A stretch of 36,368 bases of DNA from Bacteroidales bacterium. Lineage in GTDB: Bacteria > Bacteroidota > Bacteroidia > Bacteroidales > UBA932. Where the stretch lies: the NCBI GenBank assembly GCA_017439305.1, contig JAFSJK010000030.1, forward strand, positions 1 through 36,368, in the 5' to 3' direction. Positions 1-36,368 of this stretch are shown piece after piece. The translations under genes and the position numbers were made by a program. Within the stretch, counting starts at the first letter, position 1. Each line of letters begins with the position of its first letter. The notes beneath the pieces are model-generated. The model was given only the letters and a program-made list of their open reading frames with translations, did not search any database and was not told the DNA's origin.

Positions 1-311
1 ATCGGGATGCGCTTGATGATGCCGGCGTTGTTCACGAGGATGTCGATCTGGCCCACCTCTTCGTGGATCTTCTCCACGAGGGCTTTCACATCGTCCTCCT
101 TGGTCACGTCGCACACGTACCCATGCACGTTCGTGATGCCCGCTTCCTTATAGTTGTCCAGGCCCCGCTGCAGGGCGGCTTCGTTGATGTCGTTGAAAAT
201 GATGTTCTTGATGCCGGCGGCGACGAACGCCTTGGCGATGTTGAAGCCGATGCCGTAGGAGGCGCCGGTGATCCAGGCGTTCTTGCCTTCAAGGGAAAAA
301 GGATTGTTCAT
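1..311 (-). CDS. SDR-family oxidoreductase, KduD / gluconate 5-dehydrogenase type (partial, C-terminus outside window)
   Basis: The reading frame starts at the ATG at 311 and runs off the left edge, so about the first 103 residues are visible. They show the classical short-chain dehydrogenase Rossmann start, with the cofactor motif TGASYGIG near residue 15, an acidic residue after beta-2 (FNDIN), and the NNAG motif near residue 97. The opening MNNPFSLEGKNAWITGAS resembles Bacteroidota proteins annotated as gluconate 5-dehydrogenase. In pectin loci such proteins commonly act as KduD, reducing 2,5-diketo-3-deoxygluconate to 2-keto-3-deoxygluconate. That role fits here by inference: GH105 and PL1 products feed that branch, and the promoter shares an operator with the lacI-kdgK-kdgA operon. 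Whether kduI lies further left cannot be seen. The catalytic YxxxK is outside the window. Family assignment is firm; the substrate is inferred. Confidence 0.85.
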   Translation of the reverse strand, partial: MNNPFSLEGKNAWITGASYGIGFNIAKAFVAAGIKNIIFNDINEAALQRGLDNYKEAGITNVHGYVCDVTKEDDVKALVEKIHEEVGQIDILVNNAGIIKRIP

Positions 312-332
312 GTTGTTTTTCTTTGGTCGCTG

Positions 333-363
333 CAAATATACAAACGTTTGTATTCATTTCAAA
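333..363 (-). promoter_or_regulatory. Bacteroidota-type promoter of the SDR gene
   Basis: On the minus strand a -7 box TATATTTG (340 down to 333) matches TAnnTTTG, and a -33 box TTTG (363 down to 360) lies 19 bases upstream. The -7 box ends 21 bases before the ATG at 311. The palindromic operator at 338-353 overlaps the -7 box and fills most of the spacer. Confidence 0.75.
338..353. promoter_or_regulatory. LacI-type operator, 16-bp perfect palindrome
   Basis: ATACAAACGTTTGTAT is a perfect 16-bp inverted repeat with a central CG, the usual architecture of LacI/GalR-family operators. Its 14-bp core TACAAACGTTTGTA recurs exactly at 1592-1605, upstream of the lacI-type gene at 1640. Its position between the -33 and -7 boxes of the SDR promoter would allow repression. 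Binding by the product of the 1640 gene is inferred from the shared site and proximity. Confidence 0.75.
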
Positions 364-384
364 ATCTTTCTGGCGAAGATCGTG

Positions 385-415
385 CTTGGGCAATTCCGCC
401 GATTTTGTATCTTTG
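385..415 (+). promoter_or_regulatory. Promoter of the TlpA-like lipoprotein gene
   Basis: A -7 box TATCTTTG at 408-415 fits TAnnTTTG. A weak -33 candidate CTTG at 385-388 lies 19 bases upstream. The -7 box ends 16 bases before the ATG at 432, giving a very short leader. The LacI-type palindrome at 338-353 lies just upstream of the -33 position. Confidence 0.6.
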
Positions 416-431
416 CGGAAATTTCACGGAT

Positions 432-1544
432 ATGAAAAAGTTATCATTCCTTTTGCTGGCGGTTGCCGCTGTGGGGGCGTTTGCGTGCTCCGGAGACCAG
501 GTTGATTATGACATAACGGGAATCAATGTTCCCAAGGACGGGGTGCTCGTCCGGTTGGTGGACCAGATCAGCCAGGAAGCCATCGACAGCGCCGTCGTGG
601 GCAAGAATGCCTTCCAGATGACGGGGTCCGCTCCCAAGGATGCTTACCTGGTCGTCTCCATCGACGGTTTCGACTGGGAATTCCCGCTGTTCAATGACGG
701 GAAGCTGGTCCAGCTGAACCTTGCGGACAGTTCGATGATCGCGTCCGACCTGAATGTCAGGCTGACGGAATGCGACAAGCGGAATGCGGCGGAATATGAC
801 CGGTACAACCGTTTCCTGCAGGATTTCATGGCTCTTTCCGACGAGGAGCAGGAAGCCCGCTCCGCGGAATGGATTCCGCAGTATCGGGCCAGGATGGAGG
901 AGTATACCGATTTCTATATGGGCATGATCGAGGAGAACAAGGACAATCTCATCCCCGTCGTCTTCATCAGCCAGGTCCCCGCTATGGCCGGTGAGGAGAA
1001 ATTCAACGAACTCCTGGCCTCGGGCGCTCCTTTTGCCCGGCATCCGTATGTGCTGGACCTCAAGCGCCGGATGGATGAATCCGCCGCCAAGCGGCAGGAA
1101 GCGGAGGAGAAGAAGCAGGCCGTCATCGGCCAGAAGTTCCTGGATCTCGAGGAGGCCGATCCGGATGGCAACATGCACAAACTCAGCGAGTTCGTCGGAC
1201 AGGGCAAGTGGGTCCTGGTCGATTTCTGGGCTTCTTGGTGCGGCCCCTGCAAGCGCGAGATGCCCAATGTGGTCAACGCCTACAAGAAGTATCACGACAA
1301 AGGCTTCGAGATCGTGGGTCTTTCCTTCGACCGCGAAAAAGAGCCGTGGGTGAAGGCCATCACCGAGTGGGAGATGCCCTGGATCCACCTTTCCGACCTG
1401 AAATACTGGCAGAGCGTGGCCTCCGATGTCTATTCTGTCAATTCCATTCCGGACAATCTGCTGATCGATCCGGAGGGTACCGTCGTTTCGCGCGGCCTTC
1501 GTGGGGATGACTTGGAAGCCAAGTTGGCTGAGGTCATGCAGTAA
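432..1544 (+). CDS. TlpA/ResA-like thioredoxin-fold lipoprotein with N-terminal DUF4369-like region
   Basis: This is a periplasm-facing thiol-disulfide oxidoreductase of about 370 residues. The start at 432 is chosen because MKKLSFLLLAVAAVGAFAC is a clean lipoprotein signal with Cys19 in the lipobox, and because a promoter lies directly upstream; an in-frame extension to 63 would run through that promoter. Residues about 25-120 resemble the DUF4369 domain that precedes TlpA domains in Bacteroidota. A charged helical middle (about 120-235) leads to the thioredoxin domain (about 240-370) with the redox motif WASWCGPCK and the cis-Pro loop NSIPDN. The gene appears monocistronic, with its own promoter and terminator, and has no evident catalytic link to pectin use. 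It may serve general envelope redox homeostasis. Confidence 0.88.
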   Translation: MKKLSFLLLAVAAVGAFACSGDQVDYDITGINVPKDGVLVRLVDQISQEAIDSAVVGKNAFQMTGSAPKDAYLVVSIDGFDWEFPLFNDGKLVQLNLADSSMIASDLNVRLTECDKRNAAEYDRYNRFLQDFMALSDEEQEARSAEWIPQYRARMEEYTDFYMGMIEENKDNLIPVVFISQVPAMAGEEKFNELLASGAPFARHPYVLDLKRRMDESAAKRQEAEEKKQAVIGQKFLDLEEADPDGNMHKLSEFVGQGKWVLVDFWASWCGPCKREMPNVVNAYKKYHDKGFEIVGLSFDREKEPWVKAITEWEMPWIHLSDLKYWQSVASDVYSVNSIPDNLLIDPEGTVVSRGLRGDDLEAKLAEVMQ

Positions 1545-1553
1545 ATCCATCAG

Positions 1554-1580
1554 TCCCGGGCCCTGGTGTCCGGGATTTTT
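1554..1580 (+). terminator. Rho-independent terminator after the TlpA-like gene
   Basis: TCCCGG (1554-1559) and CCGGGA (1570-1575) form a 6-bp GC-rich stem with a 10-base loop, followed directly by five T residues (1576-1580). It lies 9 bases after the TAA and isolates the TlpA-like gene from the next operon. Confidence 0.75.
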
Positions 1581-1591
1581 CGGAATCATTG

Positions 1592-1605
1592 TACAAACGT
1601 TTGTA
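1592..1605. promoter_or_regulatory. LacI-type operator, second copy, upstream of lacI-kdgK-kdgA
   Basis: TACAAACGTTTGTA is a perfect 14-bp palindrome identical to the core of the site at 338-353. Its right half contains the TTTG that serves as the -33 box (1600-1603) of the lacI operon. Binding here would therefore block the promoter and suggests autoregulation. Confidence 0.75.
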
Positions 1606-1631
1606 TTATTCGTTTGGATTCCGTATCTTTG
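1600..1631 (+). promoter_or_regulatory. Promoter of the lacI-kdgK-kdgA-GH43/CE15 operon
   Basis: TTTG (1600-1603) and TATCTTTG (1624-1631) are 20 bases apart, a good Bacteroidota promoter. The -7 box ends only 8 bases before the ATG at 1640, so the mRNA is predicted to be leaderless or to have a leader of only a few bases. Confidence 0.75.
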
Positions 1632-1639
1632 CCCCTTGA

Positions 1640-2647
1640 ATGGTTACGATATCCGACATAGCCGCCGCCCTCGGGGTGACTCCGTCCACGGTTTCGCGGG
1701 CGCTTTCAGGAAGCCCGCGCGTGAAGGAGGAAACCCGGATCGCTGTCGAACGGATGGCTGCCGAGATGGGCTATGAGCGCAATATCGTTGCATCCAATCT
1801 CCGGAAAGGACGGTCCGACATCGTCGGCATCATCGTCCCGCGCATCCACCGCAATTTCTTCTCCAACGTCATCGGAGGCGCCGAATCCATCCTGGAAGCG
1901 GCCGGCTACTGTGTCCTGATCTGTCAGACGCACGAACGTTTCGACGCGGAGGTCAAGGCGCTCCGGACGCTCAGAAACAACCAGGTGGCGGGTGTCTTGA
2001 TGTCCCACGCCATCGGCTCTGACAATGGAAAACACATCCAGGAAGTCCTCGGCGACCGGATTCCGCTCGTGCAGTTCGACCGCGTGTTCAGCGACCTGCC
2101 CGGCGCGAAAGTCGTGAGCAACAACTTCGAGGGTGCCTATGCCGCCACGAAGCATCTGGTGGAGCAAGGGTATCGCCGCATCGGCACCCTTGCGGGATAT
2201 ATGAACTCGGAGGCGTATGCGGCCCGCTTGGAAGGGTACCGCCAGGCGCTTCGGGACTGCGGCCTTCCGGTGGACGAATCCCTTGTCCATTATGATACCA
2301 TCGTCCGCGAAACCGGTTTCGACGCGGGCCTGAAAGCCATCGAGGCAGGGTGTGACGCCCTCTACAGCGCCGGCGACTTCTCCGCCCTCGGCGCCATCGA
2401 AGCCGCCCGCTCCAAGGGACTCCGGATTCCAGAGGAATTCGGTATCGTAGGCACGGCCAATGAAGCCTTCACCTCCCTGATGACCCCGAAGATGAGTTCT
2501 CTCGCCCTGAATCCCTTCGAGATGGGCCGTCAGGCCGCCCAGGCTTTCCTCTCCGGAGAAGAGGGTACCGTCGTAGTACCCATGGAACTGAAAGTCCGGG
2601 AATCCTCCAGCCGCAACGAGCAACAAAACCTATCAACATATGCCTAA
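1640..2647 (+). CDS. LacI/GalR-family transcriptional regulator
   Basis: A cytoplasmic DNA-binding repressor of 335 residues, the normal family length. The N-terminus (residues 2-48) is a textbook LacI helix-turn-helix (ISDIAAALGVTPSTVSRALS), followed by the hinge region (IVASNLRKGRSDIVGIIVP) and a periplasmic-binding-protein-like effector domain (about 60-325). It heads an operon with KDG kinase and KDPG aldolase, and its stop overlaps the kdgK start by 8 bases, implying coupling. The likely effector is a uronate-pathway metabolite such as KDG or a galacturonate derivative; that is inference from context. The palindrome TACAAACGTTTGTA in its own promoter and in the SDR promoter is the probable target. 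The start at 1640 is the only ATG fitting the helix-turn-helix and sits immediately after the -7 box. Confidence 0.9.
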   Translation: MVTISDIAAALGVTPSTVSRALSGSPRVKEETRIAVERMAAEMGYERNIVASNLRKGRSDIVGIIVPRIHRNFFSNVIGGAESILEAAGYCVLICQTHERFDAEVKALRTLRNNQVAGVLMSHAIGSDNGKHIQEVLGDRIPLVQFDRVFSDLPGAKVVSNNFEGAYAATKHLVEQGYRRIGTLAGYMNSEAYAARLEGYRQALRDCGLPVDESLVHYDTIVRETGFDAGLKAIEAGCDALYSAGDFSALGAIEAARSKGLRIPEEFGIVGTANEAFTSLMTPKMSSLALNPFEMGRQAAQAFLSGEEGTVVVPMELKVRESSSRNEQQNLSTYA

Positions 2648-3677
2648 AGTAGTTACCTTCGGCGAAGTGATGCTTCGCCTCTCCACTCCCGGTTACCTGC
2701 GTTTCTCGCAGGCCCATCAGTTCGACGCCACCTTCGGCGGCGGCGAGGCCAACGTGGCCGTCTCCCTGGCCAATTACGGCATCGGCACCCAGTTCGTCAC
2801 CCGTCTTCCCAAGAACGACATCGCCGAGATGTGCATCGCGGAGCTCCGCGGCTTCGGCGTCGGCACCGACGGCATCGTCTTTGGCGGTGACCGCGTGGGC
2901 ATCTATTACCTGGAGACCGGCGCCGTCGCGCGCGGTTCCAAAGTCGTCTATGACCGGGCCCATTCCGCCATCTCGGAGATCCAGCCCGGCATGGTGGACT
3001 GGCACAAGGTCCTCGAGGGTGCCGACTGGTTCCACTGGACCGGCATCACCCCGGCTCTGAGCCAGGGCGCGGCCGATGCCTGCCTGGAAGCGATCAAGGT
3101 TGCCAACGAGATGGGCGTGAAGGTTTCCTGCGACCTGAACTACCGCAAGAAGCTGTGGAAGTACGGCAAGTCCGCTTCCGAGGTGATGCCCGCCCTCGTG
3201 GAAGGCTGTGACCTCATCCTCGGCAACGAGGAGGACGCGGAGAAGGAATTCGGCATCAAGCCCGAAGGCTTCGACGCCGAGAAGACGGGCGGCGAAATCG
3301 ACCAGACCCGCTTCGAAAGCGTCTGCCGCCAGCTGATGGACCGCTTCCCGCGCTGCAAGAAGGTCGCGGTGACGCTCCGTGGCTCCATCAACGCGAACCA
3401 TAACACCTGGGGCGGCGTTCTCTATGACGGTAAGACTCTCTGGCAGAGCAAGCGTTACGATATCACCCACATCGTGGACCGCGTGGGCGGCGGCGACTCC
3501 TTCATGGGCGGTCTCCTGTACGGCCTCCTGGCCTACGACACCGACCAGCAGGCGATCGAGTTCGCGGCGGCGGCTTCCTGCCTTAAACACACCATCATCG
3601 GCGACTACAACCGCGTCACCGTCGCCGAAGTCGAAGGTCTCATCGCCGGCGGCGGTTCCGGCCGGGTCAGCAGATAA
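2640..3677 (+). CDS. kdgK: 2-dehydro-3-deoxygluconokinase (KDG kinase), PfkB family
   Basis: The enzyme phosphorylates 2-keto-3-deoxygluconate to KDPG in the cytoplasm, the step that joins the uronate and unsaturated-uronate branches. At 345 residues it has the PfkB/ribokinase layout: the N-terminal TFGEVMLRLS strand, the sugar-binding GGGEANVAVSLANYG motif near residues 33-47, and the C-terminal signature RVGGGDSFMGGLLYG with the catalytic base Asp and the anion-hole glycines. The ATG lies inside the last codons of the upstream lacI gene (8-base overlap) and is followed 7 bases downstream by kdgA. Sugar kinases of this family vary in substrate, but the adjacency to KDPG aldolase and the whole uxa pathway makes KDG the best assignment. 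Confidence 0.9.
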   Translation: MPKVVTFGEVMLRLSTPGYLRFSQAHQFDATFGGGEANVAVSLANYGIGTQFVTRLPKNDIAEMCIAELRGFGVGTDGIVFGGDRVGIYYLETGAVARGSKVVYDRAHSAISEIQPGMVDWHKVLEGADWFHWTGITPALSQGAADACLEAIKVANEMGVKVSCDLNYRKKLWKYGKSASEVMPALVEGCDLILGNEEDAEKEFGIKPEGFDAEKTGGEIDQTRFESVCRQLMDRFPRCKKVAVTLRGSINANHNTWGGVLYDGKTLWQSKRYDITHIVDRVGGGDSFMGGLLYGLLAYDTDQQAIEFAAAASCLKHTIIGDYNRVTVAEVEGLIAGGGSGRVSR

Positions 3678-3684
3678 TTGGAAT

Positions 3685-4347
3685 ATGGCTAAGTTCAAGA
3701 AATTCGATACCGTCGGTATCATCAAGGGCACTGGAATCGTGCCGGTGTTTTACAATGCAGATGTGGAACTGACCAAGAAGGTGGTCAAGGCGTGCTATGA
3801 CGGCGGCATCCGTGCTTTCGAGTTCACGAACCGGGGAGACGGTGCGCACCGCGTGTTCAAGGAGGTAGTCTCCTATGTGCGGGCCGAGTGCCCTGAGATG
3901 GCGTTCGGCGCTGGAACCATTCTGGATGCCCCCACGGCTGCGTTGTACCTGCAGCTTGGCGCGGACTTCCTCGTGTCGCCGTGCCTCGTAGACGAGGTTG
4001 CGCCGCTGTGCAACCGTCGCGGCGTGCCGTACAGCCCCGGCTGCGGCACCGTAACGGAGATTGTCCACGCGATGGAGCTGGGCTGCGACCTGGTGAAGGT
4101 GTTCCCGGCCGGCACCGTGGGCGGTCCCGCGTTCGTGAAGAATGTCCTCGGCCCGCTTCCTTGGGCGATGATCATGTGCACCGGCGCGGTGGAACCCACC
4201 GAAGAGAACCTCACGGCCTGGGCCAAGTCCGGCGTCACCGCCGTGGGCATGGGCTCCAAGCTCTTCCCGAAGGAAGTCCTGAAGGCCGGCGACTGGGCCT
4301 CGGTCTCCGCCCTCTGCGCAAAGTGCCTCACCTGGTTTAAAGCGTAA
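3685..4347 (+). CDS. kdgA: KDPG aldolase (2-dehydro-3-deoxyphosphogluconate aldolase)
   Basis: It cleaves KDPG to pyruvate and glyceraldehyde-3-phosphate, ending the pathway. At 220 residues it has the family size. Visible motifs are the GIVPV strand, the catalytic-base Glu46 in FEFTNRG, the GAGTILD segment, and the Schiff-base lysine Lys138 in DLVKVFPAG. The start at 3685 begins MAKFKKFDTVGIIKGTGI and sits 7 bases after kdgK; the frame is open upstream, but an extension would overlap kdgK by about 300 bases and adds no domain. The next gene starts 2 bases after the stop, so the aldolase is in the middle of a tight operon. Confidence 0.93.
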   Translation: MAKFKKFDTVGIIKGTGIVPVFYNADVELTKKVVKACYDGGIRAFEFTNRGDGAHRVFKEVVSYVRAECPEMAFGAGTILDAPTAALYLQLGADFLVSPCLVDEVAPLCNRRGVPYSPGCGTVTEIVHAMELGCDLVKVFPAGTVGGPAFVKNVLGPLPWAMIMCTGAVEPTEENLTAWAKSGVTAVGMGSKLFPKEVLKAGDWASVSALCAKCLTWFKA

Positions 4348-4349
4348 AT

Positions 4350-7187
4350 ATGAAGCGAATCCTCTCTCTCCTGGCTGCCGTGCTCGTTTGCGGCGGCCTT
4401 TTTGCCCAGTTCCGGTACCAGAATCCGGTGCTGCATGCCGATTATTCCGATCCGGACGTGTGCCGGGTGGGGGAGGACTACTGGATGACGGCGTCGTCGT
4501 TCAACTGCTTTCCCGGGTTGCCGATCCTGCATTCGCGGGACTTGGTACACTGGGAGCTGGTGGGTGCGGCGTTGACGGCGTATCCGGGCGAAGGGTGGGA
4601 TGGTCCGGAGCATGATTTCCGGACAGTGGTGCACCACGGCAAGGCCGTGTGGGCGCCGGCCATCCGTTACCACGAAGGCTGGTATTACATCTATGTGGGG
4701 GATCCCGACCGGGGCATCTTCATGGTCCGGACGCAAGACCCGACAGGACCTTGGGAGCCGCCCGTCTGGGTGGTCCGGGAGAAGGGGTTCATCGATCCGT
4801 GCCCCTTCTGGGACGAGGATGGAAAGGCTTATCTGTCACACGGTTGCGCCGGCTCCCGGGCGGGGAACAAAAGTATTTTGTTCGTCGCGCCGATGACGCC
4901 GGACGGGACACGCCTCCTGGGGCCTTCCCGCATCGTGTATGACGGGCACCTGAGCCAGCCCACCATCGAAGGAACGAAGTTCTACAAGCGGGACGGGAAG
5001 TATTACATCTTCTCGCCTGCCGGCGGTGTCGCCACCGGTTGGCAGACGGTTCTCCGGGCGGACAACCCTATGGGCCCGTACGAGGAACGCATCGTGATGG
5101 CCTGGGCCCCGGGCACCATCAACGGCCCCCATCAGGGTGGTTGGGTGCAGACGCCGGAAGGGGAGGACTGGTTCCTTCATTTCCAGGACAAAGGCGCCTA
5201 TGGCCGCATCGTCCATCTGCAGCCCATGCGCTGGGGGGATGACGGCTGGCCGGTCATCGGCGAGGATCCGGACGGGGATGGCTGCGGACAGCCTGTTGCA
5301 AGCGCCGTGTGCCCCCGTGTCGGGCCTTCGGAGGACATCCCGGTTTACAAGCCGTATGGCATCGGTCCTGAGTGGCAGTATCCTGCCGTTCCTTCACCCT
5401 ATTGGCATTTTGCGCTTCCGGACGGTGTGCGGCTTTATTCCGTGGAGCAGACCTGGCCTTACAGGAACCTCTGGGACTGCCCGAATTTCCTGGCTCAGAA
5501 ATTTCCGGCCGAGCGGTTTACCGTCCGGGCGAAGCTCTCTTTCCGGCCTAACCCGCAACTCAAGGAGCGCGGCGAACAGGCGGGTTTCGCCGTGATGGGG
5601 AACGATTATGCCGGGCTCCGGCTGACCGATACCGCCGAAGGTGCAAGGCTGGAATTTATTGAGTGTCAAGGCGCTTCCAAAGGAAAAGCCGAGGTCGCGA
5701 AGACGTTGGCCGTCCTTCCGTACCATTTCATCCCGCTTCCGCACGGGCGGGAGTCGAAGAATGTTCCGCTGGTGTCCTATCCCGATGTGCCCGAAGTGGT
5801 CGTCTGGGTGGAGCTGGACGTCCGGGCGAAGGCGGTGGAGGGGGATGTTCCCGACGCCGTATGCCGATTCCGCTATAGCTTGGACGGGAAGCGTTTCACG
5901 CAAGTGGAAGGGACGTTTACGGCGCAGCCGGAGATGTGGGTCGGCGCGAAGTTCGGCTTCTGGTGCAACCGGTTTGCGTCCAAGAACGATGCCGGCTGCC
6001 TGGATGTCACGGATCTGACTGTCAAACCCGCATTCGACCCGTTGGAGGGATTCAACTACGACGAATCGAAGGTCCCGGACTATACGCTTCCGGACCTGCT
6101 GGCAGGTGCCCGGACGGTGAAGGACTGGGAAAAGTGGCGCCGTCCGCAACTGGCCGGGCTTTTTGAAAAAGAGATGTTCGGCAGCGTTCCCGGCAAGCCG
6201 GGGGGCCTGCATTTCCAGGTCCGGGATGATGCCCCGGACGCTTTTGACGGCCTCGCTACCCGGCGGCAGGTCCGCATCTTTCTCAATGCCGAAGAATCTG
6301 AATACGAGGACCTTCTGATCTATGTCCCCAACAAGCGGAACGGTCCTGTGCCGGCCTTCCTCGGCGTAAACTTCTTTGGAAACCATACCATTGACACGGA
6401 TCCGGGGATCTTTTTTCCGGATTCACTCCGTTACCGGAAGGATTACAAGCTGGACGCCCGCGGTTCCCAGCAGCAGCGCTGGCCGGTCCGGACCATCCTG
6501 GAGCGCGGTTATGCCGTCGCTACCTTCTGCTGCGAGGATGTCGTTCCCGATGCGCCCGGTTATCCCGGGGTCCGCGCACGCTATGACGGATACAGCTGGG
6601 GCGCCCTGGCCGCCTGGGGGTGGGGACTCTCCCGTGCCCTGGACTATCTGGAGACTGATTCCGATGTCGATGCCGCCCGTGTGGCCGTGTTCGGCCATTC
6701 GCGGATGGGCAAGGCCGCTGTATGGGCGGGTGCCCGGGATACCCGCTTTGCGATGGTGGTTTCCAATGCATCCGGCTGCGGGGGAGCGGCCCTGTCCCGC
6801 CGTCGCTTCGGTGAGACGGTCCGCCGCATCAACACGGCTTACCCGTACTGGTTCTGTGATGCCTTCCACAAATACGGCGACAACGAAGACCTCCTGCCTT
6901 TCGACCAGCACGGACTTCTTGCCCTCATCGCCCCGCGTCCCCTCTACGTGGAAAGCGGCAGCGAAGACCGCTGGTCCGACCCGCAGGGAGAATTCCTGGG
7001 CCTGGCTTATGCCTCTCCAGTGTACGAACTCTATGGATTTGAGGCGTTTACGCCTTCAGATCGGCCTGGTGTGGAGCAACCCGTCATCAAAGGCCGCACC
7101 GGTTACCACATCCGTTCCGGCCGGCATGAAATCCTTCTCTACGACTGGTTGCAGTACCTGGATTTCGCAGACCGCTTCTTGAAATAA
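4350..7187 (+). CDS. Secreted two-domain enzyme: GH43 glycosidase fused to CE15-like glucuronoyl esterase
   Basis: A 945-residue exported protein with an SPI signal (cleavage likely after GGLFA, residue 19). Residues about 22-330 are a GH43 five-bladed propeller: base Asp34 in YSDPD, pKa-modulating Asp149 in GFIDPCPF and acid Glu207 in PTIEG. A beta-sandwich follows (about 350-560), resembling the C-terminal domain of GH43 xylosidase/arabinofuranosidase enzymes. Residues about 565-945 are an alpha/beta hydrolase with the CE15 nucleophile motif GHSRMGK (Ser784) and a C-terminal GYHIRSGRHEI segment expected to supply the catalytic His. GH43 members remove arabinose or xylose; CE15 members cleave esters of glucuronic acid, and related esterases act on uronate methyl esters. 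The real substrate is unknown. It is the last gene of the lacI-kdgK-kdgA operon (2-base gap) and ends 9 bases from the convergent second lacI-type gene. A CE19-like assignment for the esterase cannot be excluded. Confidence 0.85.
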   Translation: MKRILSLLAAVLVCGGLFAQFRYQNPVLHADYSDPDVCRVGEDYWMTASSFNCFPGLPILHSRDLVHWELVGAALTAYPGEGWDGPEHDFRTVVHHGKAVWAPAIRYHEGWYYIYVGDPDRGIFMVRTQDPTGPWEPPVWVVREKGFIDPCPFWDEDGKAYLSHGCAGSRAGNKSILFVAPMTPDGTRLLGPSRIVYDGHLSQPTIEGTKFYKRDGKYYIFSPAGGVATGWQTVLRADNPMGPYEERIVMAWAPGTINGPHQGGWVQTPEGEDWFLHFQDKGAYGRIVHLQPMRWGDDGWPVIGEDPDGDGCGQPVASAVCPRVGPSEDIPVYKPYGIGPEWQYPAVPSPYWHFALPDGVRLYSVEQTWPYRNLWDCPNFLAQKFPAERFTVRAKLSFRPNPQLKERGEQAGFAVMGNDYAGLRLTDTAEGARLEFIECQGASKGKAEVAKTLAVLPYHFIPLPHGRESKNVPLVSYPDVPEVVVWVELDVRAKAVEGDVPDAVCRFRYSLDGKRFTQVEGTFTAQPEMWVGAKFGFWCNRFASKNDAGCLDVTDLTVKPAFDPLEGFNYDESKVPDYTLPDLLAGARTVKDWEKWRRPQLAGLFEKEMFGSVPGKPGGLHFQVRDDAPDAFDGLATRRQVRIFLNAEESEYEDLLIYVPNKRNGPVPAFLGVNFFGNHTIDTDPGIFFPDSLRYRKDYKLDARGSQQQRWPVRTILERGYAVATFCCEDVVPDAPGYPGVRARYDGYSWGALAAWGWGLSRALDYLETDSDVDAARVAVFGHSRMGKAAVWAGARDTRFAMVVSNASGCGGAALSRRRFGETVRRINTAYPYWFCDAFHKYGDNEDLLPFDQHGLLALIAPRPLYVESGSEDRWSDPQGEFLGLAYASPVYELYGFEAFTPSDRPGVEQPVIKGRTGYHIRSGRHEILLYDWLQYLDFADRFLK

Positions 7188-7196
7188 CGGCTGATC

Positions 7197-8249
7197 CTAG
7201 TAATCCTCCACATTGTAGCGCGTAAGGATGTCCATATGCATGAAGTGGTCCTTGCGCGGGGGAATCTTGCCCAGGATGGCATGTTCGGCGAGGGCTTCGA
7301 TGGCCAGGCGGACCTGCTCTTCCGGGCGCTGGCAGATGAGGACGGAGACGGTGCCGTCCCGAAGGGCTTCCATGTTGGCTTTCAGGTTGTCGAAACCGAC
7401 TACGCGGCGGCCGGGGTCCGGATGGCGGCGAAGGAAGGGAACGACAAGGTGGATACGTGAATTGAACATCACGATGTGATGGACGTCAGGATGCCCGGTG
7501 AAGTAAGACTCGAGAACCTGGTCGATGCCGGCCGGATCGTTGGGGTCGATGAACACGTTGTCGATCTTGCACTCGGGAGAATGCTCCAGCATGTAGTCCA
7601 GGAAACCGGCGCGGCGGTTCACGGTCGGGTCCGACTGCTGGTAACGGTCGCGGCGGACGCGGATGATCAGGACGCTGGAGATATCCTGTCCGCGCGTCAG
7701 CTGGTCCGCGCACAGGTAACCGCTCTTGTGCAGAGGCATGCCGAAATACGCCAGATATCCGTTTGATTCAGGCCTGGAGTCGATGAAGCAATAGGGGATT
7801 CCACGCGCCTGGAACTGCTCCGTGACGGCTTGGGTCGCCTCCTGGAACATGGGTGCGAGGACGACGCCGGAAGGAGCGGCCTCCAGGACGGCCGCACTGG
7901 CGGTCCGGAAGGAATCGATGTCATACTGGTCGTATTCGAACAGCTTGGTTTCCAGGCTGGCGGAGGTCACGGAATCCGTCGTGAGGGCGATGCCGGAAAC
8001 GGCCAGGTCCCAGAAAGTACCGGGCTCATGTGCGGGGAGGAGGATGGCGATCAGATGCTTTTTCCCTTTTGCCAGCAGTGAGGCGAATACGTTGGGTTCG
8101 TAACCCAGTTCCTGGATGGCTTCCATCACCCGTGCATAGCTTTTGCGCGAAACTTCACCCCGGTTGTGCAGCACGCGGTCCACCGTCCCTTTGGAGAGGC
8201 CGGTACGACGGGCGATGTCGTTGATGGTGATCTTTTCGTTCTGTGCCAT
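7197..8249 (-). CDS. LacI-family transcriptional regulator, likely local regulator of the 16-gene pectin operon
   Basis: A 350-residue regulator read leftward. The start at 8249 (MAQNEKITINDIARR) places the helix-turn-helix at residues 6-27 (INDIARRTGLSKGTVDRVLH), as usual for the family. The frame stays open to 8294, but that extension would run through the putative promoter. After the DNA-binding domain (to about residue 60) comes a type-1 periplasmic-binding-protein-like effector domain with the strand LIAILLPAHEPGTFWD and the late segment GRRVVGFDNLKANMEAL. It is divergent from the GH28 gene that heads the 27-kb operon. Two CGTGCACGG sites in the 186-base gap are the likely operators. Cytoplasmic sensing of a pectin-derived uronate is inferred. 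The gene is convergent with the GH43-CE15 gene with only 9 bases between stops and no visible terminator. Confidence 0.88.
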   Translation of the reverse strand: MAQNEKITINDIARRTGLSKGTVDRVLHNRGEVSRKSYARVMEAIQELGYEPNVFASLLAKGKKHLIAILLPAHEPGTFWDLAVSGIALTTDSVTSASLETKLFEYDQYDIDSFRTASAAVLEAAPSGVVLAPMFQEATQAVTEQFQARGIPYCFIDSRPESNGYLAYFGMPLHKSGYLCADQLTRGQDISSVLIIRVRRDRYQQSDPTVNRRAGFLDYMLEHSPECKIDNVFIDPNDPAGIDQVLESYFTGHPDVHHIVMFNSRIHLVVPFLRRHPDPGRRVVGFDNLKANMEALRDGTVSVLICQRPEEQVRLAIEALAEHAILGKIPPRKDHFMHMDILTRYNVEDY

Positions 8250-8268
8250 GCGATGTGGTTTCCGGCTG

Positions 8269-8299
8269 CAAATCTGCGAAAAAAAAAGAACCATTGCAA
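8269..8299 (-). promoter_or_regulatory. Putative promoter of the second lacI-type gene
   Basis: On the minus strand CAGATTTG (8276 down to 8269) is a one-mismatch match to TAnnTTTG, with TTGC (8299 down to 8296) 19 bases upstream. The spacer contains a run of nine T residues on that strand. The first CGTGCACGG site begins 17 bases further upstream. Confidence 0.45.
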
Positions 8300-8315
8300 G
8301 AAAAATCGGAAAAAT

Positions 8316-8324
8316 CGTGCACGG
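8316..8324. promoter_or_regulatory. Putative LacI-type operator, site 1
   Basis: CGTGCACGG contains the 8-bp palindrome CGTGCACG (8316-8323). It matches the core of site 2 exactly and lies upstream of the -33 region of the minus-strand regulator gene. Two sites about 61 bases (roughly six helical turns) apart could be bridged by a tetramer or bound independently. Confidence 0.6.
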
Positions 8325-8373
8325 GCACGGTGGCTCTCGCGTTTATCCACATGAGTTGTTGAAAAAAATTCCG

Positions 8374-8389
8374 TTACCGTGCACGGAAA
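8374..8389. promoter_or_regulatory. Putative LacI-type operator, site 2, on the GH28 operon promoter
   Basis: The perfect 10-bp palindrome CCGTGCACGG (8377-8386) extends with one mismatched pair to TTACCGTGCACGGAAA. It covers the expected -33 position of the GH28 promoter (about 8382-8385), where no TTTG is seen, so binding there could block polymerase, or an activator could substitute for the missing box. Confidence 0.65.
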
Positions 8390-8404
8390 TTCAAAAATAC
8401 TTTT

Positions 8405-8412
8405 TATATTTG
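8405..8412 (+). promoter_or_regulatory. -7 box of the 16-gene pectin operon
   Basis: TATATTTG is an exact TAnnTTTG match and ends 23 bases before the GH28 ATG. No clear TTTG lies 19-20 bases upstream; that position is inside the palindrome at 8377-8386. This is the only convincing promoter I find for the plus-strand run to 35653. Confidence 0.7.
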
Positions 8413-8435
8413 CAGACGTACAATAGTAACCACAG

Positions 8436-9899
8436 ATGAAAGCACGCCTCACCCTCCTTTCCCTGATTGTCCTGGCGGTCGCCTGCAAGGGCGGAAATAC
8501 CGACACGTTTGACGCTCTGTATAAGGACCTTCCCTTCGAAATGCCCCGTGTGGAAATGCCTTCCATCCCGGCCCGGACCGTCGTCTTGACCGACTTTGGC
8601 GGAGTGGGTGACGGCGTCGCCCTGAACACCGCCGCCTTTGCCGATGCCATCGCGTCGCTCGAGAAACAGGGGGGCGGCAAGCTGGTCGTCCCGGCCGGCA
8701 TCTGGCGGACCGGCCCCATCGAGCTCAAGAGCCATATCGAGCTGAGCGTGGACAAGGACGCCATCGTGGTGTTCGACCCGGACCAGGATCTCTATCCCAT
8801 CATCGATACGAATTTCGAGGGACTGGATGTTCGCCGCTGTCTTTCTCCGCTCAATGCCACCGGTGCGCATGACATCGCAGTCACGGGCGGCGGCATCTTC
8901 GACGGAAGCGGCGAGTTCTGGCGCGAAGTCAAGCGCCGCAAGGTTTCCGATGACCAGTGGAAGGAAATCCTTCAGCGCGGAGGCCTCGTCTCCGAGGACG
9001 GGAAGAACTGGTTCCCGGACGAGGGCTATGCCAAGGCCCGTGCTACGGCCGGCAGCCTGAACTATCCGGACCCTTCGCTGGACGAGTTGGAAATCAAGAC
9101 TTTCCTCCGTCCGGTGCTGCTTTCTTTCCGGGAGTGCGAGCGCGTCCTCATCCAAGATTGCACTTTCCAGAACTCCCCGTGCTGGAACCTGCATCCACTC
9201 TATTGCAAGGATGTCATCATCAAGGACATCACGGTCCGCAACCCGCATTTCTCCGCCAACGGCGACGGCATTGACATCGACGCCTGCGAGAACGTGATCC
9301 TCACCGGTTCCTCCTTCGACGTGGGCGACGATGCCATCTGCATCAAGTCCGGCAAGGACGCCGATGGCCGCCGTCATGCCCGCAAGTGCCGCAACCTCAT
9401 CATCTCCGACTGCACCGTCTATCACGGTCACGGCGGCTTCGTCGTGGGCAGCGAGATGTCCGGCGGCGTGGAGAACATCCGTGTGACGGGCTGCCGTTTC
9501 ATCGGCACGGACGTGGGCCTTCGCTTCAAGAGCGCCCGCGGCCGGGGCGGCCTGGTGAAGGATATCTGGTGCGACCATATCTATATGAAGGACATCGTCA
9601 CGTATGGCGTCGTCTTCAACCTCTATTACATGGGGGTCGCCGCGACGGAGATGTCCAAGGACGGAACCCCGGACATCCAGCCTGTCGACGAGACCACGCC
9701 GGAATTCCGCGACTTCCATTTTTCGGACATCCTTTGTTCGGGTGCGGAGCAGGCGGTCTTCATCAACGGAATCCCGGAACTGCCGGTCCGCAATATCACC
9801 TTCCATGACTGCAACTTTACCGCCGGCAAGGGCGTCGAGTGCCATAACCATGAGAACGTGACCTTCGAGAATGTCATCGTGAACGGAGAAAAGATATGA
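8436..9899 (+). CDS. GH28 polygalacturonase (lipoprotein)
   Basis: It hydrolyses alpha-1,4-galacturonan, probably trimming homogalacturonan oligosaccharides. The 487-residue protein starts with a lipoprotein signal (Cys17 in LAVAC). The right-handed beta-helix carries the GH28 catalytic set: N275-G-D277-G-I-D280, Asp298-Asp299 in GDDAICIKSG, the GHG motif at 331-333 and R363-F-K365. The N-terminal stretch TDFGGVGDGVALNT is also typical of the family. Residues after the lipid-anchored Cys (KGGNTD) are less acidic than those of the other lipoproteins, so a periplasmic location is plausible. It heads the long operon behind the TATATTTG promoter, and its stop overlaps the next start (ATGA, 4 bases). 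An exo-acting mode or a rhamnogalacturonan specificity cannot be ruled out from sequence alone. Confidence 0.92.
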   Translation: MKARLTLLSLIVLAVACKGGNTDTFDALYKDLPFEMPRVEMPSIPARTVVLTDFGGVGDGVALNTAAFADAIASLEKQGGGKLVVPAGIWRTGPIELKSHIELSVDKDAIVVFDPDQDLYPIIDTNFEGLDVRRCLSPLNATGAHDIAVTGGGIFDGSGEFWREVKRRKVSDDQWKEILQRGGLVSEDGKNWFPDEGYAKARATAGSLNYPDPSLDELEIKTFLRPVLLSFRECERVLIQDCTFQNSPCWNLHPLYCKDVIIKDITVRNPHFSANGDGIDIDACENVILTGSSFDVGDDAICIKSGKDADGRRHARKCRNLIISDCTVYHGHGGFVVGSEMSGGVENIRVTGCRFIGTDVGLRFKSARGRGGLVKDIWCDHIYMKDIVTYGVVFNLYYMGVAATEMSKDGTPDIQPVDETTPEFRDFHFSDILCSGAEQAVFINGIPELPVRNITFHDCNFTAGKGVECHNHENVTFENVIVNGEKI

Positions 9900-11572
9900 A
9901 AAAACTCATCTACTTAACCTGTATCTGGCTCATGGCCAGTTCTTTCACGACCATCCACCTGATGGGTGACTCCACGATGGCGGAGAAGGATCTCTCCGAT
10001 GGAAAGCCTGAGCGGGGATGGGGGATGATGTTCCCGAATTTCGTGGACAGCACCCTCCAGGTCATCAACTACGCGCAGAACGGCCGCAGCACGAAGAGTT
10101 TCATCGACAAAGGTCTCTGGGACAAGGTGTACAATGCCTTGAAACCCGGAGATTATGTCTTCATCGAGTTCGGCCACAATGATGCGAAGGCCGACGATCC
10201 CGAACGCTACGCTCCTGCGTACGGTGCATATCAGGACAATCTCCGCACGTTCATCCGCGGTGCCCGTGAGAAGGGCGCGACCCCGATCCTCCTGACTCCG
10301 GTGGCCCGCCGCTGGTTCAAGGACGGCAAGCTGGACCGCAACTGCCATACGGACTATCCCGCTGCGATGAAGCAGGTGGCCGATGAGATGGGTGTCACCC
10401 TCCTGGACATCACCACGCCCACCCTCGACTGGATCGAAGGCCTGGGCGACGAGGCGTCCCGCCCGTACTTCATGCATCTGCCCAAAGGCAAGTATGCCTG
10501 CGCCCCGGAAGGAAAGGAGGACAACACCCACACGGTGGCCGCCGGCGCCCGCAAGGTTACGGAAATCGTCTGCGAGGCCCTCAAGAAGCAGGTTCCCGCC
10601 ATCGGCGACCACCTGGTGCGCTATGACATCGTGGTGGACCAGACCGGCCATGGCGACTATATGACCGTGCAGGAAGCCATCGACGCGGTTCCCAACTACA
10701 GTCACTCGAAAATCACCACTATCCTCATCAAGGCCGGCACTTACAAGGAGTGCATCGACATCCCCCACACCAAGTTCCGGATGAAGATTTCCGGCCAGGG
10801 TGCCGACAGGACCATCCTTACCTACGACAATTATGCGGAGAAGATCTGGCCCGGCAATGATTTCAAGATCGGCACTTCCGGCAGCGCAAGCATCTATATC
10901 CACTCCAGCTACGTGACCTTCGAGGACCTCACCTTCGAGAACACCGCGGGGGAGGGCAAGGAGATCGGCCAGGCGGTGGCCGTGTTCACCGACGGTGACT
11001 TCCTGTTCTTCCATCGCTGCCGCTTCATCGGCAACCAGGATACGCTTTATACCTACGGCCGGTTCGGCAAGGAAGGCGGCATCAAGCGGAACTATTTCCT
11101 GGACTGCTACATCGAAGGCACGACCGATTTCATCTTCGGCCCCAGCATCGCCTATTTCGAGAACTGCCTCATCCACAGCAAGAAAAACAGCTACGTGACC
11201 GCTGCTTCCACCCTCCCGGGGCAGAAGTACGGTTATGTGTTCAAGAACTGCAAGTTGACGGCCGCCCCCGGTATCGACAAGTGCTATCTCGGCCGTCCCT
11301 GGGGTGCCTATGCCAAGACCGTGTTCATCGACTGTGAGCTGGGCGGCCATATCCTTCCCGACGGCTGGCACGACTGGGAAAAGGAAGGGAAACCCGATAC
11401 CAAGAAGAACTCCTATTACGCCGAATACGGTTCCACCGGTCCCGGTGCCAGGGGGGCCCGCGTGAAATGGGCCCATGCCCTGAAGGCCAAGGACCTGAAA
11501 GACTACACCTTCGAAAAGGTGATGTACCAGCCGCAGGACGGCATCGTCTGGAATCCCTTTGACAACCGATAG
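9896..11572 (+). CDS. Bifunctional pectin esterase: CE12 acetylesterase + CE8 methylesterase
   Basis: A 558-residue exported protein removing acetyl and methyl esters from pectin. After a short signal sequence (residues about 1-19) comes an SGNH/CE12 domain (about 20-240): GDS motif with Ser26, FGHNDAK block, and the C-terminal DNTHT segment with the Asp-x-x-His pair. Residues about 250-558 form a CE8 beta-helix with Gln381-Asp382 in GNQDTLY, Asp411 in TTDFIFG, and the Arg of LGRPWG. All CE8 catalytic residues are present, though a loop makes the two aspartates 29 residues apart. No lipobox is visible, so the enzyme is probably soluble in the periplasm. It overlaps GH28 by 4 bases and abuts GH105 with no gap, matching a role in preparing oligosaccharides for those enzymes. 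Confidence 0.92.
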   Translation: MKKLIYLTCIWLMASSFTTIHLMGDSTMAEKDLSDGKPERGWGMMFPNFVDSTLQVINYAQNGRSTKSFIDKGLWDKVYNALKPGDYVFIEFGHNDAKADDPERYAPAYGAYQDNLRTFIRGAREKGATPILLTPVARRWFKDGKLDRNCHTDYPAAMKQVADEMGVTLLDITTPTLDWIEGLGDEASRPYFMHLPKGKYACAPEGKEDNTHTVAAGARKVTEIVCEALKKQVPAIGDHLVRYDIVVDQTGHGDYMTVQEAIDAVPNYSHSKITTILIKAGTYKECIDIPHTKFRMKISGQGADRTILTYDNYAEKIWPGNDFKIGTSGSASIYIHSSYVTFEDLTFENTAGEGKEIGQAVAVFTDGDFLFFHRCRFIGNQDTLYTYGRFGKEGGIKRNYFLDCYIEGTTDFIFGPSIAYFENCLIHSKKNSYVTAASTLPGQKYGYVFKNCKLTAAPGIDKCYLGRPWGAYAKTVFIDCELGGHILPDGWHDWEKEGKPDTKKNSYYAEYGSTGPGARGARVKWAHALKAKDLKDYTFEKVMYQPQDGIVWNPFDNR

Positions 11573-12742
11573 ATGAAGAGAATCGTCCTACCGCTCCTCC
11601 TGTGCTGCCTTGCAGCCTGCGCCCCGAAACCGGAAGAACCGCTTTCCGTGCGGATGGTGCGCTCCGAGATCAAACGGGCACCCGAAGCCACTTTCCTGGA
11701 TGGCCAGGAGGGTGGCTACAAGTGGAATTATACCACCGGCCTGGAACTCCGTAGTTTCCTCGCGGTTTTCCGCGCGTATGAGATTCCTGAATTTGACGCG
11801 TATGTGCGCGCATGGTATGACGGCATCCTGGATGAAGAAGGAAACATCGGCGGGAAATACGACCTCGAGAAGTACAACCTGGACCATGTCTGTCCGGCCA
11901 GGACGGTGCTTTCCCTGTATATGGCCACCCCGGACAAGCGGTATGCGAAAGCCATCGGGACTGCCCGTGAACAGCTTCGGGGCCAGCCCCGTACCGATGC
12001 CGGCGCTTTCTGGCACAAGAAGGTTTATCCCGGCCAGGTTTGGCTGGACGGCCTGTACATGGCCGAGCCTTTCTATGCCGCCTATGCCCACGTTTCCCAC
12101 GAGACCGAGGCTTTCGACGACATCGCCCTCCAGTTCAAGGTCGCTGCCGAGAAGACCTATGACCCCGCGACGGGACTCTACCGTCATGCCTGGGATGAGA
12201 CCCGCAGCATGTTCTGGGCCGATCCCGTAACCGGCCAGTCCGCCCACTGCTGGGGCCGGGCCCTCGGCTGGTACACGATGGCCCTCGAAGAGGTGATCCC
12301 GTTTTTCCCGGAGGACCATCCCGGGAAAGCTGAACTCCAGGGTATCCTGGAAGGCATCCTTGCCACGCTCCCGAAATATGCGGATCCGGAAACCGGCATG
12401 TGGTACCAGGTCCTCGACAGTCCGGAACGGGAAGGCAACTACCTGGAATCCACCTGTTCCGCCATGTTCACTTACGCCTACCTGAAGGCGTTGCGGGAGG
12501 GCTGGGCCATTCCTGAAAGCATCGATCCGAAGGCCCTCTATGACAGTCTCGTGAAGACTTTCATCCGCGAGGATGCGGACGGGACTTTGAACCTGACGCA
12601 GTGCTGCGCCGTCGCCGGCCTCGGCGGCAAGGAGAACCGCAGCGGCACCTTCGACTATTATATCAACGAGAAAATAATCGAGAATGATCCGAAGGGCATC
12701 GGCCCCTTCATCTGGGCTTCCCTTGAATACGAACATCTATGA
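11573..12742 (+). CDS. GH105 unsaturated (rhamno)galacturonyl hydrolase (lipoprotein)
   Basis: It removes the 4,5-unsaturated uronic acid left at the non-reducing end by pectate or rhamnogalacturonan lyases. The 389-residue protein has a lipoprotein signal (Cys16 in LAAC) and an (alpha/alpha)6-barrel pattern. The catalytic Asp159 lies in PGQVWLDGLYMAEPF, and HAWDE, CWGRALGWY and LESTCSAMF are conserved barrel motifs of the YteR/YesR group. It starts on the base after the upstream stop and overlaps PL1 by 4 bases (ATGA). Its product, 4-deoxy-L-threo-5-hexosulose uronate, would need KduI (not in this window) and a KduD-type SDR such as that at 1-311. Whether the +2 residue is rhamnose or galacturonate cannot be decided here. 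Confidence 0.92.
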   Translation: MKRIVLPLLLCCLAACAPKPEEPLSVRMVRSEIKRAPEATFLDGQEGGYKWNYTTGLELRSFLAVFRAYEIPEFDAYVRAWYDGILDEEGNIGGKYDLEKYNLDHVCPARTVLSLYMATPDKRYAKAIGTAREQLRGQPRTDAGAFWHKKVYPGQVWLDGLYMAEPFYAAYAHVSHETEAFDDIALQFKVAAEKTYDPATGLYRHAWDETRSMFWADPVTGQSAHCWGRALGWYTMALEEVIPFFPEDHPGKAELQGILEGILATLPKYADPETGMWYQVLDSPEREGNYLESTCSAMFTYAYLKALREGWAIPESIDPKALYDSLVKTFIREDADGTLNLTQCCAVAGLGGKENRSGTFDYYINEKIIENDPKGIGPFIWASLEYEHL

Positions 12743-14616
12743 AGAAAGCATTGACACTCCTGGCTCTGGCCTGCCTCCTGGCCTCCTGCGGCGGCAAGGA
12801 GGAACCGGTCATCCCCGATACCCCCAAGGCACCTTCCGCTCCCGCGAACGTGAAGCTGAAAAAGGCGACGGAAACCAGCCTGCAGTTCCAGTGGGACCAG
12901 GTGGCGGATGCAACCTCCTATGCCTGGGAGATCCAGAAGGACGGTGCTAAGGTGAATGAGGGAACCATCGGCACCCGCAACGTGGAAGTTACCGGCCTGA
13001 CCAAGGCGACGGACTACCGTTTCGGCGTGAAAGCCGTGAATTCCGGAGGATCTTCCTCCCTGACCTGGGTCGATGCCCGCACGGAAGGTACGGACGAGCC
13101 GGTTGTCCCGACTCCCACCCCGTCGGAACACTATGACGAGTTCTCCATTCCTGCTTACGAGGACGCGGCGCACGAAGCGCTGGCTTTCCCGGGGGCCGAA
13201 GGCGGCGGAATGTACGCTACTGGCGGCCGTGGAGGGAGCATCTACCACGTAACCTCCCTGGAGGATAACAGCACGAACGGCACGCTCCGCTACGGCATCG
13301 AGAAAGGGGAGCGCCCGCTTACCATCGTGTTCGACGTGGCCGGAACCATCGCCCTGCAGAAACAACTGAACATCACCAAGGGCGACCTCACCATCGCGGG
13401 CCAGAGCGCTCCGGGCGACGGTATCTGCCTGAAGAACTATACGTTCCGGATCGGCGCCAGCAACGTGATCGTCCGTTTCATCCGCTGCCGGATGGGCGAC
13501 GAGACAAAGACTGAGGACGACGCCATGCAGGTAATGAGCCACGACGATGACAAGTACGACCGGATCATCATCGACCACTGCTCCGTGAGCTGGTGCACCG
13601 ACGAGTGTGCTTCCTTCTACGGGATGAAGGACTTCACTTTCCAATGGAACATCGTTTCCGAGAGCCTCCGCAACTCCATCCACGACAAGGGTGCCCACGG
13701 GTACGGCGGCATATGGGGCGGCAACAATGCCAGCTACCACCACAATCTGCTGGCCCACCACGACAGCCGCAACCCCCGTATCGACCACGACTACGTGTCC
13801 ACGCAGAAAGGTCCGGTCACGATTTCCAACAACGTGGTCTACAACTGGAAAGGCAATACCTGCTACGGTGGTGAGAGTTCCTCGGACCATGGAACCGATT
13901 ACCGGAAGTACAACTTCTTCAACAACTACTACAAACCCGGTCCTGCGACCCCGTCCAACCATATCTGGTTCCTGCAGCCCACGACTTCCTGCAGCAATTG
14001 CGGCGGCACTATCCTTCCCGGCCACTTCTACATGGACGGCAATGTGATGTACGGGCAGAGCGCCCTGACCTCCGACAACTGGAAGGCGGGCACGAGCTCT
14101 CCGGTATCGGTCTATATCAGCGAGGCCAATGCGGCCAAGATCAAGGAAACGGACCGTTTCGCCACCGGCATATACCAGAGTGTCCATACCGGCCAGGCTT
14201 GCCTGGATCCTGTCCTCGCCTATGCCGGAGCCAGTTTCGCCCGGGACAACATCGACGCCCGTATCGCCCGCGAGACCAAGGACGGCACTTCCACCTACAA
14301 GGGCAGCAACACGTCCGCCAAGGATCCTTCCAAGAACGGCCTCATCGACACCCAGACCGATGTCAATGACGGCACCTGGGTGAACGGCTGGCCGGTCTAT
14401 GGCTTTTCCGGGGACCCGGTCCGGGATTCCGATTCCGACGGCATGCCCGACTGGTTCGAGGACCAGTTCGGCCTGGGCAAGAAAGACAGGGCCGACGCCG
14501 CCCAGTCCACCCTGGACAAGTACGGCCGCTACACCAACCTGGAAATGTATCTGCACTACCTCGTGAAGGACATCGTCGCCGCCCAGAACGCCGGCGCCTC
14601 CTACCTGCAACTGTAA
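12739..14616 (+). CDS. FnIII-PL1 pectate lyase (surface lipoprotein)
   Basis: It cleaves homogalacturonan by beta-elimination, generating unsaturated oligomers. Of 625 residues, 1-17 are a lipoprotein signal (Cys17, followed by GGKEEP, an acidic stretch that fits surface export). Residues about 33-117 are an FnIII domain, and about 140-600 a PL1 beta-helix with the opening AFPGAEGGGMYATGGRGG, the IDHCSVSWCTDE block and Arg344 in SRNPRID as probable catalytic base. Near the C-terminus DSDSDGMPDWFE is a calcium-binding thrombospondin-type-3-like motif. The overall style resembles PL1 subfamily 2 of Bacteroidota. The FnIII domain is clearly related to that of the CE8 lipoprotein at 33887, at the far end of the same operon. 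SusC follows after 37 bases with no visible promoter. Confidence 0.9.
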   Translation: MKKALTLLALACLLASCGGKEEPVIPDTPKAPSAPANVKLKKATETSLQFQWDQVADATSYAWEIQKDGAKVNEGTIGTRNVEVTGLTKATDYRFGVKAVNSGGSSSLTWVDARTEGTDEPVVPTPTPSEHYDEFSIPAYEDAAHEALAFPGAEGGGMYATGGRGGSIYHVTSLEDNSTNGTLRYGIEKGERPLTIVFDVAGTIALQKQLNITKGDLTIAGQSAPGDGICLKNYTFRIGASNVIVRFIRCRMGDETKTEDDAMQVMSHDDDKYDRIIIDHCSVSWCTDECASFYGMKDFTFQWNIVSESLRNSIHDKGAHGYGGIWGGNNASYHHNLLAHHDSRNPRIDHDYVSTQKGPVTISNNVVYNWKGNTCYGGESSSDHGTDYRKYNFFNNYYKPGPATPSNHIWFLQPTTSCSNCGGTILPGHFYMDGNVMYGQSALTSDNWKAGTSSPVSVYISEANAAKIKETDRFATGIYQSVHTGQACLDPVLAYAGASFARDNIDARIARETKDGTSTYKGSNTSAKDPSKNGLIDTQTDVNDGTWVNGWPVYGFSGDPVRDSDSDGMPDWFEDQFGLGKKDRADAAQSTLDKYGRYTNLEMYLHYLVKDIVAAQNAGASYLQL

Positions 14617-14653
14617 TACATATAATTCATAACCAATCTTAAATCAACCATCC

Positions 14654-17600
14654 ATGAAAAATCCAGTCAAGAAACTCGCACTTGCGCTTCTCGGCCTGGT
14701 TTCGGCTTGGTCCCTGTCCGCCCAGACGACCATCACGGGCGTCGTGACGGACGAGACCGGTGAGCCGCTCATCGGAGCGGGCGTGGTTGTCGAAGGCACG
14801 ACCATCGGCACCATCACCGGCATCGACGGCGACTACACGCTGACCGTGCCTGCTGACGCAGTGAACCTGGTGTTTTCCTTCATCGGACTGAGCGACCAGA
14901 CGGTGGCCATCGCCGGCCAGACCGTCATCGACGTCGTCCTGAAGGTAGACTCGACCTTCCTCGACGAAGTGGTCGTCGTGGGTTACCAGACGGTCAAGCG
15001 CCGCGACCTCCTCGGCGCCGTCGCTTCCGTCGGTTCCGACAAGCTCACCGAACAGCCGGTGACCTCCGTCTCCCAGGCCCTTTCCGGTAAGATGGCGGGT
15101 GTCTCCGTCGTCACGACGGAAGGTGACCCGGACGCCGATGTCAAGATCCGCGTCCGCGGCGGTGGTTCCATCACCCAGGACAACAGCCCGCTCTACATCG
15201 TGGACGGCTTCCCGGTGGAATCCATCAACGACATCCCGTCCTCCGAGATCCAGTCCATCGACGTCCTGAAGGACGCCTTCTCCACCGCCATCTATGGTTC
15301 CCGGGGTGCGAACGGTGTCGTCATCGTCACGACCAAGAGCGCCGAGAAGGGACAGAAGGTCTCCGTGAAGTTCAATGCCTACTACGGCCTCAAAAAGATG
15401 GCCAACGCGGGCGCGATCCAGGCGATGAATCCCGAGAACTTCGTGAAGTTCCAGTATGAGCTGGCCTCCATCCGCGACAACCTGAGCAACAACTACTACC
15501 CTTACTTCGGTACCTTTAACGATATCGACCTGTACCAGGGGCTCCAGGGCAACAACTGGGTGGACGCCGTCTTCGGCAAGACCGGTTCTTCCCTGAGTGC
15601 GGACTTCTCCATCTCCGGCAGCGGTGAGAACTACAACTGGACGATGGGTTATTCCCACATGGGTGACGACGCCATCATGATCGGCTCCAACTACACCCGT
15701 GACAACCTGAGCTTCAAGGCCAATTTCAAGACTTCCAGCAACACCAGCATCGATGCCAACATCCGCTACTCCCGCGTGAATACGCGCGGCTCCGGCGCCA
15801 ACGGCATCAACGACCGTGCGACGACTTCCGGTAACGGCCGTCTCAAGCACGCCGTCTCCTACGCTCCCATCCCCGTGGCTCCGATGTCTTCGGATTCCGA
15901 CCTGGAGCAGGACTATGGCGACAACGCTCCGCCGCTCGTGTCCGTGGCTGACAACGATTCCAAGCGCATCCGTTCCACCTGGAACGCCAATGCCGCTTTC
16001 AACTGGACGATCATCGACAACCTCCGCCTCAAGATCGAGGGCGGCCTGGAGGACTACCGCCAGGGCGACGACCGTTTCTACGGCCTGACCACCTATTATG
16101 TGGCAAACCAGTCCACCGTGAAGAACACGCCTTCTACCGAACACAAGGAGGCCTTCCGTACCCGGTATCGCAACACGAATACCCTCAACTACGATTTTGC
16201 GGAACTCATCAACAATGCGGACCATCAGCTGACCGCCCTCCTCGGTGAGGAAATGACCATCACCAAGAGCAATACGATCACTGCCCTGGTGGACGGCTTC
16301 CCGGTCCAGTACGATGCAAACATGGCCTGGCATTTCATGGCCTCCGGCATTCCGGCCTCTTCCAACAACTACTACAGCCCGGATGACAAACTCCTGTCCT
16401 TCTTCGGCCGTGTGAACTACGACTACAAGCACCGTTATTCCATCGGAGCCACACTCCGTGCCGACGGTTCCTCCAAGTTCGCCCGCGGTCACCGCTGGGG
16501 CTTCTTCCCGTCCGCCGCTGCTTCCTGGACCATCTCCAACGAGCCCTGGATGGACAATGCCCACAGCTGGCTGGACCAGCTCAAGCTCCGCTACAGCTTC
16601 GGTACCGCCGGTAACAACAACATTCCTTCCGGTCAGCTGATGAAGCAGTACGCCTCCTCCACCACTTCCTGGCTCTCGGTGACCCAGAACATCTTCACCG
16701 CCGGCAAGGTCCTGAACAATCCGGACCTGACCTGGGAGACCACCTACACGCACAACATCGGTCTGGACTTCTCCCTGTTCCAGAGCCGTCTCAGCGGTAG
16801 CATCGAGGCGTATCAGAACGATACGAAGAACCTCCTCATCAACTTCCCGATTCCGGGTTCCGGCTATGACAGCCAGTATCAGAACGTAGGTTCCACCCGC
16901 AACCGCGGTATCGAGCTCACCCTCAACGCTCCGCTCGTTTCCAACAAGAACTTCTCCCTGAACCTCGGTGGCAACATCGCCTACAACATCAACCGGGTCA
17001 CCGACCTGGGCGGCCTGGAGGCCATCATGGCCCAGTCCTACTGGGCTTCCACCGAAATCGGCGACGACTACATCGTCCAGGTGGGCCAGCCTCTCGGCAA
17101 CATGTACGGCTACCTCAGCGACGGCATGTACTCGGTCGACGACTTCACCTGGGACGGCGCCAAGTGGGTGCTTAACGATGGGGTTGTGGACTGCTCTTCC
17201 ATCATCGGCGCCGCTTACATGCGTCCCGGTGCTCCGAAATACAAGAACTTCGACGGCTCCGAGGACAACAAGGTCACCGTGGCCGACCGTACCGTCATCG
17301 GCAATGCCTCTCCGGACTTCACCGGCGGTTTCAACCTCAGCGGATACGCCTACGGCTTCGACTTCAGCGCCAACTTCAACTTCATGATCGGCAACCAGGT
17401 ATACAATGCCAACAAGGTGGAGTTCACCTCCTCCCGCAAGTACTACAACCGTAACCTCCTGAACATGATGGATGTGGACAAGCGCTGGACCAACATCGAC
17501 TGGACCACCGGCGAGCTTATCACCGACGCTGAGACCCTTCGCTCGGTCAACGCCGGCCGGACGATGTGGAATCCCGCCATCGGCACCGCCGTGTTCAGTG

Positions 17601-17863
17601 ACTGGGCTGTCGAGGATGCTTCCTTCCTCCGCCTCCAGAGCGCTACGCTCGGTTACACCCTCCCGGAGGACGTGACCAAGAAGATCCACATCCGCAAGCT
17701 CCGCCTGTACGTGACGGGCACCAACCTGCTCTGTCTCACCAAGTACTCCGGGTATGACCCGGAAGTGGACACTCGCCGTTCCACCCCGCTCACCCCGGGC
17801 GTGGACTATTCCGCATATCCCAAGAGCATCGGCTTCGTGGCCGGTATCAACCTCACCTTCTAA
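14654..17863 (+). CDS. SusC/RagA-family TonB-dependent outer-membrane transporter
   Basis: It imports pectin oligosaccharides across the outer membrane together with the SusD protein encoded next. The 1069 residues comprise an SPI signal (ending WSLSAQ), a carboxypeptidase-D-like regulatory repeat (about 25-105, ITGVVTDETGEPLIGAGV), a TonB-box-like segment LDEVVVVGYQ, the plug (about 115-225, with LYIVDGFPV and YGSRGANGVVIVTTK) and the 22-strand beta-barrel ending in INLTF with a terminal aromatic. There is no N-terminal extension of the kind that signals to an anti-sigma factor, matching the absence of ECF sigma genes here. Substrate specificity is inferred from the pectinolytic neighbours. 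Confidence 0.95.
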   Translation: MKNPVKKLALALLGLVSAWSLSAQTTITGVVTDETGEPLIGAGVVVEGTTIGTITGIDGDYTLTVPADAVNLVFSFIGLSDQTVAIAGQTVIDVVLKVDSTFLDEVVVVGYQTVKRRDLLGAVASVGSDKLTEQPVTSVSQALSGKMAGVSVVTTEGDPDADVKIRVRGGGSITQDNSPLYIVDGFPVESINDIPSSEIQSIDVLKDAFSTAIYGSRGANGVVIVTTKSAEKGQKVSVKFNAYYGLKKMANAGAIQAMNPENFVKFQYELASIRDNLSNNYYPYFGTFNDIDLYQGLQGNNWVDAVFGKTGSSLSADFSISGSGENYNWTMGYSHMGDDAIMIGSNYTRDNLSFKANFKTSSNTSIDANIRYSRVNTRGSGANGINDRATTSGNGRLKHAVSYAPIPVAPMSSDSDLEQDYGDNAPPLVSVADNDSKRIRSTWNANAAFNWTIIDNLRLKIEGGLEDYRQGDDRFYGLTTYYVANQSTVKNTPSTEHKEAFRTRYRNTNTLNYDFAELINNADHQLTALLGEEMTITKSNTITALVDGFPVQYDANMAWHFMASGIPASSNNYYSPDDKLLSFFGRVNYDYKHRYSIGATLRADGSSKFARGHRWGFFPSAAASWTISNEPWMDNAHSWLDQLKLRYSFGTAGNNNIPSGQLMKQYASSTTSWLSVTQNIFTAGKVLNNPDLTWETTYTHNIGLDFSLFQSRLSGSIEAYQNDTKNLLINFPIPGSGYDSQYQNVGSTRNRGIELTLNAPLVSNKNFSLNLGGNIAYNINRVTDLGGLEAIMAQSYWASTEIGDDYIVQVGQPLGNMYGYLSDGMYSVDDFTWDGAKWVLNDGVVDCSSIIGAAYMRPGAPKYKNFDGSEDNKVTVADRTVIGNASPDFTGGFNLSGYAYGFDFSANFNFMIGNQVYNANKVEFTSSRKYYNRNLLNMMDVDKRWTNIDWTTGELITDAETLRSVNAGRTMWNPAIGTAVFSDWAVEDASFLRLQSATLGYTLPEDVTKKIHIRKLRLYVTGTNLLCLTKYSGYDPEVDTRRSTPLTPGVDYSAYPKSIGFVAGINLTF

Positions 17864-17875
17864 TCCGCTACCGAT

Positions 17876-19717
17876 ATGAAAAAGATTGTTTATATCCTTT
17901 CTGCGGCCGTCCTGGCCGTCTCGGCGGTTTCCTGTGAAAAATTCCTGGATTCGAAGTCCCCGTCCACGTTCGATTCGGCGACTGTCTTTTCCAACTACGC
18001 GCTGACGGAGAATACCATCTTCTCCATCGCCCAGTCTTTCGGCGAGACGAACAACTATCGCGGCCGGTACCTTCCCTGGATCGGTCTGAACAGTGACATC
18101 GAGTGGTACAATACCTTCAAGGTCACGGACGAAAAGTACCAGATCGCGGGTTATTCCCAGCTGCCCAACAACAGCCAGCTGAACCTGAACAACGGTCCTT
18201 TCGCCAAGATGTATGAAGCCATCGAACGTGCCAACCTGTGCATCGAGGGCATCCGTGAGTACGGAAACCCTGAGGAGAAAGCCGACATGGCTTATCTTCT
18301 GGGCGAAGCGCTGACCCTCCGTGCGATGATCTATTATGACCTCGTCCGTGCCTGGGGTGATGTCCCCGCCCGTTTCGAGTCTACCACCAGCACGACGATC
18401 TACAAGGCCAAGGAAAGCCGTGACGTCATCTTCAAGCAGCTGCTTGCCGACCTGGAAGAGGCAATCCCGTATCTGCCTTACCCGGGCGCCAATGCGACGA
18501 CTTCCCGCACCGACCGCGTAAACAAGCTGTTCGCGGAAGGCCTGTATGCCCGCATCGCCCTGATGGCTTCCGGCTATGCCCAGCGTCCGGACGACGGAAT
18601 GGTGGGAACCGGTGACCTGGGTACCAACCGCATGACCAGCGATCCCGACCTCCAGAAGAGCGTCCTCTATCCCAAGGCCCTGGCCTATCTGGAGGATGCG
18701 ATCTCTTCCAATTCCGCTTCCCTGGAAGACTTCGAGTCCCTGTGGAAGAACCAGAGCAACCGTGACAACCTCGTCGCCGGTCCTGGCCATGAGAGCCTGT
18801 TCGTGATCCCGTTCTCCGACGGCCGTGGCCGTTGGAACTACACTTTCGCGGTGCGTTCCGAGGGTTCCAGCTTTGCCGGCGGTGCCACGGTCACCCGTGG
18901 CGGCGATGCCGGTCCGGTACCCACGATGTGGTTCGACTATGATCCCAACGATGTCCGTCGTGACATCACCTGCGTGAACTGGCGCTGGAACAACCAGGAT
19001 GAGCCTGAACTCGTCGGTATCCAGCGGTGGTACTTCGGCAAGTATCGCTGGGATTGGATGACCCGCGACCCCTACAAGGGCGGTAACGATGACGGCGTGA
19101 AGCCTGTTGTCCTCCGTTATGCCGACATCCTCCTGATGGCCGCCGAGATTGCCAACGAACAGGGCGACCTGGCCGCTGCCAAGGATTACCTCCTCGAGGT
19201 CCGCGAGCGTGCCTTTAAGGGCCACGAGGACCAGGCTGAGGACTATGTGTCCCGCATTTCCTCCAAGGACGCGATGTTCAACGCCATCGTGGACGAGCGC
19301 GCCTTCGAGTTCTGCGGCGAGATGACCCGCAAGTTCGACCTCATCCGCTGGGGCATGCTCAAGCAGAAGATGGACGAAGCCAAGGCCAAGATGAAGGACC
19401 TGCGTGACCTCACCGGCGAATACGCCCAGGTGAACATGCTGGGTGGCGACGTCTACTACCAGGTGGACGGAAAGAACATCATCATCTACGGTTTCACCGG
19501 CGAGGCTGTCAAGCCTTCCGGCGCCTGGGAAAAGAAGGCCGAATACTTCACCAAGACCGTGGACAGCAAGGGTGCCGACACCGGTCTGTATGACGCGCTG
19601 GTGGAGGGTATCTATTCCCGCGATCCGGAGCAGTACATGTTCTGGCCCATCTACAACGACACCATGACCAACAGTCAGGGTCGCATCAAGAATGACTACG
19701 GTTACGAGAGCCTTTAA
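17876..19717 (+). CDS. SusD/RagB-family surface glycan-binding lipoprotein
   Basis: The lid and glycan-capture partner of the SusC transporter, anchored on the cell surface. The 613-residue protein has a lipoprotein signal with Cys20 followed by EKFLDSKSP, the usual SusD start. TPR-like helices follow (RANLCIEGI, LLGEALTLRAMIYYDLVRAWGDVP), with the C-terminal half containing VLRYADILLMAAEIANE and AIVDERAFEFCGEMTRKFDLIRWG, both standard SusD signatures. It begins 12 bases after susC and is followed after 12 bases by a large lipoprotein in the SusE/F position. The glycan is presumably a homogalacturonan or rhamnogalacturonan oligomer, by context only. Confidence 0.95.
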   Translation: MKKIVYILSAAVLAVSAVSCEKFLDSKSPSTFDSATVFSNYALTENTIFSIAQSFGETNNYRGRYLPWIGLNSDIEWYNTFKVTDEKYQIAGYSQLPNNSQLNLNNGPFAKMYEAIERANLCIEGIREYGNPEEKADMAYLLGEALTLRAMIYYDLVRAWGDVPARFESTTSTTIYKAKESRDVIFKQLLADLEEAIPYLPYPGANATTSRTDRVNKLFAEGLYARIALMASGYAQRPDDGMVGTGDLGTNRMTSDPDLQKSVLYPKALAYLEDAISSNSASLEDFESLWKNQSNRDNLVAGPGHESLFVIPFSDGRGRWNYTFAVRSEGSSFAGGATVTRGGDAGPVPTMWFDYDPNDVRRDITCVNWRWNNQDEPELVGIQRWYFGKYRWDWMTRDPYKGGNDDGVKPVVLRYADILLMAAEIANEQGDLAAAKDYLLEVRERAFKGHEDQAEDYVSRISSKDAMFNAIVDERAFEFCGEMTRKFDLIRWGMLKQKMDEAKAKMKDLRDLTGEYAQVNMLGGDVYYQVDGKNIIIYGFTGEAVKPSGAWEKKAEYFTKTVDSKGADTGLYDALVEGIYSRDPEQYMFWPIYNDTMTNSQGRIKNDYGYESL

Positions 19718-19729
19718 TACCGAAGCCTT

Positions 19730-22700
19730 ATGAACTACAAGAATATACTGAAAGTTTCCCTGGCGGCCCTGACCGGCCTTGCCGTGCTCTCGGGTTGCGT
19801 CAAGAAGGAGTTTGAGGAGATTACTGACCTTTCCCTTGCCCGCTGCCTCGAGCCGCAGAACCTCACCGCCCGGGTGGATGCCTCCGCGGGTGACGTCATC
19901 ACCTTCGGATGGGATGTGAACAAAGACGCCGGCGGGTATGAACTCGTGGTATACACCGACGAGGCGATGACCCAGATGGAGAACAGCTGGGCGCTCGAGC
20001 CCGGCCAGGTCCCCCTGACCACCCGTCTGACCGCGGACCAGAAATACTGGTTCACCGTGCAGGCCTACAAGGTGGATGCGAACGGCGAGCGGGTGACCAG
20101 CACCCTGTCCCACATCGCGGTCTATGACGGCAGCGTGAAGACCTATGCGGTGAAGGACAACCTCTATCTGGAGGTCACCGGCCGCAGCATGTCTTCCATC
20201 TCCCTTGCCTGGAGTAACGAAGTCTCCGATTATAAGGAAGTTACCAACCTCTCCGCCGTCCCCGTGAAGGGCGGAAAGACCGTGAAGATGGACCTTACCG
20301 ACGCGCAGGCTTCCGCCGCCGCCGCGACCATCGACGGCCTGGATCCTTCCACCGAGTACCAGATTACGCTCTTCTACATGAGCGCCTCCCGCGGTACCGT
20401 GGACACCTGGACCAAGGCTGAGCCGGGCAGTGCCATCACCATCACCTCTTCCGACGAGCTCAAGACGGCCGTGTCCGCGGGTGGAAGCTACTATCTGCCT
20501 TACAACGAAGCGGGTTATTCCATGGGTACCGCCAAGCCGGCCGGCGACCTCACCCTCATCGGCGAGCTCGCTGCCGACGGCTCCAAGCCGGTTGTCGCCG
20601 GTAAGGTGGAACTCACCGCCGACCTCACGGAGGCCAATGCCGACCTCTACTTCGAGAACATCAAGTTCGACGGTGCCGCCGGCTCCCGGATCGTGGAGCA
20701 CACGGGCGGTTCCCCGGTCATCGGCAGCATCATTTTCGTAAACTGCGAGATCACGAACTTCCTGGCCGGTTTCTTCTACGGCAACAATGACAATGTCGTC
20801 AAGATAGGCACGTTCAAGTTCGACTCCTGCGACATGTACGGCATCATCGGCAGCGGCGGCGACGCGTTCGACATCCGCAAGACCACCGAGATTGACGAGG
20901 TCGTCTTCGTGAACAATACGATGTACGACGGTATCCGCACCCTGTTCCGCATCGATGCTTCCGACGCCATCAAGATCGGCCACATCGACTTTGAGAACAA
21001 CACTGTCAAGAACATCGCCACGATGGACGACGGCAACAACCGCGGTGTCTTCGCCATCCGTGTCCCGCACGAGATGACCCTGAAGAACAACCTGTTCCTG
21101 TTCGAGGACGGCGGCAAGACCGGCGATGATGTCGACAAGGCCCAGTTGTTCCAGGACAACACCAATACCGTGGAGCCGACCTTCCGCAATGCTTCCGGCA
21201 ACTACAGCTACGCGCATGGCAAGGACTTCTTCAGGAAGATATCCGCCCAGGCTGCCGGTTTCGTCGTGATGAATGTTGATCCGTGCTACAACTCCAAGGG
21301 CAACTTCTTCCAGCTCGCCGCCCAGGATCTCATCGAGAACAAGGTGGGCGCATCCAAGTGGTGGGTCCAGTACGTGGAGAAGCCGGAAGACCTCACCCAG
21401 AACGTGATTACCGAGGCCCATACCTGGAATCTCCAGGATGCCAGCCTGTTCGCCGGCGACGTGAAGAATTCCCGCGTCCGGGATGAGCTGATGCTTGTGG
21501 GCACCGAAGCTACTCCGCTCAACGCGGACGGCGGTATCACCTTCAAGCAGGCCTCCGTCCTGACCCGCAAGGGTGTCCCGACCGAAGGCTATGCTTCCTT
21601 CAAGGTCAACGCCCCCGGCTCCGTGGACATGCTCCTGAGCGATCCGGACAAGACCGGTGCCAGCGTGGTCGTCGCCCTGTATGACGACAACGGCCTCACC
21701 GTCCTGGGCGGTGCCGTCGCTTCTTCCGCCAATCCGGAAGTCCAGAAGATCGTCGTTCCCGAAGTCAAGGGAGTGGGGACCGTCTACCTCTATGCCACCG
21801 GTCCTGTTTCCATCGTGAAACTTGCCTGGAGCGAGGATACCCTGGCCCTTGACAAGGTCCTGGAGACCCCGAAACCGGCCGTCGAGCCCGTTACCCTCAC
21901 GGAGGGTGACGAAACGGCCGTGACGATCACCTGGGATGCCATCCCGAACGCCGATCACTATGTGGTCGTGTTCAACAAGCGCACCCAGGATCCGCAGACG
22001 GAGACCAGCTTCACCGTTCCTGCCGAGGATATCGCAGCCCTCAAGGCCGGCCTGTACACCTTCACGGTCCAGGCCTTCCCGGCCGAGACCGACCTCTACT
22101 ATGTCGCTTCCGAGAAGGGCAACGCCTCCTTCGCCATCCAGCCGAAGGGCGGTGGCGGCGAAGTGGTTGAGGTCACCCTTACCTGGGATTTCTCCGCGGC
22201 CGACTGGCAGGAGAAATTTGCCGAGTTTGGTGCGGCCAATACGGATATCACCAACTGGGATATCACCTATGATGGCCTGACCCTGCACTCCGGCTCCAAG
22301 AGCAAGTACAACACTACCTTCTTCCAGTTCGGTGGAAAGAGCGGTGACATGGACCGTTACTTCAAGTTTACGGCTCCCGAGCAGGGAACCCTGAAGATCA
22401 CGTCCTCTAATACCGGCAGCTCCGAGGCGCTCGACCGCACGGTGGCGGTGACGGTGGGTACCGACACCCAGGCCCAGCCTGGCGGCTTCTCTTCGACCAC
22501 TCCGGGTACGCTCGAGTACAGCGTCGCCGCCGGTGAGGTGATCATCACCGCTCCGGAGAACGGCCTCCGTTTCTACAAGATCGAGTTCACCTACACCACC
22601 GGTGCGGCTGCGGCCGTCGAGTATAATTGGGATTTCTCCGCCTCCGACTGGCAGGATGCCCTCGGTACGCTGGGTGCCGCCAACACGGACATCACCAACA

Positions 22701-23044
22701 TCGACCTGACGGTGGAAGGCCTGACGTTCCATTCCGGCTCCAAGAGCAAGTACAACACGACCTACATCCAGTTCGGCGGCAAGAGTGGTGACATGGACCG
22801 TTACTTCAAGTTCACGGCTCCCGACCAGGGAACCCTGAAGATCAAGGTTTCCAACACCGGCAGCAGCGAGGCGCTCGACCGCACGGTGAAGGTGACGGTA
22901 GGGGATGACGCCCAGGCCCAGCCTGGCGGCTTCTCTTCGAACACCCCGGGTGACCTGGAGTTCAGTGTCCCGGCCGGCGAGGTGGTCATCACCGCTCCGG
23001 AGAACGGCCTGCGCTTCTACAACATCTACTACACCAACCAGTAA
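19730..23044 (+). CDS. Large multidomain surface glycan-binding lipoprotein in SusE/F position
   Basis: A 1104-residue protein of no recognised enzymatic activity. The signal ends at Cys23, followed by VKKEFEE, acidic enough for surface export. Residues about 40-130 and 135-235 look like FnIII-type sandwiches. Residues about 240-475 show beta-helix-like repeats (LYFENIKFDG, SIIFVNCEITNF, VVFVNNTMYDG, HIDFENNTVKNI) like those of DUF4957/DUF5123-type PUL proteins. A beta-sandwich (about 575-705) and another FnIII (about 715-810) come next, then two tandem modules of about 137 residues starting WDFSAADWQ (819) and WDFSASDWQ (967). These modules share a pattern with the one in the pectate lyase at 27965. 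It probably captures pectin at the surface; binding is inferred from position and architecture. The modules are recent duplicates, very similar in DNA. Confidence 0.8.
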   Translation: MNYKNILKVSLAALTGLAVLSGCVKKEFEEITDLSLARCLEPQNLTARVDASAGDVITFGWDVNKDAGGYELVVYTDEAMTQMENSWALEPGQVPLTTRLTADQKYWFTVQAYKVDANGERVTSTLSHIAVYDGSVKTYAVKDNLYLEVTGRSMSSISLAWSNEVSDYKEVTNLSAVPVKGGKTVKMDLTDAQASAAAATIDGLDPSTEYQITLFYMSASRGTVDTWTKAEPGSAITITSSDELKTAVSAGGSYYLPYNEAGYSMGTAKPAGDLTLIGELAADGSKPVVAGKVELTADLTEANADLYFENIKFDGAAGSRIVEHTGGSPVIGSIIFVNCEITNFLAGFFYGNNDNVVKIGTFKFDSCDMYGIIGSGGDAFDIRKTTEIDEVVFVNNTMYDGIRTLFRIDASDAIKIGHIDFENNTVKNIATMDDGNNRGVFAIRVPHEMTLKNNLFLFEDGGKTGDDVDKAQLFQDNTNTVEPTFRNASGNYSYAHGKDFFRKISAQAAGFVVMNVDPCYNSKGNFFQLAAQDLIENKVGASKWWVQYVEKPEDLTQNVITEAHTWNLQDASLFAGDVKNSRVRDELMLVGTEATPLNADGGITFKQASVLTRKGVPTEGYASFKVNAPGSVDMLLSDPDKTGASVVVALYDDNGLTVLGGAVASSANPEVQKIVVPEVKGVGTVYLYATGPVSIVKLAWSEDTLALDKVLETPKPAVEPVTLTEGDETAVTITWDAIPNADHYVVVFNKRTQDPQTETSFTVPAEDIAALKAGLYTFTVQAFPAETDLYYVASEKGNASFAIQPKGGGGEVVEVTLTWDFSAADWQEKFAEFGAANTDITNWDITYDGLTLHSGSKSKYNTTFFQFGGKSGDMDRYFKFTAPEQGTLKITSSNTGSSEALDRTVAVTVGTDTQAQPGGFSSTTPGTLEYSVAAGEVIITAPENGLRFYKIEFTYTTGAAAAVEYNWDFSASDWQDALGTLGAANTDITNIDLTVEGLTFHSGSKSKYNTTYIQFGGKSGDMDRYFKFTAPDQGTLKIKVSNTGSSEALDRTVKVTVGDDAQAQPGGFSSNTPGDLEFSVPAGEVVITAPENGLRFYNIYYTNQ
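22184..22593 (+). repeat. Intragenic tandem repeat, copy 1 (WDFS module)
   Basis: First of two direct repeats encoding the C-terminal WDFS modules of the large lipoprotein. Copies are 444 bases apart start to start and share long near-identical stretches, for example the region around 22292-22400 against 22736-22844. Confidence 0.8.
22628..23037 (+). repeat. Intragenic tandem repeat, copy 2 (WDFS module)
   Basis: Second direct repeat. Both encode SGSKSKYNTT, QFGGKSGDMDRYFKFTAP, SSEALDRTV and ITAPENGLRFY. The high similarity at DNA level points to recent duplication or gene conversion. Confidence 0.8.
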
Positions 23045-23057
23045 ACTGGTCAGCAAA

Positions 23058-23085
23058 GGGAGCCGGGGGTGATACCCCGACTCTC
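23058..23085 (+). other. Intercistronic stem-loop between the transport genes and uxaC
   Basis: GGGAG-C-CGGGG (23058-23068) can pair with CCCCG-A-CTCTC (23075-23085) around the 6-base loop GTGATA, with one internal C/A mismatch and one G-U pair. It sits in the largest gap of the operon (68 bases). No run of T residues follows (TTCCAAG), so a full terminator is unlikely; partial attenuation or an RNA-processing/stability element separating surface-protein and catabolic messages is possible. Confidence 0.55.
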
Positions 23086-23112
23086 TTCCAAGATTCTAAA
23101 ACACAAACAGAT

Positions 23113-24528
23113 ATGACTTTCATCAACCCTGACTTCATGCTCCAGACGGAGACCGCCAAGAAACTGTACCATGAGCACGCGGAAAAGATGCCCATCATCG
23201 ACTATCACTGCCACCTCGTTCCGCAGCAGATCGCCGAGAACATCCAGTTCCGCGACATCACCCAGCTGTGGCTGGTGGACGGCCACTACGGCGACCATTA
23301 CAAGTGGCGCGCGATGCGCGGGAACGGTGTTTCCGAAGATTACCTCACCGGTGGCAAACACACCGCTTGGGAGACCTTCGAGAAATGGGCGGAGACGGTA
23401 CCTTATACGATGCGTAATCCGCTGTATCATTGGACCCATCTGGAGTTGAGTCGCGTGTTCGGCATCGACAAGCTCCTGTGCCCGGCGACGGCCCGCGAGA
23501 TCTTCGAGGAGTGCAACGCGAAGCTGGCGACGCCCGAATTCCGGGGCCAGGCCCTCATCCGCCGGTTCAATGTGGAGGTGGTGTGCACCACCGACGATCC
23601 GGCCGACGACCTTCGCTGGCACAAGATGATTGCGGAGAAGCCCTTCGGCACGAAGGTGATTCCCGCCTGGCGTCCGGACAAGGCGATGGCCATCGAGAAC
23701 CCGGTCGCCTACAAGGCTTATCTGAAGCAGCTTGGCGAGGCTGCCGGAATGGAGATCGACTCCTACCGCGACCTTTGCGAGGCCCTGCAGAAGCGGCATG
23801 ACTTCTTCGCCTCCATGGGCTGCAAGCTCTCCGACCATGGTCTGGAGAACTTCTACAGCGCCGACTACAAGGATCTCGAGATTGAACTGATCTTCAAGAA
23901 GGTCCTGATGGGCATCGCCCCGAATCCGAAGGAACTGGAGAAGTTCCGCAGTGCCTTCCTGCACGACCAGGCCGTGATGGACGCCGAGGCCGGCTGGGCC
24001 CAGCAGTTCCACATCGGTGCCATTCGGAACAACAATACCCGGATGTTCAACGCCGTGGGTCCGGATACGGGCTACGACGCCATCCACGATCCGGAAATCG
24101 CGGCTGCCGGTCACCGCTTCTTCGACCGGCTCACACTGGAAGGAAAGCTTGCGAAGACCATCCTCTACTGCTTGAATCCCAAGGACAACGCCGTCATGAT
24201 GACGATGGCTTACACCTTCAACGACGGCACCGTTCCCGGCAAGATGCAGTTCGGATCAGGCTGGTGGTTCCTGGATCAGGAAGTGGGCATGCGCCGCCAA
24301 CTGGACTCCCTCTCCAACCTGGGTCTCCTGAGCCGTTTCGTGGGCATGCTCACGGACAGCCGCAGCTTCATCAGCTACCCGCGCCACGAGTATTTCCGCC
24401 GCATCCTCTGCGATGTGATCGGAAAGGATGTCGAGCAGGGCAAGCTCCCGGTCTCCGAACTCGATTTCATCGGCAAGATGGTCGAGGACATCTCCTACAA
24501 TAACGCGAAGAATTACTTTCAGTTTTAA
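23113..24528 (+). CDS. uxaC: Uronate isomerase (glucuronate/galacturonate isomerase)
   Basis: A cytoplasmic amidohydrolase-superfamily enzyme converting D-galacturonate to D-tagaturonate (and D-glucuronate to fructuronate), the first step after uptake. The 471-residue length is normal. Visible motifs include the N-terminal metal-site strand IIDYHCHL near residues 28-35, NNNTRMFNAVGPDTGYD, the QFGSGWWF block, and the C-terminal RHEYFRRILCD segment. The chosen start follows a 68-base gap containing a stem-loop. The stop overlaps the uxaA start by one base (TAATG), so the two are translationally coupled. Confidence 0.96.
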   Translation: MTFINPDFMLQTETAKKLYHEHAEKMPIIDYHCHLVPQQIAENIQFRDITQLWLVDGHYGDHYKWRAMRGNGVSEDYLTGGKHTAWETFEKWAETVPYTMRNPLYHWTHLELSRVFGIDKLLCPATAREIFEECNAKLATPEFRGQALIRRFNVEVVCTTDDPADDLRWHKMIAEKPFGTKVIPAWRPDKAMAIENPVAYKAYLKQLGEAAGMEIDSYRDLCEALQKRHDFFASMGCKLSDHGLENFYSADYKDLEIELIFKKVLMGIAPNPKELEKFRSAFLHDQAVMDAEAGWAQQFHIGAIRNNNTRMFNAVGPDTGYDAIHDPEIAAAGHRFFDRLTLEGKLAKTILYCLNPKDNAVMMTMAYTFNDGTVPGKMQFGSGWWFLDQEVGMRRQLDSLSNLGLLSRFVGMLTDSRSFISYPRHEYFRRILCDVIGKDVEQGKLPVSELDFIGKMVEDISYNNAKNYFQF

Positions 24529-26006
24529 TGAATTACATCAAGATCAATCCGTCGGACAATGTGGCGGTCGCGCTGCAGGATCTCGTGAAAGGCGAGGTCG
24601 TGGAGGGTGTGACCCTGTCGATGGACATTCCCCGGGGACATAAGATCGTCCTGAAAGACCTCAAGGCAGGGGAGAACGTCATCAAGTACGGCTTCCCGAT
24701 TGGTCATGTGACACGTGATGCGGCAGCCGGCACGATGGTGGACCATACCTGCATCAAGACGAACCTGGAAGGTTTGCTGGATTATAGCTACCAGCCTGCC
24801 CTGGTGGATATTCCTGATGCTCAATTGAAGCGGACCTTCAAGGGATTCCGCCGTACGGACGGGCAGGTGGGTGTCCGCAACCAGATCTGGGTCATCCCTA
24901 CGGTGGGATGTGTCAATGGCATCTGCCAGCAGATTGTGGACCGCTTCAAGGCGGAGGTCGCCGGTCGTGAGGGGAGTGTCGACGCCATCGTCGCTTTCCC
25001 GCATAACTACGGCTGTTCCCAGCTCGGGAATGACCACGAGAACACCCGCACCGTCCTTGCGGATATGGTGCATCATCCCAATGCTGGCGGCGTGCTGGTG
25101 GTGAGTCTCGGCTGCGAGAATAACCAGCTGGATGCTTTCCGCGAACTTGTCGGCCCGGTGGATGAAAGCCGCGTGCGGATGTTCAAGACGCAGGAAGTGG
25201 ATGATGAGGTGGAATACGGCTTGCAGCAGTTGCGCGAGATCTTTGCCGTGTGCTCGAAGGACGTGCGCGAGGACGTTCCAGTGTCCGAACTCCGTGTGGG
25301 CCTTAAATGCGGTGGCTCCGACGGCCTCAGCGGCATCACGGCGAATCCGCTTCTCGGCGTCTTCTCCGATTGGATCGTCGCCCAGGGCGGCACTACGGTC
25401 CTGACCGAAGTCCCCGAGATGTTCGGTGCGGAAACCATCTTGATGAACCGTTGCCAGGATGTGGAAACTTTCGACAAGACAGTCCATTTGATTAACGACT
25501 TCAAGGAATACTTCATGAAGCAGGGAATGCCCGTGTACGAGAATCCCTCTCCGGGCAACAAGGCCGGCGGCATCTCCACCCTGGAGGAAAAATCCCTCGG
25601 CTGCACCCAGAAATGCGGCAAGAGCATCGTCCGCGGTGTCCTGAAGTATGGTGAGCGTCTGAGCGTCAAGGGACTCAATCTCCTCAGCGCCCCGGGCAAC
25701 GACCTCGTGGCCTCTACGGCTCTCGCTTCTTGCGGCTGCCAGATCGTTCTGTTCACTACCGGTCGCGGCACCCCGTTCGGCACCTTCGTTCCCACGATGA
25801 AGATTTCCACCAATACGCCCCTCTTCGAGAAGAAGGGCAACTGGATCGACTTCAACGCCGGCGTCCTCGCCCAGGGCGAACCGATGGCGGACGTCTCCGC
25901 CCGCTTCATCGACTTCGTCCTTGCCGCCGCTTCTGGCGCCCCGGTGAACAACGAAAAGAACGGATATCGCGAGATCGCGATCTTTAAGAGTGGTGTAACG
26001 CTTTGA
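24528..26006 (+). CDS. uxaA: Altronate dehydratase
   Basis: It dehydrates D-altronate to 2-keto-3-deoxygluconate in the cytoplasm. The 492-residue protein has the N-terminal SAF-type domain (residues about 1-95, with PRGHKIVLKDLKAGENVIKY) fused to the UxaA catalytic part. The latter shows GFRRTDGQVGVRNQ, FPHNYGCSQLGND, GLKCGGSDGLSG and EKSLGCTQKCG, whose cysteines are typical of this metal-dependent family. It overlaps uxaC by one base. After its stop, only 20 AT-rich bases precede a small peptide gene rather than uxaB, so the usual uronate-pathway cluster is interrupted by a four-gene insert. Confidence 0.95.
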   Translation: MNYIKINPSDNVAVALQDLVKGEVVEGVTLSMDIPRGHKIVLKDLKAGENVIKYGFPIGHVTRDAAAGTMVDHTCIKTNLEGLLDYSYQPALVDIPDAQLKRTFKGFRRTDGQVGVRNQIWVIPTVGCVNGICQQIVDRFKAEVAGREGSVDAIVAFPHNYGCSQLGNDHENTRTVLADMVHHPNAGGVLVVSLGCENNQLDAFRELVGPVDESRVRMFKTQEVDDEVEYGLQQLREIFAVCSKDVREDVPVSELRVGLKCGGSDGLSGITANPLLGVFSDWIVAQGGTTVLTEVPEMFGAETILMNRCQDVETFDKTVHLINDFKEYFMKQGMPVYENPSPGNKAGGISTLEEKSLGCTQKCGKSIVRGVLKYGERLSVKGLNLLSAPGNDLVASTALASCGCQIVLFTTGRGTPFGTFVPTMKISTNTPLFEKKGNWIDFNAGVLAQGEPMADVSARFIDFVLAAASGAPVNNEKNGYREIAIFKSGVTL

Positions 26007-26026
26007 TAATTAATAAGATAATAGAT

Positions 26027-26194
26027 ATGAAAGAGTTATTTAAGCGACAGGGGCTCATCCCTTATGAGGCTCCTGAGACAGAAGTCATCGAGACGGTGTT
26101 TGAAACCGGGTTCCTGATTTTGAGCAATGAGACGGACACTTCGACTGTCCCGGATTTGGTAGAAGAGGATTATTCCGATTCGATTTGGAATTAA
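26027..26194 (+). CDS. Small acidic peptide (55 aa), P-E motif family, unit 1
   Basis: No function is recognised. The start at 26027 gives MKELFKRQGLIPYEAPETEV...; a frame-open ATG at 26003 would overlap uxaA and adds nothing. The peptide has a basic N-terminus, the core YEAPETEVIE, a hydrophobic patch ETGFLILSN near residues 29-37, and a strongly acidic tail (DLVEEDYSDSIWN). The pattern Y-x-[AT]-P-E-x-x-V-[IL]...F-L-x-x-S recurs in the 46-residue peptide at 27812, and short proteins of this look are familiar from Bacteroidales genomes without known role. There is no signal sequence and no cysteine. Its stop codon overlaps a Shine-Dalgarno-like TAAGGAGGA serving the next lipoprotein gene, so it may act as a coupling leader, as a partner of the lipoprotein, or as a peptide precursor; which is unknown. 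Confidence 0.75.
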   Translation: MKELFKRQGLIPYEAPETEVIETVFETGFLILSNETDTSTVPDLVEEDYSDSIWN

Positions 26195-26200
26195 GGAGGA
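26193..26200 (+). promoter_or_regulatory. Shine-Dalgarno-like site overlapping the upstream stop
   Basis: AAGGAGGA overlaps the TAA of the 55-residue peptide gene and lies 7 bases before the ATG at 26207. Other start sites in this window lack such a sequence, as expected for Bacteroidota, so this one is distinctive. Confidence 0.7.
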
Positions 26201-26206
26201 ACAACC

Positions 26207-27805
26207 ATGAAAAAGTTTGGATTTGTCTTGGCTATTCTTGGCCTTGTCTCTTTCTTCTCTTGCCAAAAAGAAGTTGAGAAACCGATTGAAAACCCTGTAA
26301 ATGATGGGATTACTACCTTCCAGGCTTCGATGCCCGAAACCCGGACTACGTTGGACAGACCGTCCGTGAAATGGACGGCGGGTGACCAGATCCGCGTGAT
26401 TGGTTATACCGATGCTTCCACTATAGACCAGGCTACTTTCACCCTTCAGTCTGGAGAAGGTAGCGGCAATGCTGTTTTCGCTATTGACGAAGGCCAGAAG
26501 ATGGGGGGCTCCCATACGTCCTATTTTGCATTCTATCCGGCCAATATTGCTATCAATCCTAGCGCGCTTCCGGGTGCGATTGAGGTCAAGTCCGGCATCA
26601 CCACCTTGGAGTCCCAGGCGGCCGTTGAAAACGGCTTCGACCCTTCTCTCGCCATCATGACGGCGAAAGCCGATGCGGACGGGAAGCTGGTTTTCCGTCA
26701 CGGCGTGGCTTATGTTGGCATTCAGATTCCGGACGACGGTATTACAGCCCTGGCGGTCAAGTTCGGAAAGAATGCGGTCCAAAAGCGTCCCGCGTATGAT
26801 GCCGCAGGAGGTGGTATATCCGCGAACAATAGCGGTACCAGCACGTTGAAGGCAGTTGGCACTTTTGTAAAGGGGTCGTATTACTATCTGTGCGCGATTC
26901 CCAACACGGGCAACAAAATGATCTCGGTCACGGTGACCTATACGCACAACGGTGTCGAGAAAAGTGTCACTTCCACCAGCATGGGGGATGACAATTTGGT
27001 GCCCGGGAAGTTGTACGACTTCGGCTGCCCGCCTCTCAAGACTCCGCCGCCCGCAATTTCAGCCTCCGCTCAGACCATTCCTTTCGATGCAACCAGCGGT
27101 TCCATCGAATTCACGGTTGAGAATCCCGTTTCGGATGGTGTCCTGACGGTCGAAACGGTCGGTGATGCCGATTGGTTTACGCTGGGAACACTGGAATCAA
27201 CCTCCGTTCCTTTCACTTGTGAGGCCAACGACGCATCGGATGCTGTCGAGCGTTCCGTGAAGGTCCTGTTTACTTATACATATAACGGAACTGAGGCTGT
27301 AACCAAGGAAGTGGCTGTTACTCAACTTGCAAATGAAGCGCCGGGCAGTCATTCCTATGTCTTTTACATGAATAATGACTCCGGTTCTGTCGTACAGTTG
27401 AAGGATGGTGAGGCTTGTGACTACTTTACTGTTACCGGGTCAAGTAAGCTTCAGTGCTCGGCATCAGGTTATTTCGGAGTTGAAAGTTATACCGTCGATG
27501 ATCTCACGCTCAAGTATGCCAAGAAGATTGACGGTTCCAATGGAGTCAGTTTCACGGCTCGTGCCGGGTATTCCTCGACAGCACGGTTCTACTGTGCCAG
27601 CCGGAACACCAATACGACGGCTACGATGAATTTATTGGAAGGTACTGCAAAAAAGAAAACCCTTTCCCTGACTTGGACGGACAACAAGGCCGACTTGATT
27701 GACTCCGGGGAGATTACCTTAACTCCGGAGGCTGTCTACAGCTTCTCCAAGTCCGGTGAAGTCGGTCTGTTCTATGTCGTTGTGACCGAGACTCCGCAGC
27801 TTTAG
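26207..27805 (+). CDS. Fimbrillin-like / BACON surface lipoprotein
   Basis: A 532-residue protein without recognised catalytic residues. The signal ends at Cys19, followed by QKEVEK, a good surface-export sequence. Residues about 35-275 resemble the fimbrillin-like N-terminal domain of Bacteroidales lipoproteins (QASMPETRTTLD, VKWTAGDQIRVIGY, PGKLYDFGCP), with Arg46 in the PETRT motif. Residues about 281-375 fit a BACON-type sandwich (ISASAQTIPFDATSG ... VTQLA). Residues 382-532 form a C-terminal module starting HSYVFYMNNDSGSVV and ending GLFYVVVTE, related to that of the pectate lyase at 27965. The gene is lower in GC than its neighbours. It probably binds pectin or a partner at the surface; this is inference. 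It is translationally linked to the peptide gene before it. Confidence 0.78.
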   Translation: MKKFGFVLAILGLVSFFSCQKEVEKPIENPVNDGITTFQASMPETRTTLDRPSVKWTAGDQIRVIGYTDASTIDQATFTLQSGEGSGNAVFAIDEGQKMGGSHTSYFAFYPANIAINPSALPGAIEVKSGITTLESQAAVENGFDPSLAIMTAKADADGKLVFRHGVAYVGIQIPDDGITALAVKFGKNAVQKRPAYDAAGGGISANNSGTSTLKAVGTFVKGSYYYLCAIPNTGNKMISVTVTYTHNGVEKSVTSTSMGDDNLVPGKLYDFGCPPLKTPPPAISASAQTIPFDATSGSIEFTVENPVSDGVLTVETVGDADWFTLGTLESTSVPFTCEANDASDAVERSVKVLFTYTYNGTEAVTKEVAVTQLANEAPGSHSYVFYMNNDSGSVVQLKDGEACDYFTVTGSSKLQCSASGYFGVESYTVDDLTLKYAKKIDGSNGVSFTARAGYSSTARFYCASRNTNTTATMNLLEGTAKKKTLSLTWTDNKADLIDSGEITLTPEAVYSFSKSGEVGLFYVVVTETPQL

Positions 27806-27811
27806 ATTGCC

Positions 27812-27952
27812 ATGAAACGCATTGAATACAAAACCCCGGAGTGTCGTGTGCTTCCGGTTCATGTTGACCAAAACTTCCTCGCCAGCAGCGATTTCGGCGG
27901 AGACGGGTATCCGGGATCGGACCTGGAGCCCGGGGATGAGTTTGATTTCTAA
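27812..27952 (+). CDS. Small acidic peptide (46 aa), P-E motif family, unit 2
   Basis: A short gene 6 bases after the preceding lipoprotein, translating to MKRIEYKTPECRVLPV... of 46 residues. It shares with the 55-residue peptide the pattern Y-x-[AT]-P-E-x-x-V-[IL], then F-L-x-x-S (here QNFLASSDF), and an acidic, Gly-rich tail ending GDEFDF. It has one cysteine and no signal sequence. The stop TAA overlaps AAGGAG, just as in unit 1. The matched motif, matched position before a PETRT lipoprotein and matched stop/ribosome-site overlap argue that it is real despite its size. Function is unknown. Confidence 0.72.
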   Translation: MKRIEYKTPECRVLPVHVDQNFLASSDFGGDGYPGSDLEPGDEFDF

Positions 27953-27956
27953 GGAG
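27951..27956 (+). promoter_or_regulatory. Shine-Dalgarno-like site overlapping the upstream stop, unit 2
   Basis: AAGGAG shares its first two bases with the TAA of the 46-residue peptide gene and lies 8 bases before the ATG at 27965, repeating the arrangement of 26193-26200. Confidence 0.65.
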
Positions 27957-27964
27957 AACGGGCT

Positions 27965-30900
27965 ATGAAAAAGATTCTGTTTCCGGTTCTCCTCGGAGCA
28001 CTTGCGCTGGTTTCCTGCCAGCGGGAGAAAGACTTGCAGCATGACGGCGTCGCCATTACGGTGACGGCCGGTATTCCCGAGACGCGTACTTTCATCGAGA
28101 ACGACGGCACAGCCTGGATTCCTTCATGGAACAAGGACGACGTGTTGGCCGTGATGGTCGATGGGGCGTATGACAAGCCCAATGGGCTCAAGAACACATC
28201 CGAGGATGGCCGTACGGCGACGTTCTCCGGGACTCTGGAGGATGTCGAGGACGGCGAGCACGTCCTCACGGCCTGGTACCCCAAGGATTTGAAGGCGGGT
28301 CGAAGCGAGAGTGTGATGAAATACCAACTCGCTGAGGAACAGACGCTTCCGTCGTTGACTTCCTTCGACCCTGCGATGGATCTCCTCGTGGGTATGCCCG
28401 CGACCTTCACGGTCGCAGACGGCAAGGCGAATGTGGACAACATGCGCTTCCGCCGCGTGTTCACCGTGGTGAAGGTCGCCCTCAAGGACGGGTCCACCCT
28501 GCTTGCCGGCAGGAAGGTTTCCCGCGTGGCGCTCACTGCAGCTGCGACCCTCACCGGCAAGGCCAATGTGGAAATCACCACGGGCGATATCACCAAGTGG
28601 GAGACTCCTTCCGCAACTGTCGCCGGCAATTATGCGGGTGATGACTTTACGATGGACGGAAACCATTCGGCCTTCCTGATCGTCAATCCCGCTACCCTTG
28701 CTGCCGGTTCCATCCTGACGGTGGATGTGACGACGGACGATGACAACCTCCTCATTTCCAAGAGTGTAACCCTTCCGAAGGAGGTTGTCTTCGCCGAGAA
28801 CAAGGTGACTTCCTTGAACTTCACGCTCACTGACGACAATGTGCAGGACAAGTCCAGCGTGATGTCCTGGACCTGGGACTTTTCCACGACGGAATGGCAG
28901 GACGCCCTGGCCGAGCAGGCTCCGGGTGCCAACGGAACCAATCAGGCGAACTGGAGTGTCAGCCTGAATGGCCTCACCTATACCTCCGGCAGCAAGAATG
29001 GCAAGTGGAGCACGGACGGCTACATCCAGCCCAATGGCGCCGGCAGTACGACGGAACGCGTATTCTCGTTCACGGCTCCCGCGGACGGCACCTTGAAGGT
29101 GACGGCCTCCACGCCGACCAAAGATGCCGTCAGAAACGTCTGTGTGGTCGGTACTGACAGTCAGTCCGTTCCTACCGACGGCTCCAAGGGAGAACTGGTA
29201 TTCTCCGTCAAAGAGGGGAGTGTCAAGGTCTATCCCGATGCCGGCATCCGTTTCTGGAAGTTCGTCTATGTCTCCGGTGGCTCCGGTGAGGATCCGGACG
29301 ACCCCGACCAGCCTGTGGATCCCGGCGAGACGGCCGAGCTCGAATGCCCGGATCCGCCCCAGACCGGTACGGTGGAGTTGGACAAGCTCTACGGCTATGG
29401 CACGGGCGTTACCGGCGGCGATGCGGCCACATCGGCCAACATTCTCCATTTCAACAGCGGCAAGGCCCTTCAGACCTGGCTCCTGGCCCGTACCAAGGCA
29501 GAGAAGAACGGTGACCATACGCCTGTAACCATCTGGCTCAGCGGTACTTTCAAGCCGGATGACGGCCGCGATTTCTCTGAGGCCCACCCTTGGTTCGACG
29601 TCAAGGACGTCTCCAACCTGAGCTTCTACGGCACCGATGATTTCGTCATGGACCGGATCGGCATCTTCTGTGTCCGGGCGAACAACATCATCATCCGGAA
29701 CATCAACTTCCAGCAGCCGAAGGCCAACAACGGTGCCGATGCCGTGTCCATGCAGGATTGTGACGGCGTGTGGGTGGACCATTGCACCTTCACCTCCCTC
29801 AACCAGACCAAGGACTACGAGGACGGCTCCTGTGACATTACCCACGAGTCCAAGAACGTGACCGTGAGCTGGTGCCGGTTCATCAAGACCCAGAAGTCCT
29901 GCCTGGTGGGCCATTCCAACAGCGCATCGGCCGATGTGGCCATCACTGCGACCTTCCATCACAACTGGTTCGACCAGTCCAGTTCGCGTCATCCGCGCGT
30001 GCGTTATGGCAGGGCCCACGTGTACAACAATCTCTTCGACGGTTGCACGACCTACGGCGTAGGATCGGCCTATGGCGCTAAGGTGCTGGTTGAATACAAC
30101 TATTTCGACGCGGTCCAGCTCCCGACCGACATCTGCACCTATCCCGCCAAGGAAAGCAACGAGTCCAACCTCCAGGGATCCGTGGCCGGTTATCTGTATG
30201 CGACGCAGGATGTCTTCGTGAACCGTCCGGCCAAGGCCAAGGACCCGTATCCGCTGACGAACGTCAAGTACAAGTCGTACGGCGGTGAGACCATCACTCC
30301 GTTGACCTATGCCGATTTCAAGCCGGCGTACAGCTATGTCGTCACCCCGGCAGAAGATGTGCCCGAGGTGGTCCGGGGCGGTGCCGGTTACGGCAAGCTC
30401 GGCTGGACGGAAGCCCCTGTCTCCGTGAACAACGGCGGCATTACGGACTTCAACGGTTCGGACGACGATCCCGTGGATCCGGATCCGGACGATCCCGAGA
30501 ATCCGGACGATCCCTCCGGGGCCCATACGTATGTCATCTATATGAATGATTCCGCCTCGGTGGTCTCCACGGTAGACGGGAAGTCCGGAAGCACGTATTT
30601 CACGTATTCCACTTCGGCCGCCGATTTCCGCAAGCCGGCCTCCGACGCCTACAATGGCCCGTTCGAAATCGACGGAACGACTTATCAGCGCGGTTTCAAG
30701 ATGGACAGCAAGGGATTCATTACCTTCACGACGTCCTCTGCTTGCCAGACGACGGTCCGGTTCTATTTCGCCCGCCGGAAAGAGGCGGACGAAAGCGCCA
30801 AGATGCAGCTCATTCCGACTGGTGGCGATGCCCAGGTGTTCAGTACGCCTTTTACTTCCTATGGGGATTCCGGCGCCATCGAACTGGCCCGGGGAACCGA

Positions 30901-30967
30901 ATACACCATCAAGCAGAAATCGAGTGAACAGGCTGTTATCCTGGTCGTCGTCTCGGAAAGCGAATAA
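27965..30967 (+). CDS. Fimbrillin-like / WDFS module / PL1 pectate lyase surface lipoprotein
   Basis: A 1000-residue multidomain pectate lyase. The lipoprotein signal ends at Cys18 with QREKDL following, suggesting surface display. Residues about 28-290 are fimbrillin-like (TAGIPETRTFIE with Arg41; later FAENKVTSLNFTLTDD). Residues 300-436 are a WDFS module (WTWDFSTTEWQDAL ... FWKFVYVSGG) like the tandem ones in the lipoprotein at 19730. A Pro/Asp linker leads to the PL1 beta-helix (about 460-825) with VWVDHCTFTSL, DITHESKNVTVSWCRF, FHHNWFDQSSSRHPRVR and probable catalytic Arg675. A second Asp/Pro-rich linker (about 830-850) precedes the C-terminal module 853-1000 (AHTYVIYMNDSASVV), shared with the upstream lipoprotein. 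The PL1 domain differs from that of the lyase at 12739, suggesting a distinct pectin substructure. Uptake from another lineage is possible. Confidence 0.87.
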   Translation: MKKILFPVLLGALALVSCQREKDLQHDGVAITVTAGIPETRTFIENDGTAWIPSWNKDDVLAVMVDGAYDKPNGLKNTSEDGRTATFSGTLEDVEDGEHVLTAWYPKDLKAGRSESVMKYQLAEEQTLPSLTSFDPAMDLLVGMPATFTVADGKANVDNMRFRRVFTVVKVALKDGSTLLAGRKVSRVALTAAATLTGKANVEITTGDITKWETPSATVAGNYAGDDFTMDGNHSAFLIVNPATLAAGSILTVDVTTDDDNLLISKSVTLPKEVVFAENKVTSLNFTLTDDNVQDKSSVMSWTWDFSTTEWQDALAEQAPGANGTNQANWSVSLNGLTYTSGSKNGKWSTDGYIQPNGAGSTTERVFSFTAPADGTLKVTASTPTKDAVRNVCVVGTDSQSVPTDGSKGELVFSVKEGSVKVYPDAGIRFWKFVYVSGGSGEDPDDPDQPVDPGETAELECPDPPQTGTVELDKLYGYGTGVTGGDAATSANILHFNSGKALQTWLLARTKAEKNGDHTPVTIWLSGTFKPDDGRDFSEAHPWFDVKDVSNLSFYGTDDFVMDRIGIFCVRANNIIIRNINFQQPKANNGADAVSMQDCDGVWVDHCTFTSLNQTKDYEDGSCDITHESKNVTVSWCRFIKTQKSCLVGHSNSASADVAITATFHHNWFDQSSSRHPRVRYGRAHVYNNLFDGCTTYGVGSAYGAKVLVEYNYFDAVQLPTDICTYPAKESNESNLQGSVAGYLYATQDVFVNRPAKAKDPYPLTNVKYKSYGGETITPLTYADFKPAYSYVVTPAEDVPEVVRGGAGYGKLGWTEAPVSVNNGGITDFNGSDDDPVDPDPDDPENPDDPSGAHTYVIYMNDSASVVSTVDGKSGSTYFTYSTSAADFRKPASDAYNGPFEIDGTTYQRGFKMDSKGFITFTTSSACQTTVRFYFARRKEADESAKMQLIPTGGDAQVFSTPFTSYGDSGAIELARGTEYTIKQKSSEQAVILVVVSESE

Positions 30968-30985
30968 ACTATTAATCAATACAAT

Positions 30986-32428
30986 ATGGAAAGACTAAAC
31001 AGAACCACCGCCCCGCAGGCAAAACAGTACACCGAGAAAATCATCCAGTTCGGCGAAGGAAACTTCCTCCGGGCGTTCATCGAGTGGATTATCTGGAAGA
31101 CCAACCAGAAGACGGACTTCAATGCCTCCGTGGTGGTGGTCCAGCCCATCGAGAAGGGCATGGTCGGCTGGCTCAACGAGCAGGACGGCCTCTATCATCT
31201 GAACCTCCAGGGCCTGCAGGACGGCCAGCCTGTGGACAGCGTGGACCTCATCGACGTTATCAGCCGGGGTATCAACCCCTATGAGGATTTCCAGGCCTAC
31301 CTGAAACTGGCTGAGCAGCCCGAGATGCGTTTCGTCATCTCCAACACGACCGAGGCGGGCATCGCCTTCGACCCTGCCTGCAAGCTGGATGACGCTCCTG
31401 CATCGTCCTATCCCGGCAAGCTCACGCAGCTGCTGTACCATCGGTATCAGCACTTTAACGGTGCAAAGGACAAGGGATTCATCATCTTCCCGTGCGAGCT
31501 TATCTTCGAAAATGGCAAGCACCTGAAGGAGTGCATCCGCCAGTATATCGACCTGTGGAGTCTCGGAGAAGGCTTCCGGAATTGGTTTGAGACGGCTTGC
31601 GGCGTGTATTCGACGCTCGTGGACCGCATTGTTCCGGGTTATCCGCGTGATACCGCTGCACAGCTTTGCGAGCGCGCCGGCTATGACGACCATCTGCTGG
31701 ACAAGGCCGAGATCTTCCACTTGTGGGTGATCGAGGCGCCGCAGGAGGTTGCCGCCGAGTTCCCGGCCGACAAGGCTGGCCTGCACGTGCTATTCGTGCC
31801 GTCCGAGGCCCCTTATCACGAGCGGAAGGTGACGCTGCTGAACGGTCCCCACACCGTTCTGTCGCCCGTGGGCTATCTGAGCGGCCTGAACACCGTGAAA
31901 GAGTGCTGCGAGGATCCCGAAGTGGGCCCGTTCGTGAAGAAAGTGATGTTTGAGGAACTCCTCCCGACGCTCAACCTTCCGAAGGAGGAATTGGAGAAGT
32001 TCGGCCATGACGTGATGGAGCGCTTCCGCAACCCGTTTGTGAAGCACTTCGTTACCAGCATCATGCTGAACTCCTTCCCGAAGTTCAAGACGCGTGACCT
32101 CCCGGGGCTCAAGACCTACCTGGAGCGCAAGGGCGAACTGCCGAAGGGCATCGTCCTGGGCCTCGCCGCCATCTGCACCTACTACAAGGGCGGCAAGCGG
32201 GGTGAGGACGAGATTGTCCCGAACGACGACCCGAAGATCATGCAACTCCTGAAGGATCTCTGGGCGACCGGTGATGTCCGCAAGGTGGCCGAGGGCGTCC
32301 TGGCCGACGACTTCATCTGGGGCGAGGACCTCAATGCCATCCCGGGTCTCACTGACCTTCTGTGCGCCGACCTGGCCCTGATCCAGGCCGAGGGAATGCG
32401 CGCTGCCGTGAAAAACGTAATCGCTTAA
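30986..32428 (+). CDS. uxaB: Tagaturonate reductase (altronate oxidoreductase)
   Basis: An NADH-dependent cytoplasmic enzyme reducing D-tagaturonate to D-altronate, the step between UxaC and UxaA. The 480 residues match the long-chain polyol/mannitol dehydrogenase family: N-terminal Rossmann strand IIQFGEGNFLRAFIEW near residues 19-34, SNTTEAGI, and the catalytic-region motif KVTLLNGPHTVLSPVGYLSG. It starts 18 AT-rich bases after the pectate lyase gene, and the hexuronate transporter begins 4 bases after its stop. Separation from uxaCA by the small-peptide/lipoprotein insert is unusual. A fructuronate reductase (UxuB) activity is less likely, since an altronate dehydratase rather than a mannonate dehydratase is present. 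Confidence 0.94.
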   Translation: MERLNRTTAPQAKQYTEKIIQFGEGNFLRAFIEWIIWKTNQKTDFNASVVVVQPIEKGMVGWLNEQDGLYHLNLQGLQDGQPVDSVDLIDVISRGINPYEDFQAYLKLAEQPEMRFVISNTTEAGIAFDPACKLDDAPASSYPGKLTQLLYHRYQHFNGAKDKGFIIFPCELIFENGKHLKECIRQYIDLWSLGEGFRNWFETACGVYSTLVDRIVPGYPRDTAAQLCERAGYDDHLLDKAEIFHLWVIEAPQEVAAEFPADKAGLHVLFVPSEAPYHERKVTLLNGPHTVLSPVGYLSGLNTVKECCEDPEVGPFVKKVMFEELLPTLNLPKEELEKFGHDVMERFRNPFVKHFVTSIMLNSFPKFKTRDLPGLKTYLERKGELPKGIVLGLAAICTYYKGGKRGEDEIVPNDDPKIMQLLKDLWATGDVRKVAEGVLADDFIWGEDLNAIPGLTDLLCADLALIQAEGMRAAVKNVIA

Positions 32429-32432
32429 TACT

Positions 32433-33887
32433 ATGGGTGAAACACAGAAAAAACTGATGACCAACTGGCGCTGGTGGCTGTGCTCGCTGCTCTTCGTGGC
32501 GACGACTGTCAACTACCTGGACCGCCAGGTCCTGTCCCTCACGTACGAGGAGTTCATCAAGCCGGAATTCCACTGGACCGATGCCAACTACGGTACCATC
32601 ACTTCGTTCTTCTCCATCTTCTATGCGATCGCCTGCCTGTTCGCGGGCAAGTTCGTGGACTGGATGGGGACGAAGAAGGGTTACCTCATCGCCATCGGCG
32701 TCTGGTCCGGCGGCGCGGTCCTGCATGCGGCCTGCGGCTGGGCTACCGCCCACCTGACCGGCATGGATTCCGTGGCTGCCATGCGCGCCGTGGAAGTCGG
32801 GTCCAATGCGGCCCTGGCGATATCCACTACATCCGTCTATCTGTTCCTCCTGTGCCGGGGTATCCTGGCCCTCGGTGAAGCCGGCAACTTCCCGGCGGCC
32901 ATCAAGGTGACCGCCGAGTACTTCCCGAAGAAGGACCGCGCCTTCGCGACGTCCATCTTCAACGCCGGCGCCTCCGTGGGCGCGCTCGCCGCTCCGCTGT
33001 GCATTCCGCCGCTCGCCAAGGCGTTCGGCTGGGAATGGGCCTTCATCATCATCGGCGGCCTGGGCTTCATCTGGATGTTCTTCTGGGCCTTCATGTATGA
33101 CAAACCCGAGGATTCCAAGCATGTGAACGAGGCCGAGATCGAGTACATCCATCAGGATGACGCGGCCGAGGCTGCGGAGAAAGCCGCCCTCGCTTCCGAG
33201 AAGTCGATCCCGATGATGCAGTGCTTCAAGTACAAGCAGACCTGGGCCTTCATCACCGGTAAGTTCTTTACGGACGGTGTATGGTGGTTCTTCCTGTTCT
33301 GGGCGCCTTCGTATTTCAGCAACCAGTTCCATGCTCCGGCCACTTCCGGTCTGGGACAGGGGCTTATTTTCACGCTGTATGCCATCGTGACCGTGATTTC
33401 CATCTTCGGCGGCTATCTGCCGAAGCTGTTCGTGGAGAAGAAGGGCATGCACCCGTACAGCGGGCGTATGCTGGCGATGCTCATCTTCGCTTTCTTCCCG
33501 ATTGCGGCCCTGTTCGCCCAGCCTCTCGGCATCAAGTTCGACAACCCGTGGTGGCCGGCGATCCTGATCGGTCTCGCCGGTGCGGGCCATCAGGCCTGGA
33601 GCGCGAACCTGTTCTCCACCATCGGTGATATGTTCCCGAAGAGCACCATCGCCACCATCACCGGCATCGGCGCCATGGCGGGCGGTATCGGCTCGATGAT
33701 TATCCAGAAGGTGGCGGGTAACCTGTTCACCTATGCCGAGAATGCCGGCTCCGCCTTCCGCTTCATGGGCTTCGAAGGCAAGCCTGCGGGCTACTTCATC
33801 ATGTTCTGTTTCTGCGGTCTGGCGTACCTGATTGCCTGGAGCATCATGAAGTCGCTGGTGCCCAAGTATAAACCGGTGGAGGTGTAA
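32433..33887 (+). CDS. exuT: MFS hexuronate transporter, ExuT-like
   Basis: An inner-membrane proton symporter for galacturonate/glucuronate of the anion:cation symporter group. The 484-residue protein shows about 12 hydrophobic segments, with the family sequences TTVNYLDRQVLSLTYEEF in the first helix, the loop GKFVDWMGTKKGYLIA, and RGILALGEAGNFPAAIK in helix 4-5. A cytoplasmic charged loop (about residues 220-265, DDAAEAAEKAALASEK) separates the two halves. It lies 4 bases after uxaB and overlaps the next gene by one base (TAATG). Its place beside uxaB and among galacturonate genes supports free galacturonate as substrate. Confidence 0.92.
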   Translation: MGETQKKLMTNWRWWLCSLLFVATTVNYLDRQVLSLTYEEFIKPEFHWTDANYGTITSFFSIFYAIACLFAGKFVDWMGTKKGYLIAIGVWSGGAVLHAACGWATAHLTGMDSVAAMRAVEVGSNAALAISTTSVYLFLLCRGILALGEAGNFPAAIKVTAEYFPKKDRAFATSIFNAGASVGALAAPLCIPPLAKAFGWEWAFIIIGGLGFIWMFFWAFMYDKPEDSKHVNEAEIEYIHQDDAAEAAEKAALASEKSIPMMQCFKYKQTWAFITGKFFTDGVWWFFLFWAPSYFSNQFHAPATSGLGQGLIFTLYAIVTVISIFGGYLPKLFVEKKGMHPYSGRMLAMLIFAFFPIAALFAQPLGIKFDNPWWPAILIGLAGAGHQAWSANLFSTIGDMFPKSTIATITGIGAMAGGIGSMIIQKVAGNLFTYAENAGSAFRFMGFEGKPAGYFIMFCFCGLAYLIAWSIMKSLVPKYKPVEV

Positions 33888-35653
33888 TGAGAAGCGGAAT
33901 CGCAGCGCTGCTGGCGCTTCTCGCCATCAGTTCCTGCGGTAAGGGTGAGGAACCGGTTGCTCCGACTCCGGAGCAGCCGGTTCCTTCCGTACCGCAGAAC
34001 GTGAGACTGCACAAGTCTTTAGAGACAAGCCTGACCTTTCAGTGGGACGCCGTGGAAGGTGCCACATCCTATCGTTGGAGATTGACCTGCGAGGGAACGG
34101 ACGTGTCCGACGGTTCCGTCGGTACACGGAATGTCACCATAAACTCCTTGGAAAAGGGAACTACGTACAGTTTCTCCGTATGTGCGGTGAATTCGGCGGG
34201 CGCATCGGCCTACAGTTCTCCTGTGGAAGGGAAGACGGAAGGCAGCAAACCATCGCCGCCGGATCCGTCGGCCACTGTTCTGTGCATTGATGCACCGCTG
34301 GAACTCACTTTTGACAAAGGTCCCATGCTGGGAACTTCCGGCCTCGTGCAGGTATTCAAGGCCGACGGGACTCTGGTGGATAAGATTGACCTGGCCGATA
34401 TCGCCAAGGTGGAGACGCTCTCCGATGGCACGATGGTTCCCAAAGGAGCCGATGCCGACGCCGGGCTCATCGCGATTCAGAACGATACTCCTTTCCATAC
34501 CTTCATGGATGCCCTCCATAGCAACCAGTATCGCATTGTCCATTATACGCCTTTCCGGATCGAAGGAAAGAAACTGATAATCAAGCTGCACAACGGGGCC
34601 CTGTCCTATGGCGAAAGCTACTATGTGACGGTCGACGAATCCGTGGCCGGCAAGGCCGTGGGGAAGGACGACATGCCCTTCACCGTGAAGGCTGCGCCCT
34701 CCGGGAAAGTATTCACGGTAGCGGCCGATGGCTCCGGCGACTTCTGCACCGTGCAGGGGGCGCTGAGCCACGTCAGCCGTGCGGTAGGGAAGGATAACGC
34801 TGTTACCATCGAGGTGGGCGAGGGAACCTATCGGGAACTGCTGTTCCTGCGCAATAAGAACAACGTGACCATCAAGGGCTTGTCCCGGGAGAAGACTGTC
34901 ATTGCGTATCCCAACAACGACTCTTATGAGACCGGCTCCGGCGCGTCCGTATCGGCCCGGCCCACTTTGGGCAAGTCTATCGGCAAATCCGGCGGACGCA
35001 GCGTCTTCCTCGTCGAAGGCTGCGACAACCTGGTCCTGGAGAACCTGACCATCGAGAATACGTATTCCATCCCTTCGCACAAGGGCCAGGCGGAGACCAT
35101 CTACTTCAATTCCCAGTACCGGCTCACGATCGAGAACTGTTCCTTGATTTCCTGGCAGGACACCTTCCTGTGCAAGGGAAAGGTATGGGTACACAACTCC
35201 TTGATTGCCGGCCATGTGGATTACATCTGGGGCTATCCCGAAGCCTGCCTGTTCGAGGACTGCGAAATCCGCTCCCGCGCGGGCGGCTACATCGTCCAGG
35301 CCCGCGTCAACAAGGTCACCGACAAGGGATTCGTTTTCCTGAACTGCCGCCTGACGGCCTCTGACGGCGTTGCCGACGGAAAGATGTACCTTGCGCGCTC
35401 CGGCGGCTCTGCGGACGATTACGACAACGTCGTATTCGTCGGATGTACAATGGGTTCCGTCATCGCCCCCGCCGGCTGGCACACCTCTCCGGCCCCCAAC
35501 CCGTCCACTCCCACCGCCACCTCCGGCTGGCGTGAGTATGGCTCCGTGGACCCGTCGGGAAAGGCCATCACCGGCCACAACTCCTCCTGCAAGATCCTGA
35601 CCGCCTCCGAAGCCGAGCCTTACTCCTCCCGGAGCGCAGTTTTGGGGTGGTAG
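33887..35653 (+). CDS. FnIII-Ig-CE8 pectin methylesterase (surface lipoprotein)
   Basis: It de-esterifies methylated galacturonan, making it accessible to the pectate lyases. Of 588 residues, 1-17 are the lipoprotein signal (Cys17, then GKGEEP, acidic, fitting surface export). Residues about 33-117 are an FnIII domain closely related to that of the PL1 lyase at 12739 (shared pattern ETSL-x-FQWD ... ATSY ... GTRNV). Residues about 128-265 resemble an SbsA/Big_5-type Ig domain. The CE8 beta-helix spans about 273-588 with Gln424-Asp425 in SWQDTF and Asp445 in HVDYIWG. The usual GRPW is replaced by ARSGG (Arg504 retained). It overlaps the transporter gene by one base and is the last gene of the operon; no clear terminator follows before the convergent gdhA. 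Confidence 0.9.
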   Translation: MRSGIAALLALLAISSCGKGEEPVAPTPEQPVPSVPQNVRLHKSLETSLTFQWDAVEGATSYRWRLTCEGTDVSDGSVGTRNVTINSLEKGTTYSFSVCAVNSAGASAYSSPVEGKTEGSKPSPPDPSATVLCIDAPLELTFDKGPMLGTSGLVQVFKADGTLVDKIDLADIAKVETLSDGTMVPKGADADAGLIAIQNDTPFHTFMDALHSNQYRIVHYTPFRIEGKKLIIKLHNGALSYGESYYVTVDESVAGKAVGKDDMPFTVKAAPSGKVFTVAADGSGDFCTVQGALSHVSRAVGKDNAVTIEVGEGTYRELLFLRNKNNVTIKGLSREKTVIAYPNNDSYETGSGASVSARPTLGKSIGKSGGRSVFLVEGCDNLVLENLTIENTYSIPSHKGQAETIYFNSQYRLTIENCSLISWQDTFLCKGKVWVHNSLIAGHVDYIWGYPEACLFEDCEIRSRAGGYIVQARVNKVTDKGFVFLNCRLTASDGVADGKMYLARSGGSADDYDNVVFVGCTMGSVIAPAGWHTSPAPNPSTPTATSGWREYGSVDPSGKAITGHNSSCKILTASEAEPYSSRSAVLGW

Positions 35654-35687
35654 CAGCGTTTTTTCGGGAATTCCGATCGGTGCCGCC

Positions 35688-36368
35688 CTACACCAGTCCC
35701 TGGTCGACCATGGCGTCGGCGACTTTGATGAAGCCGGCAATGTTGGCGCCTTTGACGTAGTTCACATAGCCGTCTTCGCCGGTGCCGTACTTGAGGCAGG
35801 CGGCGTGGATGTCGGACATGATGCGGTGTAGGTAGGAGTCCACTTCCTCGGCGGTCCATTTCTGGCGGATGGAGTTCTGCGTCATCTCCAGGCCGGAGGT
35901 GGCGACGCCGCCGGCGTTGGACGCCTTGCCGGGCGCATAGAGGAGGCCGTTCGACTGGAAGACGCGGATGGCTTCCGGGGTGGAGGGCATGTTGGCGCCT
36001 TCCGCTACGCAGAAGCAGCCGCCGGCGACAAGCCGTTCGGCGTCTTCCTTTCCGATCTCATTCTGCGTGGCGCAGGGGAGGGCGATGTCGCAGGGGATGC
36101 GCCAAGGCCGCTCGTCCGGATAATAGGTCGCCTGCGGGTAACGGGTGACGTACTCCTTGATTCTTCCACGACGGAAGTTCTTGAGCTCGAATACGTAAGC
36201 CATCTTCTCCTCATCCAGTCCTTCAGGATCGTGGATGAAGCCGTTGGAGTCGGACAGGGTGACGACTTGCGCTCCCAGGCGCATCGCTTTCTGGGCGGCG
36301 TACTGGGCCACGTTGCCGGAGCCGGAGATGTCAACGGTCTTCCCTTCGAATGTTTCACCCCGGGTGGC
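35688..36368 (-). CDS. gdhA: NADP-type glutamate dehydrogenase (partial, N-terminus outside window)
   Basis: The minus-strand frame enters at the right edge, already open, and ends at 35688, giving about 226 C-terminal residues. It shows the Rossmann nucleotide-binding motif SGSGNVAQYAAQKA, LSDSNGFIHDPEGLD, the LPCATQNEI segment and GGVATSGLEMTQNS, all typical of hexameric GDH that makes glutamate from 2-oxoglutarate and ammonia. The in-frame GTG at 36311 is only Val of the GNV motif, not a start. It is convergent with the CE8 gene, 34 bases apart, and is not part of the pectin locus. Confidence 0.93.
   Translation of the reverse strand, partial: ATRGETFEGKTVDISGSGNVAQYAAQKAMRLGAQVVTLSDSNGFIHDPEGLDEEKMAYVFELKNFRRGRIKEYVTRYPQATYYPDERPWRIPCDIALPCATQNEIGKEDAERLVAGGCFCVAEGANMPSTPEAIRVFQSNGLLYAPGKASNAGGVATSGLEMTQNSIRQKWTAEEVDSYLHRIMSDIHAACLKYGTGEDGYVNYVKGANIAGFIKVADAMVDQGLV

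Follow-up and report, generated by a model that had tools for sequence, protein, structure and literature searches.

A conserved small gene ahead of fimbrillin-fold lipoprotein genes in Bacteroidales, with a possible role in surface-protein biogenesis

Fimbrillin-type lipoproteins and cargo of the type IX secretion system (T9SS) are among the major proteins on the surface of Bacteroidales from gut and rumen, and to our knowledge no small upstream gene has been described for the fimbrillins FimA and Mfa1. Small ORFs with a 'Y..P' motif occur in other Bacteroidales and in Firmicutes, and small-protein families are reportedly the subject of work by Sberro et al. Leader genes of Bacteroidetes show a peak of gap lengths at 11–14 bp (PMC4833913, in excerpt), and an excerpt of PMC6847099 describes the phylum as being without Shine-Dalgarno (SD) sequences. 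In the available portions of PMC8092293 and PMC11282234, translation of the leader ORF mgtQ is needed for the downstream gene, and the latter also places the acidic residues responsible for EttA-type destabilisation within the first 30 aa.

The window, i.e., the whole stretch of DNA analyzed (36,368 nucleotides), harbors two tandem units of a small ORF followed by a lipoprotein gene, and the observation made by an earlier sequence-only reading was confirmed for both. The block lies between genes read as uxaC-uxaA on one side and uxaB on the other, names that derive from the sequence itself. The features are as follows.

24528..26006, + strand: uxaA (name from sequence), ending 20 nt upstream of peptide 1
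26027..26194, + strand: peptide 1, small ORF of 55 aa, profile match, ortholog at locus L074
26054..26125, + strand: N-block of peptide 1, residues 10-33, Y-x-x-P ... FL-x-x-S, from alignments
26147..26191, + strand: acidic/aromatic C-tail of peptide 1, residues 41-55, from sequence and tail statistics
26192..26199, + strand: TAAGGAGG, stop of peptide 1 overlapping an SD-like site, 7 nt upstream of the lipoprotein 1 start
26207..27805, + strand: lipoprotein 1, 532 aa
26294..27049, + strand: fimbrillin-fold domain of lipoprotein 1, residues about 30-281
26333..26347, + strand: PETRT motif of lipoprotein 1, its T nearly invariant and adjoining a basic residue in the 20-row lipoprotein alignment
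27041..27340, + strand: Ig-like domain of the BACON type in lipoprotein 1, with a Pfam BACON match (E 4e-4) that misses the cut-off
27344..27802, + strand: carbohydrate-binding domain of lipoprotein 1
27812..27952, + strand: peptide 2, small ORF of 46 aa, orthologs at L073, L074, L075 and L077, used for dN/dS
27815..27889, + strand: N-block of peptide 2, from alignments
27908..27949, + strand: acidic/aromatic C-tail of peptide 2, from sequence and tail statistics
27950..27956, + strand: TAAGGAG, stop of peptide 2 overlapping an SD-like site
27965..30967, + strand: lipoprotein 2, 1000 aa, with pectate lyase
28034..28834, + strand: fimbrillin-fold domain of lipoprotein 2, residues about 24-290
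28076..28090, + strand: PETRT motif of lipoprotein 2
29648..30106, + strand: pectate lyase domain of lipoprotein 2, PF00544, Pfam E 9e-34
30650..30781, + strand: CBM77 of lipoprotein 2, PF18283, from Pfam
30986..32428, + strand: uxaB (name from sequence), downstream neighbor

Both lipoprotein starts are positioned 12 nt after the peptide stop TAAGGAG(G), with 7–8 nt from GGAG(G) to the ATG, and the overlap of stop and SD-like site is present in both units, as had been described. Alignment of the two peptides bore out the common motif (Y-x-x-P, an FLxxS-like block and an acidic/aromatic end), and the two lipoproteins have in common the lipobox, PETRT and the same kind of C-terminal module. Residues 380–532 of lipoprotein 1 showed fold matches to 8wc1, a carbohydrate-binding domain of a pectate lyase, and to 5fu5, which we take to be CBM77.

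A profile built from seven peptides matched 21 places in the own genome, which is that of an uncultured member of the Bacteroidales, probably from the rumen. It was observed that 20 of these are ORFs of 41–55 aa, with the stop 1–28 nt before a lipoprotein start (−35 to 27 nt under a different start rule for the same 20 pairs); among the controls, a lipoprotein was preceded by 11 of 495 random small ORFs and 12 of 100 genes. The supposed functional pair is, in this sense, repeated and conserved, its partner being a fimbrillin-fold lipoprotein: the paired lipoproteins have an N-terminal fimbrillin (type V pilin) domain in common and differ in their C-terminal modules. In the reverse test on congeneric genomes, a Y-x-x-P peptide was found directly upstream of 77 of the 90 strongest fimbrillin domains listed and upstream of none of 60 control genes. 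The numbers of peptides and fimbrillin domains per genome were correlated (rho 0.81, n = 60 genomes). Co-divergence of peptide and lipoprotein subfamilies was significant but weak (Mantel r 0.48 in the own genome, 0.19 over all), and it is expected from linkage alone. The suggestion that the pair had been recruited to present a pectate lyase needs correction: at the uronate-operon position the peptide accompanied the fimbrillin domain in 10/10 cases and pectate lyases lacking the domain in 0/6. As the small gene is kept with surface proteins in many genomes, it probably helps the cell to make or export fimbrillin-fold surface proteins.

The sequence-only reading had also asked whether the motif occurs away from such lipoproteins. 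Within the genus this is rare, as 35 of the 39 weakest congeneric peptide matches among those listed were likewise paired and 4 were not; in one other family it is the rule, with no lipoprotein behind the peptide at any of the 30 loci read, which is partial evidence against an exclusive link to lipoproteins. Outside a few families the peptide profiles find little, and the sample counts (2/296 genomes in a phylum sample, 13/247 and 17/295 in order samples) measure the reach of the profiles and not absence.

The double beta-sandwich fold of fimbrillins, which has strand-exchange relatives, was found in the paired lipoproteins. At E up to 0.01, PF13149 matched 2/20 and NF038041 1/20 of the own lipoproteins, and neither model matched a lipoprotein of the window. 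The lipobox Cys (signal peptidase II site) was invariant in the alignment of the 20 own paired lipoproteins, in which a basic residue follows the nearly invariant T. PETRT could possibly be a processing site, as judged from its sequence; a role of Arg-gingipain in type V fimbrillin cleavage is described in an excerpt of PMC5954841.

Sequence analysis of the peptides gave the N-block consensus K..Y.xPe.evv.v..E..F..S. Y-x-x-P was present in 105/106 paired peptides and W/F/Y within the last four residues in 82/106, features that the search profiles themselves contain. The tail is enriched in W, D, E, N and G, and the mean charge is −3.9 over the last 15 residues and +0.3 over the first 12. No hydrophobic stretch of at least 11 residues, as expected of a signal peptide, was found in 105/106 peptides. 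The peptide starts are A-rich (0.43, vs. 0.26 at internal ATGs). The orthologous set, picked by the lyase, comprises orthologs of peptide 2 and leaves out those of peptide 1, which fell short of the identity and coverage filter; it gave dN/dS of 0.18 (peptide 2–L074), 0.31 (peptide 2–L073), 0.31 (L073–L074) and 0.24 (L075–L077). These orthologous small ORFs are thus under purifying selection, on which the sequence-only reading had made its interpretation depend. A pooled dN/dS of 0.25 is biased because its pairs were picked at ≥50% identity. Searches with 39 peptides gave no Pfam match at E up to 1, no PDB sequence match, two chance-level matches in NCBIfam (E 0.17 and 0.19) and two weak matches to unnamed PHROGs families (E 0.02 and 0.03). 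The pair is therefore not named in the family libraries used, in agreement with the earlier impression of an undescribed system, and no published description of it was found in the open-licence PMC literature.

To describe the junction, 121 peptides were examined, with the partner start sought from −40 to +60 nt; 15 had no pair. Among the 106 pairs, the gap was ≤30 nt on the same strand in 100, 10 of them overlapping, and its mode was 12 nt (14 pairs), with 6 pairs at 13 nt, 9 at 18 nt and 3 at 5–11 nt. An AGGAG/GGAGG core preceded 8/20 paired lipoproteins (in 3 of these 8 inside peptide codons) and 3/81 other genes. The TAAGGAG overlap, whose conservation the sequence-only reading had proposed to check, is recurrent in this sense and is confined to a minority of pairs. 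RNA folding of 96 junctions did not show a sequestered lipoprotein start: upstream pairing was 0.123, less than the 0.146 found after codon shuffling. Hence, classical hairpin coupling is not supported, though coupling need not always take that form.

At fimbrillin genes that have no peptide, the long proteins encoded immediately before them scored as peptide-like at their C-termini (p 3e-7, with a tail model trained on peptides only and with control C-termini from own-genome genes generally, not just operonic ones). Among 13 such proteins before strong fimbrillin genes, the acidic-aromatic tail exceeded the 95th percentile of the background in 8 and fell below it in 5; the same model gave 11/17 for all 17 long upstream proteins, a set that includes four before weak domain matches (L202, L203, L205 and L206). 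An initial acidic/aromatic criterion, fixed after examples had been seen, gave 10/17 vs. 2/103. The tail-bearing proteins are without the N-block, and no peptide was hidden in other frames at seven peptide-less fimbrillin loci.

The gap statistics, together with these tails, favor a co-translational role. We tentatively prefer, with somewhat less than even confidence, a microprotein coupled to the lipoprotein through translation, with a tail that acts during translation and perhaps a further role in the biogenesis of surface proteins. Each pair would constitute a two-gene translation unit, in which the small ORF would yield a soluble microprotein of 40–60 aa, devoid of a signal peptide, with a conserved N-block and an acidic tail usually ending in W/F/Y. 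Ribosomes would stop a few nt (most commonly 12) before the start of the fimbrillin lipoprotein and then pass on to it, and the acidic-aromatic tail, which at termination would still occupy the exit tunnel, may tune this hand-over by slowing release or recycling, so that lipoprotein synthesis would depend on the small ORF. The position of the acidic residues, at about 30–55 and not within the first 30 aa as in EttA-type destabilisation, argues against this explanation; the peptides do not fit an acidic leader of the IRD/EttA type, as their acidity is found over the last 15 residues.

In other Bacteroidales, genes for large secreted proteins, some of which carry type IX secretion tails, are followed by an ORF with this N-block, and the two gene orders share the block at the level of single residues (hhalign prob 96, E 6e-9, 25 columns). 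Tails of the upstream proteins matched Por_Secre_tail in 5/33 cases, and two in genome G431 exceeded the TIGR04183 cut-off; in family f160 most upstream tails show Y.L.GR...G.YI by eye, with a profile comparison at hhalign prob 10. As no lipoprotein follows at the 30 loci read in one such family, the peptide cannot be just a 5' leader everywhere, and an added trans role of the N-block in surface-protein biogenesis is probable on the coupled reading.

The same observations also speak for the foremost alternative, in which the free microprotein would bind, in the cytosol, either an early export factor or newly made preproteins of the fimbrillin type (elsewhere those secreted by the type IX route), so as to preserve the preproteins' competence for export or to signal their load, with adjacency serving dosage only. 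The purifying selection, the correlated counts and the weak co-divergence are also consistent with it. On the other hand, a cytosolic trans role is impossible for tails fused to exported proteins, and those proteins are without the N-block. AlphaFold2 modeling of peptide 2 and the fimbrillin domain as one read-through chain (40 alignment rows) predicted the domain well and showed no structure or docking for the peptide (pLDDT about 65 in the N-block and below 50 in the tail). We regard this alternative as rather unlikely.

The lack of docking, in a model that predicted the peptide poorly, counts to some extent against the coupled unit too, and likewise against a partner in the envelope, where an exported peptide or tail would fill the strand groove of the fimbrillin as an assembly factor or capping strand, occurring as a C-terminal extension on long upstream lipoproteins. 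Strand-exchange relatives of the fold and the tails on exported upstream proteins would suit such a role; the absence of a signal peptide and a W/D/E/N/G-enriched acidic tail that is not strand-like make it improbable. Still more doubtful is a bare coupler, which would require no more than a short ORF with its end close to the start, irrespective of its peptide: short gaps, A-rich starts and SD-like junctions agree with it, but the recurrent Y-x-x-P and aromatic ending (in profile-selected peptides) and dN/dS well below 1 do not. A precursor of a modified or signaling peptide (RiPP, double-glycine leader), suggested by glycine-rich sequence that follows the N-block in some peptides, is very improbable, as the cleavage motif S-x(0-5)-GG was found in just 27/106 peptides, conservation is seen at the peptide ends and variability in between, and no modifying enzyme was recognized by eye beside the pairs read.

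More broadly, the microprotein may, with less than even probability, belong to a family of ∼45 aa proteins in several Bacteroidales families that assists the biogenesis of surface proteins in general. Its genes would lie 5' of those for fimbrillin lipoproteins and 3' of those for type IX-secreted proteins, and its tail would be a module able to move onto the preceding protein. This would imply an unrecognized co-translational or early-export step common to two outer-membrane export routes in a phylum largely without SD signals; that a peptide absent from the libraries used precedes most of the strongest listed fimbrillin-domain genes of one genus points to a missing step in the making of surface proteins. 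The pair offers a direct test of a Bacteroidota substitute for SD-driven initiation and of gene coupling by nascent-chain tails. In this genus it is also an annotation marker, predicting a fimbrillin-domain lipoprotein with any C-terminal module.

Compared with the type V fimbrillins (FimA/Mfa; PF13149, Mfa_like_1), the domain here is an N-terminal module joined to lyase, repeat, nuclease or binding domains. T9SS cargo with a C-terminal sorting domain (TIGR04183, PF18962) resembles the present partners in that the peptide N-block directly follows such cargo genes in some Bacteroidales, although the peptide is 3' of the cargo and 5' of the fimbrillin lipoprotein. The acidic leader ORFs mgtQ and mgtL (PMC8092293 and PMC11282234, both in excerpt) likewise precede a membrane-protein gene; mgtQ has 8 codons and alternative stem-loops, whereas no sequestering stem was found in the junctions folded here, the acidic residues are at the end and not at the start, and the partner is a surface-protein family and not one transporter. 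Leader genes with ribosome reinitiation (Korolev et al., 2016; PMC4833913) are alike in the short ORF and the preferred short stop-to-start distance, 11–14 bp by the counting of that paper and with a mode of 12 nt here. The available part of that paper describes leaders that usually give no stable protein and are not linked to one protein type, whereas one homologous microprotein family here accompanies one domain family in up to 20 copies per genome.

The four ORFs of the two pairs, peptide 1 (55 aa) with lipoprotein 1 (532 aa) and peptide 2 (46 aa) with lipoprotein 2 (1000 aa), lie on the + strand at 26027..30967, at exactly the positions assigned by the sequence-only reading. In a predicted model, lipoprotein 1 comprises a fimbrillin domain (type V pilin fold), an Ig-like domain and a carbohydrate-binding domain resembling that of a pectate lyase; in lipoprotein 2 the fimbrillin domain is joined by a PL1 pectate lyase and CBM77. 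Owing to this make-up, both are predicted surface-type lipoproteins in which modules related to pectin follow an N-terminal module of pilin fold. The host operon reads as a pectin/uronate operon, the genes being named by reading.

A search with peptide 2 alone returned six more places in the own genome, five of them peptides, and a profile built from seven peptides returned 21. Twenty of these were ORFs of 41–55 aa with the stop 1–28 nt ahead of a lipoprotein start picked by lipobox (−35 to 27 under another start rule), and the 21st (E 0.75) showed no peptide on reading. Close to their N-terminus, the paired lipoproteins usually have both T[RK] and W..[GD]D. Since the profile carries no information on the next gene, the 13 newly found pairs are an independent confirmation of the pairing, and the repeated unit extends beyond the window. 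The family search gave 29 matches in other genomes, 26 with a locus; 24 loci precede such a lipoprotein when read, against 17 under the strict filter that the script applied first, the exceptions on reading being L054 (391 nt gap) and L064 (next gene a non-lipoprotein). In the genus, at least 52 of 61 genomes had matches; the 40 weakest among the matches listed were read, and of the 39 readable ones 35 precede a lipoprotein (gap −20 to +36 nt) and four do not (L127, L140, L141, L145). As controls, 11/495 random small ORFs and 12/100 genes had a lipoprotein behind them. Order and phylum searches yielded 29 loci, three of them congeneric, with a lipoprotein behind 20 by script and one more by eye, and 8 without. 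Some loci were unusual: at ∼400 nt, L127 and L141, from two congeneric genomes, encode almost the same peptide (KENY.TPETE.VELQTEGTITA), an orphan in both with no lipoprotein behind; L032 (own genome, C65) has two pairs, each followed by genes resembling secreted M6-type metalloproteases (named by reading); and in G653 (L249, from 1501) the peptide is fused in frame, with no stop, to a lipoprotein signal in one open frame of ∼370 aa.

For the reverse direction, the fimbrillin-domain profile was run on 60 congeneric genomes, at least 58 of which matched. The 90 places read were the best place in 30 genomes and, from the places listed that had no locus yet, the 60 that ranked next in strength (two previously read places skipped, some others overlapping earlier loci); some genomes are richer, e.g., G105 with 53 domain matches. 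Among these strongest listed domains, a Y-x-x-P peptide stood directly upstream in 77/90 (26/30 by reading, 51/60 by rule with eye check). Eleven lay directly behind a long ORF, one truncated at a contig end, and two (L341, L346) had neither. No hidden peptide was found in other reading frames at the nine exceptions among the 60 rule-scored places, and the same rule gave 0/60 for own-genome control genes (Fisher p 2e-29 vs domain genes). Peptide and domain counts correlated across the 60 genomes (Spearman 0.81); nine genomes without peptide held 0–4 domains each. The 30 best own-genome domain matches included all 20 pairs; outside the pairs, L198 has no peptide, L199 is second in tandem, L196 (own genome, C3:63972-64379) is a fimbrillin lipoprotein behind a peptide that looks frameshifted or decayed, and the remainder are weaker. 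The 20 paired lipoproteins also match leucine-rich repeats (LRR_5, 7), Big_2 (4), Lcl_C (3), non-specific endonuclease (2) and Omp28 (1). With such varied partners, the fimbrillin module resembles a surface scaffold of the plug-in type.

The uxa genes provide a natural experiment, with ten loci having readable orthologs and an eleventh, L079, cut off.

Fimbrillin-domain lipoproteins at uxa loci
Window: 2
L073: 1
L074: 2
L075: 1
L077: 2
L078: 1
L082: 1

A peptide accompanied 10/10 of these and 0/6 pectate lyases without the domain (L076, L078, L080, L081, L082, L083), a chance of 1/8008 calculated by hand with domain presence judged by reading. The peptide therefore belongs with the fimbrillin domain and not the enzyme; of the proposal that the pair was recruited to present a pectate lyase, the conserved pair stands and the tie to the lyase does not. 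L075 has lost the first pair, but ahead of the one that survives (5760-5830) an apparent relic of the first peptide (MTIYTAPQA...) is joined to the lost lipoprotein's end.

The small ORFs may be translated. Lack of purifying selection, named beforehand as counting against the proposal, was tested, and dN/dS was 0.18–0.31 (orthologs picked via the lyase). Peptide starts are A-rich (0.43 vs 0.26 at internal ATGs, p 1e-33), which fits what is reported on initiation in this phylum (PMC6847099). As 105/106 paired peptides have no hydrophobic stretch, the predicted product should stay inside the cell. Thirty-nine peptides gave no family match in Pfam and PDB, and weak or chance-level matches only in NCBIfam and PHROGs.

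The unit of peptide and fimbrillin lipoprotein is almost certainly real and conserved. The best mechanism, held tentatively, is a coupled microprotein gene: the small ORF and the lipoprotein gene would be coupled in translation, and the acidic/aromatic C-terminal tail of the peptide would exert its effect during its own translation. The most frequent stop-to-start gap is 12 nt and gaps of 5–11 nt are rare (106 pairs out of 121 peptides), a pattern similar to that of Bacteroidetes leader genes in PMC4833913. AGGAG/GGAGG precedes 8/20 paired lipoproteins vs 3/81 other genes, one of the three controls being itself a fimbrillin-domain gene; the Shine-Dalgarno-like site read at the junctions is thus enriched but confined to a minority, and 3/8 sites fall within peptide codons. 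Junction folding did not bury the lipoprotein start in structure with upstream codons. When a fimbrillin gene lies directly behind a long gene, the long protein often has a peptide-like tail (GEDLGDPVNTNPWN in L308 vs GEDLDDPIDFDPWS in an own-genome peptide); the tail score exceeded the background 95th percentile in 11/17 long upstream proteins (p ∼3e-7) and in 8/13 of the strong-domain subset (p ∼5e-7). Two own-genome lipoproteins without such a gene behind end in RPVYAE, and one with it extends from IRPVYGDRPV through TTGGDIEGTEEEPWN. These observations suggest that the tail serves expression of the next gene, most readily understood as acting in cis while it is being translated.

Ranked next, and rather unlikely, is a peptide acting in trans as an export partner. 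A pure leader role cannot account for the second gene order of the conserved N-terminal Y-x-x-P segment (N-block). In one other Bacteroidales family (15 genomes searched, 11 with matches), a lipoprotein followed the peptide in 0/30 loci read, so the motif's supposed tie to such lipoproteins holds in the genus and not there. In 23/29 loci (one lay at a contig edge; peptides at L211, L213 and L234 were read individually), a large protein with terminal Y.L.GR...G.YI..G.K by eye ends upstream of the peptide, 20/23 within 100 nt. Upstream tails of this and further families were assigned by model to T9SS sorting domains (5/33) and DUF6383 (4/33), and two G431 peptides follow domains above the TIGR04183 cut-off. 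Profile comparison joined the two peptide groups across the N-block (prob 96, E 6e-9), which is thus linked to putative surface proteins in two gene orders.

The nearest kind, leader ORFs, is already known, and those of Bacteroidetes share the preferred stop-start distance (PMC4833913). Unlike leader ORFs, the peptides described here are all homologous, go with a single domain family and reach 20 copies in one genome; the literature searched contained no such case.
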